Part shown: positions 1-64,000 of the stretch, piece by piece
How positions within the stretch are numbered: the first letter of the stretch is position 1
Layout: each line of letters starts with the position of its first letter
Assembly (NCBI GenBank): GCA_963965975.1
Contig: OZ014411.1
Location: 24,411,249 to 24,475,248 of the forward strand
DNA length: 64,000 bases
Source of the DNA: Xestospongia bergquistia
Lineage: Eukaryota; Porifera; Demospongiae; Haplosclerida; Petrosiidae
Reading direction: 5' to 3'
Program-made: the position numbers and the translations under genes
The notes under the pieces: model-generated
The model's input: only the letters and a program-made list of their open reading frames with translations
Database searches by the model: none
What the model was told of the DNA's origin: nothing

Positions 1-11
1 AAGTTTCTTTC

Positions 12-3000
12 TCAATCTTCTGGTTTCCATTCTTCATACTGGAAAGGATCATCAAATCTTAATAATGGACCACTTGCGAAAACTTGAGGTTCTCTCCTTC
101 TTTTATATTTTTCCACTACCTTGATAAGTTGACAATGTTGTATACACCTCCTTATACAATGAAAACGACTCATTGATATATACATGTGGTACATTAAGAT
201 AACAAGATAAGTGATGGAGCAGAGAATTATCTCAACACTTGTCATAATATTGTTAGCTCTGGTATTGTCTGATAAAGTATAGGAGAGAGATGTGATGAAG
301 TTCACTAACAGTAGTACCATAAACCACAAGTCCAGTCCATTCAATATTTTGCTCTTGTATGGTAGAACAACAGCTTGAGCAATAATAAATCCATTTAAGA
401 TAAACACAAACAATAACAGTTGTAGACTCATGTTACTACCTTGAAGAACAACAGCAATAATGTACATAAGAGAGAGAACAACCAATCTCACACCAAACCA
501 ATACCTTAGCTTCTCTTTGTAAGGTCCATGAATAGCATCAATAAATGGATGAACATATTTGGCAATGAAATGACTCCTCAACAACTTAACTCCAAACAAT
601 CCAACCAATGTAAAAGGTATAATAAACAAACATAACACTGCAATACTCACACATATTAGAGCAATGTGGTAAGGATTCTGACCATAGAGGACACTGCCAT
701 CTTTAAACCAAACCAGTAACTTACCAGAACTATTGGTATTATTATAATGAAGATGTGCTGGTGTGAGAACAAGTAATGAGATAGACAACAGATCTGAGTA
801 AGAAATATACATCAATGTGACAAGTACTTGTACAGAGGACCCAACAATGAGGTTAGCAAGTCTGGTAGAATATCGACTTAAGAAAACAATTACAACAACT
901 ATAAACCATAAATAAAATGGGAAAAAGTACAATACAGCAGTCTTGCCTAGCTCATTTAAATTACTTGTTATACACACTGGTATATTCCATTGGTATTTTA
1001 TGTAAGTAAGTAAGTACACCATATATTTTAGACCCCTGTCATTAAATGTCATATCAGAAGGGATAACATATGGCCAGATAATGTTTAGCCAAAAAATAAA
1101 TCCTCCAAGTGTGCCCAAGTCAATGGTCAATCTCAAACCAAACAACACTAATACATACACAATACCACCTAGTATACCAAATTTTAGAGTGATTGCAATA
1201 TGTAGTGTACTAGAACACTTGTAACAATCACTACTGCCTAAGACAACACTGTAGTTCACCTTACATTGACCACATAACCACCCTATACGATTCCCTTTAC
1301 ACATAATATCATGTTGTGTTATATTGATAACTGTATTTGGTTGACAGTATCCAGGAGGACAATGCTCAGTGTAACCAACAGTATATTCATTGTCCAAAAT
1401 TCCTAACCATGATTTAGGTGGAATATTAACAGATGTAGTATCAATATCACAATGTATGATATCAAATGATTTTAGAAATGAACTACATTCACATGCCTTT
1501 TTACTCTTGCTATAGACAAAACCTGGAGGACAAGTTTGTTGAAGAAGTTTGACTGAGGCTGTAGGTGTGTATCCTACTATCTCAAAATATAAATACATAA
1601 TTTTATCATTTGTACTCTCTGGAAATATTGTAAAATTTAATGGAGTACAACTATTGCTGTAGATAGTTTGAATTGTTTGTTCAATGGGTAAATGATTTTT
1701 TGTATCAATTTGATGAGTGCCAATTTTAGTCAACCTGGTGAGAATTTCAGTATAAGTAGGTTTACCATTAAGATCATATGCTCTTAAACCAATTGTAATT
1801 GTTTGACCAGGGTACACTTGGATAATCTGGTTATTATCACTTGTATTATTGTTAATACTACAATGATCAACACTCACAGCTACTGAGGATATCTCAAGAT
1901 AGGTCCTATTTTCATTAAAGTGAAATAACTTCTTGTATAAGTCATTTAAATTTTCTTTTTTCAAGTATAACTGCTGACAGTCATAAAGTGGAGAAACATA
2001 AATAGAGTTACCAGCAAGTTTGGCAGCATTTCCTTTAAAACTCATTTTAGCCTTTAGTTGGGATATGTTTTGACTCACTATTTGAATAGTACACAATGGG
2101 TTTGTCACAGGAAGATTCCTGTTCATTTGAGAATAAATTGCACCACCAAAAAAGAAAGCACTGTTATTAATGAATGTAGCATTATTTGAATCATGAATAA
2201 AGAGATATGATAATGAATCAAGTCTGATAGCAGCTCCATGACTGGCTTTGTTGTTATAGAAAAGTAATGTACCATTTAAATGTATGTCACTGTTATATGC
2301 TTGTATTACTGATCCTGTTATATTTATGAAATTGTTGTTTTCTCCATCGATGTAAACGGACTTTGTATTAATGAAAACTAATTTACCAGAATTTACAGCT
2401 GTTTCCAATGAATTAGAGCTTAAAAATGAATGTATTTCTACTGAATGTAATATGAATTCTAAGTTTTTGTGTCCACCAATTGTTTCTGAGAGAATAAATG
2501 GATTATATATTCCAAAATACATTTGACAGTATTTCAAATGAGAGATTTGAATTCTGATTTTGTTTGACACATTAGAAGATGTAATTATATGAAAGAAAGA
2601 ATGATTGTATAGACTTAATGTAAATTCATATTGAAAACGAAAGTCATTGTTCCAAAAATGATAATTGTGATCAATAAATATGCTATCTGAAACAGTTATT
2701 ACATCCCAGGTCATATCAAGATTACTTTTAAGGTTAGAAGCAAAATTCTTTGTTGTAGTTACCATACAGCCAATCCCAACACTGCTTATTTCTTGTAAAA
2801 CATTGTGATTGAACTCAGACTTTGTTATTGTAATGGAAACCTTTCCTACTGTTGCATCACTGAATATAAATGCTATACCACTAAATAAACCACCATATAC
2901 ATAGCGCCAATATGTATTGCACAAAATAACATTAGCATTGTAATCACCTTGGCTAAATATAACTGTCATACCAGCAGAAAAAGCACTGATTGCTCTTGGC

Positions 3001-3769
3001 TCTTCTGTGTGGATTTTGCCTGCATTTAATACATCACCATATGGTACAATGTTAACTAGTCTACCTATCTGGGTAGTAATTAGGAGTACATGAGCTCTCA
3101 ACACTTTAGTTTTATTATCTAAATTACTAAAATACAATATTACTCCTGAGCCTCCACAAGACAGAGATAAGTTTTTTAAGCATTGAAGACTTCCAGAGGA
3201 GTCACTAATGTTGACATTACTTAGTGTTGAATTGTTATTAGGATTAATTAGTAGAACAGCAAAACCATAGTAATTTTTGATGTTCACATTTGACAGCATG
3301 ATATCAGAAGAATAACTAATAAACAATGTGACTGATTGACTGTCATAAAAGTAAAAGATGTATCATTAGGATAGAGGGTACTTGTTGATGGCATAAGTCC
3401 CCCACATTTTGTTATGTGTACATTTTCAATTGATAGTCCAGTAACATTATAGAAACCAAAGCCAACAGATGCAAAAGTGTTATTTTGGTTTGGTTTGCAT
3501 GTGATAGTAGCAGGAATTATTGATGATACACTACTTAAGGTGATATTTGATGTGTTACTAACCAGACAAAATGAAGTTGAAGACAAGATGTGATATACAT
3601 CAGTGGAAAGGAGCAGTTGAGTTCCTGCTGGTATACGTAGAAGAGAACTATTTGATCCACATAGGGAATTATTGAGATCACTAGGTTCAGTTATTAGAAG
3701 ATAGTGTGATGGTATTATATGTACTGGTAAACTGGATACCAGTAAAAAGAACCATACAGCTTGAACCAT
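12..3769 (-). CDS. Beta-helix ectodomain / multi-TM membrane protein (one apparent frameshift)
   Basis: Two overlapping frames on the minus strand form one gene. The N-terminal frame (3769 to about 3347) starts with a signal peptide-like hydrophobic stretch. The second runs to a stop at 12-14. Adding one base in the A-run 3347-3350 (plus strand) joins them and makes the length divisible by three, about 1252 residues. The first half has Asn-rich short beta repeats typical of right-handed beta-helix proteins, with many N-glycosylation sequons. A Cys-rich stretch follows (CPPG, CGQC, CYKC patterns), then about seven to nine hydrophobic segments and a basic cytoplasmic tail. Large families of this layout exist in sponges. 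The function is unknown; a surface receptor or adhesion role is inference. No intron is needed. The break could be a sequencing error in a homopolymer or a real lesion. Confidence 0.72.
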
Positions 3770-4361
3770 AGCTCTTCTTGATAGAAGTGGAGATATTATA
3801 ATTTGAGTAGTTGCTTTTAAACAGTCTTGCTATGTGATTTACAGTATGTGCTTCTAACAAACATAAATTTCATAATGCTGTTTTGTATTAAAAGCATAAA
3901 CACAAATACAATTTAAAATCTTTTTATGTTACCTTAGATAAATTTCAGTAATGACTATGACAATATGGTCATAACATAGGGACTGTTGTCACTATTATAA
4001 TATTACTAAGTAGTTCTTAACTGTACATGCTAATGATAATGGTATGATCTATATGAGATGATGATGACAGGCAAAACGTCTAGCTAGTAATACTAAATAA
4101 CACATCACTTGGAAGTGCTTGGATACTATGTATTACTACTAAAAAAAGATATTGGCAAGTAATTTTGACTATGTCATTAAGTGTAAAAATAATTACTGAT
4201 TACTAAATCACTGGTGATATAGCAAACTAGTAGAGACTGCTATTAATAGTACCTTTAGTTGGCTAAAGACTGCCATATATGGTAAACAAGGCACAAACAA
4301 TGTTAAACAAACAGTAAACTATATCTATAAAGGTATACTCAAGAACTGACAGTTGTGTCAT

Positions 4362-4650
4362 CAGCCAAAAATAAACTGACCAAGTTTGCTAAGTTAATGG
4401 TCGATCCATTTAAACTAAACAACACAACACACAATACTACCTAATATGGTAAATGTTAGTAACACTGCCTAAGACAAGGTCTTACAGCCAGCCCCATTCA
4501 ATTACTATTACATATAATGTCATGCTCTGTTATAATTGAAATTTTTACTTGGTTGTCAGACAGTATTTACTAAGGAGGACAGACAGTGATAGCTAGGTAT
4601 AAACAACATATATAACTACTGTCCAAAATTGTTTTGCATGGCAAGCCCAG
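4362..4650 (-). pseudogene. Decayed fragment of the beta-helix/multi-TM gene
   Basis: This stretch can be aligned by eye to about 1085-1410 of the intact neighbour. Shared segments correspond to the first TM region, the Cys-rich block (the 'aggaggaca' and 'tgtccaaaatt' stretches) and the sequence between them. It has gaps and stops and no open frame of note. The surrounding interval (3770-4361 and 4651-5135) holds no gene that I can support. Confidence 0.6.
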
Positions 4651-5138
4651 TGTACTAGGTGGTCCTAAGATTATTTTGGATTACACATTATATATTAATT
4701 GTGCGTAAAATAATAATTATAATGTGTATAATTATAGTTGTGCATTCAATTTTACTGCATTGTTGGTGGTGACTTTTGAGAGGATACAATAACTGCCAAC
4801 AAATAATTACTTTAACTGCAACCTCTTTGAATTGGGCACAATTGATTGAAGCTGTAGAGTTATGTTGATTGAGAAAACGTCTTTGAATATTTATACAACT
4901 GGAGTCATAAGTAAGTGCCCTGATAACCACATTTGATTGAAACAGGATTAAAGAATTGAAATACCCGTCCTCGGCTTCTTATCAACTGTGTTTTTAATTG
5001 GAATTTTCAAATACACGAAGGTACGCAGAAGAAACACAAAATAAGAATTCGGTAGGATGGACATCGTTCGTAATAGACCCTTCGCCTACTTCCGCGTAGC
5101 AACCGTTGCTATCTACCATGTTGGATGAGGCCTGATAT

Positions 5139-5168
5139 GATCACACCCATATCCTTACGCAACAAAAA
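5139..5168 (+). promoter_or_regulatory. Conserved leader in front of the start codon
   Basis: The bases directly before the ATG at 5169 (TGATCACACCCATATC and on) recur almost unchanged before the ATG of the paralogue at 9292 (9262-9291), while sequence further upstream differs. This supports both start codons and may mark a shared 5' UTR or promoter end. No TATA box or other known element was recognised. Confidence 0.4.
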
Positions 5169-7816
5169 ATGTCTTCTCATCAGAGTCTTGTTAAAGTTTT
5201 GGAACAACTGGATTGTCTCCAGAGAAAACTACCAACATCTCGTATTCTACCTCGTATATATTATTTGTTAGAGCCCGTATTAAATGAAGATGCTGACAAG
5301 GAAAGTTTGATTTCAATGTATAAGTCACTGACTAAAAGAGATGTTGGCTGTGATCCTCTCCTGTACATTATTTGGGCTCTGAAACAAATGACATATGAAC
5401 ATCTAGCTGTTGAACATCTCCTAAACGTACTTCCTCAGCCATTTTCCCCTTTTTGGATGCCTTCTAATCCTAGGATAGTCATGAGAATGATTATTGTCAA
5501 CATGGACATGAGTGAACACTTTAGAAATGACTTTACTTTCAAGAAATTTGTTTCTTTCATCATGAAAGTAGATCAAAGAATAGGTAATCCAAAGAATTAT
5601 CCATCAGACAACTACAAGTTAAGAATGGAACTTTATCGACGTCTTGAAGACTTAAATGTCATTTCTCCTAGATATATGGCAAATTTGACTAGTACTCTAA
5701 AGTCAATGAGTTTAGACAGTTTAAAAGATAAGGTAGAACGAGATATTTACTTTTATTTGACAGATAAAGAAGTAAAACTCAATGAAAAGCTTCAGTTTGT
5801 AGAAAATGCTCTACCTAAATTCCAGGTATTACCTCGTATATATTACATGTTACAACCAATTTTAACAGGAGAAGCAGACAAAGAGAGCTTAATATCAATG
5901 TATAACTCTTTAGAGAAGAGACAATTAAATGGTGTTCATCCTTTATTATATATTATGTGGGCTATTAGACACACTTCTTACGAGTTACTGACCGACAATC
6001 ACTTACAACCATTTCTTCCTTTCACTTTTCCTGAGGATTGGATGCCTGACAATCTTCAAGTTGTTATGAGAATGATCATTGTTGAAATGGACATGAGTCA
6101 ACAACTCAGTGATTCTAAAACGTACAAGAAATTTGTGGAGTTTGTTGTTACATTAGATGATCTTATTGGTCATAGTGATAATTATCCTCCAGATGATTAT
6201 GAATGTCGTATGGATCTTTATCGAACTCTTGAAGAACTCAAAATTATTGGTCCTGATCATGTGATTAATTTAGCAGAAGCTTTAAAAATGTCTCACTTGT
6301 ACAAATTAAAAGAGAAAATTGAACAAGACTTTCGTTCTTTGTTATTTTCGCATCGATGTCAAACACCATCATCTTATTACATGTATTATCAACTAGCTAT
6401 ACCAAAACGACAATCATCAGTCTCTACAACTTCTACTTCTTTGACATCCACTTCCTACACTACTTCCACTTCCAAACAAATATCTACTGTCCCTCCTCAA
6501 TGTAGTACAGTAACACCATATCAATATGTAACTCCAGTTACCTTTATTGATGGATCATTGAAAGAGTCAATATCAAGTAAAATTATATGATATACAAATT
6601 AAAATCATTATAGGACCATGTGTCATGATTTTAATATTGAGTAATGACATGTTTGTACCTGAATTTATGAATGGACAAATTGTTTTTGGGTGTGCACATT
6701 ATAGCATAGGACATTCTCTAGAATAGTTGTCAGATTAATATAAAGGAAAAGGCTGAAGTGTGATTGTTCCTTTTCGTGAATTTTAATGCTTTATTAGTAT
6801 CTTTTACAAACTTTCAAGTTGGCAGGTTTTACAACATACGTGTATAATAGACTGAAGAATAATGTATAAATAAAATCTCATTGTTATTTTATTTAAAATA
6901 AAAAATTTTAGATTTATGTTAAACTAAGTATTGCCTTTTATCTAGATAAAAAAGCACATGATGGTTGAACTATACTTTATATAGATAATGAGTATTGAAT
7001 AAATACATATATGACTTATTTTGGAATCGCAAAGACTAGGGGCAACATGATAAAACATTGGGATGTGACAAAACTAATCCAGGTTGTCATAAACCTACAA
7101 ATATGTTACAAAGGAAAACAAGCTATTTAGCATCCAGAGTATATTTTAACCATTTCTAAAAATGCCATTAAGAGATTATATTATTTTTTTATAATCTATA
7201 CAAACTAACAATTTGTTATATTGTATCAGTTTCTATAATTAACTTTATTGTAAATGTTTACTGCAATTCTTTCTTAGATCTTGAACCACCCCAACCTCCA
7301 GCACCAATATTACCACCAATAGAAACTCGTATATGGACTGATGGTGAGGCTGGACCTGACATTGTTCATGCATGTATTGAAAAACTTCAAGCTTGTTGCA
7401 TATTTCCTGATGATAAGAAATTTATGAGACGAGTTGCCTATGTTATGTCAAGAGATGGTGATCCACCCTTTCCTTTGCTAACAGATGGTGGTATTTGGCA
7501 AGTTAGCTTGCATGGGTTTTTAGATACCATGAATACAAAGAGTCATGCTCATTTAACTACAAAATATGAAGAGATTCTATTGAATTTTAGAGTTGATTGG
7601 AAGAAAGTTGAACGTAGATTCTTAGCAAAGCCAATGTATTCAGCAATAGCAGCACAACTTTATATAAGTAATTTTGCCGAACCTATTCCACCAGAGCATC
7701 ATCATGAACGACAAGCTAACTATTGGTGGGATATGTATATGAAGAATAGTGAGTCGAGACGTCTTATGAAAAGAGATGATTTTGTTATTGGTATTAAAGA
7801 ACTATCTTTATTATAG
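5169..7816 (+). CDS. Double death-fold-like module protein with lysozyme-like C-terminal domain (copy 1)
   Basis: Two exons: 5169-6576 and 7278-7816, with a GT-AG intron in phase 1; about 648 residues. Residues about 20-200 and 210-400 are two copies of one alpha-helical module. Each has a DADKESLISMY-type block, then a segment ending in a DED-like pattern (helix, 'Y-P-x-D-[ND]-Y-x-x-R-M-x-L-Y-R', 'I-S-P', Leu-rich helix). A Ser/Thr-rich and Pro-rich linker follows. Exon 2 encodes a domain with RRVAYVMSRDG, GGIWQV, KPMYSAIAAQLY and QANYWW, resembling a lysozyme-like fold common in marine invertebrates. The Glu expected in the V-E-S-x-x-G position is Met here, so activity is doubtful. It is the tandem twin of the gene at 9292. 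The death-fold and lysozyme assignments rest on my reading of patterns, not a search. Confidence 0.7.
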
Positions 7817-8289
7817 TACTGTGATTGCTAAATGCATAATGTCAATTTCTAACAACAGTTACATTAATTTAGAAATATAGTTATAATTTATCTGTTGATA
7901 TAATTCACTGATATATATAGAATACAATTTTAATTTATATATGTACGTATGAATTATTATAATTTATAAATGGTTTTATCAGTAGTATCACTTGGTTATT
8001 TTGATTTATTTACATCCTCTAAATCCAAACTATTAGACTCTAGTAATTGGTATATTTAGTTTGTTTTTTTTTAAATTGATATATTAAAAATTTTCATCAG
8101 TAACATAACAAAGTAACTCTTAGTAATAATAATTGTAAACAAGAAATTTTTCTATATCTCTAGATAGAAAAACAATTCATGAAAATCTATTTAATTAACC
8201 AGACAATAATAACAAATTAAATGTACATGTGTTTTTCATTAACTACAAGTACATAAACAATTAACATAATGACAAGCATGCAGTTGGTT
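7817..8289. other. AT-rich intergenic stretch
   Basis: This interval holds the 3' UTR of the upstream gene and very AT-rich sequence. I see no open frame, RNA gene or clear repeat in it. Confidence 0.5.
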
Positions 8290-9060
8290 TAGTATACTCA
8301 ATAATAAATGTGTCATTAGGAAAACATCAACCTTCCAAGTCAAGTTAAACAACCCTAATGCATGGTCATTCTCAAAATCAAACAACACTAGTGCATCCAC
8401 AATACTACCTAATATGCTAAATCTTAGAACAACAATATATCAATTGTCCACATCTTTAATCATTACTTATGTGGATTACAAACAAACACAGTCATATTTT
8501 CTGATGAATCAGTTTGTTAGGCACTATAAATATAAATATATATTCAGCTTCATTCTTACTGTACATATATATGTAATGAAATAGTTATGGTAGATGTCAA
8601 GTGTATGCAAACTATCATATTATCATTAATCTTATCTATTTTTAATCAGCTGGTGAAAATACAGCATAGGTTTGATTACCATTAGATTATATGCATTTAA
8701 ACCAACAGTAATTCCTTGACCAGGATGCACTTGAATAATCTGGTTATTATCACTAGTATTGTTGTTAATACTGCAATGATCAGCACTTACAGATACTGAA
8801 GATATTTTGATTAAGATATTGTTTCTATAGAAGTGAAAGAACTTCATATATAAGTTACTAAATCTAAAAGTAGAGAAATTTAAATAACATTACGACAATG
8901 TTTGACATAATATCTTTAAATTTAACTCATTATGATGATCTGTTCATTAACATAGAAACCATTCCCAACAAATACATACTACACTACTGTTATTGAAATT
9001 AAGTGCTAGTGCCAAAAATTTTGGATACTGAAGCCATAGCACTTCTTATTTGGAGATATT
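8290..9060 (-). pseudogene. Internally deleted copy of the beta-helix/multi-TM gene
   Basis: Three separated blocks match the intact gene at 12-3769 in the same order. 8330-8430 matches the first TM region. 8632-8847 still encodes about 70 residues close to the segment containing VSVDHCSINNNTSDNNQ. 9020-9060 matches the sequence around the start of the intact gene (ccatagc.cttctt, ggagatatt). Most of the gene between these blocks is missing. With the relic at 4362, this suggests that the ancestral tandem unit was a divergent pair: this gene on the minus strand and the death-fold/lysozyme-like gene on the plus strand. Confidence 0.65.
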
Positions 9061-9291
9061 ACCTAATTATTTGCTTTGGAAGATATTATTTTCTTCCATT
9101 CGTATAAATAACCAATTTTAATTGCCACAATAAATGACTATTTATTTGAAATAAACATCGATACGTGAAACCATAGATAAATTTTGGCTAAACCATCAAG
9201 ACATCAAGTTAACAACGCGGTCTGACTCCATTTTCCTCCATGCGGTAAACACCTCCTACAATGATCACACCCATATCTTTACGCAGCAAAT

Positions 9292-11336
9292 ATGTCTTCT
9301 CATTATAGTCCTGTTCAAATTTTGGAACAACTGGACTGTGTCCAGAGAAAACTACCAACATCTCGTATTCTACCTCGTATATATTATTTGTTAGAGCCCG
9401 TATTAAATGAAGATGCAGACAAGGAAAGTTTGATTTCAATGTATAAGTCACTGACCAAAAGAGATGTTGGCTGTGATCCTCTCCTGTACATTATTTGGGC
9501 TCTGAAACAAATGACATATGAACGTCTAGCTGTTGAACATCTTCTAAACTTACTTCCTCAGCCCTTTTCCCCTTTTTGGATGCCTTCTAATCTGAGAGTA
9601 GTCATGAGAATGATTATTGTCAACATGGACATGAGTGAACACTTTAGAAATGATTCTACTTTCAAGAAATTTGTATCTTTCATCATGAAAGTAGATCAAA
9701 GATTAGGTAATCCTATGAATTATCCATCAGACAACTACAAGTTAAGAATGGAACTTTATCGACGTCTTGAAGAGTTAAATGTCATTTCTCCTAGATATAT
9801 GGCAAATTTGACTAGTACTCTAAAGTCAATGAGTTTAGACAGTTTAAAAGATAAGGTAGAACGAGACATTTACTTTTATTTGACAGATAAAGAAGTAAAA
9901 CTCAATGAAAAGCTTCAGTTTGTAGAAAATGCTCTACCTAAATTCCTGGTATTACCTCGTATATATTACATGTTACAACCAATTTTAACAGGAGAAACAG
10001 ATAAAGAAAGCTTAATATCAATGTATAACTCTTTAGAGAAGAGACAATTAAATGGTGTTCATCCTTTATTATATATTATGTGGGCTATTAGACACACTTC
10101 TTACGAGTTACTGACCGACAATCACTTACAACCATTTCTTCCTTTCACTTTTCCTGAGGATTGGGTGCCAGACAATCTTCAAGTTGTAATGAGAATGATC
10201 ATTGTCGAAATGGACATGAGTCAACAGCTCAGTGATTCTAAAACATACAAGAAATTTGTGGAGTTTGTTGTTACATTAGATGATCTTATTGGTCATAGTG
10301 ATAATTATCCTCCAGATGATTATGAATGTCGTATGGATCTTTATCGAACACTTGAAGAATTTAAACTTATTAGTCCTGAAGATATTGTAAAGTTAACAAA
10401 AGCATTAGAACTATCTCGCTTGTTTAGTTTAAAAGAGAAGGTCGAACAAGATTTTCGTTCTTTGTTGTTTTCTCGTCGAGGCCTAACACCTTCATCATAT
10501 TATATGGCATATCAACTAGCTATTCCAGTACCACCTCCTAACATTGCACCTATGTTTACTTCCATCTCTGCTACTATGCAACAAGATGAAGCATCTACTG
10601 TCCCTCCTCCATATAGTGCAGTAACACCATATCATTATGTACCTCCTGTTACCTCTGTTGATAGATCATTGAAACCAACAGGCAAGTATATAAAAGTAGA
10701 CAAAATTAACATTATTTTCCATAAATTTCTCTAGAACTATATTTGTTATGTGTACATGTACTAACAGTCTACTTGTTAAACTATTTTATTTTTACAGAAC
10801 CACTGGGACCTCCACCACCAATATTACCACCTATAGAAACTCGTATATGGACTGATGGTGAGGCTGGACCTGACATTGTTCATGCATGTATTGAAAAACT
10901 TCAAGCGTGTTACATATTTCCTGATGATAAGAAATTTATGAGACGAGTTGCCTATGTTATGTCAAAAGATGGTGATCCACCCTTTCAATTAGAAACAGAT
11001 GGTGGTATTTGGCAAGTTAGTTTGTATGGGTTTTTAGATACCAAGAACACAAAGGCTCATGCTCGTTTAACTACAAAATATGAAAAGATTCTTATGAATT
11101 TTGGAGTTGATTGGAAGGATGTTGAACGTAGGTTCTTAGCAAAACCAATGTATTCAGCAATAGCAGCTCGACTTTATTTAAGTAATTTTGCTGAATCTAT
11201 TCCACCACATTACCATCATGAACGACAAGCTAACTATTGGTGGGATATTTATATGATGGAACATGAGTCAAAACGATATATGAAAAGAGACGATTTCTTT
11301 ACTGGAATTAAAGAATTAGAATCATCAAATTATTGA
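9292..11336 (+). CDS. Double death-fold-like module protein with lysozyme-like C-terminal domain (copy 2)
   Basis: Two exons: 9292-10681 and 10798-11336, about 642 residues. The intron (10682-10797) appears to be GC-AG. The donor reads AG|GCAAGT, and the phase-1 join gives GAA followed by the Pro-rich run, exactly as in the paralogue. The protein is nearly identical to copy 1 through both helical modules and diverges mainly after about residue 365 and in the linker. The C-terminal domain has YVMSKDGDPP, GGIWQVSLYGF, KPMYSAIAARLY and QANYWWDIY. As in copy 1, Met replaces the Glu expected in active lysozyme-like relatives. It lies just upstream of and parallel to an NLR gene with the same kind of N-terminal module. 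Confidence 0.7.
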
Positions 11337-11472
11337 AAATAACAATATAGTACTTGTGCCTCTGTCATATTTTAATGACAACAATTTTTTGTGATAGTTT
11401 TGAATAATTAAGTTTTAATTGATTCTATTTTTTAGAGTAATTTTGTGACTAAGGGGGGCGTTAATCATCATC

Positions 11473-14400
11473 ATGGCGACTTTCTTGGCAAAGATTCTTA
11501 GTGAGATATCTCAAGAGATTTCTAAATTTCGTGTTCTTGCACGCGTCCATTACATTCTAGAACCTATTCTATTTGAAGATGCCGATCCAACTTGTCTGAT
11601 ATCCATGTACGATTCCCTCAAAAATAGAGATTTAGATAATGACAATCCGCTTATATATTTTATATGGGCTCTTAGACACACTGCTCAAGAACGTCAAGCT
11701 AAGAAGTTAGAAGACTATCTTAAAGTGTCTTTACCTCAACACTGGCGTCCTTCTAACAGTATAACTGAAAGCAGACGTCTATTGATGAGAGCAATCCTTG
11801 TAAAATTAGATACTAATGAATACATGAGAAATGAGCAACAGTATAGTGTCTTTGTTAGCAATGTCATTCTGCATAGTGAACATATTGGGAAAAGTGACAG
11901 GTACCCTCATGATGATTGTGAAGCTAGAATGAACTTATATCGACGTATGGAACAGTCAATGATAATTACTCCTGACAATATGGAGTTTTTATTAAGGATA
12001 CTAAATGACATTGGTAATGTCCAGCTAAGAGATACAATTAGCACTTTGATAACTATATATCTTAAGTCAACTAGTCCAGTTGAGCCTCCTGTGTCACATG
12101 AGTTGTCTTCTTCACAAGTTTATAGTGTTCAACCATTACCTGGACCACCAGTACAGTATGTATCACAACACTTTCCTGTCATGACACCAAATGATGAAAT
12201 AGCAGGTCAGTTATTATTGTAATCATTCAACTTGATAACTTAAGATAACAATAGTAAAATTTAACATAATATTGAAAGTACAGTTTGGACTGATGGAATT
12301 GATTGTCATTTCCAGTACTAAAAATGAACTAATGTCTAGTCTGTTTTATTTATGGACATTAAATTTCATTGCTAAAATATACAAATAAAAAAGATTTAAG
12401 ATTAATATTTTAGTTGTGTCTACTGGTTACATGTAACTTAACAACTTTAAACTAGACTGATTTAATGGGTCGTGTACACAAATCAACTACATATTCTTAT
12501 GCCATTACTTTTACACAAAGCTTTCTTACTGTTTCTTAGGTGCAAGATACAGAATATATGAAGCTGGTAAAGAAATGACATCAGTCTATTCCCTATGGCC
12601 AGATATACCAAGTGGTGATTTCTTCTCACCTTGGCCCAAAATCAATAATCGCACGCGATATATTACTCTTGCTCTAGTGACTAACCACAGTGTCACTCGA
12701 GATGACGATTTCACTCATCGTACTTTACGACAATCAGAAGACGATATACCCAAACACAAATACGAAGTATTTTATGAAGATGTCTTCCCATTAGTAATGC
12801 CCTCTCACATGTCTCAAATACTCATTAGTGGTCGACCTGGATCTGGTAAAACTGTTCTTTTAACAAAAGTCAGCAAAGACTGGGCCAAAGGCTCATGTCT
12901 TAAAAATTTCTCAGCCTTGTTTCATATTTCTCTTCGTGAGTTGATCAGTAAATCTGACCGACCTGGGTTAGCAGATGTGGTTAGTCTTTTTTTTAGTTCT
13001 CCTGATCGTATCAGAGAAGTCACAAATGCTATTGATAAAGTAAATGGCGAGGGTGTTTGTTTTGCTTTGGATGGTTTAGATGAATACCCAAATCGTGATA
13101 CTTCATGGGATTTCATCATGTGCCTTATTAAGAAAACTAAGCTTCCACTATCATCTGTTATCATCACCTCTCGTCCAAGTGCTACTAGCAGTGTACCGAC
13201 AAGTACAATGAGCTGTCATATTGAGATTGTAGGTTTCTCACAAAAGCAAGTTGAAGAATATATTAATGATTACTATGTCTCTATATCACAATCAAATAAA
13301 GCACAAGAACTTCTTGAATATCTTGATACTCATCCTAACGTCAAAGATATGTGTTATTTGCCTCTTCATTTAGCTATGATAATTTATGTTAACCAGTATA
13401 AGAAATCCGAGACACTGCCAGAAACTGAGAGTGGAGTCTATGTTCGTTTTGTCACTCATTCCATTGTACGCTATGTCAGAAGAGAAAAGAAAGATGAGAA
13501 AAACGTTGATGTAGAAACATTTGATGATATGAAAGAATACCTCAGCGATGATGAGCTTCAACTTTTTAACTCTATTTGTTTTCTAGCATTTGAAATGAAG
13601 GCTAGATCACGACTGATTTTTAGTGCCAGGGACATTAAAAATAATTTCCCTCACTTTACTAAGGCACAACGAGACTGCTTAACAAAAAATGGCCTTGGAA
13701 TAATATCACATTATGCAAAGAAGGTTGAGACAGGTATAGATCCTCACTTTAGTTTTCAGCATCTTACAATTCAAGAGTTTCTCGGAGCCTTTCACATTAG
13801 TCAAATGGATGTTTCACAACATCTAAATTGCCTTAACAATCATGGTTACAAAATTGAAATGAGAGAGATGTGGCGATTCTTCTGTGGCCTAGTTAAATCC
13901 AGCTCACACACTGCCACATATTTTAACAAGCTCATTGAATTAAATCCTTTGCATGGAGGGGATACATTGTTTCTAATACGATGCATATTTGAAGCTCAAG
14001 GAAGTCGTGCTATACGTGAAATATGCGAAGATCTTTTATCATCACGTGAGGGTGTCCTCAATGTTAGCAATATTATTTTGTACTCACCAGACTGTTCAGC
14101 TATTGGACATATGATATCGCAATCTCCTGGTCATTTGAAACAACTACTGATGAATTATTGTCAAGTTGGTCCTGATGGTATTATGGCTTTAAATTATCAG
14201 TTAAACAGCTATAATGTGGAGACATTCACTAATATTTGGAACATGCAGTAAGTCCTACATTTACATGTATTTCAACAATCTTCTTGATACCTAACTAGAT
14301 TACAATTATTATTTCATTTAACTTATCCATTGAATAATTACTTGTACAATCATTTTCTTTTTCAATATATTGTACAGAGCTCTATACTAATATAACATTT

Positions 14401-17180
14401 AGTTCTTTACTCAAACAACTACTTCAAGTGTTTGATGTACATATCATTTTTGTCTAGGATCAGATCACAGTATAATCCACTTGGTAATGAAGGTGGTACA
14501 CCACTTACTGATATACTTCAGAGAATGACTGATCTTTGTGAGCTAAGGTAATACTTATGTCTCTTATAATACAAATATAAGACATGATGTATATATTATG
14601 TGTATATGGTGTACATAATTATATGTATAATAAAGTATGAAGTATTGCTTTTGTAATGTAACTAAAACAGTAATAGAACAGTACATATAATATGTGTAAA
14701 TAATATACAGTGTATTATAATTATATTATATTGTAAAGGTTATATGGTAATCAGCTTAGGAGTGACAAACTAATAGCTCTTCAGCCAATCATTTCAAGAA
14801 TGATTAATCTTCGAGTTTTAGTGTAAGTTAATATTAGAGCTAAATTAACGTACATGTACATGTAATGAATGGAGTGATTATTATTACACATTTTTTATTA
14901 TGTTATATTACACGTTGTTATTATTGTTACTTATTTTTGTATTTTATTTTCATAGTTTGACGAGGAATTCACTTGGACCTGATTGTGGTGAAGTCATTAG
15001 TAAAATTCTGTATAACCTCTCAAATTTGATACAATTTTAGTAAGTGCATTAGTTTAGTGTCATCACATCTACACACACACACACAAAGAAGCACAAACAT
15101 AGTGGCAGTAGTTTAAAAGAAATTGTTTACTGACTGTCATATACATTATATCAATATCTGTATTGTTATTTTAGTTGCTATCTTAATATCTAAAAAATGC
15201 ATTCTTGACAAAAACATATTGCTATTACTGTATATCACATTTATGTCATCTTTTGAAACTTCTTTGTATCATTATGATACTGCATGAGTATCCTAAAATT
15301 GTGATGTTAATCATGCTATAGTTAAGTCTGTGAAGGGCCAAGTTTTCCTTGCTACTTTATGTGTAGGTAAACTAACAGGTGTGTCAGTGGTATAATTTGA
15401 CTTTTACAAATCTTACTATACATGTAATTTCTGACCTTTTGCAGTTTGATTGGTGTGATCTATAGTATCCATGTATCTGTACATGTATTAATGTTTATGT
15501 ATCAGTTAAACAATATAATTTATACAAGTCAAGTTATCAGTTCTCATGTACATGTGTACGTGTTATTATCATACGTGTAACTGAGGTTGATAGAAGGCCA
15601 ATATGTAAGAACTAATGTTGTGAATTGAATGTAACAATTAACTCAAGGATAGTCTACATATATTTATTTTAGCTCACTATCTCTATACAGTAGTTAACAA
15701 CATATTTACTTTCTTATAGTGTTAGTTATAATCCTATTGGTACTAAAGGTCTTCAAGATGCTTTACCTGGACTACTACGATGTAAACAGTTGCAGAGATT
15801 GGGGTAAGTCTAAGATCCTTCACTTTTAATTTACTGTCTGACACACAAATCATACCGGATGTGTATTTGGCTACTTTGCCTCATGATAGCTTTAGTCTTA
15901 GTACACTCAGTCTATCTGAAGTTACCAAATGATTCCTATGATTAATAAAGGTATTAATGATTGATAATGATTATGGTAATCATTTGGACATTGGATAAGA
16001 ACCAAACAGAAGTAGGGAATATAAAAGATGTACTGACACACATACTTCAGTACATGGCTCAAGTATTTATTTGTGTCTGATTTTTGTTAATGGTTTTGAC
16101 ATGATCTTCATGGTACAAAACAATTATTGTGGGAGTGCTTTGTATACAAATGATATTGAGATTAAGATATTTTTTTAAGGTGGTAATCCTAACTTGAACA
16201 GTTAAAGTAAATTATAGTCTGGTACAGTAGCATGGAGTATCATACCTTCCTTTTCTCTTACAATAGATTGCGTGATTGTAATCTTGATAGTAATGCTGGT
16301 AAATTATTGAGTGCTGTTCTTGATGGACTACATGAGCTGAGACAACTAGAGTAAGTCCAAATACATCATATGTATATATTAAGTACATGTTAATATATAT
16401 ACCTTACTGTACAGGTTATATTGGAATCAACTTGGAGATGAAGGTGTGGCTGAAATGGTTGAGAGTCTTAAATATGCCCAGCATTTAGAACAAGTCAGGT
16501 CAGTCACCTTATGTACAATATAGTCAACCATAAAACTAAGCAATTATATCATTTTTAACGTGAAAGGTAGTTGCTCCACAAAATCCCACTACACAAAAAG
16601 ATATTAAAATTATTACATGTATTGTATATGATTATTGTTTTGTATAGTTTTACTAAAAATAGTATTGGTGATGAGGGAGGATGTATGTTAGCTGAAGTCT
16701 TGAAAGCCGCTCGGTCACTTAAGCAGATGAGGTATGTATTCTATATTTATTTCATAATAATAATTAATAATTTTACATAAAAAATTAATAACAATAACAA
16801 CAACAACATAATAACGTATTAACAATAACGTATAATCATTTAACATAATATGTTATAGCTAAGTAGTTAATTTTTGTTAATTTTATAACTATTTATACAG
16901 TTTAATTTCTAATATGGCATTTCCATAAAGTAATTACATAGGAAAAAATTGTTTATTATTGAAAAAGAAAATTAAGTTGAGTCTGAGAGGGTACCTTTGG
17001 CTGTAATTTATATATGCCATACACTTACATATCATAATATAATATAGTGTATATTAATCTGATATTATCTCATATAGAGTATATTATAATGAAGTTTCTT
17101 ACAAGACACGACTTGCTTTTTATAATGCAAGTCAATACAGACTACGTAATGGACTACATGAAATTAAATATGCTATTTAA
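11473..17180 (+). CDS. NLR-family receptor: death-fold-like module, NACHT, LRR
   Basis: Ten exons were deduced: 11473-12205, 12540-14247, 14458-14547, 14739-14822, 14956-15039, 15720-15803, 16267-16350, 16415-16498, 16648-16731 and 17078-17180. All have GT-AG borders, phases agree, and the product is about 1045 residues. Residues about 1-200 are one helical module related to those of the two upstream genes. Exon 2 carries the NACHT ATPase: Walker A GRPGSGKT (about residues 342-349), Walker B region CFALDGLDEYP, and the IITSRPS sensor-like segment, followed by winged-helix-like sequence (FSFQHLTIQEFLGAF). Exons 3-9 each encode one NLR-type LRR of about 28 residues, and exon 10 ends the array. 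This is the standard layout of intracellular pattern-recognition receptors. The ligand is unknown. The start is the first ATG of the exon, in the context CATCATGGCG. Confidence 0.88.
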
Positions 17181-17610
17181 TTTATAGGAACTGTTCTTTT
17201 ATAAGTTATATAATTTGTTTCCTACATTAACATACATTGTACATAATGCAGAGACTTTATTTTTTAAATTTTCTCTTATGCTATAATACACATTGAACTT
17301 TATTTTGTAATTTTGGACACTTATTATGTATTTATAAACTAGTAGTAATCTATTTCTGTTTTGTTACGTCTCATAATAGCATTTGATTACTGAGTGTTTA
17401 ACATCATTTCTAGGAAGTCTATAATGATTTTTTGATAATACTAAAACATTAAACCAACATCATCATCAAGTAAACAGAATGAAAACAAAAGTAAACATTA
17501 TAAAACATAAGAAAAACAAATAGTGGAGTTTGATTCCATAATGTGTACAAGATAATAGAAAGTCTTTACAACATTAAACAGATTATAAAATTATCTTCCA
17601 AATTACTTCT
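17181..17610. other. Convergent 3' region between the NLR and phosphatase genes
   Basis: The two genes converge here. The interval contains their 3' UTRs and AT-rich sequence. No separate gene or structured element was seen. Confidence 0.5.
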
Positions 17611-20600
17611 TTACAAGATAACTAACAAAAATAATAATGTCGTTATAATCAAGGTTGTAGCTTTCCATGGTAAAGACAACATACCGGTATTGGTCAGTAT
17701 TACTTGATCATGAACTTCAAGATCATCATTTCTAACATATTGAAATGTCAATGTGGCAGAGTTAGCTTGAATTCTTGTATACCCATAATGCTACATAGTG
17801 AAATAGACACATATATAAGATGAGTATAGCAATATTATTATAATGGAACAGATTAAAATTGCATAAAAAGGTTATATTTGTCAAAATTGTCCTATAATTG
17901 TTTTGATAATAGATCAAAAGTTCTGGTCAATGGCTTCGTAGTCATGAATTTCAAGATGAAAACATGACAAAGTTTTGTCTAACTGACCAACTGACAAGTA
18001 GCCTGTGTTTCATATAATACCTTTATATACAATGACTTACTGGGTTATTAAATAACTACTAGCCTAGTTCTTAATTACTAATTACTTGTCTCTAACATAT
18101 TTGTAATAGTGGTTTGTAATTATAAAGAGCATTAAAAAGTATGTACTTATACTAATTTAATTACCTTGTCATCAAGATATACAAAATAACTGGGAGGATT
18201 TGATCTATGAAAATAAAATGGTAGGACATGTAACAAATGATAGGACTTACTCAAAGTCTTGTAAAAGTGGTCTTCCAGCCATTCCAATAATAATATGTAT
18301 TATCCCATCATTAGTACACTGTCCTTGATACATTTTACAGGTTCTCTGGTAAGTATGATGATGTCCCCAAAAAGCAATGTCAACTTTGTATTTCTTGTAT
18401 AGAGAAGATGTAAATGGTAGTCAGTAAGTGATCGTTAACTTACTTTAAGTATACTCTCTAAAGAGTCTCTTAACAGTTGAGCTATAGGTTGCATTCCATA
18501 TGGTTTTTTAGTATCATTACTATTGACATACATTGGTCTAAAAGAAAAGAAACAATATATATACTAATCATCACATGTATACTGTATAAAAATTTTAAAT
18601 GGACTTTAGATTTCATACACAGACACACATCAAAGGTTGCATCATGTGTTAATTTATAAATAATCTAATTACAATTTGTGTTAGAAATAATCAGTAAAAT
18701 GAATCTACACTTGTTTTCAGCTCTTAACATTCTTTATAATATGGTCAAATCAGTATTATTATTATTACCTGTGTCCTGTAAATATAAGCCATGGAGTTTT
18801 AGTACGATTAACACTCTCCAAATGACGAATTAAGAAGTAATATTGTGGAGAACCAACTGTAAAGTTATTTTCAGTACTCATCACAACAAAATGAATACAA
18901 CCAAAATCAAAACCATACCTAGTAAAAGAAACAAAAATAAACAACAAAAATAATACAAAGAGTCAATTAGGAGTGTGTTATGGTAGCTATTTCTATGGTA
19001 TGCCATTAGTTTTAGTCACAACAAAGAACTGAATCCAGTCTCATTATAAGAAATGGTTTATGGTTTAGAACTTAAAAAGTAAATATAATTATGTTCACAA
19101 AATAGTTCTATACATCCAGTAATGCCTACAAAATAGTCTGGTTTCTGATTTTGTGAAGCTGAAACTGAAGACACACCATAAATGAGTAAAGGGTTTCCCC
19201 ACTACTCAAGACTATTATCTAATCAACACATTATAGATAATGCAGATATTCTAAATATAGTAACACATTAAACATTTGTTACTATATTTAGAGCTTAGAC
19301 AGTTATTATGTGTGTATAAGTTTATTAATGATGTAATCCTGTGAATGGCTACATACAACAACAGTCAACTACAAATAAACTACTACAGGTCAATCAAGTT
19401 ATCATAAAGAGAATAGACAATTTTTATAACCTTGTAGTAACTTTATGGATTACCACTCAGCACAACAGTTAGTAAAGATTATTACATAAATTTTTTACTT
19501 ACATAGTGATCTTTAAAGATTATTCTATGTCTTACCAGGGTGAATCAGGAGCTTCTCGAGGCATTGGGTTTCGATAAATGTATGGAATATTACATTCTCC
19601 ACCAGAATCTTTACTATTAAAATATGACCTAGATAAAAAGACACAAATACTGTATACATGTAGTTTGTGATGTATATATCGCTTCTTAAAACTCAGAAAT
19701 AGTAAGGAAGCCATGAATCATTAAGTTATCTATGCCAATACCAGACAAACATTACAGTTGTGCATAATTCATACCAAAGATTACAGTCATGCAAATAACT
19801 CACGTAGTATTAGGCCAATCTGTTTCATGATTACCAGGACATACCATATAAGGTGAATTAGCTGCTACTGGTTCAATCTCATTATAGTATTCATCCCACT
19901 ATATGAAAGACAAATGAATATAAATAACATACGACATAAGACATCAGTAATTACAATAGCCTTTGTTGCTAAAATTATGTAATGCACTTAATTATCACAG
20001 TAGCTTGCCAAGTTCCCACACTAAGTGAATAGGGTAGTTTACAGTATATATGTTATGTGTAAACAATATCATGGACTAACTTCAGCACTAAATCCCACAG
20101 CATAACTCAGATCACCAATATGAATAACCAAATCAGTCTTGTTGATTTCATTTGTTACATGCTTAGTTGTGTTCAATGATGCCTGTTCTAATTTCTCTAT
20201 TTGTATAGTCCCATCACGTTCACCATGTCCAAGATCTAAATAGATATTAGAAAAGAACAAATAAGGCAGTAACTGCATATTTTCATACTAAACTGAGGAA
20301 AACAATCAACAAGTATTTGGTAATTAATACTGTAATCAATAATAAGTAATAAACAATATAAGATAAAGAAATTCTATTATAACAGAAATATGGACATAAA
20401 TAGATAAATCACAGAGCTCTACTCCAGACAGAGAACAGACTTTCTATTTATGATGTACTATTGTCTGAATATAACAAATAGAATATTTTACCTCCATAGG
20501 CAATGATTCTTACAGCAGACTTGGGGTCAGTTAAAGGTGGAGATATAAAGCTGAACTCTTTACTCCAACCATAACTATTAGATCCAAAGATATAATAGTA

Positions 20601-20883
20601 TCGAGTGGAGGGCTTTAAACTATAGAAAGAGATGCAACATCATATGCAACAATCTCTTTATTATTATCTTTACTGATAAATGTAATCTAGTAAGTGCCCG
20701 TTATTCAACCATTACTATAAATTATTACTTAACTAAACTTACTTGTCCATTGTGACAGTATGGATTGTTCCAGAATCCATCCATCCATAATCAGTAGCAG
20801 GAGAACCACACAAGTCATTTACTGTATACTTAGAATTATTGGCCTAAAAATTGAATAATACAAAATAACATTTAAATATCTTG

Positions 20884-20920
<37 letters not shown>

Positions 20921-23097
20921 CACACTGTCCTCCAACATAAAATCTACAAACTAAACTTCAATGCCTTCATATCAAGAGCTTAGTTTAGTTCAGGATTTAT
21001 AAAAACAAAACACTTTACTGGGCTCTTTTTACAATTGTTTTCATTACTAATGAAAAAGTAATGATTACACTTTAATGGACTCTTTCTAATTGTTTTCATA
21101 GCTACCTGTTTTGTATTAACATACTGTCCACTTTGTGTACCCCATTGAACTTGAGGATCAGTAGTATTCTTTGTAACCCACTGCAATCTAAACAATAACA
21201 ATGTAGAAGTTTAAAAATTGAATATCTATTGGTAGTATAGTGTCCATCTAGACAGTGTCTACACAGTATTTATCTATGAATATCAGTTTAAACCAATATA
21301 ATATAGTCAATAATAATATCATGTGTTTAACGTAATACCATATTTCCTTGAATAAGAGCTGTGGTCAAAATATTGGTCCATGAGAAGGGAGACTACTATT
21401 CAAGGGTAACTAATACTTGAGGGCAGTGTTTATTCCAGGAAATATGGTAATAGAAATGGTCAAGGTTACTATAACTCACATTATCTTATCTGGATCATGA
21501 GTTAGAGACAAGTGTCCCTGGAGAGGTTGATTAGGATTGACATTCTTAACACGATTGGATGTTGATACTAATATAGGATTATCTATACCTATAAACACAA
21601 CAATAGTAATAACGTAAACAAGACCAAGGAATACAAGTCATTTCTATAATATGATCATTGATTTTGACATATTAACTGGATAATAGACATTGTTAGGACT
21701 AACTATGGCTACTTACTAAACTAGAAATACAGAGCGTTAGATATTGCACATTAAATGATACATTCTCAACAACATATCCCATACAGTGTCCAATGTCACA
21801 TTAAAATGTATTCAAAATGTTTGCAATGAAAACAACATTATATTAGCAGATGTTTTGTTGGTGGTACCTGAAAAAGATTAAATGTATGTTCCGTGGGATC
21901 TATTATCTAACTAAGCAATATTAAGTGAAAATTAAAAGAGATACTACAATATTTTGCATACCTCAGAATTACAAAATTACATGTCTCTCTCTAACATATT
22001 ACACAATTAGAGAACAAGTATAATATAAAGAGTGTAGTAATTGCTGACCTCCTCTGAAGAATCCAACAATGTAATCATGTCTCATGTTGATAAGGTAGAA
22101 ACGAAACTCACAAATACCACTACTCAAGTAATTATTGTACTCTCTACAATACTGCATGTAAGAAATATCAGTATATTGGATGACAACAAGAACTGTAATA
22201 ATTATGACCTGATTTGCAATAAGGGACCACTTTTATCAAAACATTCATGACCTAATTTGTGAAAAGGGACCACTGTTAAAATATCTCATACTGTATACAT
22301 ACTGTTACCATGCATAGTTGTACATATATAACAACTGTATGTATACAAAACTATTTTATGAGATGTTTTAACAATGGTCTCCTTTCATAAACAAATCAGG
22401 TCACAAATGTTTTGCCAGATGTGGTCCCTTATTGCAAATCAGGTCACAATTGTAATTTTAATGAATTTCATAAGGCTTATATTGATTAGATGTTTACAAA
22501 ACTCAATTTTATAGCACAGCTTAGTAATTATTTAGCTATCATGAGCTGTAAAGACCCCAAATGTTATCACACAGGGGGACTATTCTTTAATTGATAGTTT
22601 CCTGAATATAATATATTACACTGCAATTTTTTAAAACATTTTATACAAAACATATACTTATATTTAAAATGGCATACCTGGAATTTGACTGGAGCACGAT
22701 TTGTTACATTAATAGTTGTTTCATCATCATTCAGTGTGTACAAACCACACCAGTCATCATCATGTGGATCAGATACACCAGTGATAGAAATTAATGCCCA
22801 CACTGATGAATTATTAAGTATTCCAGGTTTAACAACAATTGTAACAGACATATCTAACAACAATATGTATTAATAAAACAATAATTATGAACACTTTAAT
22901 TGTATACAAAAACAAGTTATCTTAAGGTGTGACTCATCATAATGTGGTCTATATTTAATTATAATTATATAAATCAATCAGGACTTTTTACCTTTCTTTA
23001 CAATAATGTTCTTGTATTTAATCAAAGAGAGAGGACTTATGAAGACATGAGCACTGGACAGACTAAAAAGACTAATAAGCAACATTACCAGCGACAT
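17611..23097 (-). CDS. Purple acid phosphatase (plant PAP27-like/type 7-like metallophosphatase)
   Basis: Fifteen exons on the minus strand: 23097-22992, 22853-22678, 22151-22049, 21588-21480, 21187-21106, 20843-20743, 20619-20492, 20235-20081, 19898-19804, 19628-19536, 18918-18769, 18537-18444, 18393-18251, 18204-18165 and 17790-17611. All are GT-AG and phase-consistent, giving 584 residues. It opens with a signal peptide (MSLVMLLISLFSLSSA). An N-terminal domain with DDWCGLY follows, then a fibronectin-like domain (LQWVTKN, LKPSTRYYY). The metallophosphatase core has all five blocks: YGDLG, GDLSY, GNHE, TGHRPMY and GHHHTYQR. The dinuclear metal ligands are therefore present and activity is expected on phosphate esters in secretory or extracellular compartments. 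The C-terminus ends in a hydrophobic stretch without a basic tail, which could be a TM segment or GPI signal. It starts 110 bp from the divergent gene at 23208. Confidence 0.9.
19251..19291. repeat. Perfect 15-bp inverted repeat
   Basis: CTAAATATAGTAACA at 19251-19265 is repeated in reverse complement at 19277-19291, with an 11-base loop. It lies in an intron of the phosphatase gene. It may be a remnant of a small inverted-repeat element. Confidence 0.6.
20887..20914. repeat. (TA)n microsatellite
   Basis: A run of alternating TA lies in an intron of the phosphatase gene. No further signal was seen. Confidence 0.9.
21336..21448. mobile_element. Small inverted-repeat element (MITE-like)
   Basis: ACCATATTTCCTTGAATAA at the left end matches, in reverse complement, TTATTCCAGGAAATATGGT at the right end. 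The element is about 113 bp, has no coding capacity and lies in an intron of the phosphatase gene. The flanks carry 'taat.../...aata', compatible with a short target duplication. Confidence 0.65.
22201..22450. mobile_element. MITE-like element with about 85-bp inverted arms
   Basis: The left arm begins with GACCTGATTTGCAATAAGGG and the right arm is its near-perfect reverse complement. The similarity continues inward through a second internal GACCT..TTTGTGAAAAGGGACC segment. There is no open frame. It lies in the first large introns of the phosphatase gene. Confidence 0.75.
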
Positions 23098-23207
23098 TGT
23101 TGCACCAAGAAAGGGGCGGTAAATTCCCAGGGATTTCACCTGGTGAAAAGGATACGCCTTTATTGCGTAAGACTAGAGACCTTGTTTGGATCGGCAAAAC
23201 AGTAGTA
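23098..23207. promoter_or_regulatory. 110-bp bidirectional promoter with NF-kB-like motifs
   Basis: This interval separates the divergent start codons of the phosphatase (23097, minus) and the death-fold gene (23208, plus). It contains GGTAAATTCCC at 23118-23128 and GGGATTTCACC at 23130-23140. Both are close to the kB consensus GGGRNWYYCC, with one or two mismatches. Related pairs precede two paralogues of the plus-strand gene. Function is inferred from the motifs only. Confidence 0.45.
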
Positions 23208-26200
23208 ATGGCGAGTCCAGAGGCAATCAGAGCACTGAACACAGTGAATAAAAAACTCTCCAAGGAACAATTTAATGGCGTTGTTTATACAGCATCACCA
23301 TTGTTTTCAAAAGATAACGTTGAGACGTTGGTCGACCTGTGCGCCGAGCTACAGGACTGTTGCGACAATGCTTTCCTCCTTATTTGTGTCATATTGGAGT
23401 TAACAGGGGAGCGAAAGTACGCTGAGACATTGAAAGAAAATGTTAGTGGATCAGTACGATCTTTTATGCTAGAAGAATTGAAATACATTGACGAAGATGC
23501 CGTCCAGAAGGTGAAATTAAGGGGATTAATCGTTCGAATGTGTCATAAACTAGGTCAAACTAGACTTGTGAAGTTCGCTCGTAACATTTGTCTTCAAGTA
23601 GATATTCGTCCTGACAATTATCCTGGTTTCGAATTATTTAAGTACCTAGAAAATGCTGGACGTCTCAGAGCTGACTCCCCTGATGGTTTGAGTGTCATTG
23701 TAGATGCACTTGACTCGGATTTTCAGAATTTAAAGCTGTGGCTGATTTTATTAAAAAAGGTGATGATTTTCTTAATCATACTGTAGTTTAAAATCATTTT
23801 CATTTGACTGTTCCTTTAAACTAGATAGGTAGACAAAAAGACAACAGTTTCAGTAGGCTATCATGATAAGTTGTGAATGTGTTGACAAGAGGCCAATAAA
23901 GTGTGACAAACTTGTATTGGCATAGTAGATGCCTACATTTTAGTGCTATGTTTAATGTATGTACATAGGATATAGTTTTGTCCCCAGTTGGTAGTGACAC
24001 CAGCTGCAGCTTCACAGGCAAAAGACTATCTTGTATTTAGTGTTGATTTTGCTAAGCAAAAGGAAGTTTACGTGTTATCCACATGGGACTGCACCAATCG
24101 GTTCAGCTTGCAAACGTGCATTTTATATATAAAATTTGCCCCTCTAGTGCCACGAGAAAGTAGCAAATTATAAAACTCAATGCATTTTCAATGGCATACT
24201 TTGACATACTTCAAATTGCACACCTTCAAGAGTTTAATAAATAACAATTTTCGCCTTGAGAAGTCAGTTAGTTGTCACGTGAAAATTCTAAATTACAGTT
24301 CTAATTATATGAACAAATGTTGTATTATAACAATTATTATTATTAAAATAATAACCAGCTATTGTCTTTTCGGAGCTGTAAAGCCACCAAGGTTCTGTAA
24401 AAAAGTTTTAACAAAGAAAGAAGGCTGAGAATGCCTGATAGAGGTAGTAGATTTTCCATATGATGGCTTCACGATCAAAATCATCAACTAACAGGTGTTG
24501 TTTCAGAGATCTTGAGTCTGTTTACACCTGTTGAGTTCTTCGAATAGTCATAGACACTCACAACAACTTCCTTTCTCTTAGGCATCTTCATAAACACGAG
24601 AAAAAACGTGGTGCATTCACATGATATGCACGTGAACAAATAATGAATAAACTTAAAATGTACTTCAGCACTATTTGTATTTAATAGGAAAGGAAATATC
24701 TCATCTTACATTCTATGCATAAAACACCTTTTTTTAATGAAGGGCTCTTCTCAACTCGGACAGATTATAGTTCTTTTTATAGGAAAAATCAAAGTAAAGC
24801 AAGAGCTTTTGAATGTTTTCTGTGAAAATAAGCAGACTGAGTTGATGGAGTCAACTATTTGTAATTGTTACACAAATGTTTTCACTAACAAAAATTTGTA
24901 GTGTATTATCCATTACTAAATATAACTTTAATTTTAACCTAGTAGATGTATCATTGTAAAAACTGATTGATTGATTTAGCCAATCTATGGTCATACAGTT
25001 TGCATGTAGTAAAATTATTTGATACAAACTGAAAGTAAACATACTAACTATTATCTTATGGAATTAAATGTTTATCAAATGTTTGAATTTATTTCTATTC
25101 TTAGACAAATGAAGGTGCTATGAACAGTTCCATAGCATATTAGTAATCATAACAGTGCTTCATTTACTTTCAATTGTACTAAATATATTTTTTACTTGCA
25201 ACCTGTATAACAATATATTCAACCAATCAGAACACAGTCAGGTGTTCATGAAAACTAAGGAATAGCTAAATTTTCATATAAGTGATTATTGCTAGTAACA
25301 ACTAGCAATAATCACAATTCATCATTTCCTATCACATGATAATCACAACTTCCTCTGGTAATAAATGTCAGTGGTTGTTCACCTATGAGGCATGGCTTTG
25401 CCAAGAACAAGACTACGTGGGATATTGCACACTCTATGGCTACCAAAATTGATCCCATTTTAGAGCAAAGCATTTATTTTTCGTTACCACCTCCTTAATA
25501 TGTTTAATGTGATGTTAATCAATTTATTGATATCTACTATTATGATTTCATATGTTTACTATTGGTAGTAGTATAAATTTATTTACACAACTCCATTCAT
25601 AGCTAATACATGTTTCATATTTACTTTTTATACAGAATGGCCTGAACTAAAACCGACAGAAAGTAGTGCTGTTAGCAGCGTACAAGGCAAAGAGGACAAA
25701 GGTATTTTTGTACATGGGAATGGCCTTAAAATGTATGTGAAATATCTAGTCAAATCAAAACAACAGCTGTAGCAAATATGTAGTGGGTAGTGCTATGTTT
25801 GATGTATGGACTTGGGATGTTGCACACCATGTAACTGACAATAGACAATATTACTTTGATATCTACTAAAGTCATTTTGTGTTGATAGTATAATTGTTTT
25901 ACGTACACATAATCCATTTAATGCAACTTTTATTTTTTCTTTTTGTACAGTACTACAGGAACAAAAACAAACTGAAAGTAGTCTTGTTGACAATGTACAA
26001 GGCAAAGAGGACAAAGGTATGTTTATTCATAAATGGATAGCCCTGAAAGTTTTGTTGTGTTCAATGTATTTATGACAAATGTTAGTATTGTGTATTCAAA
26101 TGGTATTAAACAATGAAACTATATTTTTAAAGTAATGTGCTTATGTAATTGATGCTGGTGTCACTAGGTTTTGAAGCTGTTCTGTGCTTTTGTTTAAGAC

Positions 26201-27019
26201 TTCTAAATTTGTTATTAAAAGTTTCATTTTATTTATGTATATTAGTAACAGACCCTAACTCATCTCCATGGCAAAAGCCTCTTACCTTGCAACGACAACC
26301 TGGTACGCATCCTCATAACTTTAGCACTAGTCATCATTACAATCCTGTGAATCGTCAACAACTAGATCAATTTTCCACTCCTGCTTTTCAACTGCACCAG
26401 TCAGTTCATACTTCATGTCCTCAGTCATTAGTTCATTCTCCTAATTTACATGAACCAGCTTCATCTCCTGCTTCTCAAATTGATGATCTAAGACACTCAC
26501 AAGCTATGTACAATCAGTCTTTTCATTCCAACTCTGGTTTAAATAATCCTCTTCTTTCTTCATCATCTGCTTCATATAACTGCATGTACACTCCAAGATA
26601 TCATATGCTATACCCATCTCAATTCTATGAAGCCAGTTATGTACCCTATTCACCAGGATCAGTGATGCGTTATCCACAGCCTTCTAGATCTGATCAACCT
26701 ATTCTTACTTACCCACATTCGCCTTCTCAGCTATCAATGCCCTACGAAGTAAACTCTACTCAAGAAAGAGGAAGTAGGTAACTTCTTCGCTATCCTTTCA
26801 CGTTAAAAGTTCATGTAGGTATTGCTGGTGCCCACTGTATTACTGGTGATGTTAGGTTTCTTCAACCGCCAATATCAATTGAAGGTATTGTATATGGTTT
26901 TTCTTAAAGCTACTGACGTTTGTTTATTTATAGACAAAGGATCTAATATGTCAGGATTAAAGATGGTTGTCAAAAATCAAGATTTCTCTTATAATCGATT
27001 TCCTAATGATCAGAGATGA
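23208..27019 (+). CDS. Death-fold-like module with Gln/Pro/Ser/His-rich tail (copy 1, apparent 1-nt deletion)
   Basis: Proposed exons are 23208-23759, 25636-25701, 25951-26016 and 26246-26773, then 26934-27019 (or reading through to TAA at 26779-26781). Exon 1 encodes about 184 residues (ATG in AATGGCGAG) like the paralogues at 30204 and 33183. It is exactly 1 nt shorter than theirs. The frame slips at the T-run 23720-23723, after which the sequence matching the paralogues' [10 protein letters not shown] region reads in another frame. Exons 2 and 3 are both 66 bp and end in the same VQGKEDKG segment, so one arose by exon duplication. The tail is rich in Ser, Pro, Gln, His and Tyr and probably disordered. 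It could be a cytosolic adaptor; this is inference. The last splice junction is uncertain. Confidence 0.6.
24951..25240. mobile_element. MITE, family shared with 60119 and 61329
   Basis: The left arm (cattgtaaaaactgattgatt..., then catacag..., ending aaactgaaagtaaac) is repeated inverted at the right end (...ttactttcaattgtac...caacctgtata...). The same arms bound two more elements in this window. The element lies in intron 1 of the gene starting at 23208 and has no open frame of note. Confidence 0.75.
25282..25315. repeat. Perfect 15-bp hairpin
   Basis: GTGATTATTGCTAGT (25282-25296), the loop AACA, then its exact reverse complement (25301-25315). The hairpin lies just outside the MITE at 24951-25240, in an intron. 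Confidence 0.7.
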
Positions 27020-27569
27020 ACAATTTTACTTTTTACATTTAATTTGGAATGCTAATTATATGTAACCAAGCTTTTACTAGTGGCAGTTGCTTTACTGCAC
27101 TAACATGGTCTTTTGTTTGCTTACACAGCATATTGTATTTATTGTTATATCAACGCTAAACAATATTGTTAAAACAATCTTTCGTTAAAATGTAATTTTC
27201 ATTCTTGGGGATTAATTAAATGTTGGCTTCTTTTTGGGACATGGCAACTACTTGTATGTAACGGAAATCTCTGGAACTGATCCTGTTATCAACAAAACAA
27301 TAAATGGCTCATTTTAATGATACAAAAAATGGAAAAATTTCACTAGATGAACCTTTTATTGTGTTTGCCACAAGTACCACAACTACATTCAATAGTTATG
27401 AATACAACATATACTACTGCACCTGTTTCATGTACCAGATATTATGACTATTTTATAGTTATCAGAGTTTCGCTACCGCAATAGAAGTAGTTATGTCTAG
27501 AATACACTACGTTAATTAGTTTTTAATTAGTTAATTGATTTTCAACCAATCAATAAACAATCATATTAA

Positions 27570-27767
27570 AGTTGACAGGGCATGAAAAATTGGGTAAAAC
27601 TACTCAGAGTATATTTTGATGGTTCCCGATATATCGGTGCAAATCAACGTAAGAAGATAAAAATAAGAGTTATAGGTTGTTTATATCAAGTAAACACTGG
27701 CTATGGAGCAGATGATGAGTTTGGACAGGCACATTCTTATTTACCAGAGGTGGATATATTATTATAA
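27570..27767 (+). pseudogene. Truncated first exon of a death-fold-like gene (copy 2)
   Basis: About 60 codons match the middle of exon 1 of the paralogue at 30204: FDG.RYI.A.QRKK.K.R, then a degenerate stretch, then EFGQ. The start region and the whole C-terminal DED-like half are missing, with deletions in between. The downstream exons of this copy (28198 and 28320) are still intact, so the locus has lost only its N-terminal domain. Confidence 0.6.
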
Positions 27768-28197
27768 AATTACTCCAAGAATTATCAATTATACATTATC
27801 CACTGACATTCTTTGATAAGTTCATTGACGAATGTGTTAATATTTTTCTCTGTGCGTACATGAGATCAGATTTGCTTAGTGGCAAAGCCAAGTAGACATA
27901 TAATATGGTAATAAATTTGAGGATATTATGAAAGTACAGTATGCATTTACTGATATGCATACATTCAAACTGCCACAAAGATTTAGAGTGTAATATTACA
28001 AGCAGTTATTTTCAGACCACTAGTAGATTCAGTCCCTTTCTGTGGAATGTGACAATTATAGTACTAGGTACTTGATTGTCTCATTATTATATAAAAGAAC
28101 TTCAAATTGTACATAGTTTTGAGCAATAATGTGTTACATGATTGTATTGTAATAACAAATGAGTTGTTAATATTAAATTTTATTTTCATTTTTACAG

Positions 28198-29488
28198 AAT
28201 GGCCTATAAGTCAATCTCACTTATCATCTGGTAACAATGACCTGACTAGTGGTAAGTAAGTAATATCTCAAATTAATTTGTTAGGTTACTAACTGAGAAC
28301 ATTACATCACTTGTTTTAGTAGGTCCATCTAGTTATTATCCACCAGTGTTGTATCATGATCACATATTCCAGCAGCAACAATCATGTCCACCTGTCATTA
28401 GTCATCCCCAACGATCTTTAGTTGATCGACATTATTCATCGCCTGCTTCTTACAATGAGCCCATTCAACCAACTCAATATCAGCAGGGATACCAATATTC
28501 AACTAAGACCTTTTCTGGTGCTAATCTATGGCCATCATTGCCACCTGCATCTGCTGTAGCACAATCTATAGGGAGAAATAGCCAATCCTCTGAGTCGTTA
28601 GTAGTAGCACCACAATATCCAATTGTCATAGTGTCTTCCCAATCTCAGCCTTCTGCACCTCAGTCAAAAAGACAACAATATTCCAACACTGGTCATAGTA
28701 GTTCATTTCGTCCTCATTCTCCTAAATTGTCATATCCTAACTTGACACAACAATCATCATGTCAACATCCTGTACACAATCCTCAATTACAATCTAATTT
28801 TACTGAGCCAATGAACACACAAACCATGTCACATTGGCCAGCGGGGACTTCATTTGTTCAGATCCCTCCTGTAAAACAGTTGGACTCTTTACCTCAGTCA
28901 AGAAGACAACAATATTCAAACACTGGTCATAGCAGTTCGTTTCCTCCTCGTTTTCCTAACTTGACACAACAATCGTCATGTCAACATCCTGTACACAATC
29001 CTCAATTGCAATCTAATTTTACTGAACCAATGAACACACAAACCATGTCACATTGGCCAGCGGGGCCTCCATTTGTTCAGATCCCTCCTGTAAAACAGTT
29101 GGACTCTTTACCCCAGTCAAGAAGACAACACTATTCAAACACTGGTCATAGCAATTCGTTTCCTCCTCATTCTCCTAAATTGTCATATCCTAACTTGACA
29201 CAAGAATCCTCAACTAGAGTTCTGCCACAATATAATCTAATGTCACCACCTCAAGTTCCTGAAGTTACTTATTATCCTGATCTACAAGCCCCTCCCCAAC
29301 CTGAACAACTAGGTGATTTAAAACCACATGAATTTGTCCAACCATCAAGACCTAATCTCCCAGTTCACTTATCAGACCACTCCTCTCATTCTCCTGAACA
29401 CATGTCAACATATTCAGACAATCGAACAATACAATATGATACAGAGGCAGTCATGCAAGGAAATGATGAGAATACATATAATAGATAG
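28198..29488 (+). CDS. Orphan linker exon and Gln/Pro/Ser/His-rich tail exon (copy 2)
   Basis: Exon 28198-28251 (phase 1 at both ends) encodes a W-P-containing linker like those at 31802 and 35454. Exon 28320-29488 opens V-G-P-S-S-Y-Y-P-P and stays open for about 389 codons to TAG. The tail contains two full direct repeats and one partial repeat of about 73-78 residues, and is rich in Gln, Pro, Ser and His. There is no intact first exon for this copy. All splice phases in the family are 1, so these exons could be spliced onto the gene at 23208 as a longer alternative tail. Otherwise they are a remnant kept open by chance or recent loss. RNA evidence would decide. Confidence 0.5.
28658..29215 (+). 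repeat. In-frame direct repeats in the tail exon
   Basis: Unit 1 is 28658-28891 (234 bp), unit 2 is 28892-29110 (219 bp, lacking a 15-bp block), and unit 3 is a partial copy from 29111. The units are almost identical at the DNA level and encode a QYSNTGHSSSF ... LTQQSSCQHPVHNPQ ... MSHWPAG pattern. This implies recent tandem duplication. Confidence 0.85.
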
Positions 29489-30154
29489 CAGTATATTTGT
29501 TAGATTTAATTAATGTTTTAAATGTTTGGCAATTTATCTAAATGTGTTATTATAACATTATTTTTTATATCAGTATACATTCTATCTATTAATGTGCCCA
29601 AGCAAATAAATTATTCAGTACACAATTTTTATATTTATAATTTTGTGAACTAATTATGTAACTATACAATTATTCTTAAATAAAGGATAGCATTTCATAC
29701 AATAGTTTAAAATATGGTATGGAGCTATGAATAATGAAGTGTCATAATAATGAATTGGAGGAACATTGCTACAGTGTAAGTAGTGTTGTTAATTAGAATT
29801 GACTAAGTGAGTGTAAAGTAGATATTATTGTTAATAAGAGTATTAGAGTATATAGACTATTTGATATGCTTTAAAGTGGCAGAATGTAAATATACTGAGG
29901 CTAAATTATTTGGATATGCCAGTGTCAAGGACAAGCATGACAGAATTAAATATCAGAAAATTTATTCAGATGTAAGGAAAACATATTTATGAGTAATTTA
30001 ATTTATTGTGGAAAAAACAAAAGAATTCAGAATTATGTAAGCAAGACCTTTATACAGTAAGTATGTATTTCCATTGACGATGTAATAATACATGCTATTA
30101 GGAGCTAATTAACTTTATTCATTTTCAGGTTGTAATATGTTTCAAGTATATTTT

Positions 30155-30177
30155 TGGACTTTCCCGGGGGAGTTTCC
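30155..30177 (+). promoter_or_regulatory. Paired NF-kB-like motifs
   Basis: TGGACTTTCC (30155-30164) differs by one base from the classic site GGGACTTTCC. GGGAGTTTCC (30168-30177) fits GGGRNTTTCC. They lie 27-49 bp before the ATG at 30204. A comparable pair precedes the paralogue at 33183. Confidence 0.5.
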
Positions 30178-30203
30178 ACTGCAAAGAACAAAAACAAACC
30201 AAA

Positions 30204-32370
30204 ATGGCGAAGTTGGACAGGATCATCAAGATCAGTGAACAGCTTAAAAAAGATGAGATGGACGGAATAATTTACATCGCTTCACCAATCTGCAATAAAA
30301 GACCTGATAATTTAATAAGTCTATATTGTTGTGTTAGAAGTAAACTTGACTTACCAGAACGTTTTATAGCGGCGATACTAAAGTTAGCAGGACACGTAAA
30401 ATTTACCGATTATCTCTGTTCGGAGGACGTCAACGAACATTTTGATGGATTCCGATATATCACTGCTGATCAACGTAAGAAAATGAAAATGAGAGCTTTG
30501 TTTGTTCGTATCAAACAAACGTCTACACTGTCGTCGGTGGAGCGGATGACAGAGTTTGGACAGATGCTTTTATGTGCATCAGGGGTAGATACCAACTATG
30601 AAAATTGTGCCAGATCTTATGAACTATTCCAATTGTTAGAAGAGAAAGGCTGTATTCACATTAAAGACAGTAGTGGTTTAAACTTCATCAAGGAAACTCT
30701 ACACATGTTACAGCACACAGAGGTTCTTGAATTAGTCAATGATTTCATCGAACAAGGTGAGAACAATTGTTCATTTCCAAGTTCAATTAATCTTTCAAAA
30801 AATACCAATCAGTTAGTTTATGTTAAGGGAATAAAGGGTCAAATTTATAACTAACATTTTTATGTTGTTATAAAGACTTCTTACCATCTGGTTCTCTTTT
30901 TATATTTTTTCAGATTTATTACATCCTTACTTTAGCTGGAAAGTTATAGTACTTTTTTTCTCATTAAAAGTGTTATTATTCCTTTACAAAGAACTTGATG
31001 GTGCTTCAAATAATCATTTTAGTCACAATGATGATAGTTTTGTAATTATGATGAAGGAAATACCGAGGTTCACAGATGGAAACAGACATCTCTCTTTTTT
31101 GACTGAATATCCATCACAAGAATTAAAGAAATTGTGAATTAGTAAAGCTCTTGTTGTGAGGTAGATTTTAGAAATAACTTCATTTTAAATGAATAATTTG
31201 CAAGTGCGAAACTTCAGATATGTAAAATAGCTTGATCTTTTTCAAATTACAGAGAAATGCATAATTAAATTAGACTAATCATAAATTTATGATAGTTCAA
31301 TAAAAGCTTAAAAATGAATAAAGTGCTGTATCAAAAAATCCATTTTTTTTATAGAAAATATGAAAAAATTTCAAAATGTAACTATACAATAGAATCACAT
31401 TGATGAAACACTACAATTAAATTGCTCATCATTCTTGAAGCATATGATTTATTTAGTGAAGTACAAATTAAAATCATTTGCCAATATTTCTTGGTACCAA
31501 TATCTTTTATCAGAGTGGTCAATTAAAATAACAATGAAAGTAATGACTTAGCATGTTATTTATTTACATAAACATGGCAGTTATTCACTTGTTAAGAATA
31601 TGTAATTTTAACTGTGTGGGTATGGCCTACCAAGTTATTTGTTGTAGTAATCAATTTTCATTTTTGTCACATTATAATTACATGATCTGTTATTTCCTAC
31701 ATGTATGTTGTTCACTTATAGATAATTCCTTCAGCTTAAAATTCCTGTTTACAACTACATGTTATTGAAATTCTTTAAATGGTTTATTATATTTTATACA
31801 GAATGGCCTCAACATCAACCAATCTACTATATAAGTAACCGTGATGACCGTACTAATGGTTAGTAGTATTGTACAGTTATATAAAACTCTGCAGATTGGA
31901 GACAAATGTTTTTCTCCCTTATGTGCTATTGTTTACTAAGTTAAAGTTATTTTGGATCAAAATGTCTGTCAAATTTGATAGTTGTGTGCAAAACAGATAG
32001 CTTATAATCTTATATATTATATCTTGTAAGTAAGAAATTATTTATTCATAATAGTCACACCCTTCAATTAGAATTATCCTATTTTGTTAGGTGTCTTGTA
32101 GATGTAAAGTGAATGTACCTAATAATCAGTAGATATAATAGTGCCTTTGAATGTTTAACGACTACTCATAAAATGCCTAATTTATCTTTTAAATTAGATC
32201 CTCCTCCTTATCATCCACCTGTCATGCCTCACATGTATCAACAGCAAAGATCATGTCCACCTCCTACTCGTTTTCTCCCACCACCTTTAGAACTTCGACG
32301 ATATGATTCCTTACCTGTTCCATACTGTGAACCACCCTCACAGCATCATAACCAACCATCTCATAGATAG
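30204..32370 (+). CDS. Death-fold-like module with short Pro-rich tail (copy 3)
   Basis: Three exons, 30204-30756, 31802-31858 and 32198-32370, all in phase 1, give 260 residues. Exon 1 encodes a helical module of about 184 residues. Its second half ([30 protein letters not shown]) resembles helices 3-6 of a death effector domain. Exon 2 is an E-W-P linker with RDDRTNG. Exon 3 is Pro/Gln-rich and stops after about 57 codons. Its start matches the long tail exon of the copy at 33183, but its last bases and 3' UTR match those of the copy at 28320. An internal deletion or recombination therefore shortened this tail. The start codon lies in the context AAAATGGCGAAG, shared with copy 4. Confidence 0.72.
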
Positions 32371-33130
32371 CAGTATATTTGTTAGTTTTAATTAATATTT
32401 GATAATTTCTCTAAATGTGTCAATATAACATTACTTTTAATATCAATATATATTATATCTATTAATAATGTGCTCAAACAAATAAAATTATTAAGTACAC
32501 ATATTTTTATATTTAAAAGTTTGTGAAATAACTATGTAACTATACAATTATTCTTAAATGAAGGACAGCCTTTAATACAATAGTTTGTATAATAAAATAT
32601 GGTAAGGAGTCTATGGACAATTACGTGCCATTGAAGGAGTAACAAAACCACACTACAGTGTGAGTAGTGTGTTGTTAATTAGTATTGACCAAGGCTGTAT
32701 AACTGACTGTAAAGTAGAGAATTGATGCATTGTAATTAATAAAGGGTAATAGAATATAGACTAGTTGATGTGGCTACTGAAGCCGAAGATGGACATTTCA
32801 ATTCCTATTTCTTTTGTATTTTGCTGAAGTGACAAAGTATCAATATACTGAGGTTAAGAGTCTGCCAGTGTCAAAAACAAGCATAACAGAATTAAATATA
32901 AAAAATATAATCAGATGTAAAGAAAAAACATTATGAGTAATTTCATTCCTTATGTAAGAAAATAGAGGATATATAATTATGTGTGTGTAAGACATTTTGA
33001 AAACTAAGATCTCTATATCAAGTACCATTTATTTCCATTGATGATGCAATACTACAAGCCCTTTAGAGACAATTAACTATTTTCAGTTTGTAATACTTGA
33101 TATATGTACATACTGTTCAAGTGCATAGTT

Positions 33131-33153
33131 GGTAATTTCCCAGGGAAATTCCC
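33131..33153 (+). promoter_or_regulatory. Paired NF-kB-like motifs including a perfect palindromic kB site
   Basis: GGGAAATTCCC at 33143-33153 is a perfect palindromic kB site. GGTAATTTCC at 33131-33140 differs from the consensus at one position. They lie 30-52 bp before the ATG at 33183, at the same distance as the pair before copy 3. Confidence 0.55.
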
Positions 33154-33182
33154 ACTTGAAACGGTAAACAAAGCAAACCAAG

Positions 33183-35920
33183 ATGGCGAAGTTCGAAAAA
33201 GTCAGCAAGATCAACCAGATCAATCAGCAGCTTACACCAGATGAGAGGGATGGAATACTTTTCATCGCTTCAGTAATCTGCAATAGAAGACCTGATAGTT
33301 TAACAGATTTATATCATTGTGTTAAAAATAAACTTGACTCACCAGAACATTTTATAGCAACGATACTCAAGTTAGTAGAACAAGACAGACTTACTGATTC
33401 TCTCTGTTCTGATCATGAGGACGTCAGCAAACATTTTGAAGGTTTCCGATATATCACTGCTGTTCAATGTAAGAAAATGAAAATGAGAGCTTTGTTTGTT
33501 TGTATTAAGAAAACACTGTCGGTGGATCCGAAGCGGATGAAGGAGTTTGGACAGATGCTTTTGTGTGCATCAGGGGTAGATACCAACTATGAAAATTATT
33601 CCGGATCTTATCAACTATTCCAATTGTTAGAAGAGAAAGGATGTGTTCACGTTAAAGATAGCAGTGGTTTAAACACCATCAAGGCAACTTTAGAGAAGTT
33701 AGAGTACACAGATGTTCTCGAGTTAGTCAATGACTTCATTGAACAAGGTGAGAATAATTGTTCATTTCTTCTAAGTTTAATTAACCTTGAAAGAAATACC
33801 ATTCAGTTGGTTTATGTTAAGTAGTTTGTGCTATCTCCTTTGCTTGACTTACTATGTAGTACACAAATCTAATGTAAAGTACATCATGGAGCTTTCATGC
33901 TGAAGTCACTTAAGTAGGTGAGTGTATTCTAGAGTTTGTTTAGTATTTCACCGACCAAGAAATTGAAAACCATAAAATATTGAGCTTAAAGCATATTGTA
34001 GTCAAATATACGTACATATACATTAATAGTGATGAAATTTGCAACTAAACAAATAATTATATATGGAGGCTATACGCAATATAAGTATATTGTAGATCTG
34101 GGCTTTAAAAAGGACAGTAGCTATTAACTAGTGTTTATTATATGCATGAGATACATGTAATGGACCAGTTGTGTGTAAGACTAAAGGAATTTTGTTAGTT
34201 ATAATTAGACGGAATGTCACATCTGGACCACTAATTTGACTAACATTCAATGGAATCATAATGATGAAACACTACCATGAGTTTCCTGTCATTCTTAAAA
34301 CATATCAATAAATATCTATTTGAACAATCCCATTGCAAATTCTGAAAAATTTTGCTTGTTTAGAAGTTTCAGTCCAGAAATTTTTTTGAGTAGTTCACAA
34401 GAAAGAGTTGTTTCACGACAAATTTTCAAGTTGTAATGCTCACTCTGGCTAATATATTCAGTGCACAATCAAATTAACTGTTTCAAAGACACACACAATT
34501 CCATGTAAGTGTGTAGTTAGTGGTTAGCTGCTGTGCTTATCACTGCAGACTTTGTCTAATGTATATACGAGAATGTACAGCATGATCACATCTACACTTT
34601 TGGCACCATATTAAAACAGGTATTGTATGAAACGACTTCATTGACCATGTACCAAAATATGTATGTATATTACCTGGCCATGGAGTAATTAATTACATCA
34701 TGAAGCTACTTACTGCCACTTGTGCGACAAATAACTATTTCTCAAGAACTGCTCAATCAACTTTCATGAAATTATTGAAATTTCCAATTGTGTTGTTCAA
34801 ATAGATATAAACAATACATTTTGGAAGTATTTAGAATATATATGATAGTGTTTCTCTTTGAAAGTCTATTGATTTCTATAGTTGAACAAGTAGTCCAGAT
34901 GTAATGTATCATCAGGATCAATTAACTTCTCAACTTCTTTGTCCATTACCAAACAGCTGCTGTTTATGGTTAGGTAGGATATTGTCATATCTCAGTGACA
35001 AATTTAATTTTATAACATGAAAGTAATTTTCCAAATAGGAGTTCCACATTAACTCTGTGTTAATATAATATCATTATTTTGTTTAGTGAGGTACAAATTA
35101 AAATCATTTGCCAATATTTACTGAAACCAACCCTTTTATCATAGTGGTCAATTATAATAACAATGAAAATGATAACATACCATGTCATTTATGTACATAA
35201 ACATTGGTAAATTCCCATGGGAGTTGTTCACTGGTTAAGAATACGTCATCTTATCTGTGTGAGAGTTACCTACCATATCATTTGTTGTAGTAATCAAATT
35301 TCCTTTTTGTTAAATTGTAGTAACATAATCAGTTGTGGTATGAAGAGCAACTACATGTTTGTTCACTCATAGCTAATTCCTTTCAGCTATGAATTCCTGT
35401 TCACAACTACATGCTATTAAAATGCTATAAATGATTTATTATATTTTATGTAGAATGGCCTCCAAGTCAACCGATCAGTTACACAAGGAACCCTGATGAC
35501 CGTACTAATGGTAAGTGTATAATAATTATAGTTATATATACAGGGAAATTTAGTAGGAGCTATGTTACCATACTTGCTAGTTATTAGGCACGGATATATA
35601 TACCGTAGATCAGGAAAATTTCCCGTTACAAAAGTTTCAAGTAAAAAAATTACATGTTAAAAAAATTTCCAATGTAAGAGGCGTGTACGAAATTTATTAA
35701 CCCTGTTTCTTTCAATGTGTAATAACGTTCGTGTAATTTAGTTTCGTACATCGTCCAATGTTTGAATTTTTTAACAATGAAACTTTCCCAATCTACAGTA
35801 GTTTAAAACACATACTTTTGTTAAGTGCAGACATTATTCTAAATCCACTTCTTTTTTGTCTTGCATGCTGTGCATGCAAGGAAATCCTAAAATTGTTTTG
35901 GATCATACATTAACTATGTG

Positions 35921-35997
<77 letters not shown>

Positions 35998-36004
35998 GTG
36001 TGTG

Positions 36005-36038
<34 letters not shown>

Positions 36039-37990
36039 GATATCTTTGTTTCATCATTTTATTGTAATGTTGTATATATGACTTTCATGAGTAATAAATG
36101 AAATTAACTTGCATACATTAATCACTGACACACATAGAAATAAAATAATGAATATTAATATTTTATTGCAAATGGTTTGAATTGGGCATAATTGATTGAA
36201 GCTTCTGAGTACTATTACTTGAATAAATGTCCATAGTTTCTGAAAATCTGTTCATGCAGTCTTTGAAGGTAGCAAATAATCCAATCCCTTACAGTAACAA
36301 AAGTACCATTAAAAATCTTATGATGATTTTTATAATTTCATTCTTTTTATTAAAGAATAATAAACTCTAGCACTGCTTCATAATTAAGACTTTAAGAAAC
36401 CAACAATATGGAGTCAAAGTTCCACAGATAAGAAAAAAGCGACAATAACATGGAAAAGCAAGTTACAATAACAGACTGTGTTAGCATATAACTCAAATAA
36501 TGACTGTATGTTTTAATTCTGACAAAATGTTTTACTTCATTACCTGCTATTGTTTTCTAAATTAAAGATATCATGGATCAGCTCTTCTGTCAAATTTGAA
36601 AGTTATCAATAAACTACCACACCGCTAATTAAAACATTTGAAGATAAATTTTGGCAAATAAATACAATTTGCCAAATTTAGCAGCAATTGTTGTCCCTCT
36701 AAAATTAAAATTATCCTATTTGTTAGGTGTCTTGTAGAATAAAGTGAATGTACCTAATAACTAGCAGATATAATAGTGCCTTTGAATCAACTCATGAAAT
36801 CCCTAATTTAATTTATCTTTTAAATTAGACCCTCCTCCTTACCATCCACCAGTCATGCCTCGCATGTACCATCAGCAAAGATCATGTCCACCGCCTGTTT
36901 GTCCTCCCCTACCACCTTCAGAACTTCCACGATATAATTCTTCACCTGCTCAGTACTGCGAATTTCCTTTACGGCATCAAAACCAGCCATCACATGGCCT
37001 ACATGTACCTTCAAATCTGCCCTTTTCAAGTACTCATCAAGCGATATTGGGACCACAAAATAGGCAGCATAGAGAGCCTATATATACTAATACACAAAGC
37101 TCTAATCCATTTTTTCCTGCAGTTCCTTTGTCTTTTCAACAGCAGTCATCATTCTCATCAGCCTATCATAAACCACCAGCACCCACATATGATGATAGAT
37201 ATCATAATGTCCAGGGCAGTAGACCATCATTTCAATACACTCCACATGATCAATTTTATAATAGAGAAACACCACATTTTGGTAATAACTCCGATTACAT
37301 GCCACCACACCCACATCAACTTCCATCAACAAGACCAAATGCCTATCCTAGTCATCATCAGGTTTACCAATCCGAAGCATCTCCATTATACTTAGATCAA
37401 GCACAATATGGAAGGCAACATAGCAGTCCTAATAATCAACATGTTGTAAACTCAGATGCATCATTATTGCCATTGTCACCTGCATCCAATGTAGTAGGAC
37501 ATACAAGCCACTCTCCTGTCTACCATCATGAATCATTAGTACTACCACCGCAATCTAAAATTGGGATATGTTCCACTCAATCTGGACAGTACCAACAACC
37601 TGCACACTATCAGCAATCAAGTCATTCTACTGGACCATCTAACATACAAGGTATGCCACAATGGTCAACTAAACAACCAATAGCTCAATTCCCTCCCCCT
37701 GTGAGACAGTGCTCAAATGACTCTGTACCTACATCATTAGTGGCAAGAAGACAATGCTATTCCAATTCTGGTCATAGTAACTCATTTCCTCCTCATCCTA
37801 TAAGACGTAAGACCACAATATTCTAACATTACTCAACAATCCTCATTATGTTCACCAACATGATCATCCTATCTCTTGTCATTTTACAGAACAACAACTA
37901 CTTCAAGAAGATGCATCAATGGGTCCCTCTGACGTGTCATTTCCTTATCATGTAGACCCAGTCACAGAAAAAAACAGGGACATTAAATAA
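33183..37990 (+). CDS. Death-fold-like module with long Pro/Gln/Ser/His/Tyr-rich tail (copy 4)
   Basis: Four exons, 33183-33747, 35454-35510, 36829-37806 and 37890-37990, all in phase 1, give 566 residues. Exon 1 encodes a module of about 188 residues close to copy 3, ending in the DED-like [12 protein letters not shown] ... [12 protein letters not shown] segment. Exon 2 is the E-W-P linker with NPDDRTNG. Exon 3 encodes about 325 low-complexity residues with many Pro, Gln, Ser, His and Tyr (for example [14 protein letters not shown]) and is likely disordered. Exon 4 encodes a short acidic end. Introns share sequence with those of copy 3 (31440-31860 with 35085-35515), which shows duplication of whole units of about 3 kb. 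This is the most complete member of the family here. An adaptor or scaffold function is inference. Confidence 0.75.
35601..35801. mobile_element. Inverted-repeat element in intron 2 of copy 4
   Basis: The left end TACCGTAGATCAGGAAAATTT is mirrored at the right end by AAACTTTCCCAATCTACAGTAG. The inner arms also pair, including a 'gtacgaaa' motif on both sides. The element is about 200 bp with no coding sequence. Confidence 0.65.
35929..36038. repeat. (GT)n microsatellite
   Basis: About 110 bp of GT repeats with two GC interruptions, inside intron 2 of copy 4. The open frame through it is an artefact of the repeat. Confidence 0.97.
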
Positions 37991-39340
37991 TGGCAGTGTC
38001 TTTGTCACATTTTTTGCTTTATTGCAATTTTGGTAAATTTTCTAGATTTCTTTTTATAATCTGACTTATTTATCATTAATTTTATTTTAAATTTCTGTTT
38101 AGTGTACATTTTAGTGCATTGTTATCATTGCTAACATTTTGTGGTTAGTCTTCTGAAATAAGTTGTCAACATTGTTGACTTGAGTAAGATCTTTGTCAAC
38201 TAATTTCTGCAACAATGTGTAATACATTCGAAAGAGTTGTTTTCCCTCAACTTCACCCTTCAAATCAACAAAGGTTACAACTCACCTCAGCAATTAATTT
38301 TCACTTCTTCCTCTTGTACTTGTGACTTACCAGAGATCTTTGAAACCAAGGCCACAAAAATGATACAATGAGTAACTATGAATCAATTTTTACCTTCTGG
38401 TAATAGTACTGATATAGTAGTAATTTATCGAATTATTAAGTCTAATTCAGTAGCAATTTTAGAGCAGTAATGTTTCCTTCCCATGATGGTGGTGTATCAT
38501 CTGGAACCCAAAAAAGAGTAGTCTTTTGTAGTTCAATGTTTTCTAGTTTATCACTTTCAATTCTCTGCATTGTAACATTAGCAATTCATAGTAAGTGGAA
38601 TACCAATTTGTTGTCAATTCGCTAAGAGACATCAGCAACTCTGATAAGTTTGCTACTGTATGTAGATCAGAAAATGTAGGAATACATGTCTACTGTTGGA
38701 CCAGTGCTGCATTCATTAGTGTGATTCTAAAAATAGACAAATGCCTAATGTAGTGAAAACAACAATGTTGAGGATGTTTACTGAAGTGATGTCAAAAGGA
38801 AACTGTCAATAATAAGTGAAAAGGACTTTTTGTTAGCTACACTAGTTATAATGATTATTATATGTATTCAGTATGTCTGACAATCTAATGAAATGCATAC
38901 ATGTGAGGTGTGGTCTCAGAATCATGTAAGGAAACAGCAAATTTCATTAATATAATGTAGATTATTTAATCATATGACTGACATTTTTACTTACCCTAGA
39001 AAGATTACGTCAATAGACCAAAAGGAAATTTATCCATCATTGATTTATTGTAAGCTTTCTTATATGTAGCTACCTATATAGTAAAGGAACGTTTTTCTTA
39101 TTCATCTTGTTCATTCTTATGCAGCTTCTCCTGATAAGTACGTGTAGATGTAGTAGTAGACCAGACTTATATGTGATCAACCAGTACCACCTATTTCATA
39201 TGATCTTATGCATGAAACAGATAACATAAAAGCATTATAATGTAGCAAAAATGATAACAGTATAATTAATATATATATATATATATAAATAATTATGAAA
39301 GGTCATGTTGTATATCCTCAGCAGCTAATGTAAAACCATC
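37991..39340. other. 3' UTR and non-coding interval
   Basis: Mostly AT-rich sequence after the gene ending at 37990. The only coding-like patch is on the minus strand at about 38465-38580. It is some 38-44 codons without a stop, containing the pattern TTLFWVPDDTPPSWEGN and ending in a stop. I do not recognise it; it may be an exon relic. Confidence 0.4.
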
Positions 39341-39344
39341 AAAT

Positions 39345-42073
39345 TTTTTAATAGATCAATTAGATTTTGTTAATAACTGGGGCTGTTTGTCGATAGAGGA
39401 TCTAAGACTTCTCATTAGAGATGTGCCTTTCTCTATATCAATCTTTGCATTGTCATCTATAGCTCTGTTATAACACTGAGGTAAGCACTATAGAGTTTAA
39501 GTACAATATGTAGTCTATTAGAGGATATACACATCAGCTAGGCCAAATAAGTCATTCTAATATATTCTAAAAATTTCTTCAGAGTAGGAGGGATCTATAA
39601 GTGGAAAACAGCTAAATAAGGTTATCTGTAATCTGGATTAGTTGTAACTCTTTAGTTATAGTTTGAGTTAATTAAGTTAGGAGGTTAACCTCAATCCTTG
39701 TATATATATTTATAGAGTAAAAATAATTCAAAGGAAGCAACCTGATTGGTCAGATGCTGGTAACTGTATGTTTCTTAGTTACTTGCTGGGCTTACTTACA
39801 AATGTAGTTACATTCCAGCATGCATTACTATAGAATTGCTATTACATAATAAATAGGGTAGAGTCTTTGACTAACGGGAATTACACAATTTAGAAACCTG
39901 TGAGTCTAATAAAGACCTTGTACATGTGTATAGTTGAGAATGATAGCAATGGCTCTAATAAATTCTAACTTACATTTAATTACTTACCTAAACTTAGTCT
40001 TGGATTAGCAGTAGGTAACATCATACCATCTACATCTTGGATTAGCAGTAGGTAACATCATACCATCTACAATACAATGAAATAATGTCAGTATTATGAA
40101 AAAATGTAGCTATTTAATAATAAAAGAATATTTTATATCAAAGATACTTACTTACCAGTGCCATTACTACTTAGAGATCGTACAATTATTATCTTCTTGT
40201 TTGGTATTATTCCTTTCAATGGAATACTATGGTGTAGCTTTTTTATAGTATTTGGACCATGAACTACAGATATTGTGATAAGTATAGAGGAGTAACTTAT
40301 AAACATATAAACGTATGATGGAGTAACTTATAAACATATAAACACTTTGATATATCTAAATGTACAAATATAATGAATAAACTATAACATATAAGCAAAA
40401 TCTCTACCAGTGTAGGACTTATAAGGACGAATGAACTATCCAGTAATTCTATGTTTATCTTCCTCATTTAGAATTAATTCAATATATCCATTACTGTCTT
40501 GAAATGCGAAAGGAAAGTGGACATCTGTCTCAGTATTAGAAGGAAGAGATGTCTTAATAAACTATAATATTTGTACAATCTATTATGACAAGTTAATTAA
40601 TTTTATTGTACTATTATAAGATATTTTGCTACCATAAATCTCATAAAACACTCACTATCTTCACTGGTTCGATGCTTGGTTTCATATATCACTTGTCCAA
40701 CATACTTGTTATCAGGAGGTGAACTATTAAGAGGAGTCTCATCTACAAAGATAAGTACTAACTATAATTATAATTATTAATGTACAATAATACCTTGTGT
40801 CTACCGTAAAAATTGTTCTCCTTTGTCTCATTTGAATTGGTAGAGAAGTACTGGTTGGTCAAGAGATGCTGTAATAAAACTCAGATAACTAGCATGATCT
40901 TCAGTAACCAGATGTGCACAGTGTTGTATCTCTAATTTGATTCTTTGTTGTAGTGGCTTAGAGACAGATATAGATATACAATATCTATCTATTATACATA
41001 TACAATACTAACAAGTTCTGTGTCTTCTGGTGTCCACAAACCAGTGCTGCAACAGCAATGTGACCAGTGTCTGTTGAAGACATCATTTATATAAGTCAGA
41101 GAATGCTCCATTGAAGTACTTGCTTTCTTCTTCAATTTAGAGCTATTTGAGGAGACTAATGATTGGGAAAATATCCTGAATACCTATAAAGTGAGTATAT
41201 GACTTTTCCCATATTATGTAACACAAAGTAGATTAACAGTCCATGATTATGATCATTGTCCCAGTGTAACATTGAAACTGTAAGTAAGTGTGTATTGCCC
41301 TATATATAGTAAATTGCTATATTGTGTATTGTGTATAGTCTGAGAACAGTTTAGTGATTCAATGTATTATTTCAATATCTAATAGCACATCCACGTCTTT
41401 AAATCTATTTAAGTCTATTAAAGCATTTCTTGGTAAATAATAGTTAAGCTGTGCTAGATCTGTGCAGGTTAGGGTTACAATACTTAGTCTGTTCATTTGT
41501 TTGTTTGTTTGTTAGCCTGTCTGATATCTGGCAAGGCATTTGAAACAGCCATAACTTTAAAACTGTTCATTGTATATAGTCAAATTGCATTTAATTAACT
41601 AACGCTCATGCAAGCAATCTCCAGCTTTGGCAGAAAGTTCAGAAACTGCTAAAAACACTTTTAATAGTAAAAGTAAGAAGTGATAACAGCAAAGAAAAAC
41701 TAAAAGTTTCTGTTCTTAGTTACTACTACATATATTTTTTAGTTTAAAGTACCTTGCTATGAAATGTGAAGAAATCTCCAAATGTTCTTTGTATGTGACA
41801 ATATATACCATCTGACCATTCAACCTGTACAAGAATGGTACATTAACTTTAACAACCTGACAGATAAAGCCTTACTTCTAACTGTTTTTTTGTCAGAAAG
41901 CCTCTTGTAAACACTCTTTATTTCACAATGTAAAATAGTAGCTAAGAGGTGATAAATGAATACTTTTATTAGTTGCTATTAATATCAAATTACCATCATT
42001 ACTAGGTATGTAGGGTCTCTTAACATTTAAGATTGAAACTTGTCCAGCTTCTGCTCTCTGTGGAAACAATAAG
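39345..42073 (-). pseudogene. Minus-strand exon relics with PX-like and ZU5-like segments
   Basis: Several short coding-like patches lie in order on the minus strand, each near splice-like borders. 42073-42000 (QVSILNVKRPYIPSNDG) and 41827-41762 (VEWSDGIYCHIQRTFGDFF) together read like a PX domain. 41198-41035 ends GLWTPEDTELV. 40977-40850 (KPLQQRIKLEIQHCAHL) resembles a ZU5 domain but meets a stop after YQFK. Further patches are 40742-40673, 40585-40433, 40266-40137, 40071-39990 and 39468-39345. The phases of the two PX patches do not fit by one base. I read this as a decayed gene, or two; a live gene with exons I misplaced is possible. Confidence 0.42.
40003..40071. repeat. Short tandem duplication
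   Basis: A segment beginning CTTGGATTAGCAGTAGGTAA occurs twice in direct succession (about 36-38 bp). It doubles an exon-like patch of the minus-strand relic and shifts its frame. Confidence 0.8.
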
Positions 42074-42079
42074 TGCTGT

Positions 42080-42472
42080 CGCTTTAGTCATCCTAGATCA
42101 CTGTGGTAAATACTAATGCTTACTATCCTACATACAAATTTTACTAATAGTAGCTATCCTAGATCACTGTGGTAAATACTAATGTTTACTAGTCTACAAT
42201 ACATACTAATGTTTACTAATAGTAGCTATCTTAGATCACTGTGGTGAGTACTAATGTTTACTAGTCTACATACTAATGGTAGCTATCCTAGATCACTGTG
42301 GTGAGTACTAATATTTATTAGTCTACATACTAATGGTAGCTATCCTAGATCACTGTGGTGAGTGCTAATATTTATTAGTCTACATACTAATGTTTACTAA
42401 CAGTAGCTATCCTAGATCACTGTGGTGAGTACTAATATTTACTAGTCTACATACTAATGTTTACTGGATATT
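42080..42472. repeat. Minisatellite, six units of about 57-72 bp
   Basis: Each unit contains CTAGATCACTGTGGT, then a/g-rich 'gagtactaat', then 'agtctacatactaatg'. Length differences come from an optional 'tttactaacag' part. No coding sequence. Confidence 0.85.
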
Positions 42473-42739
42473 GGATATTGTAGATGTCCCCCTCCAAATT
42501 ATGCAAAACTCTTAAAACAAAACAAATTTTCAGTATGACAATTCAATAACCATTATGTAGTTGCTTGTGAAGCTATGGGTTTCTAGTTGCTTGTAAAGCT
42601 ATGGGTTTCTAGTTGCTTATGTGTGACTTATAAAGTATTTAACTTCAACTAAAAGTAGTTGGTTTAAGTTATTTTCGTCAGTGGTATCACAGACTGGCTG
42701 CCATTAAACATATTCATAGTTACCGTTAATGAAATTCAT

Positions 42740-43170
42740 AACCGACAGGGTTGCGCCCCACAAGAGCATGAAGGCAAAATCTGCAGTACATATAAAAGGA
42801 AATGAAAACAACCTTGGATAGGTTGTGTTGTGGGCCAGCGTTCTGCAATGCATCAGACCTCTGAGATGGTTACCAGCATACTCTACGGAGTATCCGAAAG
42901 GCCGACTAGGATAGGGCTGGTAGTCTCCCTTTAAACGAGATGAGGCTGGTGTATTTGTGGGGCCCGGTTCCTGAATGCGACATTCCCTAAGAGCTGGAAT
43001 CCCGTACGGCTGGTTTTAAGTTAGGGCGATGCTCCAGCCAGGATTACCTCGCGAAGACGAGGGTTACCAAGCCAGGTGGCGGTCCCAGCTAGCAATAGCA
43101 GGGAATCCTGGAGCCTAAGTGGAAGCCTGAGTGGGTGAGCGAGTAGGAATCGTTTGGGCAACACAACATG
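42740..43170. mobile_element. GC-rich structured insertion, unidentified
   Basis: The base composition changes sharply to GC-rich and the sequence is full of short palindromes (for example ATACTCTACGGAGTAT). GTTGTGTTG at 42832-42840 is mirrored by CAACACAAC at 43159-43167, and a T-run follows. There is no long open frame. It could be the untranslated part of a retroelement, a non-autonomous DNA element, or a structured RNA gene. I do not recognise the family. Confidence 0.45.
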
Positions 43171-43172
43171 TT

Positions 43173-44520
43173 TTTTTTTATAAATTTAACTTTTTTTAAT
43201 AAAATCTAACAAATCATTGGGAAAGATTAAATTATAGGGTTTGAATGAAACCCATTCATGTAATTCCATAACTTTCACAATTACAATTCTAGTTTAGTCT
43301 TTTTAAGCTAAAGGCTGAGACGGCATGATTTGCAAATTCAAAGATCATATAGTAAACTTACTTCAACCATATAGGATATGTGTTGGGTTTAGACAAGATC
43401 TAAAGGTACCACATACACGGTGGAATTTTTGGAATGCTCACCAACAGAAACCATCAATTCTAATTCTTTCTTGATGCATACCAGAATTAGTCCCATTCTT
43501 TTTAATCAATTCCAATACCCTGGATCACGTTATAGTTGGAGAATCATTCATATTCAAATCATCATCAGCTCTCAGCTGTTTCTACATCTCACTTCCTTCA
43601 ACAACAAAAACCTTAGCTTCACTTGGAAGGTAAGAGATCCATAGGACTTAGATTTAAAAGTTTATAAACAATAGGCACTGGAATGTCCATCGTCTCACTT
43701 AAGACATTGGTAATGAATCATACTACTTTACAATCATGAAACATGAAACGTATTATCTTCTAACTTTACTAAGCAATACTCACCTTTAGTGGAACAACTG
43801 TTAGGAAAATTTAAGAAAAAACCTAAAGCATTTCTCTTGATAATTCCTGCTATGAAGATCTTCTCTTAAGTTACCATGTTGACAGTACAATTGTTTGTGT
43901 AGAAGTTAGCAAATAAGCCACATGATTATCACATTTGAAGTAATTTAGGAGAAGGTCACCAACACCACACATTTCTCAATCGTCTAGTTACCTGTTATTG
44001 GATTTATCAGTCTACCCTAAAATTTACATGTACATGAATATCCACAAATAGAAAAAGACCAACACTAGATCTAGAAACTCTCAGAATTTAGTGGATTTGC
44101 TATATAGACATGTGGACGTTCCCTTTGGCATACCCTTCATACTTAACTATTGGTATATCAACAGACAGCTCTCTCTAGTCTGGGATGATAGCATGCCAAA
44201 ACAACTCTTACTAAGGACATCTAACTGGACATTATGAGTAGGATTCCCACTAGTTAATATCCTTATTTCTCCATGGTCATCTACTAGATGAAAGTTAGTA
44301 CACAGTGCCCAAAATCTGGTAACTGAGATGCACTATTGCAGAGCATGAATTCCAAGAAAAGTGTCCTGGCTCCAATTTGAGGTAGTTAATGAAAATAAAT
44401 AATAATTTTATGCCTATAGCTAAGTTGTTTCATTTATCTATCCACATCAATTCTTTGCTGTGCATATTCATTTGTAGTTGAAGCAATCAATTTTAAAGTC
44501 TAGACCACAGTGACTTCTCC
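43173..44520. other. Non-coding interval
   Basis: AT-rich sequence with a few chance open frames, the longest about 74 codons at 43420, without family resemblance. No gene can be supported. Confidence 0.45.
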
Positions 44521-44524
44521 AAAA

Positions 44525-44640
44525 TACTCTATGGGAGACTTAAGCAGATAATTGAGTAGCTCAGTGGTAACACAAATATGCTAGAGCTTAGGAATTCAAG
44601 CCAGCTCCACACATAAATAAACAGGGCTTACTTTACAAAT
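44525..44640 (+). mobile_element. tRNA-derived SINE-like repeat (copy also upstream of both Death-ankyrin genes)
   Basis: TAGCTCAGTGGT at 44557-44568 is an exact tRNA box A type sequence, and GAATTCAAGCC at about 44592-44602 is close to box B. The spacing is tRNA-like, but no acceptor stem closes it. Related sequence lies at 52855-53010 and 62745-62890, sharing GGAATTC.A.CC.GCTCCAC, with the A box decayed there. This suggests a dispersed pol III-type repeat. Confidence 0.5.
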
Positions 44641-45351
44641 TAAAACTGTTCATTCTTGTACCATTTTTCTATTATATATTACAATGACTTATGTACTAAA
44701 CTAATATCATATTGTTATATTATTACAGGAATTATATAAGGCCACTAGAGTCATCAAAGACTCATCATTGAAATTAGAAATTAGAATGTTCGTCTGAAGC
44801 TTCCATACATTATATATCTCAACAAAAAGAAAGACTATGGCAAGTAGTCACCCCCACAAAATTGTAGCATGGCAATTTATTTAGTAATTATTTTTTATTT
44901 ATTGTATTTTAACTAATCAACTCAAGAAATGTACAGAATATTAACTAATACATTAATATAAGTGCATGCTTTGTAGTTAGAGATCAAAAAAATAGATAAT
45001 ATCATATTGTTATATTATTATACCAACTTAGCTAGTGCTACCAACTGCATTTTAAGTATTTTTCCATCACTTCCATGTTATTGTCGCTAATCTCAACATA
45101 TACTTCAATTTATTATCACTCCTGTACTATCACAATTGTCTGATGTTTGAGAATAATTATTATATATCATTGAAATTGAGTTATATATAATACCATATAA
45201 CAGTCATTTGTTTCCTTGAATATAGAAGAAATATAAACTAATATTTATTAATAGTAATATTAATATTTCATTGCCTAAATATGATTAGCATTTACTATAA
45301 ATTCAGCAATAGTATATCCACATTGTGTGTCAGTTAGAGTGTCCATTACAA

Positions 45352-48300
45352 TCAGTCAGTAATGATAGTATATATTTCTTTAGCTGCTTTCTTGTTGTCT
45401 TGTTTTGGTTGGTTATTGCTGTATCGTTTTACACTGGTATCTTTAAACGTATGAGTAGGGCTTAAGATGTATGGAATGAGTGAACTAAATACAAATGAGA
45501 TATTGGGCAATTGTAATCTCTTTTGCTTTGTCTTTTTATGAGTGTAGTATAAATCTTCAGATATTTTCGAGTGTTTTAGTTCAGTAGTTATTTGAGAAGG
45601 CATAGCTGTGGCCTTTTGCTTGTCAGATGATAGTAATAGTGACTTCAATTCTATCTCCTGTAATTGTGATGCTATCTGACCACCATATTGGGTTAATAGC
45701 TTGCTAATTGCTTCCAATTCAAACTCATTAGCATTTTCTAATGCTGTTCTTTTGCTAACAACAATGTTAGGATTAGCACCATTCTTCAAAAGTGTTTCTA
45801 CTATTGTAGTTGATTTACTTCCTACTACTGCAAAGAACAATGGAGTCAATCCTCGATAGCCATCTTTATTGACATCAGCTCCAGTTTGTATGAGAGCATC
45901 CACTATATCAACATGTCCATATGATGAAGCTACCATGAGTGGGGTAAGACCAAGTACCAGTGGAGTATCTGGATTTCCTAATATCTTCATTACAACTGTA
46001 CCTAAATCTCCCTTAATGCAAGCATCAAGTAGTTCTCTCTGGTCATCATTTAAGTGTAGAAGTTTGTTTGAGAGAAAGATAATGAGAGTAGAGTGACCAC
46101 CTAAACATGACTCTATAACTGCCTTTTCAATTTCATCAGAACTAGGTACAGTCTTGTCCAGAAGCATATCAACAAGCTCTCTGTTACCACTAAAAGCTGC
46201 TAATGAGAAAGCTGTTGATCCATTGTGCATTGATAAATAGGGATCTGCTTTTGATTTTAGTAAACTTTGAGCTACTTTAAAATGATTATAACGACAAGCT
46301 AGCATTAGGGCAGTCCATCCATCTTCTGTCTGAGAATTAATGTCAGCATGCTCTTTAAGTAATAGTTCAACAACCTGTTGATGACCTTTTTGACTAGCAA
46401 ACATTAAGGCTGTCCATCCACCTTCTTTTTGAGCATTAACGTTGACATGTTCTTTGAGTAGAAGTTCGACAGCCTGGGTATGACCATTGTAACTAGCTAT
46501 CATTAGACCAGTCCATCCATCTTCTGTCTGAGCATTAACATTGTCATGCTCTTTCAGTAGTAGTTCAATGACCTGGGTGTGATCATTACAGCTAGCTAGC
46601 ATTAGAGCAGTCACTCCATCTTTTGCTCGGAGATTTATGTCAGCATGTTCTTGAAGTAATAGTTCAATGACCTGGTGATGACCATTTTCACTAGCTAGCA
46701 TTAGGGCAGTCCTTCCATCTTCTTTCTGAGTATTAATGTTGACATGCTCTTTTAGTAGTAGTTCAATGACCCGGTGATGACCATTTTGACTAGCTAGCAT
46801 TAGGGCAGTCTCTCCATCCTTTTTCTGAGTATAAATATTAGCATGTTCTTTGAGCAATAGTTCAACAACCTGGTAATGACCATTTGAACTAGCTAGCATT
46901 AGAGCTGTCAGTCCATTTTTAGTCTGGAGATTAATATCAACATGTTCCTTGATTAATAGTTCAATGATCTGGTGGTGACCATTCTGACTAGCTAGCATTA
47001 GGGCATTCTCACCATCTTCTTTCTGAGTATTAATGTCAGCCTTCTCTTTCAGCAATTGTTCAACAACCTTGGTATGACCATTAAAACTAGCTAGCATTAG
47101 GGCTGTCCATCCATCCTCTTTCCGAGTGTTAATATTGGCATGCTCTTTGAGCAATAGTTCAACAACCTGGTGATGACCATGTGAACTAGCTAGCATTAGA
47201 GCTGTCAATCCATTTTTGGCCAGGAGATTAATATCAGCATGCTTTTTGATTAGCAGTTCAATAACCTGATGATGACCATTCTGACTAGCCAGCATTAGGG
47301 CAGTTCCACCATCTTCTTTATGAATATTAATATCAGCATGCTCCTTGATTAATAGTTCAATGACCTGGTGATGACCATTCTGACTAGCTAGTATTAGAGC
47401 GGTCCATCCATCCTCGTTTTGAGTATTAATATTGGCATGTTCTTTCAGCAATTGTTCAACAACCTTGGTATGACCATTAAAACTAGCTAGCATTAGGGCA
47501 GTCCACCCGTCCTCTTTCTGAGTGTTAACATTGGCACGCTCTTTGAGCAATAGTTCAACAACCTGGTGATGACCTTTAAAACTAGCTAGCATTAGAGCTG
47601 TCACTCCATTCTTGGCCTGAAGATTTATGTCAGCATCCTCTTTGATTAGTAGTTCAATGACCTGCAGATGACCTTTCTCACTAGCTAGCATTAGGGCAGT
47701 CCTTCCACCTTCTTTTTGAGTGTTAATATCAGCATGTTCCTTGATTAATAGTTCAATGATCTGGTGGTGACCATTCTGACTAGCTAACATTAGGGCATTC
47801 TCACCATCTTCGTTCTGAGTATTAATGTCAGCATACTCTTTAAGCAATAGTTCAACAACCTGGTGATGACCATTATAACTAGCTAGTATTAGAGCTGACA
47901 GTCCATTTTTTGTCTGGAGATTTATGTCAGCATGCTCTTTGACTAGTAGTTCAACAACCTGGTGATGACCACTCTGACTAGCTAGAATTAGGGCAGTCCC
48001 ACCATTTTCTTCCTGAATATTAATGTCAGCATGCTCTTTGAGCAATAATTCAACAACCTGGTGATGACCATTACGACTAGCTAGCATTAGAGCTGTCATT
48101 CCATTGTTTACCTGGAGATTAACGTCAGCATGTTCTTTGAGCAACAGTTCAACGACCTTGGTATGACCATTTAAGCTAGCTGCTATTAGAGCTGTCACTC
48201 CATTTTTTGTCTGGAGATTTATGTCAGCATGCTCTTTGATTAGTAGTTCAACAACCTGGTGATGACCCCTCTGACTAGCTAGCATTAGGGCAGTCCCACC

Positions 48301-51300
48301 ATCTTCCTTCTGAGTATTAATATCAGAATGTTCTTTGAGTAATAGTTCAACAACCTGGTGATGACCATTTTGACTAGCTAATGTTAGAGCAGTGTCTCCA
48401 TTTTTTCCCTGGAGATTAATATCAGCATGATCTTTGATCAATTGTTCAGTGACCTTGGTATGACCATTGAAACTAGCTAGCATTAGAGCTGTCTGTCCTT
48501 CTTGTGTCTGGAGATTTATGTCGGCATCCTCTTTGAGCAATAATTCAATGACTTGGTGATGACCCTTAAAACTAGCTAGCATTAGAGCTGTCAGTCCATA
48601 TTCAGCCTGGAGATTAATATTGGCATGCTCTTTGATTAGTAGTTCAATGACCTTGTCATGACCATTCAAACTAGCAAGCATTAGGGCAGTCCATCCAGAT
48701 TCTTTCTGAGTGTTAATATCACCATGCTCTTTAAGAAATAGTTCAACAACTAGGTTATGACCACATTGGCTAGCTAGCATTAGAGCTGTCAGTCCATTTT
48801 TTGCTTGGAGACTAATGTTGGCATGCTCTTTGATTAATAGTTCAACCACCTTGTAATGACCATGTTGACTAGCTAGCATTAGAGCAGTCAGTCCATCTTC
48901 TTTCTGAGTATTAATGTCAACATGCTCTTTGAGTAGTAATTCAACAACTTGGTGATGACCATTAACACTAGCTACCATCAGAGCTGTCAGTCCATTTTTT
49001 GTCTGGAGATTAATATCAGCATGCTCTTTGATTAATAGTTCAATGACCTGATGATGACCATTCTGACTAGCTAGTATTAGGGCAGTCCCACTATCTTCAT
49101 TATAAGTATTAATGTCAGCATGCTCTTTGAGCAATAGTTCAACCACTTTGTGATGACCATTCTGACTAGCTAGCATGAGGGCAGTCACTCCATCCTCTTT
49201 CTGAGTGTTAACAACAGCATGCTCTTTGAGTAGTAGCTGAACAATCTGGTGATTACCTTTTGAACTAGCGATCATTAGAGCAGTACTTCCATTTTCTTTC
49301 TGAGTATTAATGTCTACTTGTTCTTTGACTAGTAATTCAACAATCTGGATATGACCCTCTAGAATAGCTAGCATTAAGGCAGTCCATCCATCTTCTTTCT
49401 GTGTGTTAATAGCGGCGTGCTCTTTGAGTAGTAGTTCAACAACCTTGTGATGACCACCATGGCTAGCTAGCATTAGAGCAGTTAGTCCATTTTTTGCCTG
49501 GAGATTAATGCTGGCATGCTCTTTGATTAGTAGTTCAACAACCCCTTGATGACCATTTTGACTAGCTAGAAGGAGTGCTGTCATGCCTTCTTCATTGTAA
49601 TGGTCTATATCAGCCCCTAATTTAAGAAGAAATTGCATAGCTTCATTGTGACCAGCTTTTGCAGCTTCAAGAAGAGCTGACTCAAAAGTGAAGTTCATAT
49701 TCTCATCATCTTCTAGGATGGATTCACCATTAATGGTTAGACCAAAGATACCAATGAGACGCATAAACTGTAGCTTGCCTTGAGCATAAGCAATGAGACA
49801 ATTGGCTTTTGATTCAAGGACAATGTATTTAATTCGAACTGAACCTGTATCAATTGTGATATACTCCAAAAGAGATTGCTTAAATTGGTGTGGCAGTAAA
49901 TGTCTAATTAGTAGATAAAGTCCTTGAATGTTGGCATCATTCCATGGATTGTGTAGTTCAATGTAAATTTGAGGCATACTTGATAGATCTCCTATATGTG
50001 GAATGTATATACTTTTTAATTGATTTTTAAGTTGCTTAACAGTAAATGAGCAACGAAGAGTCTCAGCTTGATCCATATGATTTTTAAGTTCATTGACTAG
50101 GTTTTTCTTGTCTTCCCCAAAACATTCATCATTGAGAAACTTTTCACTTACATGCACAATTAATTCACAGTCTAAGAAGTCAAAGTATGGATGTAGTTTC
50201 TTGAAGAGTTCATCTAAATCATTACATTTGTTGATGTCACTCAGCTCTTCAATCCAGTATAGTTCATACTTAATCAACATTGTCACGTCTTCTATTTGTA
50301 ATTTTTGGCATTGTAGTTTATCAACAAGTGCTGATCGAACAGCAACTATCAATGTACTGAAGTTTTGGTGCAAACTCTGTAAAGAGGTACGAAGTTCCTT
50401 TTCTTTCTCTTTATTTTCTACTTCTATTTTTTGTTGATGAATGTTAGGGGCTATAGAGATATATAATAATTAGACATACAAAGAAATTTTATATTACCTT
50501 GAGAAATGATTGATTGAAATGTAGTTATTGGTATAGAGGTAGTTTGTTTTTGATATGTTTCTGAATCTAAAGTATATTGATGTGACAATAATTATCCTTC
50601 CCGTTACTGTAAAGCTTGAGAATATAAATTAATTATTTAAATATTTCTAAGGGTATTGTCAACTATAGGTTTATATCATCCTTTGGTTCGTTGAACATGC
50701 TTGCTATGTGATAACTCCAACATAGTGATATTGTTTTTTTTAGTTTAATCAAGAAGACATAGCTGTGATTTAGTTTGCAGTATTGTAATGTGAAATGTTA
50801 GCTATTGAAAGTCAAAGTAAAACTACATATGCTGTGCTCTAGCTAATCTGAAACTCATATCATTATGTACAGTGCATGGAGGTGTTGTATCAGATGATCA
50901 GTGGCCTCACTAACTAAATCTACACAAATAATTAATTAGCATAACGTTTGTGGCCACACAATCGATACCATGTTTATGTTGACTTAGGGTGTCTAGCTAT
51001 AGTTGATATGATAACCAATTGCAACAGACCAACAGAATAAAGAAAGTCACTAAATCTGATTGTAGGAGTCTTGTTACAATAGTAATTTCAAATGTATTAG
51101 GTCTAACATAACCTACCTTGTTTGATCATCACATTCTGATGCCCAAGACCATAACACAAAAGATGTAGTGATATATCACATTCCTTTTTAACTTCATCGA
51201 TCCAGTCTTTACATAACTTTTGAGCAGCCAATTTAGTTGGACCACCTTCACTGGAGAGGCATTGTAAGAAAAGCTGACAATGTTCTTGTAACTTTAAAAT

Positions 51301-52761
51301 ATCTTCATTGATAATTTGCATTCCCCTTTCAAATTCATTGATTACATTAACAACAGTTGGAGAATCTCTAACTGATTTACTTATCAGATCTTTAGAATAC
51401 ATTTCTGCAGCAACTTGGGGCAAACATCTACTTAGTTGGTTATTTAGGTCAGCAAAATGACTTGTCAGCACTCTTTTCAATACTTTACAAACTTCATCAC
51501 TCTTTATAGTACTGGTAACTATCCTATTACTGTAGAGATGTACAGAGGTACTTTCGGAAGGCCAAGTACATGTTTCTTCTTCCTGCCCATCTAAGAAAGG
51601 AAGGTCTGCATAATGGAGAATAATTTCATTGTTCATCTAAATTAGTTTTTTTATATATTACTTCAAATAAATTTATGCTGAGTCAACCTCTTCTAACAAA
51701 AATCAGCTAAGCAACTAAATCTTACTCCACACTGAAGTACAGAGTGAACAACATAATAAATTTGAAGTTTTAATGAAAAAGTAAGAACAAAAAAATTGAA
51801 GGGGCAAATTTTGGTATAATTCTGGTGCAAGGTAATGTTATTAAAAATTGAATATTTGGGCAAGTAATCTGTTTATTACCAGACTGCACATAGAGCTGTA
51901 CTGATGAATGGGTGGAGCTTTATGGACTAATGAACAACATATCATGAACTGCTTTAGCCTCACAAAGAGGTTGTCAACTGTGCACTTCAATATATAATAT
52001 CTATTATTTAAAGGAATGTAGTCAAGATGTTCATACAGCACAATGCTGTATGAGCATTGAAGTTATAACTGTGTAGAGTGCAGCAATATATTCAAAAAAA
52101 CATGAGAACAATAGAATGATTATTTTTTAATGATTATTTTTAAGGTACTAGTGTGTAATGAACTATACATAGGATCTACCTTCATTTTTAATATTTAGCT
52201 GTCTTCTCAGTGTAGTAGCTATATCAACATCACCACAACTTTCAACAGCTGAAATGAATTCTTCCCAAGTGGGAGCAGTACCATTTATAATCCACCATTG
52301 TAAACCTTCTTCTAAAACAAAGTGGTAATCTTGATCGCTGCTGGCTATTGTTTTGAGTCTTTTCCTCTCCTCCAGTGATACACCTAGAATACTAGTCAGT
52401 TCAGACCATTTATTTTTAATAACAAAACCACTCTTAACAAGAAGTCTTAGAGCATTACTTGATGTCAACTCTATTGAAGTAATTTGAAATATGTCCCATC
52501 AGTTATATGTTTTAATGTATACTGACCTGTTTTAGGTCCAGGGTTGAGTTCAACATCACCTGATAAAATGAGGAGAAGTAAGAGAAACAAGATGAGAGAA
52601 AATATCAAGGTACCACCACCATCATCTCCTGACATCAATAGTGACTTTATCCATCCAGGGATATCAGTGGTATGGGTAGAGTGAGTTGTTTTAGTGGTAT
52701 ATGGTATCAGATGACAATACCATAACCCAATGCAAGCTCTCCATTGGGAAATATCAATCAT
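45352..52761 (-). CDS. Death-domain ankyrin-repeat protein with N-terminal hydrophobic leader and 2A-like peptide (copy 1)
   Basis: Four exons: 52761-52527, 52470-52180, about 51590-51117 and 50450-45352, all in phase 1, giving about 2032 residues. Exon 1 has a hydrophobic segment (about residues 50-66) and then DVELNPGP at residues 69-76, the 2A stop-go motif. Exon 2 is a Death domain (NKWSELTSILGV, LQWWIINGTAPTWEEF, AVESCGDVDIATTL). Exon 3 is helical with a conserved EVCKVLK..LTSHFADL block. Exon 4 has a helical module of about 250 residues, 33 almost identical ankyrin repeats, a few divergent repeats and a conserved basic C-terminus. The exon 3 acceptor has an in-frame alternative 15 bp upstream. 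If 2A works, the leader is released and a cytosolic Death-ankyrin protein results; unskipped product would enter the ER. Partners are unknown. Confidence 0.82.
46315..49581 (-). repeat. 33 tandem 99-bp ankyrin units
   Basis: Exactly 3267 bp, that is 33 units of 99 bp, with consensus TALMLASQNGHHQVVELLLKEHADINTQKEDG. Units alternate between an INTQKEDG type and an LLIKEH..INLQ.KNG type, often in blocks of two or three, which indicates higher-order repeats. The paralogue has only 8 such units. Confidence 0.92.
52471..52526 (-). other. 56-bp intron directly after the 2A-coding sequence
   Basis: The donor GTCAGT follows two codons after the 2A proline, and the acceptor TTCAATAG precedes the Death-domain exon. 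The paralogous intron (62344-62397) is 54 bp. Reading through it adds about 17 codons before a stop, so retention would give a short leader-2A protein only. Confidence 0.7.
52534..52557 (-). other. 2A-like ribosome-skipping motif DVELNPGP
   Basis: Codons GAT to CCT encode D-V-E-L-N-P-G-P, which fits D(V/I)ExNPG|P exactly. It follows a Leu/Ile-rich helix and S-G, as in active 2A peptides. Skipping would occur between the Gly and the final Pro. Confidence 0.85.
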
Positions 52762-54687
52762 ATTAACCTATAAACAATTCCTATATAAGACAACTTGCTA
52801 CTTGTATTTAGTAACCTTACGTTCCTGCCTGTATACCACCGTGTGACATTAACACTTTGTTATATACTCCACAGGAGACCGTAGACTAGTAGATAATTTA
52901 GTGGCTCAACAAAAACACTATCAAAACGGCAATAGAAAGGAAGCAGGAAGTTTACTACTTATGTTAGGAATTCAAGCCAGCTCCACCTTAAATCTTTGAA
53001 GACTGGATAATTATTTAACCGTAATATCAAATTACAAGCAAGGATAAAATTTCTAACCTCAAGAATGTCAATTGTGTATAAGCTTAATAATTTTTATAGT
53101 ACGATGTTTAATAGGCTCATGATTTCATAAGCTAAAGGAAGCTTTTTGTAGATTTGTCTATAGTATAAGGTTATAACGTTTTGAAGTTACCTCACTATCT
53201 CTTGAAATAAACAAAGAAATAATGTTAAATCATTTCTTAGAGAAAATCTTTCGTCAGTCCTTCCATAGACATTAGAGTAGACACACCCTGGATCCCTTTC
53301 AGAAAAAAAGTTAAACTAAAATAAATATTTTGACATTAAAGCTCAATCAAATATGTTGAGTTTATCAGAAGTCACAATAGTCAATTTCTTTTATGATTCA
53401 TTATTAAGGAGGGAATTCGTATCAATAATACTGGAGGAATTAAAGTTATTTATTTTTTGGCTCAAAACAACCAACTTTAGGCAGTGGCTATTCATATGAC
53501 ATAGGAAGTGGATACTTCAATGAGAAATTAATATACCTTAAACCCTAAAATTAGGAACCCATAACTGTAATAATTTCTCAATGGGATAAGCACTTCCTGT
53601 TCCACACATATAAATAGCCATTACTACAATATATCACTACTGATTAATATTCAAAATAATGCATGGTATCCATGTTATAGTTTATTAAACTGTTCTGTAC
53701 CCTTTTTATGAGGAGATAATCCATATATAAAATATTTAATATATACACTGAAGTCATATTACTAGTTATCTTTTCAATTTAGTTACCAACTGCAAGTCAC
53801 CAAAACTATGTTGCTATGTACCTCAGCATGTAGTTCCAGATATATACTGTTATTACTCCAATTTTCTTACAATCATCTAACTTAAATAAAGATTACTCTA
53901 GATCTGTATCTATATAGTCTATACATATATATATATATCATTGACATTGAAAGATGGTCTATACCACTAATAATGCTAGTCTATAATTCTTTGTACTGTT
54001 GAACATATTGAAGAAATGTAGAACTAGTAATATTACAGCAATTGTTATTTATCTCAGTATAATAATGTCACAGATTACTTTCTGGACTTAGTTCTCAATG
54101 TGTCTTTGAACCACAGGAAGTCTACTAAAAGATCAGTGCTGGGCAATGTATGCACTCAAAGGTTAAAATAAGATTACAAAACCAACGGAAAAAGAGTAAC
54201 AATGCACTGAAAGCAACACATTTAGATTATTAATAGCACCACATAACATACTAATCAATACCTAAAACTTAAATAAAAGAGTAAAACAAGAAAGAACCTA
54301 CTAGAACCAAATGATTAACTAAGCCAATAACACAATATTAGTGGCTGTATTTTACAAGATCAATTAACTGTTGAGCTTGAGCCTTTACAAAATATGTAGT
54401 CAATAATAATTAAACAATGATTCTAAATGAATCTATGACACTATATGTATGTAGTATTTGTGATATCACAACACTACAGCTATATGTCATGTATTGATGT
54501 ATATTAACCTTAGCATTGAATGTCTGTGTTCATTAGTGCTCAGTTTTTATCTCATAGCACAAATAAAATCAATATTAGTCTAGCTAAGTTAACTAGATTA
54601 ACTATTGATCAGCATCAGAATAAATTCTACCAAAAGTATATTTACACAAACCTAGTACATCAGCTATAGTGTCTATACAATCAGTTA
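52762..54687. other. Intergenic region between the two Death-ankyrin genes
   Basis: The first 250 bp match the region upstream of the other copy (62630-62880) and include the SINE-like repeat. An inverted-repeat element lies at 53477-53638. The rest is AT-rich without genes. Confidence 0.5.
53477..53638. mobile_element. MITE-like inverted repeat
   Basis: The left arm (GGCAGTGGCTATTCATATG ... GGAAGTG ... AATGAGAAATTA) pairs with the right arm read in reverse (TAGTAATGGCTATTTATATG ... GGAAGTG ... ATTGAGAAATTA). Arms are about 55 bp and there is no coding sequence. Confidence 0.65.
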
Positions 54688-57600
54688 CTAGTGCATGACA
54701 GTATATATTTCTTTAGCTTCTTTCTTGTTGTCTTTTGGTTTATTCTTGATGTATCGTTTTACACTGGTATCTTTAAATGTATGAGTAGGGTTTAAGATGT
54801 ATGGAGTTAGTGAACTAAATATGGACAAGACATTGCGCAATTGTAATATCTTTTCCTTTGTCTTCCAATAATTAGTGTAATTGAAATCTTTATATGATGT
54901 TATTTGATTTAGTTCAGCAGTTATTTGAGAAGGCATAGCTGTAGCTTTTTGTTTGTCAGATGTTAATAATGATGACTTCAATTCTATCTCCTGTAATTGC
55001 AATGCTGTCTGACCACCATATTGGGTTAATAGCTTGCTAATTGCTTCCAATTCAAGCATATTAGCATCATCTAATGGTGCTTCCTTGTCAACAATTATGT
55101 TAGGACTAGCACCATTCTTCAAGAGTGTTTCCACTATTGAAATCGATTTACTTCCTACTACTGCAAAGAACAATGGAGTCAATCCTCGATAACAATTTTT
55201 ATTGACATCAGCTCCAGCTTGTATGAGAGCATCAACTATATCAACATGCCCATATGATGAAGCTACCATGAGTGGGGTAAGACCAAGTACCAGTGGAGTA
55301 TCTGGACTTCCTAATATCTTCATTATAACTGTACCTAAATCTCCCTTAATGCAAGCATCAAGTAGTTCTCTCTGGTCATCATTTAAGTGTAGAAGTTTGT
55401 TTGAGAGAAAGATAGCGAGAGTATAGTGACCACCTAAACATGACTCTATAACTGCCTTTTCAGTTTCATCAGAACTAGGTACAGTCTTGTCCAGAAGCAT
55501 ATTAACAAGCTCTCTGTTACCACTAAAAGCTGCTAACGATAAAGCTGTTGACCCATTGTGTTTTGTTAAATGGGGATCTGCTTTTGATTGGAGTAAACTT
55601 TGAGCTACTTTAAAATGTTTATAACGACAAGCTAGCATTAGGGCAGTCCATCCATCTTCTTCCTGAGTGTTAATGCTGGCATGCTCTCTAAGTAATAGTT
55701 GAATTACTTGGTGATGACCATTTAGGCTAGCTAGCATTAGGGCAGTCCATCCATCTTCTTTCTGAGCATTAATGTCAGCATGCTCTTTGAGTAGTAGTTC
55801 AATGACCTGTTGATGACCACCTTGGCTAGCTAGCATTAGGGCAGTCAGTCCATTTTTTGCCTGGAGATTAATGCTAGCATGCTCTTTGATTAATAGTTCA
55901 ATGACATGGTGATGACCATTTTGACTAGCTAACATTAGGGCTGTCCCTCCATCTTCTTTCTGTGCATTAACATTAGCATGCTCTTTGAGTAAACGCTCAA
56001 CAACCTGGTGGTGTCCATTAAAACTAGCTAGCATTAGGGCAGTTACTCCATCTTCTTTCTGAGTATTAATTTCAGCATGCTCTTTGAGTAATAGTTCAAC
56101 TACCTGGTGATGACCTTGAAAACATGCTATCATTAGGGCAGTCCCTCCATCTTTTTTCTGAGTATTAATGTTAGCATTCTCTTTGAGTAATACTTTAATA
56201 ACCTGATGATGACCATTATAACTAGCTAGCATTAGTGCTGTCACGCCATCTTCTTTCTGAGCATTAATGTTAGCATGCTCTTTGAGTAATAGTTCAACGA
56301 CCTGGTAATGACCATTTTCACTAGCAATCATTAGGGCAGTCACTCCATTTTCATTTTGAACATTTACATCAGCATGATTTTTGAGTAATAATTCGACGAC
56401 CTGGGCATGACCATTACTACTAGCTAGCATTAGGGATGTCTCCCCATTTTTATCCTGAACATTGATATCTATATGTTTATTAATTAGGAGCTCAACAGCA
56501 TTAACATTACCATCTATGGCAGCTTCATGAATACTGTTGTCGTTATGAAAGCTGACATCAATATCTATTAAGAATGATGTTAACATGAAATCTTCAGACT
56601 CTATAGAATTTTGAAGAACACGCCTGAAGCTAAAACTTTGGTTGTAATCTTCCATTAAAATAGGTTGATGACCAATATAAACTTCGTAAACACCAACCTG
56701 ATACATGAACTGTCTTTTCTCTACTGCATTGACTACAAGACTCTCTAATTGAGACTTGAGAACTACCAGCTTGCACACACATGCTGATCCTTCCTCTTCA
56801 ATTAAAATGTGATTCAGAAAAGGACTTGCATTAGAAAATGAGTAATTGAGTAATTTGCGTACATGGACTACATTTTTATTTTGCCATTGTTCATGAAACT
56901 TAAGGGTCATTGTAGATGATATATTTGGTGTAGCAACCAATTTAGGTAATGATACATGTTTCATGGCATGTCCTAAAGTTTGTAATTGAGTAGTTTCTTC
57001 AAAAGTCTTAACCATGTCAATGAAATTTTGTAAATGCTTTTGAAGTTTACCTCCAATAAACTTATCAACCATTTTCCTTAGTAGGACCATGTTTAACAAA
57101 TAGTAATGAGGTTGAAGAGCATTGAAGAGTTGGTCTACATTCTCAACCTTCAATTTGGTGTTCCCAAAATAATGACAAAGAAATTCTACAACATCAACTA
57201 ATAAAATTTTTCTTTCTGTTATTAGTTTCTGTAAACTTAATAGAATTTCTGTTTTGACAATTGTGAAGCTATCACAAACTTTCAAAAGTTGTTCAAGGAC
57301 CTCTTCCTTGCTTTTCTCCATCTTCACGACATTAAATTGTTGTAACAATTTACAAATATCTTCTCTTCTTTCTTCTCGTGCTTTGTCAGCAATACTCTGG
57401 CCATTGATATAGACACTAGGTTGAGCACAAGCTTTAAGTAGTTGTTCTATAACTTGAAATGACTTGTGTCCTGTTATAGCATATACTAGTGGACTGTACC
57501 CATTGCTGTCTGTATTGTTGACATGAGCTCCTACTTGTAGTAGGACTTGCACTGTCTCTGCATGTCCACAAGATGAGGTTACCATAAGAGGAGTGACACC

Positions 57601-60600
57601 ATTAGCTAGTGCACAATTGATATTAACATTGGAGTCATGAATATGGCATTCTGTAGAATCATTGTCTCCTTTAGCACATAAAATAAAAAGTTGGAATTCT
57701 TCTAGTGTAAACGTGTCAAAAAGCTTTTCTAATAAACTAATAATAATTTGAGAGTGTCCACATTGACATGCTGTACTAAGAGCTGATGTTACTGCACTTG
57801 ATTTCTGGCTCTCTGCTATCTGTTCAAGTAACATTTCCACTATCTCAGAAGAATTTTGACGTGTAGCTACTGTGATTGCTGTATCATCATTTCTGCTAGT
57901 GAGAAGCCGATCAGCATTAAATTGAAGCAACAAGTTGACAATGCCAAAGTGACTATTTTGACATGCTATTATGATAGCTGTGTCAAATGCATCATTTTGT
58001 AGATCAGGATTAGCCCCAGCCTGAAGTAGGTAATTCACTATAGTGTAGGAGTTTGTATCACATGCTATCATCAATGCAGTGTAACCATTGTTATCTTGAA
58101 TGTTAATATTACCTTCAGCCAATAATAGTGTTTGTATAACTTGTTCATGTCCTTCTTCACTAGCCAGCATAAGTGCTGTTCTGCCTTCATTGTTTTGATA
58201 ATTGAGATCATCAATTAAATCAAGTAGAAATTGAACAACTTCATCATCACCAAATTTTGAAGCCTCTTGTAATGCTTGGTCAAATGAAAATTGGGTTTCT
58301 TCTTCCTTTTTCAAGATATATTGACCATCAACAGTCATTTCAAAGATACCAATGAGTGATATGAATTCTTTCTTTAGATCAGAAATTTCCAAGAGGTAGT
58401 CTAACTTTGATCGAGGTACAAGTAAAGTAATGCATATTGATCCTTCCTCCACATGTATATGAGTCATTCTCTGATGAAACATGTGATTAACAAGTGTTTT
58501 AAAGTTCTCCAATGTTTTCTTTCCCCATTGACGATTAAGTTTGATAACTACTTCACATGTAATTGATGTGACTTCTGGATTTGGTATCAGTGCTTCTTCA
58601 ACTGCATTCTTGAACTTGCTAAGAGTTGTTGAGTGTTTAAATTCTTCAAGAAATTGCTTGTAATTACACATATCTCTCTGCAGTCTTTCTTCGATAAGAA
58701 AGTCTTCATTTTCAATGATAACTTCTAACACTTCAACATCAAGGTAACTGTAATGAGGCCAAAGGGCTTCAAATAGTTTGGGAATACCAGTAGCATCAGT
58801 TAATCCTTTAACTCTGAAATATTCTCCAAGGTAACTTGCAATATCAGTAAATGTATGTGTTCTGTTTTCAATCAACTTGTTAAGAGCCTGCTTGGTATTT
58901 TCAACTAATTTTACAAATTTATTGTACAAACTCCTCAATTTTTTAGCTACAGGATCATCAGGGGTGACTGTTATTTTTTGAAGTTGTTCATCGATTGAGT
59001 GGAAATCAAATTGTGAAGTCTTATCACCTTGTTGTTGTGCTACTATTTCTGTCTGCTCATTTTTATCACCTTGTTCAAAAGAAAAATTGTATATAATAGC
59101 AATGAAAGTAACATCAACCTACCTGCAGAAGTATTAGCTATCTTTAATAAGTCTAGTTGAATTTTATTTATATGATGAGACCCTATATAAATGGAAAACA
59201 CTAATGAAGCAGAGTCTCTTGCTCAGCCTAACATGGCAAGATAATTCATCAGTCAGGGAATACTCAAGTCCCAGAACACTAAAGAACTTGTTGGGTTACA
59301 TATCCACCAAACAGCTACTAGTTCTGTGTAGTTAAATACTTCATGTACTTGTGTTTGCAATAGTTTGCATCATGCTTTACTATAATCTAAATTATTAGAC
59401 ATCTTAGATGGGATCTATCCAATCTATCAACCTATAAGAAGCCTTTAAATACTTCATGCTTCGTGCTAGGTATCTATCTATATGAGGTCTCCTTGAATTA
59501 ACAAATTGTGTAGATCCCTAGTCTGGACATCTAATCTATATTTATGGTTATATACAGGTTGCTTCACATTAAAATAGATTGGTTGTGTATTGAAGAACAT
59601 ATTGATTTGATATGGAAATGCATGGTTATGTAGCTCAACAAATAACTCATCAAAAAAAATATGTGTGCATGGTGTTCTATCATAAATTAAGTAATGGCAT
59701 ATAAATATAATATGCTTAACAGAATCTTAATTACTCTAACAATAACTGGATTCTTGTCAATTTGTATGTTATTTTAGAAAAAAACAGTGCGATGTTTACT
59801 ATTTTCAATATCTCATTTTATATTATATACCACCTAAAGGACAATGTATGGTTTGAATCAACAATTCATACAATTAAATAGAGCTTTTAAAAAAAATTAA
59901 GTAAAGGTAGGGAACGTGGATGACTCACATGAAAACATACTTTTCTGTGTACAAATAATCTTATAAGTCTTCTACTTTTGTAGTTATTGTGGCATAAAAG
60001 TTAAGAAGAAAGAATATGTAGTGAATAAATAATTTTATATTTTAAGGAAGTGATTACACTAGGCAGATTTTTCATTCATGTTTGTATGTATTGTATTTGT
60101 ACTTTTATTATTATCTTAATTCACTGTAAAAATTGATTGGTTGATTCAACCAACATATAGTTATACAGGTAGTAGCAAAAATATTTATGCAAATGAAGAG
60201 TAAGCATCACATTGTTTTCATTCCTAACATACTAAAGATATTTAGTCAGTATGATATTACAGTGTGATGAAGCAGTCAATCGAATAGTACTTTAAGAATG
60301 AAAACAATATGTTTACTTTCAGTTTGCATCATAAATTTGCTTCAAATATACAACCTGTATGACCATATATTGGTTAAATCAACTAATAAATTTCTAGTTT
60401 TTAGATCACAAAGTGATGGCTCTTGTACTGTAGTTGCCATTAATAGTGTCTAGTTTACCAGTATTTCTCTCTCACAGTATCCATTAACAGAACCAGATGA
60501 TCTGAATAATTATCTTTGTGTACATAGCAGGTATGACTAAAATCTTTGCATGGAATTGCAATCCTGCACTATAGTTAACGTTATTTTATTGCAATTTTAA

Positions 60601-62629
60601 CAATGAGAACATTACATGCTTGCTTCATCTCGAATTTTGTATTACTGACCTTGTTGTTCAATATCCTGTTCATCACATGTAAGGTGTAATGAGATACTAC
60701 ATTTCTTTTTGACTTCTTCCACCCAGTTTTTACATAATTTTTGAGCTGCTAATTTTGTAGGACCACCTTCACTGCAGAGACATTGTAAGAAAAGTTGACA
60801 ATGTTCTTGTAACATTGAAATATTGTTTGCTAATTGCAGTCCACTTTCAAATTCATCAATCACACTGTCAATAGCTGGAGACTTTCTCACAGATTCATTA
60901 ATCATTCTTTTAGAATACATTGCTACAGAGACCCGTGGCAAACATCTACTTAACTGGTTACTTAAGTCAGCAAAATGGCTTGTCAGTACACTCTTCAACA
61001 CTTTACAAACTTCATTGCTTTCTATAGCACTGGAATCTTCTATATCACCATGTACAGAGTTACCATGAAGAGAAAAAGTCTGGTCTTTGACATGGTCATT
61101 TGTTCCTTTTTTCTGTCCTTCTATTTTCCCTTGGTAAAGAAAATAATTGGTAAAGATTGGGTCTAGATGAGTGAACTGCCAATCCAGTTCCACTCATCAA
61201 GTGAAACTTGTTATGTTTACATTCTTTATGTATTTTTATGCTGACTTTTCAATATGAATATCAAATAACAACAAATCTAACATTTTCTTATATTGGTTTA
61301 AAGAAATTCAAGAGAACTTTTTTATTCAATTCATTGTAAAAATTGATTAGTTAATTTAAACAATACATATCATTATACATGTTGAATGTAGCAAAATGAT
61401 TTGCTATGAATTGAAAGTAAACAGAGTATTGTCTTGATTACTGATGTACTATCGAATTTATGCTTACCAAATATTAGAACTTGTAAAGTTGTTTTGTATA
61501 ACAATAAACAATAAACCATCTTTTGGTAAACAATTAATTTTGTCATACATTAGTAAAAAAACAGCATTGTGCTTATTTTCAGTTTGCATCAAATAATTAT
61601 ATATATATATATATACATATAACCTGTATAACAATATATATTGGTTAAATCAACCAACAGTACAGATAAAGCCTCAATAAACCTAAGAACACCAACTTTA
61701 GAGCCAAAAACAACTTATTTTAAACAACTAACTGAGACTAATTCTCTTACACTATATACTGAAGTATAAACTGAACAATTAAGGTAATTTGAAGTTCTAT
61801 AACAAGTGTAAAAAATAAAAAAGTATAAAAAATATAAAGAAATAAATAAAAGAAAGTATAAAACAAAGTCTGAGAACGTAGAAAAGACAACCTTTAAAAG
61901 ATGCTGAAAAGGTTACTCATTGTCCACAAGCTAAACCCATTCATCAGTACATGAAATCACATAGAAGATACCTTGTTATATACTATTATATTACACTGCA
62001 TGATAACTATTTTTAAGGTACTAGTGTATAATGAACTATACATAGGATATACCTTCATTTTTAATATTTAGCTGTCTTCTCAGCATAGTAGCTACATCAA
62101 CATCTCCACAACTTTCAACGGCTGAAATGAATTCTTCCCAAGTAGGAGCAGTACCATTTGTAATCCACCATTGTAAACCTTCTTCTAAAACAAAGTGGAA
62201 ATCTTGATCACTGCTGGCTATTGTTTTGAGTCTTTTCCTCTCCTCCAGTGATACACCTAGAATACTAGTGAGTTCAGACCATTTATTTTTAATAACAAAA
62301 CCACTCCTAACAAGAAGTTGTAGAGCATTACTTAATGTCAACTCTATTGAAGTAATTTGAAATATGTCCCATCAGTTATGTTTTAATGTATACTGACCTG
62401 TTTTAGGTCCAGGGTTGAGTTCAACATCACCTGATAAAATGAGGAGAAGTAAGAGAAACAAGATGAGAGAAAATATCAAGGTACCACCACCATCTCCTGA
62501 CATCAATAGTGACTTTATCCATCCAGGGATATCAGTGGTATGGGTAGAGTGAGTTGTTTTAGTGGTATATGGTATCAGATGACAATACCATAACCCAATG
62601 CAAGCTCTCCATTGGCAAATATCGATCAT
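54688..62629 (-). CDS. Death-domain ankyrin-repeat protein with N-terminal hydrophobic leader and 2A-like peptide (copy 2)
   Basis: Four exons: 62629-62398, 62343-62053, about 61129-60650 and 59069-54688, all in phase 1, giving about 1794 residues. Exon 1 repeats the leader and DVELNPGP (residues 68-75), with one residue fewer than copy 1. Exon 2 is the Death domain (NKWSELTSILGV, ITNGTAPTWEEF). Exon 3 has the EVCKVLK..LTSHFADL block and a helical end (CQLFLQCL.SEGGPTKLAAQKLC). Exon 4 carries a helical module of about 250 residues, about 8 diverse ankyrin repeats, a second diverged helical module, then 8 near-identical 99-bp ankyrin units (55648-56439), divergent repeats and the same basic C-terminal tail. 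It is the upstream tandem paralogue of the gene at 45352. An immune or death-signalling scaffold is inference. Confidence 0.82.
60119..60393. mobile_element. MITE, same family as 24951 and 61329
   Basis: The left arm (CACTGTAAAAATTGATTGG ... ATACAGGTAGTAGC) and right arm (TTTCAGTTTGCATC ... CAACCTGTATGACC ... GGTTAAATCAACT) are inverted copies of about 80 bp. It lies in intron 3 of the Death-ankyrin gene, copy 2. Confidence 0.75.
61329..61660. mobile_element. MITE, same family as 24951 and 60119
   Basis: The arms ATTGTAAAAATTGATTAG ... GAAAGTAAAC and TTTTCAGTTTGCATC ... ACCTGTATAAC ... GGTTAAATCAACCAAC are inverted copies. A (TA)n tract sits in the right half. It lies in intron 2 of copy 2. 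Confidence 0.72.
62405..62428 (-). other. 2A-like ribosome-skipping motif DVELNPGP (copy 2)
   Basis: The same eight codons as at 52534-52557, again after the hydrophobic helix and directly before the exon end. Confidence 0.85.
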
Positions 62630-63391
62630 AATGACCTATAAATAATTCCTCTATTAAAAGACAACTTACTCTATGTATTTAGTAACCTTTTGTTCCTGTC
62701 TGTATAACACAAAATGACATCAACACTTTGCTATATACTCCACAGGAGACTATGACAGACAATTGAGCAGCTTATAACACAATCAAAACGGCTGTCAAGA
62801 TTATAAAGCTAGTAAACAGGAAGGTTTTATTCTACCTACGTTAGGAATTCAACCTAGCTCCACCTTTTTGAGGAAGGGGCTTATTTAACTGCAAAGTACT
62901 AAACTGCACTGTACTCTTATATTTTCTGAGGCACTGTTCTATAAATGAAACTGATGTAATAGATCAATCCTCAAGTCCCTGCACTTATTATATACATATA
63001 TCCAAGCCCAGTCACCACATATACAGGCAATGTGGGTGAATTTGACAATTTTCTTAGATGTTTTATTATAAACTTTTAATGCGTTTAATTATGTGGCTTC
63101 TCTAATATTGAATCATCCATATTATTATTGAATTCATATGACTATAGTGAAGATAACATAAATATTGTATTTTATGAGTTTCAAATATCCTCTAAAGACA
63201 TACAGTATTTTAAAGTAACATTTCTAAATAAAGAAATAAAAAAATTGAGACATGTAATGTGTAAAGCACTTCATCATATATGTAAAATAAAAGTGATTAG
63301 CAATCAAGTGTTTGTGATCAAATATAATTCAATAGTTTATAGTATATGTATAGTGTTACTGTAATACACTGTAATTTAATTAATTTAAAAA
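62630..63391. other. Upstream region of Death-ankyrin copy 2
   Basis: 62630-62890 matches the upstream region of copy 1, including TATATACTCCACAGGAGAC, which may hold shared promoter sequence. The SINE-like repeat occupies about 62745-62890. The rest is AT-rich with no supportable gene. Confidence 0.45.
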
Positions 63392-64000
63392 CTAAATATC
63401 GGCATTATCTCTCAAAGCCTGACCATATTCTGCTTCCACTTTACTTTCGTTTGGAACAGAATAGTGTGTATCAGCAGGAATATTTGTATTAGTCTCAATA
63501 ATGAGATACGATGATTTATTATGAGAAAATGTTTCTCTAGGAGTGTCTCTTTTGATCTTGGACATTCGGAGGTAACACACATGAATGAGCAGTGCTGATC
63601 CAGCAAACACTCCCATCAAGGACCCAGTAAAAACATGGGCAATAACCAAAGTATAACTGGGTCTCTTGGATACAGCATCATAAATACGATCAATTAATGG
63701 AGAGATCAGCAAAAACAAATAGATTATTGGATATGCTAAAAGTGGCAAGAGGTGTTTTAGAGCTTGTAACTTTTGATGTCTGGTCGTCAATAGAGGCACA
63801 TTTTCTTGTTGTCTATCTTTGTATACACGTCGTAGCATAACAGCAAACATTATGAATATGGCAAAAGCATTTAATATTAGAGATATGATAATTGGTCCAT
63901 AAAATAAGGTAAACACTTCTACAATACCCTGTACATCTTTTTCTGATTCACAATCATCTTTCCATGTACGTATGTAACACCAAGCTCCAACAAGTCCATA
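63392..64000 (-). CDS. GPCR-like 7TM protein, C-terminal part (runs off the window)
   Basis: The frame is open from the window edge to a stop at 63392, about 202 residues. It opens inside TM4 or extracellular loop 2 (GLVGAWCYIRTW, with a Cys typical of the conserved disulfide). It continues with TM5 (FYGPIIISLILNAFAIFIMF), a basic intracellular loop 3, TM6 (HLLPLLAYPIIYLFLLI), TM7 (HVFTGSLMGVFAGSALLIHVCYL) and a hydrophilic Ser/Thr-rich tail. The pattern suits secretin/adhesion- or cAMP-receptor-like GPCRs more than rhodopsin-like ones, since there is no NPxxY in TM7. The start lies outside the window. Confidence 0.65.
   Translation of the reverse strand, partial: YGLVGAWCYIRTWKDDCESEKDVQGIVEVFTLFYGPIIISLILNAFAIFIMFAVMLRRVYKDRQQENVPLLTTRHQKLQALKHLLPLLAYPIIYLFLLISPLIDRIYDAVSKRPSYTLVIAHVFTGSLMGVFAGSALLIHVCYLRMSKIKRDTPRETFSHNKSSYLIIETNTNIPADTHYSVPNESKVEAEYGQALRDNADI

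What the first reader, a model, noticed from the sequence alone, without database searches (positions are those of the whole stretch)
52527..52761. Hydrophobic leader plus 2A stop-go peptide at the N-terminus of a Death-ankyrin protein
The exact motif DVELNPGP follows a Leu-rich hydrophobic helix, and the exon ends two codons later. 2A-like sequences fused to signal sequences are known from sea-urchin NLR-type proteins, where they give dual targeting. Here the same device sits before a Death domain and a large ankyrin array. One mRNA could give a free cytosolic receptor-like protein plus a short leader, or an unskipped ER-directed form. I know of no description of this for Death-ankyrin genes.
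Basis: partly seen in the sequence, partly recalled or inferred. Interest (0 to 1): 0.9.

Follow-up and report, generated by a model that had tools for sequence, protein, structure and literature searches.

The report
Ribosome-skipping leader on sponge immune receptors
In a genome that appears to be a sponge's, many innate-immune receptor genes begin with the same membrane-seeking leader followed by a '2A' signal that should make the ribosome let go of the leader and carry on with a separate receptor protein, a device known mainly from viruses, mobile elements and sea-urchin receptors.

Summary
It is one of a family: 163 (D/G)(V/I)ExNPGP cores genome-wide, 0 for the reversed pattern; 135 of 150 leader-homologous hits end at a core; 45 of these 135 precede NACHT (NLR) exons, 33 an ankyrin-type module, 5 GBP GTPases, 40 nothing assigned. 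Amphimedon queenslandica NLR and Death-ankyrin proteins carry the same leader. Conservation fits function (core pN/pS 0.09; 128 of 131 open leaders keep it versus 4 of 10 interrupted). Best reading: StopGo yields a cytosolic receptor plus a ~75-aa peptide with a C-terminal membrane helix. It works like sea-urchin 2A signal sequences but differs in leader, scale and receptor range. Activity was not assayed; Rao 2025 could not be read; the species is inferred to be a sponge.

The parts
52527..52761 (-). gene 1 exon 1: complete leader + 2A core + KT, donor in phase 1
   Evidence: leader homology
52714..52761 (-). gene 1 leader N-terminal module MIDISQWRACIGLWYC
   Evidence: conserved across own and A. 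queenslandica leaders
52564..52614 (-). gene 1 hydrophobic helix, leader residues 50-66
   Evidence: Kyte-Doolittle mean 3.02 over 17 residues
52534..52557 (-). gene 1 StopGo core DVELNPGP; predicted release between G and P
52180..52470 (-). gene 1 exon 2: Death-like domain (phase 1-1 exon)
51117..51605 (-). gene 1 exon 3 (phase 1-1), no Pfam family at 0.01
45352..50450 (-). gene 1 exon 4: module plus ankyrin array, stop; whole model 2037 aa
62398..62629 (-). gene 2 exon 1: leader + 2A core (paralogue)
62405..62428 (-). gene 2 StopGo core DVELNPGP
62053..62343 (-). gene 2 exon 2: Death-like domain
60650..61129 (-). gene 2 exon 3
   Evidence: only a below-cut-off Pfam match
54688..59069 (-). 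gene 2 exon 4: two diverged copies of the module and ankyrin arrays, stop; whole model 1794 aa

Best explanation
The exon is a member of a large, conserved family of 5' exons that put a bipartite leader and an active-type StopGo (2A) signal in front of cytosolic innate-immune receptors of sponges. During translation the N-terminal module emerges while the hydrophobic helix and LLxLSGDVELNPG sit in the exit tunnel; the ribosome releases the leader after the Gly and continues from Pro. The main products are a free cytosolic receptor starting with Pro (about 1962 aa for gene 1) and a 75-aa leader peptide whose helix is at its C-terminus, so it would be inserted post-translationally like a tail-anchored protein. 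A minority of unskipped chains would be SRP-handled and membrane-anchored or ER-directed. Shown: sequence, exon family, conservation, position before receptor exons, occurrence in A. queenslandica protein models. Inferred: that the genome is a sponge's, StopGo activity, cytosolic location of the receptor, tail-anchored fate of the leader.
For: 163 cores vs 0 reversed. 135 of 150 leader hits end at a core. 128 of 131 full-length open leader hits keep it versus 4 of 10 with in-frame stops, Fisher p=1.7e-6. pN/pS 0.086 core, 0.195 hexapeptide, 0.251 N-module, 0.844 helix (24 own leaders). 24 of 24 own and 89 of 100 database leaders have an LLxLSG-like hexapeptide before the core; Li et al. 2026 (PMC12846837, section 10 read) describe LLLLSG-like contexts (motifs 2 and 6), and all four motifs they assayed (1, 3, 4, 6) were active in reticulocyte lysate. 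Of 135 leaders with core, 45 precede NACHT, 33 the ankyrin-type module, 5 GBP; within 3 kb NACHT is downstream on the same strand for 41, upstream for 5, opposite strand for 0, and the ankyrin module 30, 1, 0. A. queenslandica NACHT and ankyrin proteins start with the same leader; 109 of 111 retrieved proteins have the core. The helix ends 7-12 residues before the Gly in 24 of 24 own leaders.
Against: No translation, proteomic or RNA data. The leader query itself contained the core, and the leaders used for pN/pS and identities were picked by an expression containing the core and part of the N-module, so conservation there is partly by construction (W14 and the hexapeptide were not in it). Copies are tandem paralogues, and three of the six interrupted, core-less copies look like copies of one another (same stops), so the Fisher value is too small. 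Li et al. report that motifs 2, 4 and 6 go with Ser as the x of ExNPGP; here x is mostly Leu, not assayed in what I read. 11 of 100 database leaders lack the LLxLSG context, including PPTG-DVELNPGP. 40 of 135 leaders have no assigned downstream domain. GBP exons lie as often upstream as downstream of leaders (5 and 5), so that link is positional only. 49 of 95 NACHT exons have no such leader within 9 kb, so it is not needed for NLRs in general. Tail anchoring rests on geometry only.
Confidence: 0.75

Rival explanations
1. Dual targeting exactly as in sea urchin: the leader is a signal or signal-anchor sequence, and the point of the 2A is to share one receptor between cytosol and exocytic pathway at a set ratio. 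The released leader itself does nothing.
For: Roulston 2016 (PMC4981915; parts 1-3 of 6 of the text read) estimated about 80% skipping in vitro and showed Golgi location and secretion of a skip-dead mutant for SpNLR2A6. The sponge flank after the helix (counted to NPGP) is negative (mean -1.96; before the helix -0.46; the front flank is the more positive in 19 of 24, equal in 4), which favours N-in/C-out if the chain is not skipped.
Against: It does not explain why the first 16 residues are conserved (own x database identity 0.70 against 0.11 in the middle; 12 own and 22 database leaders) when any signal would do. The helix is about 50 residues in, not N-terminal. A lumenal NLR or ankyrin scaffold would lose its usual partners (inference).
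Confidence: 0.35
2. The NPGP core is a remnant without activity; all chains are fusions, i.e. membrane-bound receptors with an N-terminal anchor. The D. avara NLR paper infers putative membrane-bound NLRs from transmembrane domains (PMC12909245, passages seen).
For: Sponge NLR models with transmembrane segments are reported; activity was not assayed here.
Against: pN/pS 0.086 in the core against 0.844 in the helix; core lost preferentially in interrupted copies (copies not independent); LLLLSG-like context; kept both here and in A. queenslandica.
Confidence: 0.08
3. The leader-2A exon belongs to a retrotransposon, or was recently taken from one, rather than to the receptor genes.
For: 2A is known in non-LTR retrotransposons (stated in PMC4981915). 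In this genome L018 has 2A followed by a PHD finger (PF00628, E=5.4e-7) with a below-cut-off endonuclease match (E=0.00021) in the same locus; L014, L015 and L035 look alike by eye.
Against: The window exons join in phase to Death-like and ankyrin exons; the four element copies read lack the QWRxxIGLW module in the part seen; leader copies sit upstream of immune-type exons in a fixed orientation and recur in A. queenslandica proteins. An ancient origin of the 2A part from such an element is not excluded.
Confidence: 0.05

Closest known systems
[quoted passage not shown] 2016, PMC4981915)
   Same: D(V/I)ExNPGP at the N-terminus of Death/NACHT innate receptors, long hydrophobic side chains just before it, large gene family.
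   Different: Sea-urchin leaders are 26 aa and 12 of 14 were predicted signal sequences. The leaders here are 58-70 aa before the core (51-153 in database proteins), have a conserved N-terminal module, and also precede ankyrin-type genes.
Viral StopGo/2A with LLLLSG-like upstream motif (motifs 2/6 of Li et al. 2026, PMC12846837)
   Same: Leu-rich hexapeptide ending (A/S/C)G followed by D and the NPGP core.
   Different: Here in cellular genes, N-terminal, membrane helix overlapping the 2A context, and Leu rather than Ser as the x of ExNPGP. [quoted passage not shown]
2A in APE-type non-LTR retrotransposons (Odon et al. 2013, not held, title only seen)
   Same: Hydrophobic run then 2A, then a small domain (PHD in L018 of this genome).
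   Different: Mobile element protein; no QWRxxIGLW module in the four copies read.
Sponge NLR families of A. queenslandica and Dysidea avara (PMC12909245, passages seen)
   Same: Leader found on A. queenslandica NACHT proteins; transmembrane domains noted in sponge NLRs.
   Different: The main text has no 2A-like, NPGP or signal peptide (term search).

Membership tests
StopGo / 2A sequences | (D/G/C/N)(V/I)ExNPGP core | tested here: met
   DVELNPGP at 52557-52534 and 62428-62405
StopGo / 2A sequences | recognised upstream hexapeptide context | tested here: met
   LLILSG, LLLLSG-like class; x of ExNPGP is Leu, not the Ser preferred by motifs 2 and 6
StopGo / 2A sequences | demonstrated peptide-bond skipping | not testable with these tools
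   needs translation assay
SpNLR2A-type translational-recoding signal sequence | 2A at the N-terminus of an innate receptor | tested here: met
   gene models; NACHT association; A. queenslandica proteins
SpNLR2A-type translational-recoding signal sequence | short (26 aa) leader that is itself a signal sequence | tested here: not met
   75-aa leader, helix at residues 50-66; no signal-peptide predictor was available
SpNLR2A-type translational-recoding signal sequence | unskipped form enters exocytic pathway | not testable with these tools
   needs cell expression
Death-ankyrin proteins | ankyrin repeats | tested here: met
   Ank_2 E=0
Death-ankyrin proteins | Death domain | tested here: inconclusive
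   no Pfam Death hit for the exon itself; homologous to Pfam-positive exons; weak model
NLR (NACHT receptors) | NACHT domain in the window's two 2A genes | tested here: not met
   no NACHT in exons 2-4 of the two models; NACHT follows 45 of 135 leaders genome-wide
Tail-anchored membrane proteins (released leader) | single hydrophobic helix close to the C-terminus | tested here: met
   24 of 24 own leaders have one segment, ending 7-12 residues before the Gly; among 100 database leaders 52 have one, 37 have two or three, 11 none
Tail-anchored membrane proteins (released leader) | post-translational membrane insertion | not testable with these tools
   needs insertion assay

The most novel reading that the evidence does not exclude
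Sponges make, from one mRNA and in a fixed ratio, a cytosolic innate-immune receptor and a small tail-anchored membrane partner carrying the conserved QWRxxIGLWxC module. The shared partner would tie NLR, Death-ankyrin and perhaps GBP-type receptors to one membrane platform, and 'membrane-bound' sponge NLRs would in part be cytosolic proteins whose anchor is shed during synthesis.
Probability: 0.35. Interest if true: 0.9.

Novelty: new variant of a known kind. Interest (0 to 1): 0.8.

Why it matters
StopGo is treated as almost confined to viruses and mobile elements. Here it is a recurrent 5' exon, more than a hundred copies in one genome, kept also in Amphimedon and shared between different receptor architectures. 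If active it changes how sponge NLRs are read (an N-terminal transmembrane segment would not make a membrane receptor), gives a case of cellular recoding at gene-family scale, and offers a conserved leader peptide of unknown function that can be tested directly.

Tried and rejected
Considered and rejected: chance match (0 in shuffles; 0 reversed); retrotransposon remnant for the window copies (see rivals). The short 34-aa reading of the leader from a later Met was rejected because the upstream MIDxxQWRxxIGLW is the conserved start. A DNA pattern for the module was mis-specified (wrong Gln codon) and is not used. A regular expression for Death-like exons failed and was replaced by known coordinates. 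Profile search of the Death-like exon against PDB sequences gave nothing useful (best E=0.66); BLASTP to P0004 was not significant (E=0.26); a profile of it against the 111 database proteins gave only weak partial matches (best E=0.00026 in that small set). A third protein search from P0001 found only itself, so spread to further sponges could not be shown. That the genome is a sponge's is inferred from the nearest leader relatives (A. queenslandica); no marker gene was tested. Not held and so not read: Rao 2025 Cell Rep (PMC12338488) and Odon 2013 (PMC3708506); novelty against Rao 2025 is therefore unverified. Yuen et al. on A. queenslandica NLRs was not looked up; it is known here only through passages of PMC12909245.

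Rows and recounts: one search had used 103 of the 150 rows; one search repeats the count with all 150, which moved the ankyrin class from 32 to 33 of 135 and the Death-like-only class from 13 to 12. All rows (150; 98; 95; 27) and all 163 cores (66, 95, 2) were used. The leader search scored 150 of 193 candidates, so its counts are lower bounds; the Death search scored 150 of 983 and the module search 150 of 199. Of 33 genome loci L009-L041, nine were left out beforehand for (L010, L014, L015, L017, L018, L035-L038), L021 and the second leader of L016 failed the expression, and 24 leaders (two of them the window's own) were counted. For the database side 100 of 111 proteins passed the expression; the database flank-charge row used 14 of these 100.

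Full report
Observation. The exon at 52761-52527 (minus strand) encodes MIDISQWRACIGLWYCHLIPYTTKTTHSTHTTDIPGWIKSLLMSGDDGGGTLIFSLILFLLLLLILSG-DVELNPGP-KT and ends at a GT donor in phase 1. Spliced to 52470-52180, 51605-51117 and 50450-45352 it gives an uninterrupted 2037-aa model; a tandem paralogue (62629-62398, 62343-62053, 61129-60650, 59069-54688) gives 1794 aa; the three introns of each are phase 1. These are models from sequence; no RNA was seen. The core occurs twice in the window, 0 times in 100 shuffles.

The family. In the whole genome (146 Mb, 21 contigs, unnamed; taken to be a sponge's because the nearest relatives of the leader are A. queenslandica proteins, not otherwise tested) the core pattern occurs 163 times and the reversed pattern never (66 DV rows, 95 rows with D/G then I, 2 GV). 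A search with the 74-aa leader, which included the core, gives 150 matches, a lower bound because 150 of 193 candidates were scored; 135 of 150 end exactly at a core. Downstream on the same strand and before the next leader: NACHT within 9 kb for 45 of 135, the ankyrin-type module for 33, GBP for 5, only the Death-like exon for 12, nothing assigned for 40 (with all 150 rows; one search had 32 and 13). As an orientation control, within 3 kb NACHT is downstream of 41 leaders, upstream of 5 and on the opposite strand downstream of 0; for the module 30, 1 and 0; for the Death-like exon 72, 2 and 0. GBP, counted within 9 kb, is 5, 5 and 0, so its link is positional only. The Death-like exon lies a median of 62 bases after the leader (range 50-1421, 72 cases). 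One of the unassigned cluster on contig C4 was sampled (L041) and has an exon next that looks Death-like by eye and is not recognised by Pfam. Conversely 46 of 95 NACHT exons have a leader with core within 9 kb upstream; three more follow a core without a leader match; a cluster on C2 (29 rows) has none. Single loci suggest further partners by neighbourhood only: TPR-CHAT (L010), MATH (L026), a below-cut-off COR match (L028). The phase-1 design would allow shuffling of such a leader exon; that is inference.

Other species. A protein search with the leader plus Death-like part found five A. queenslandica proteins, four NACHT and one ankyrin, and one unnamed NACHT protein from a 10.5-Mb contig, each with a QWRxxIGxW leader and core; in one (P0003) the leader is internal, probably two genes merged in one model. 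A second search from one of these gave 108 proteins, for the most part of NACHT or ankyrin type; the rows with a named source were A. queenslandica, the rest unnamed. Of the 111 proteins in all, 109 have the core and 103 the module. P0012 has leader, Death (E=0.001, below the curated cut-off) and ankyrins, the architecture of the window gene.

What is conserved. Between 12 non-redundant own and 22 database leaders, identity is 0.70 in the first 16 residues, 0.11 in the middle, 0.15 in the helix, 0.65 in the six residues before the core and 0.95 in the core; within the 24 own leaders pN/pS is 0.251, 0.844, 0.195 and 0.086 for N-module, helix, hexapeptide and core. Part of this is by construction, since leaders were picked by an expression containing the core and some module residues; Trp14, not in the expression, is present in 24 of 24 and 100 of 100. 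Of full-length leader hits with an open frame 128 of 131 keep the core, of those with in-frame stops 4 of 10 (copies are tandem paralogues and three of the six core-less interrupted ones share the same stops, so the p value of 1.7e-6 is too small). So two parts are kept and two drift, which argues that both the StopGo signal and the N-module matter.

Mechanism. The hexapeptide is LLxLSG-like in 24 of 24 own leaders and 89 of 100 database leaders. Li et al. 2026 (abstract and introduction, section 10, and passages seen) list LLLLSG-like among the main StopGo contexts and found the four motifs they assayed active in vitro, among them motif 6, which resembles it; their motifs 2 and 6 prefer Ser at the variable position where these leaders have mostly Leu. 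The core is therefore expected to work; this was not assayed. In 24 of 24 own leaders the helix ends 7-12 residues before the Gly. From general knowledge the exit tunnel covers about 30-40 residues, so at the moment of skipping the helix is inside and the N-module outside. Release then gives a peptide with a C-terminal helix, which by established rules is handled post-translationally (tail-anchored route), while the receptor starts anew at Pro without a targeting signal. If skipping fails, the helix becomes a signal-anchor; the more negative flank after it (mean -1.96 vs -0.46 before it, own leaders) would place the receptor in the lumen. Database leaders are more varied: 52 of 100 have one hydrophobic segment, 37 two or three, 11 none by the same measure.

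Known or new. Roulston et al. 2016 (parts 1-3 of 6 read) established the idea for sea-urchin NLRs; a term search of that text found no 'sponge', 'Porifera', 'ankyrin' or 'death domain'. A 2026 paper on sponge NLRs notes transmembrane domains and putative membrane-bound NLRs, and has no NPGP or 2A-like (passages seen). Paper searches (listings seen) showed no title or abstract start describing 2A leaders on sponge receptors; the library lacks Rao 2025 and Odon 2013, so a prior mention cannot be excluded. I file it as a new variant of the sea-urchin device: it works like it, but the short-signal feature was tested and not met.

Limits.

Noticed in passing
L018:8019-8828 (-); L014/L015 near 1499; L035 near 295; likely C4:8604524-8907047 (10 rows with near-identical cores, one of them L035): 2A followed by a PHD finger (Pfam in L018, by eye in the others), a probable non-LTR retrotransposon ORF1 (below-cut-off endonuclease match in L018) with its own hydrophobic run before the core.
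   Followed up: partly
L010:5040-8536 (-): A diverged leader (MIDIGVWRARIGLFN...AGDVEVNPGP) lies upstream of TPR and CHAT exons, a possible 2A leader on a caspase-like TPR-CHAT protein.
   Followed up: partly
A. queenslandica proteins P0068, P0078, P0104 and others: Some models have PPTG instead of LLLLSG directly before the core, as if an exon were skipped; if real, splicing could tune StopGo efficiency.
   Followed up: no
window 12815-13273 (+): A NACHT exon (NLR) in the same window; the only two canonical cores of the window belong to the other two genes.
   Followed up: no
L036:293 (C7:5979092, with like cores at 5987727 and 6004083): A separate small cluster with MADSIPIMYRREDTIFLLRCGDIESNPGP, unrelated leader, unknown downstream gene.
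   Followed up: no
G000 C2:8826416-9147120: Cluster of 29 NACHT rows without the leader, in the same genome as the leader-bearing NLRs: a natural internal comparison for function.
   Followed up: no
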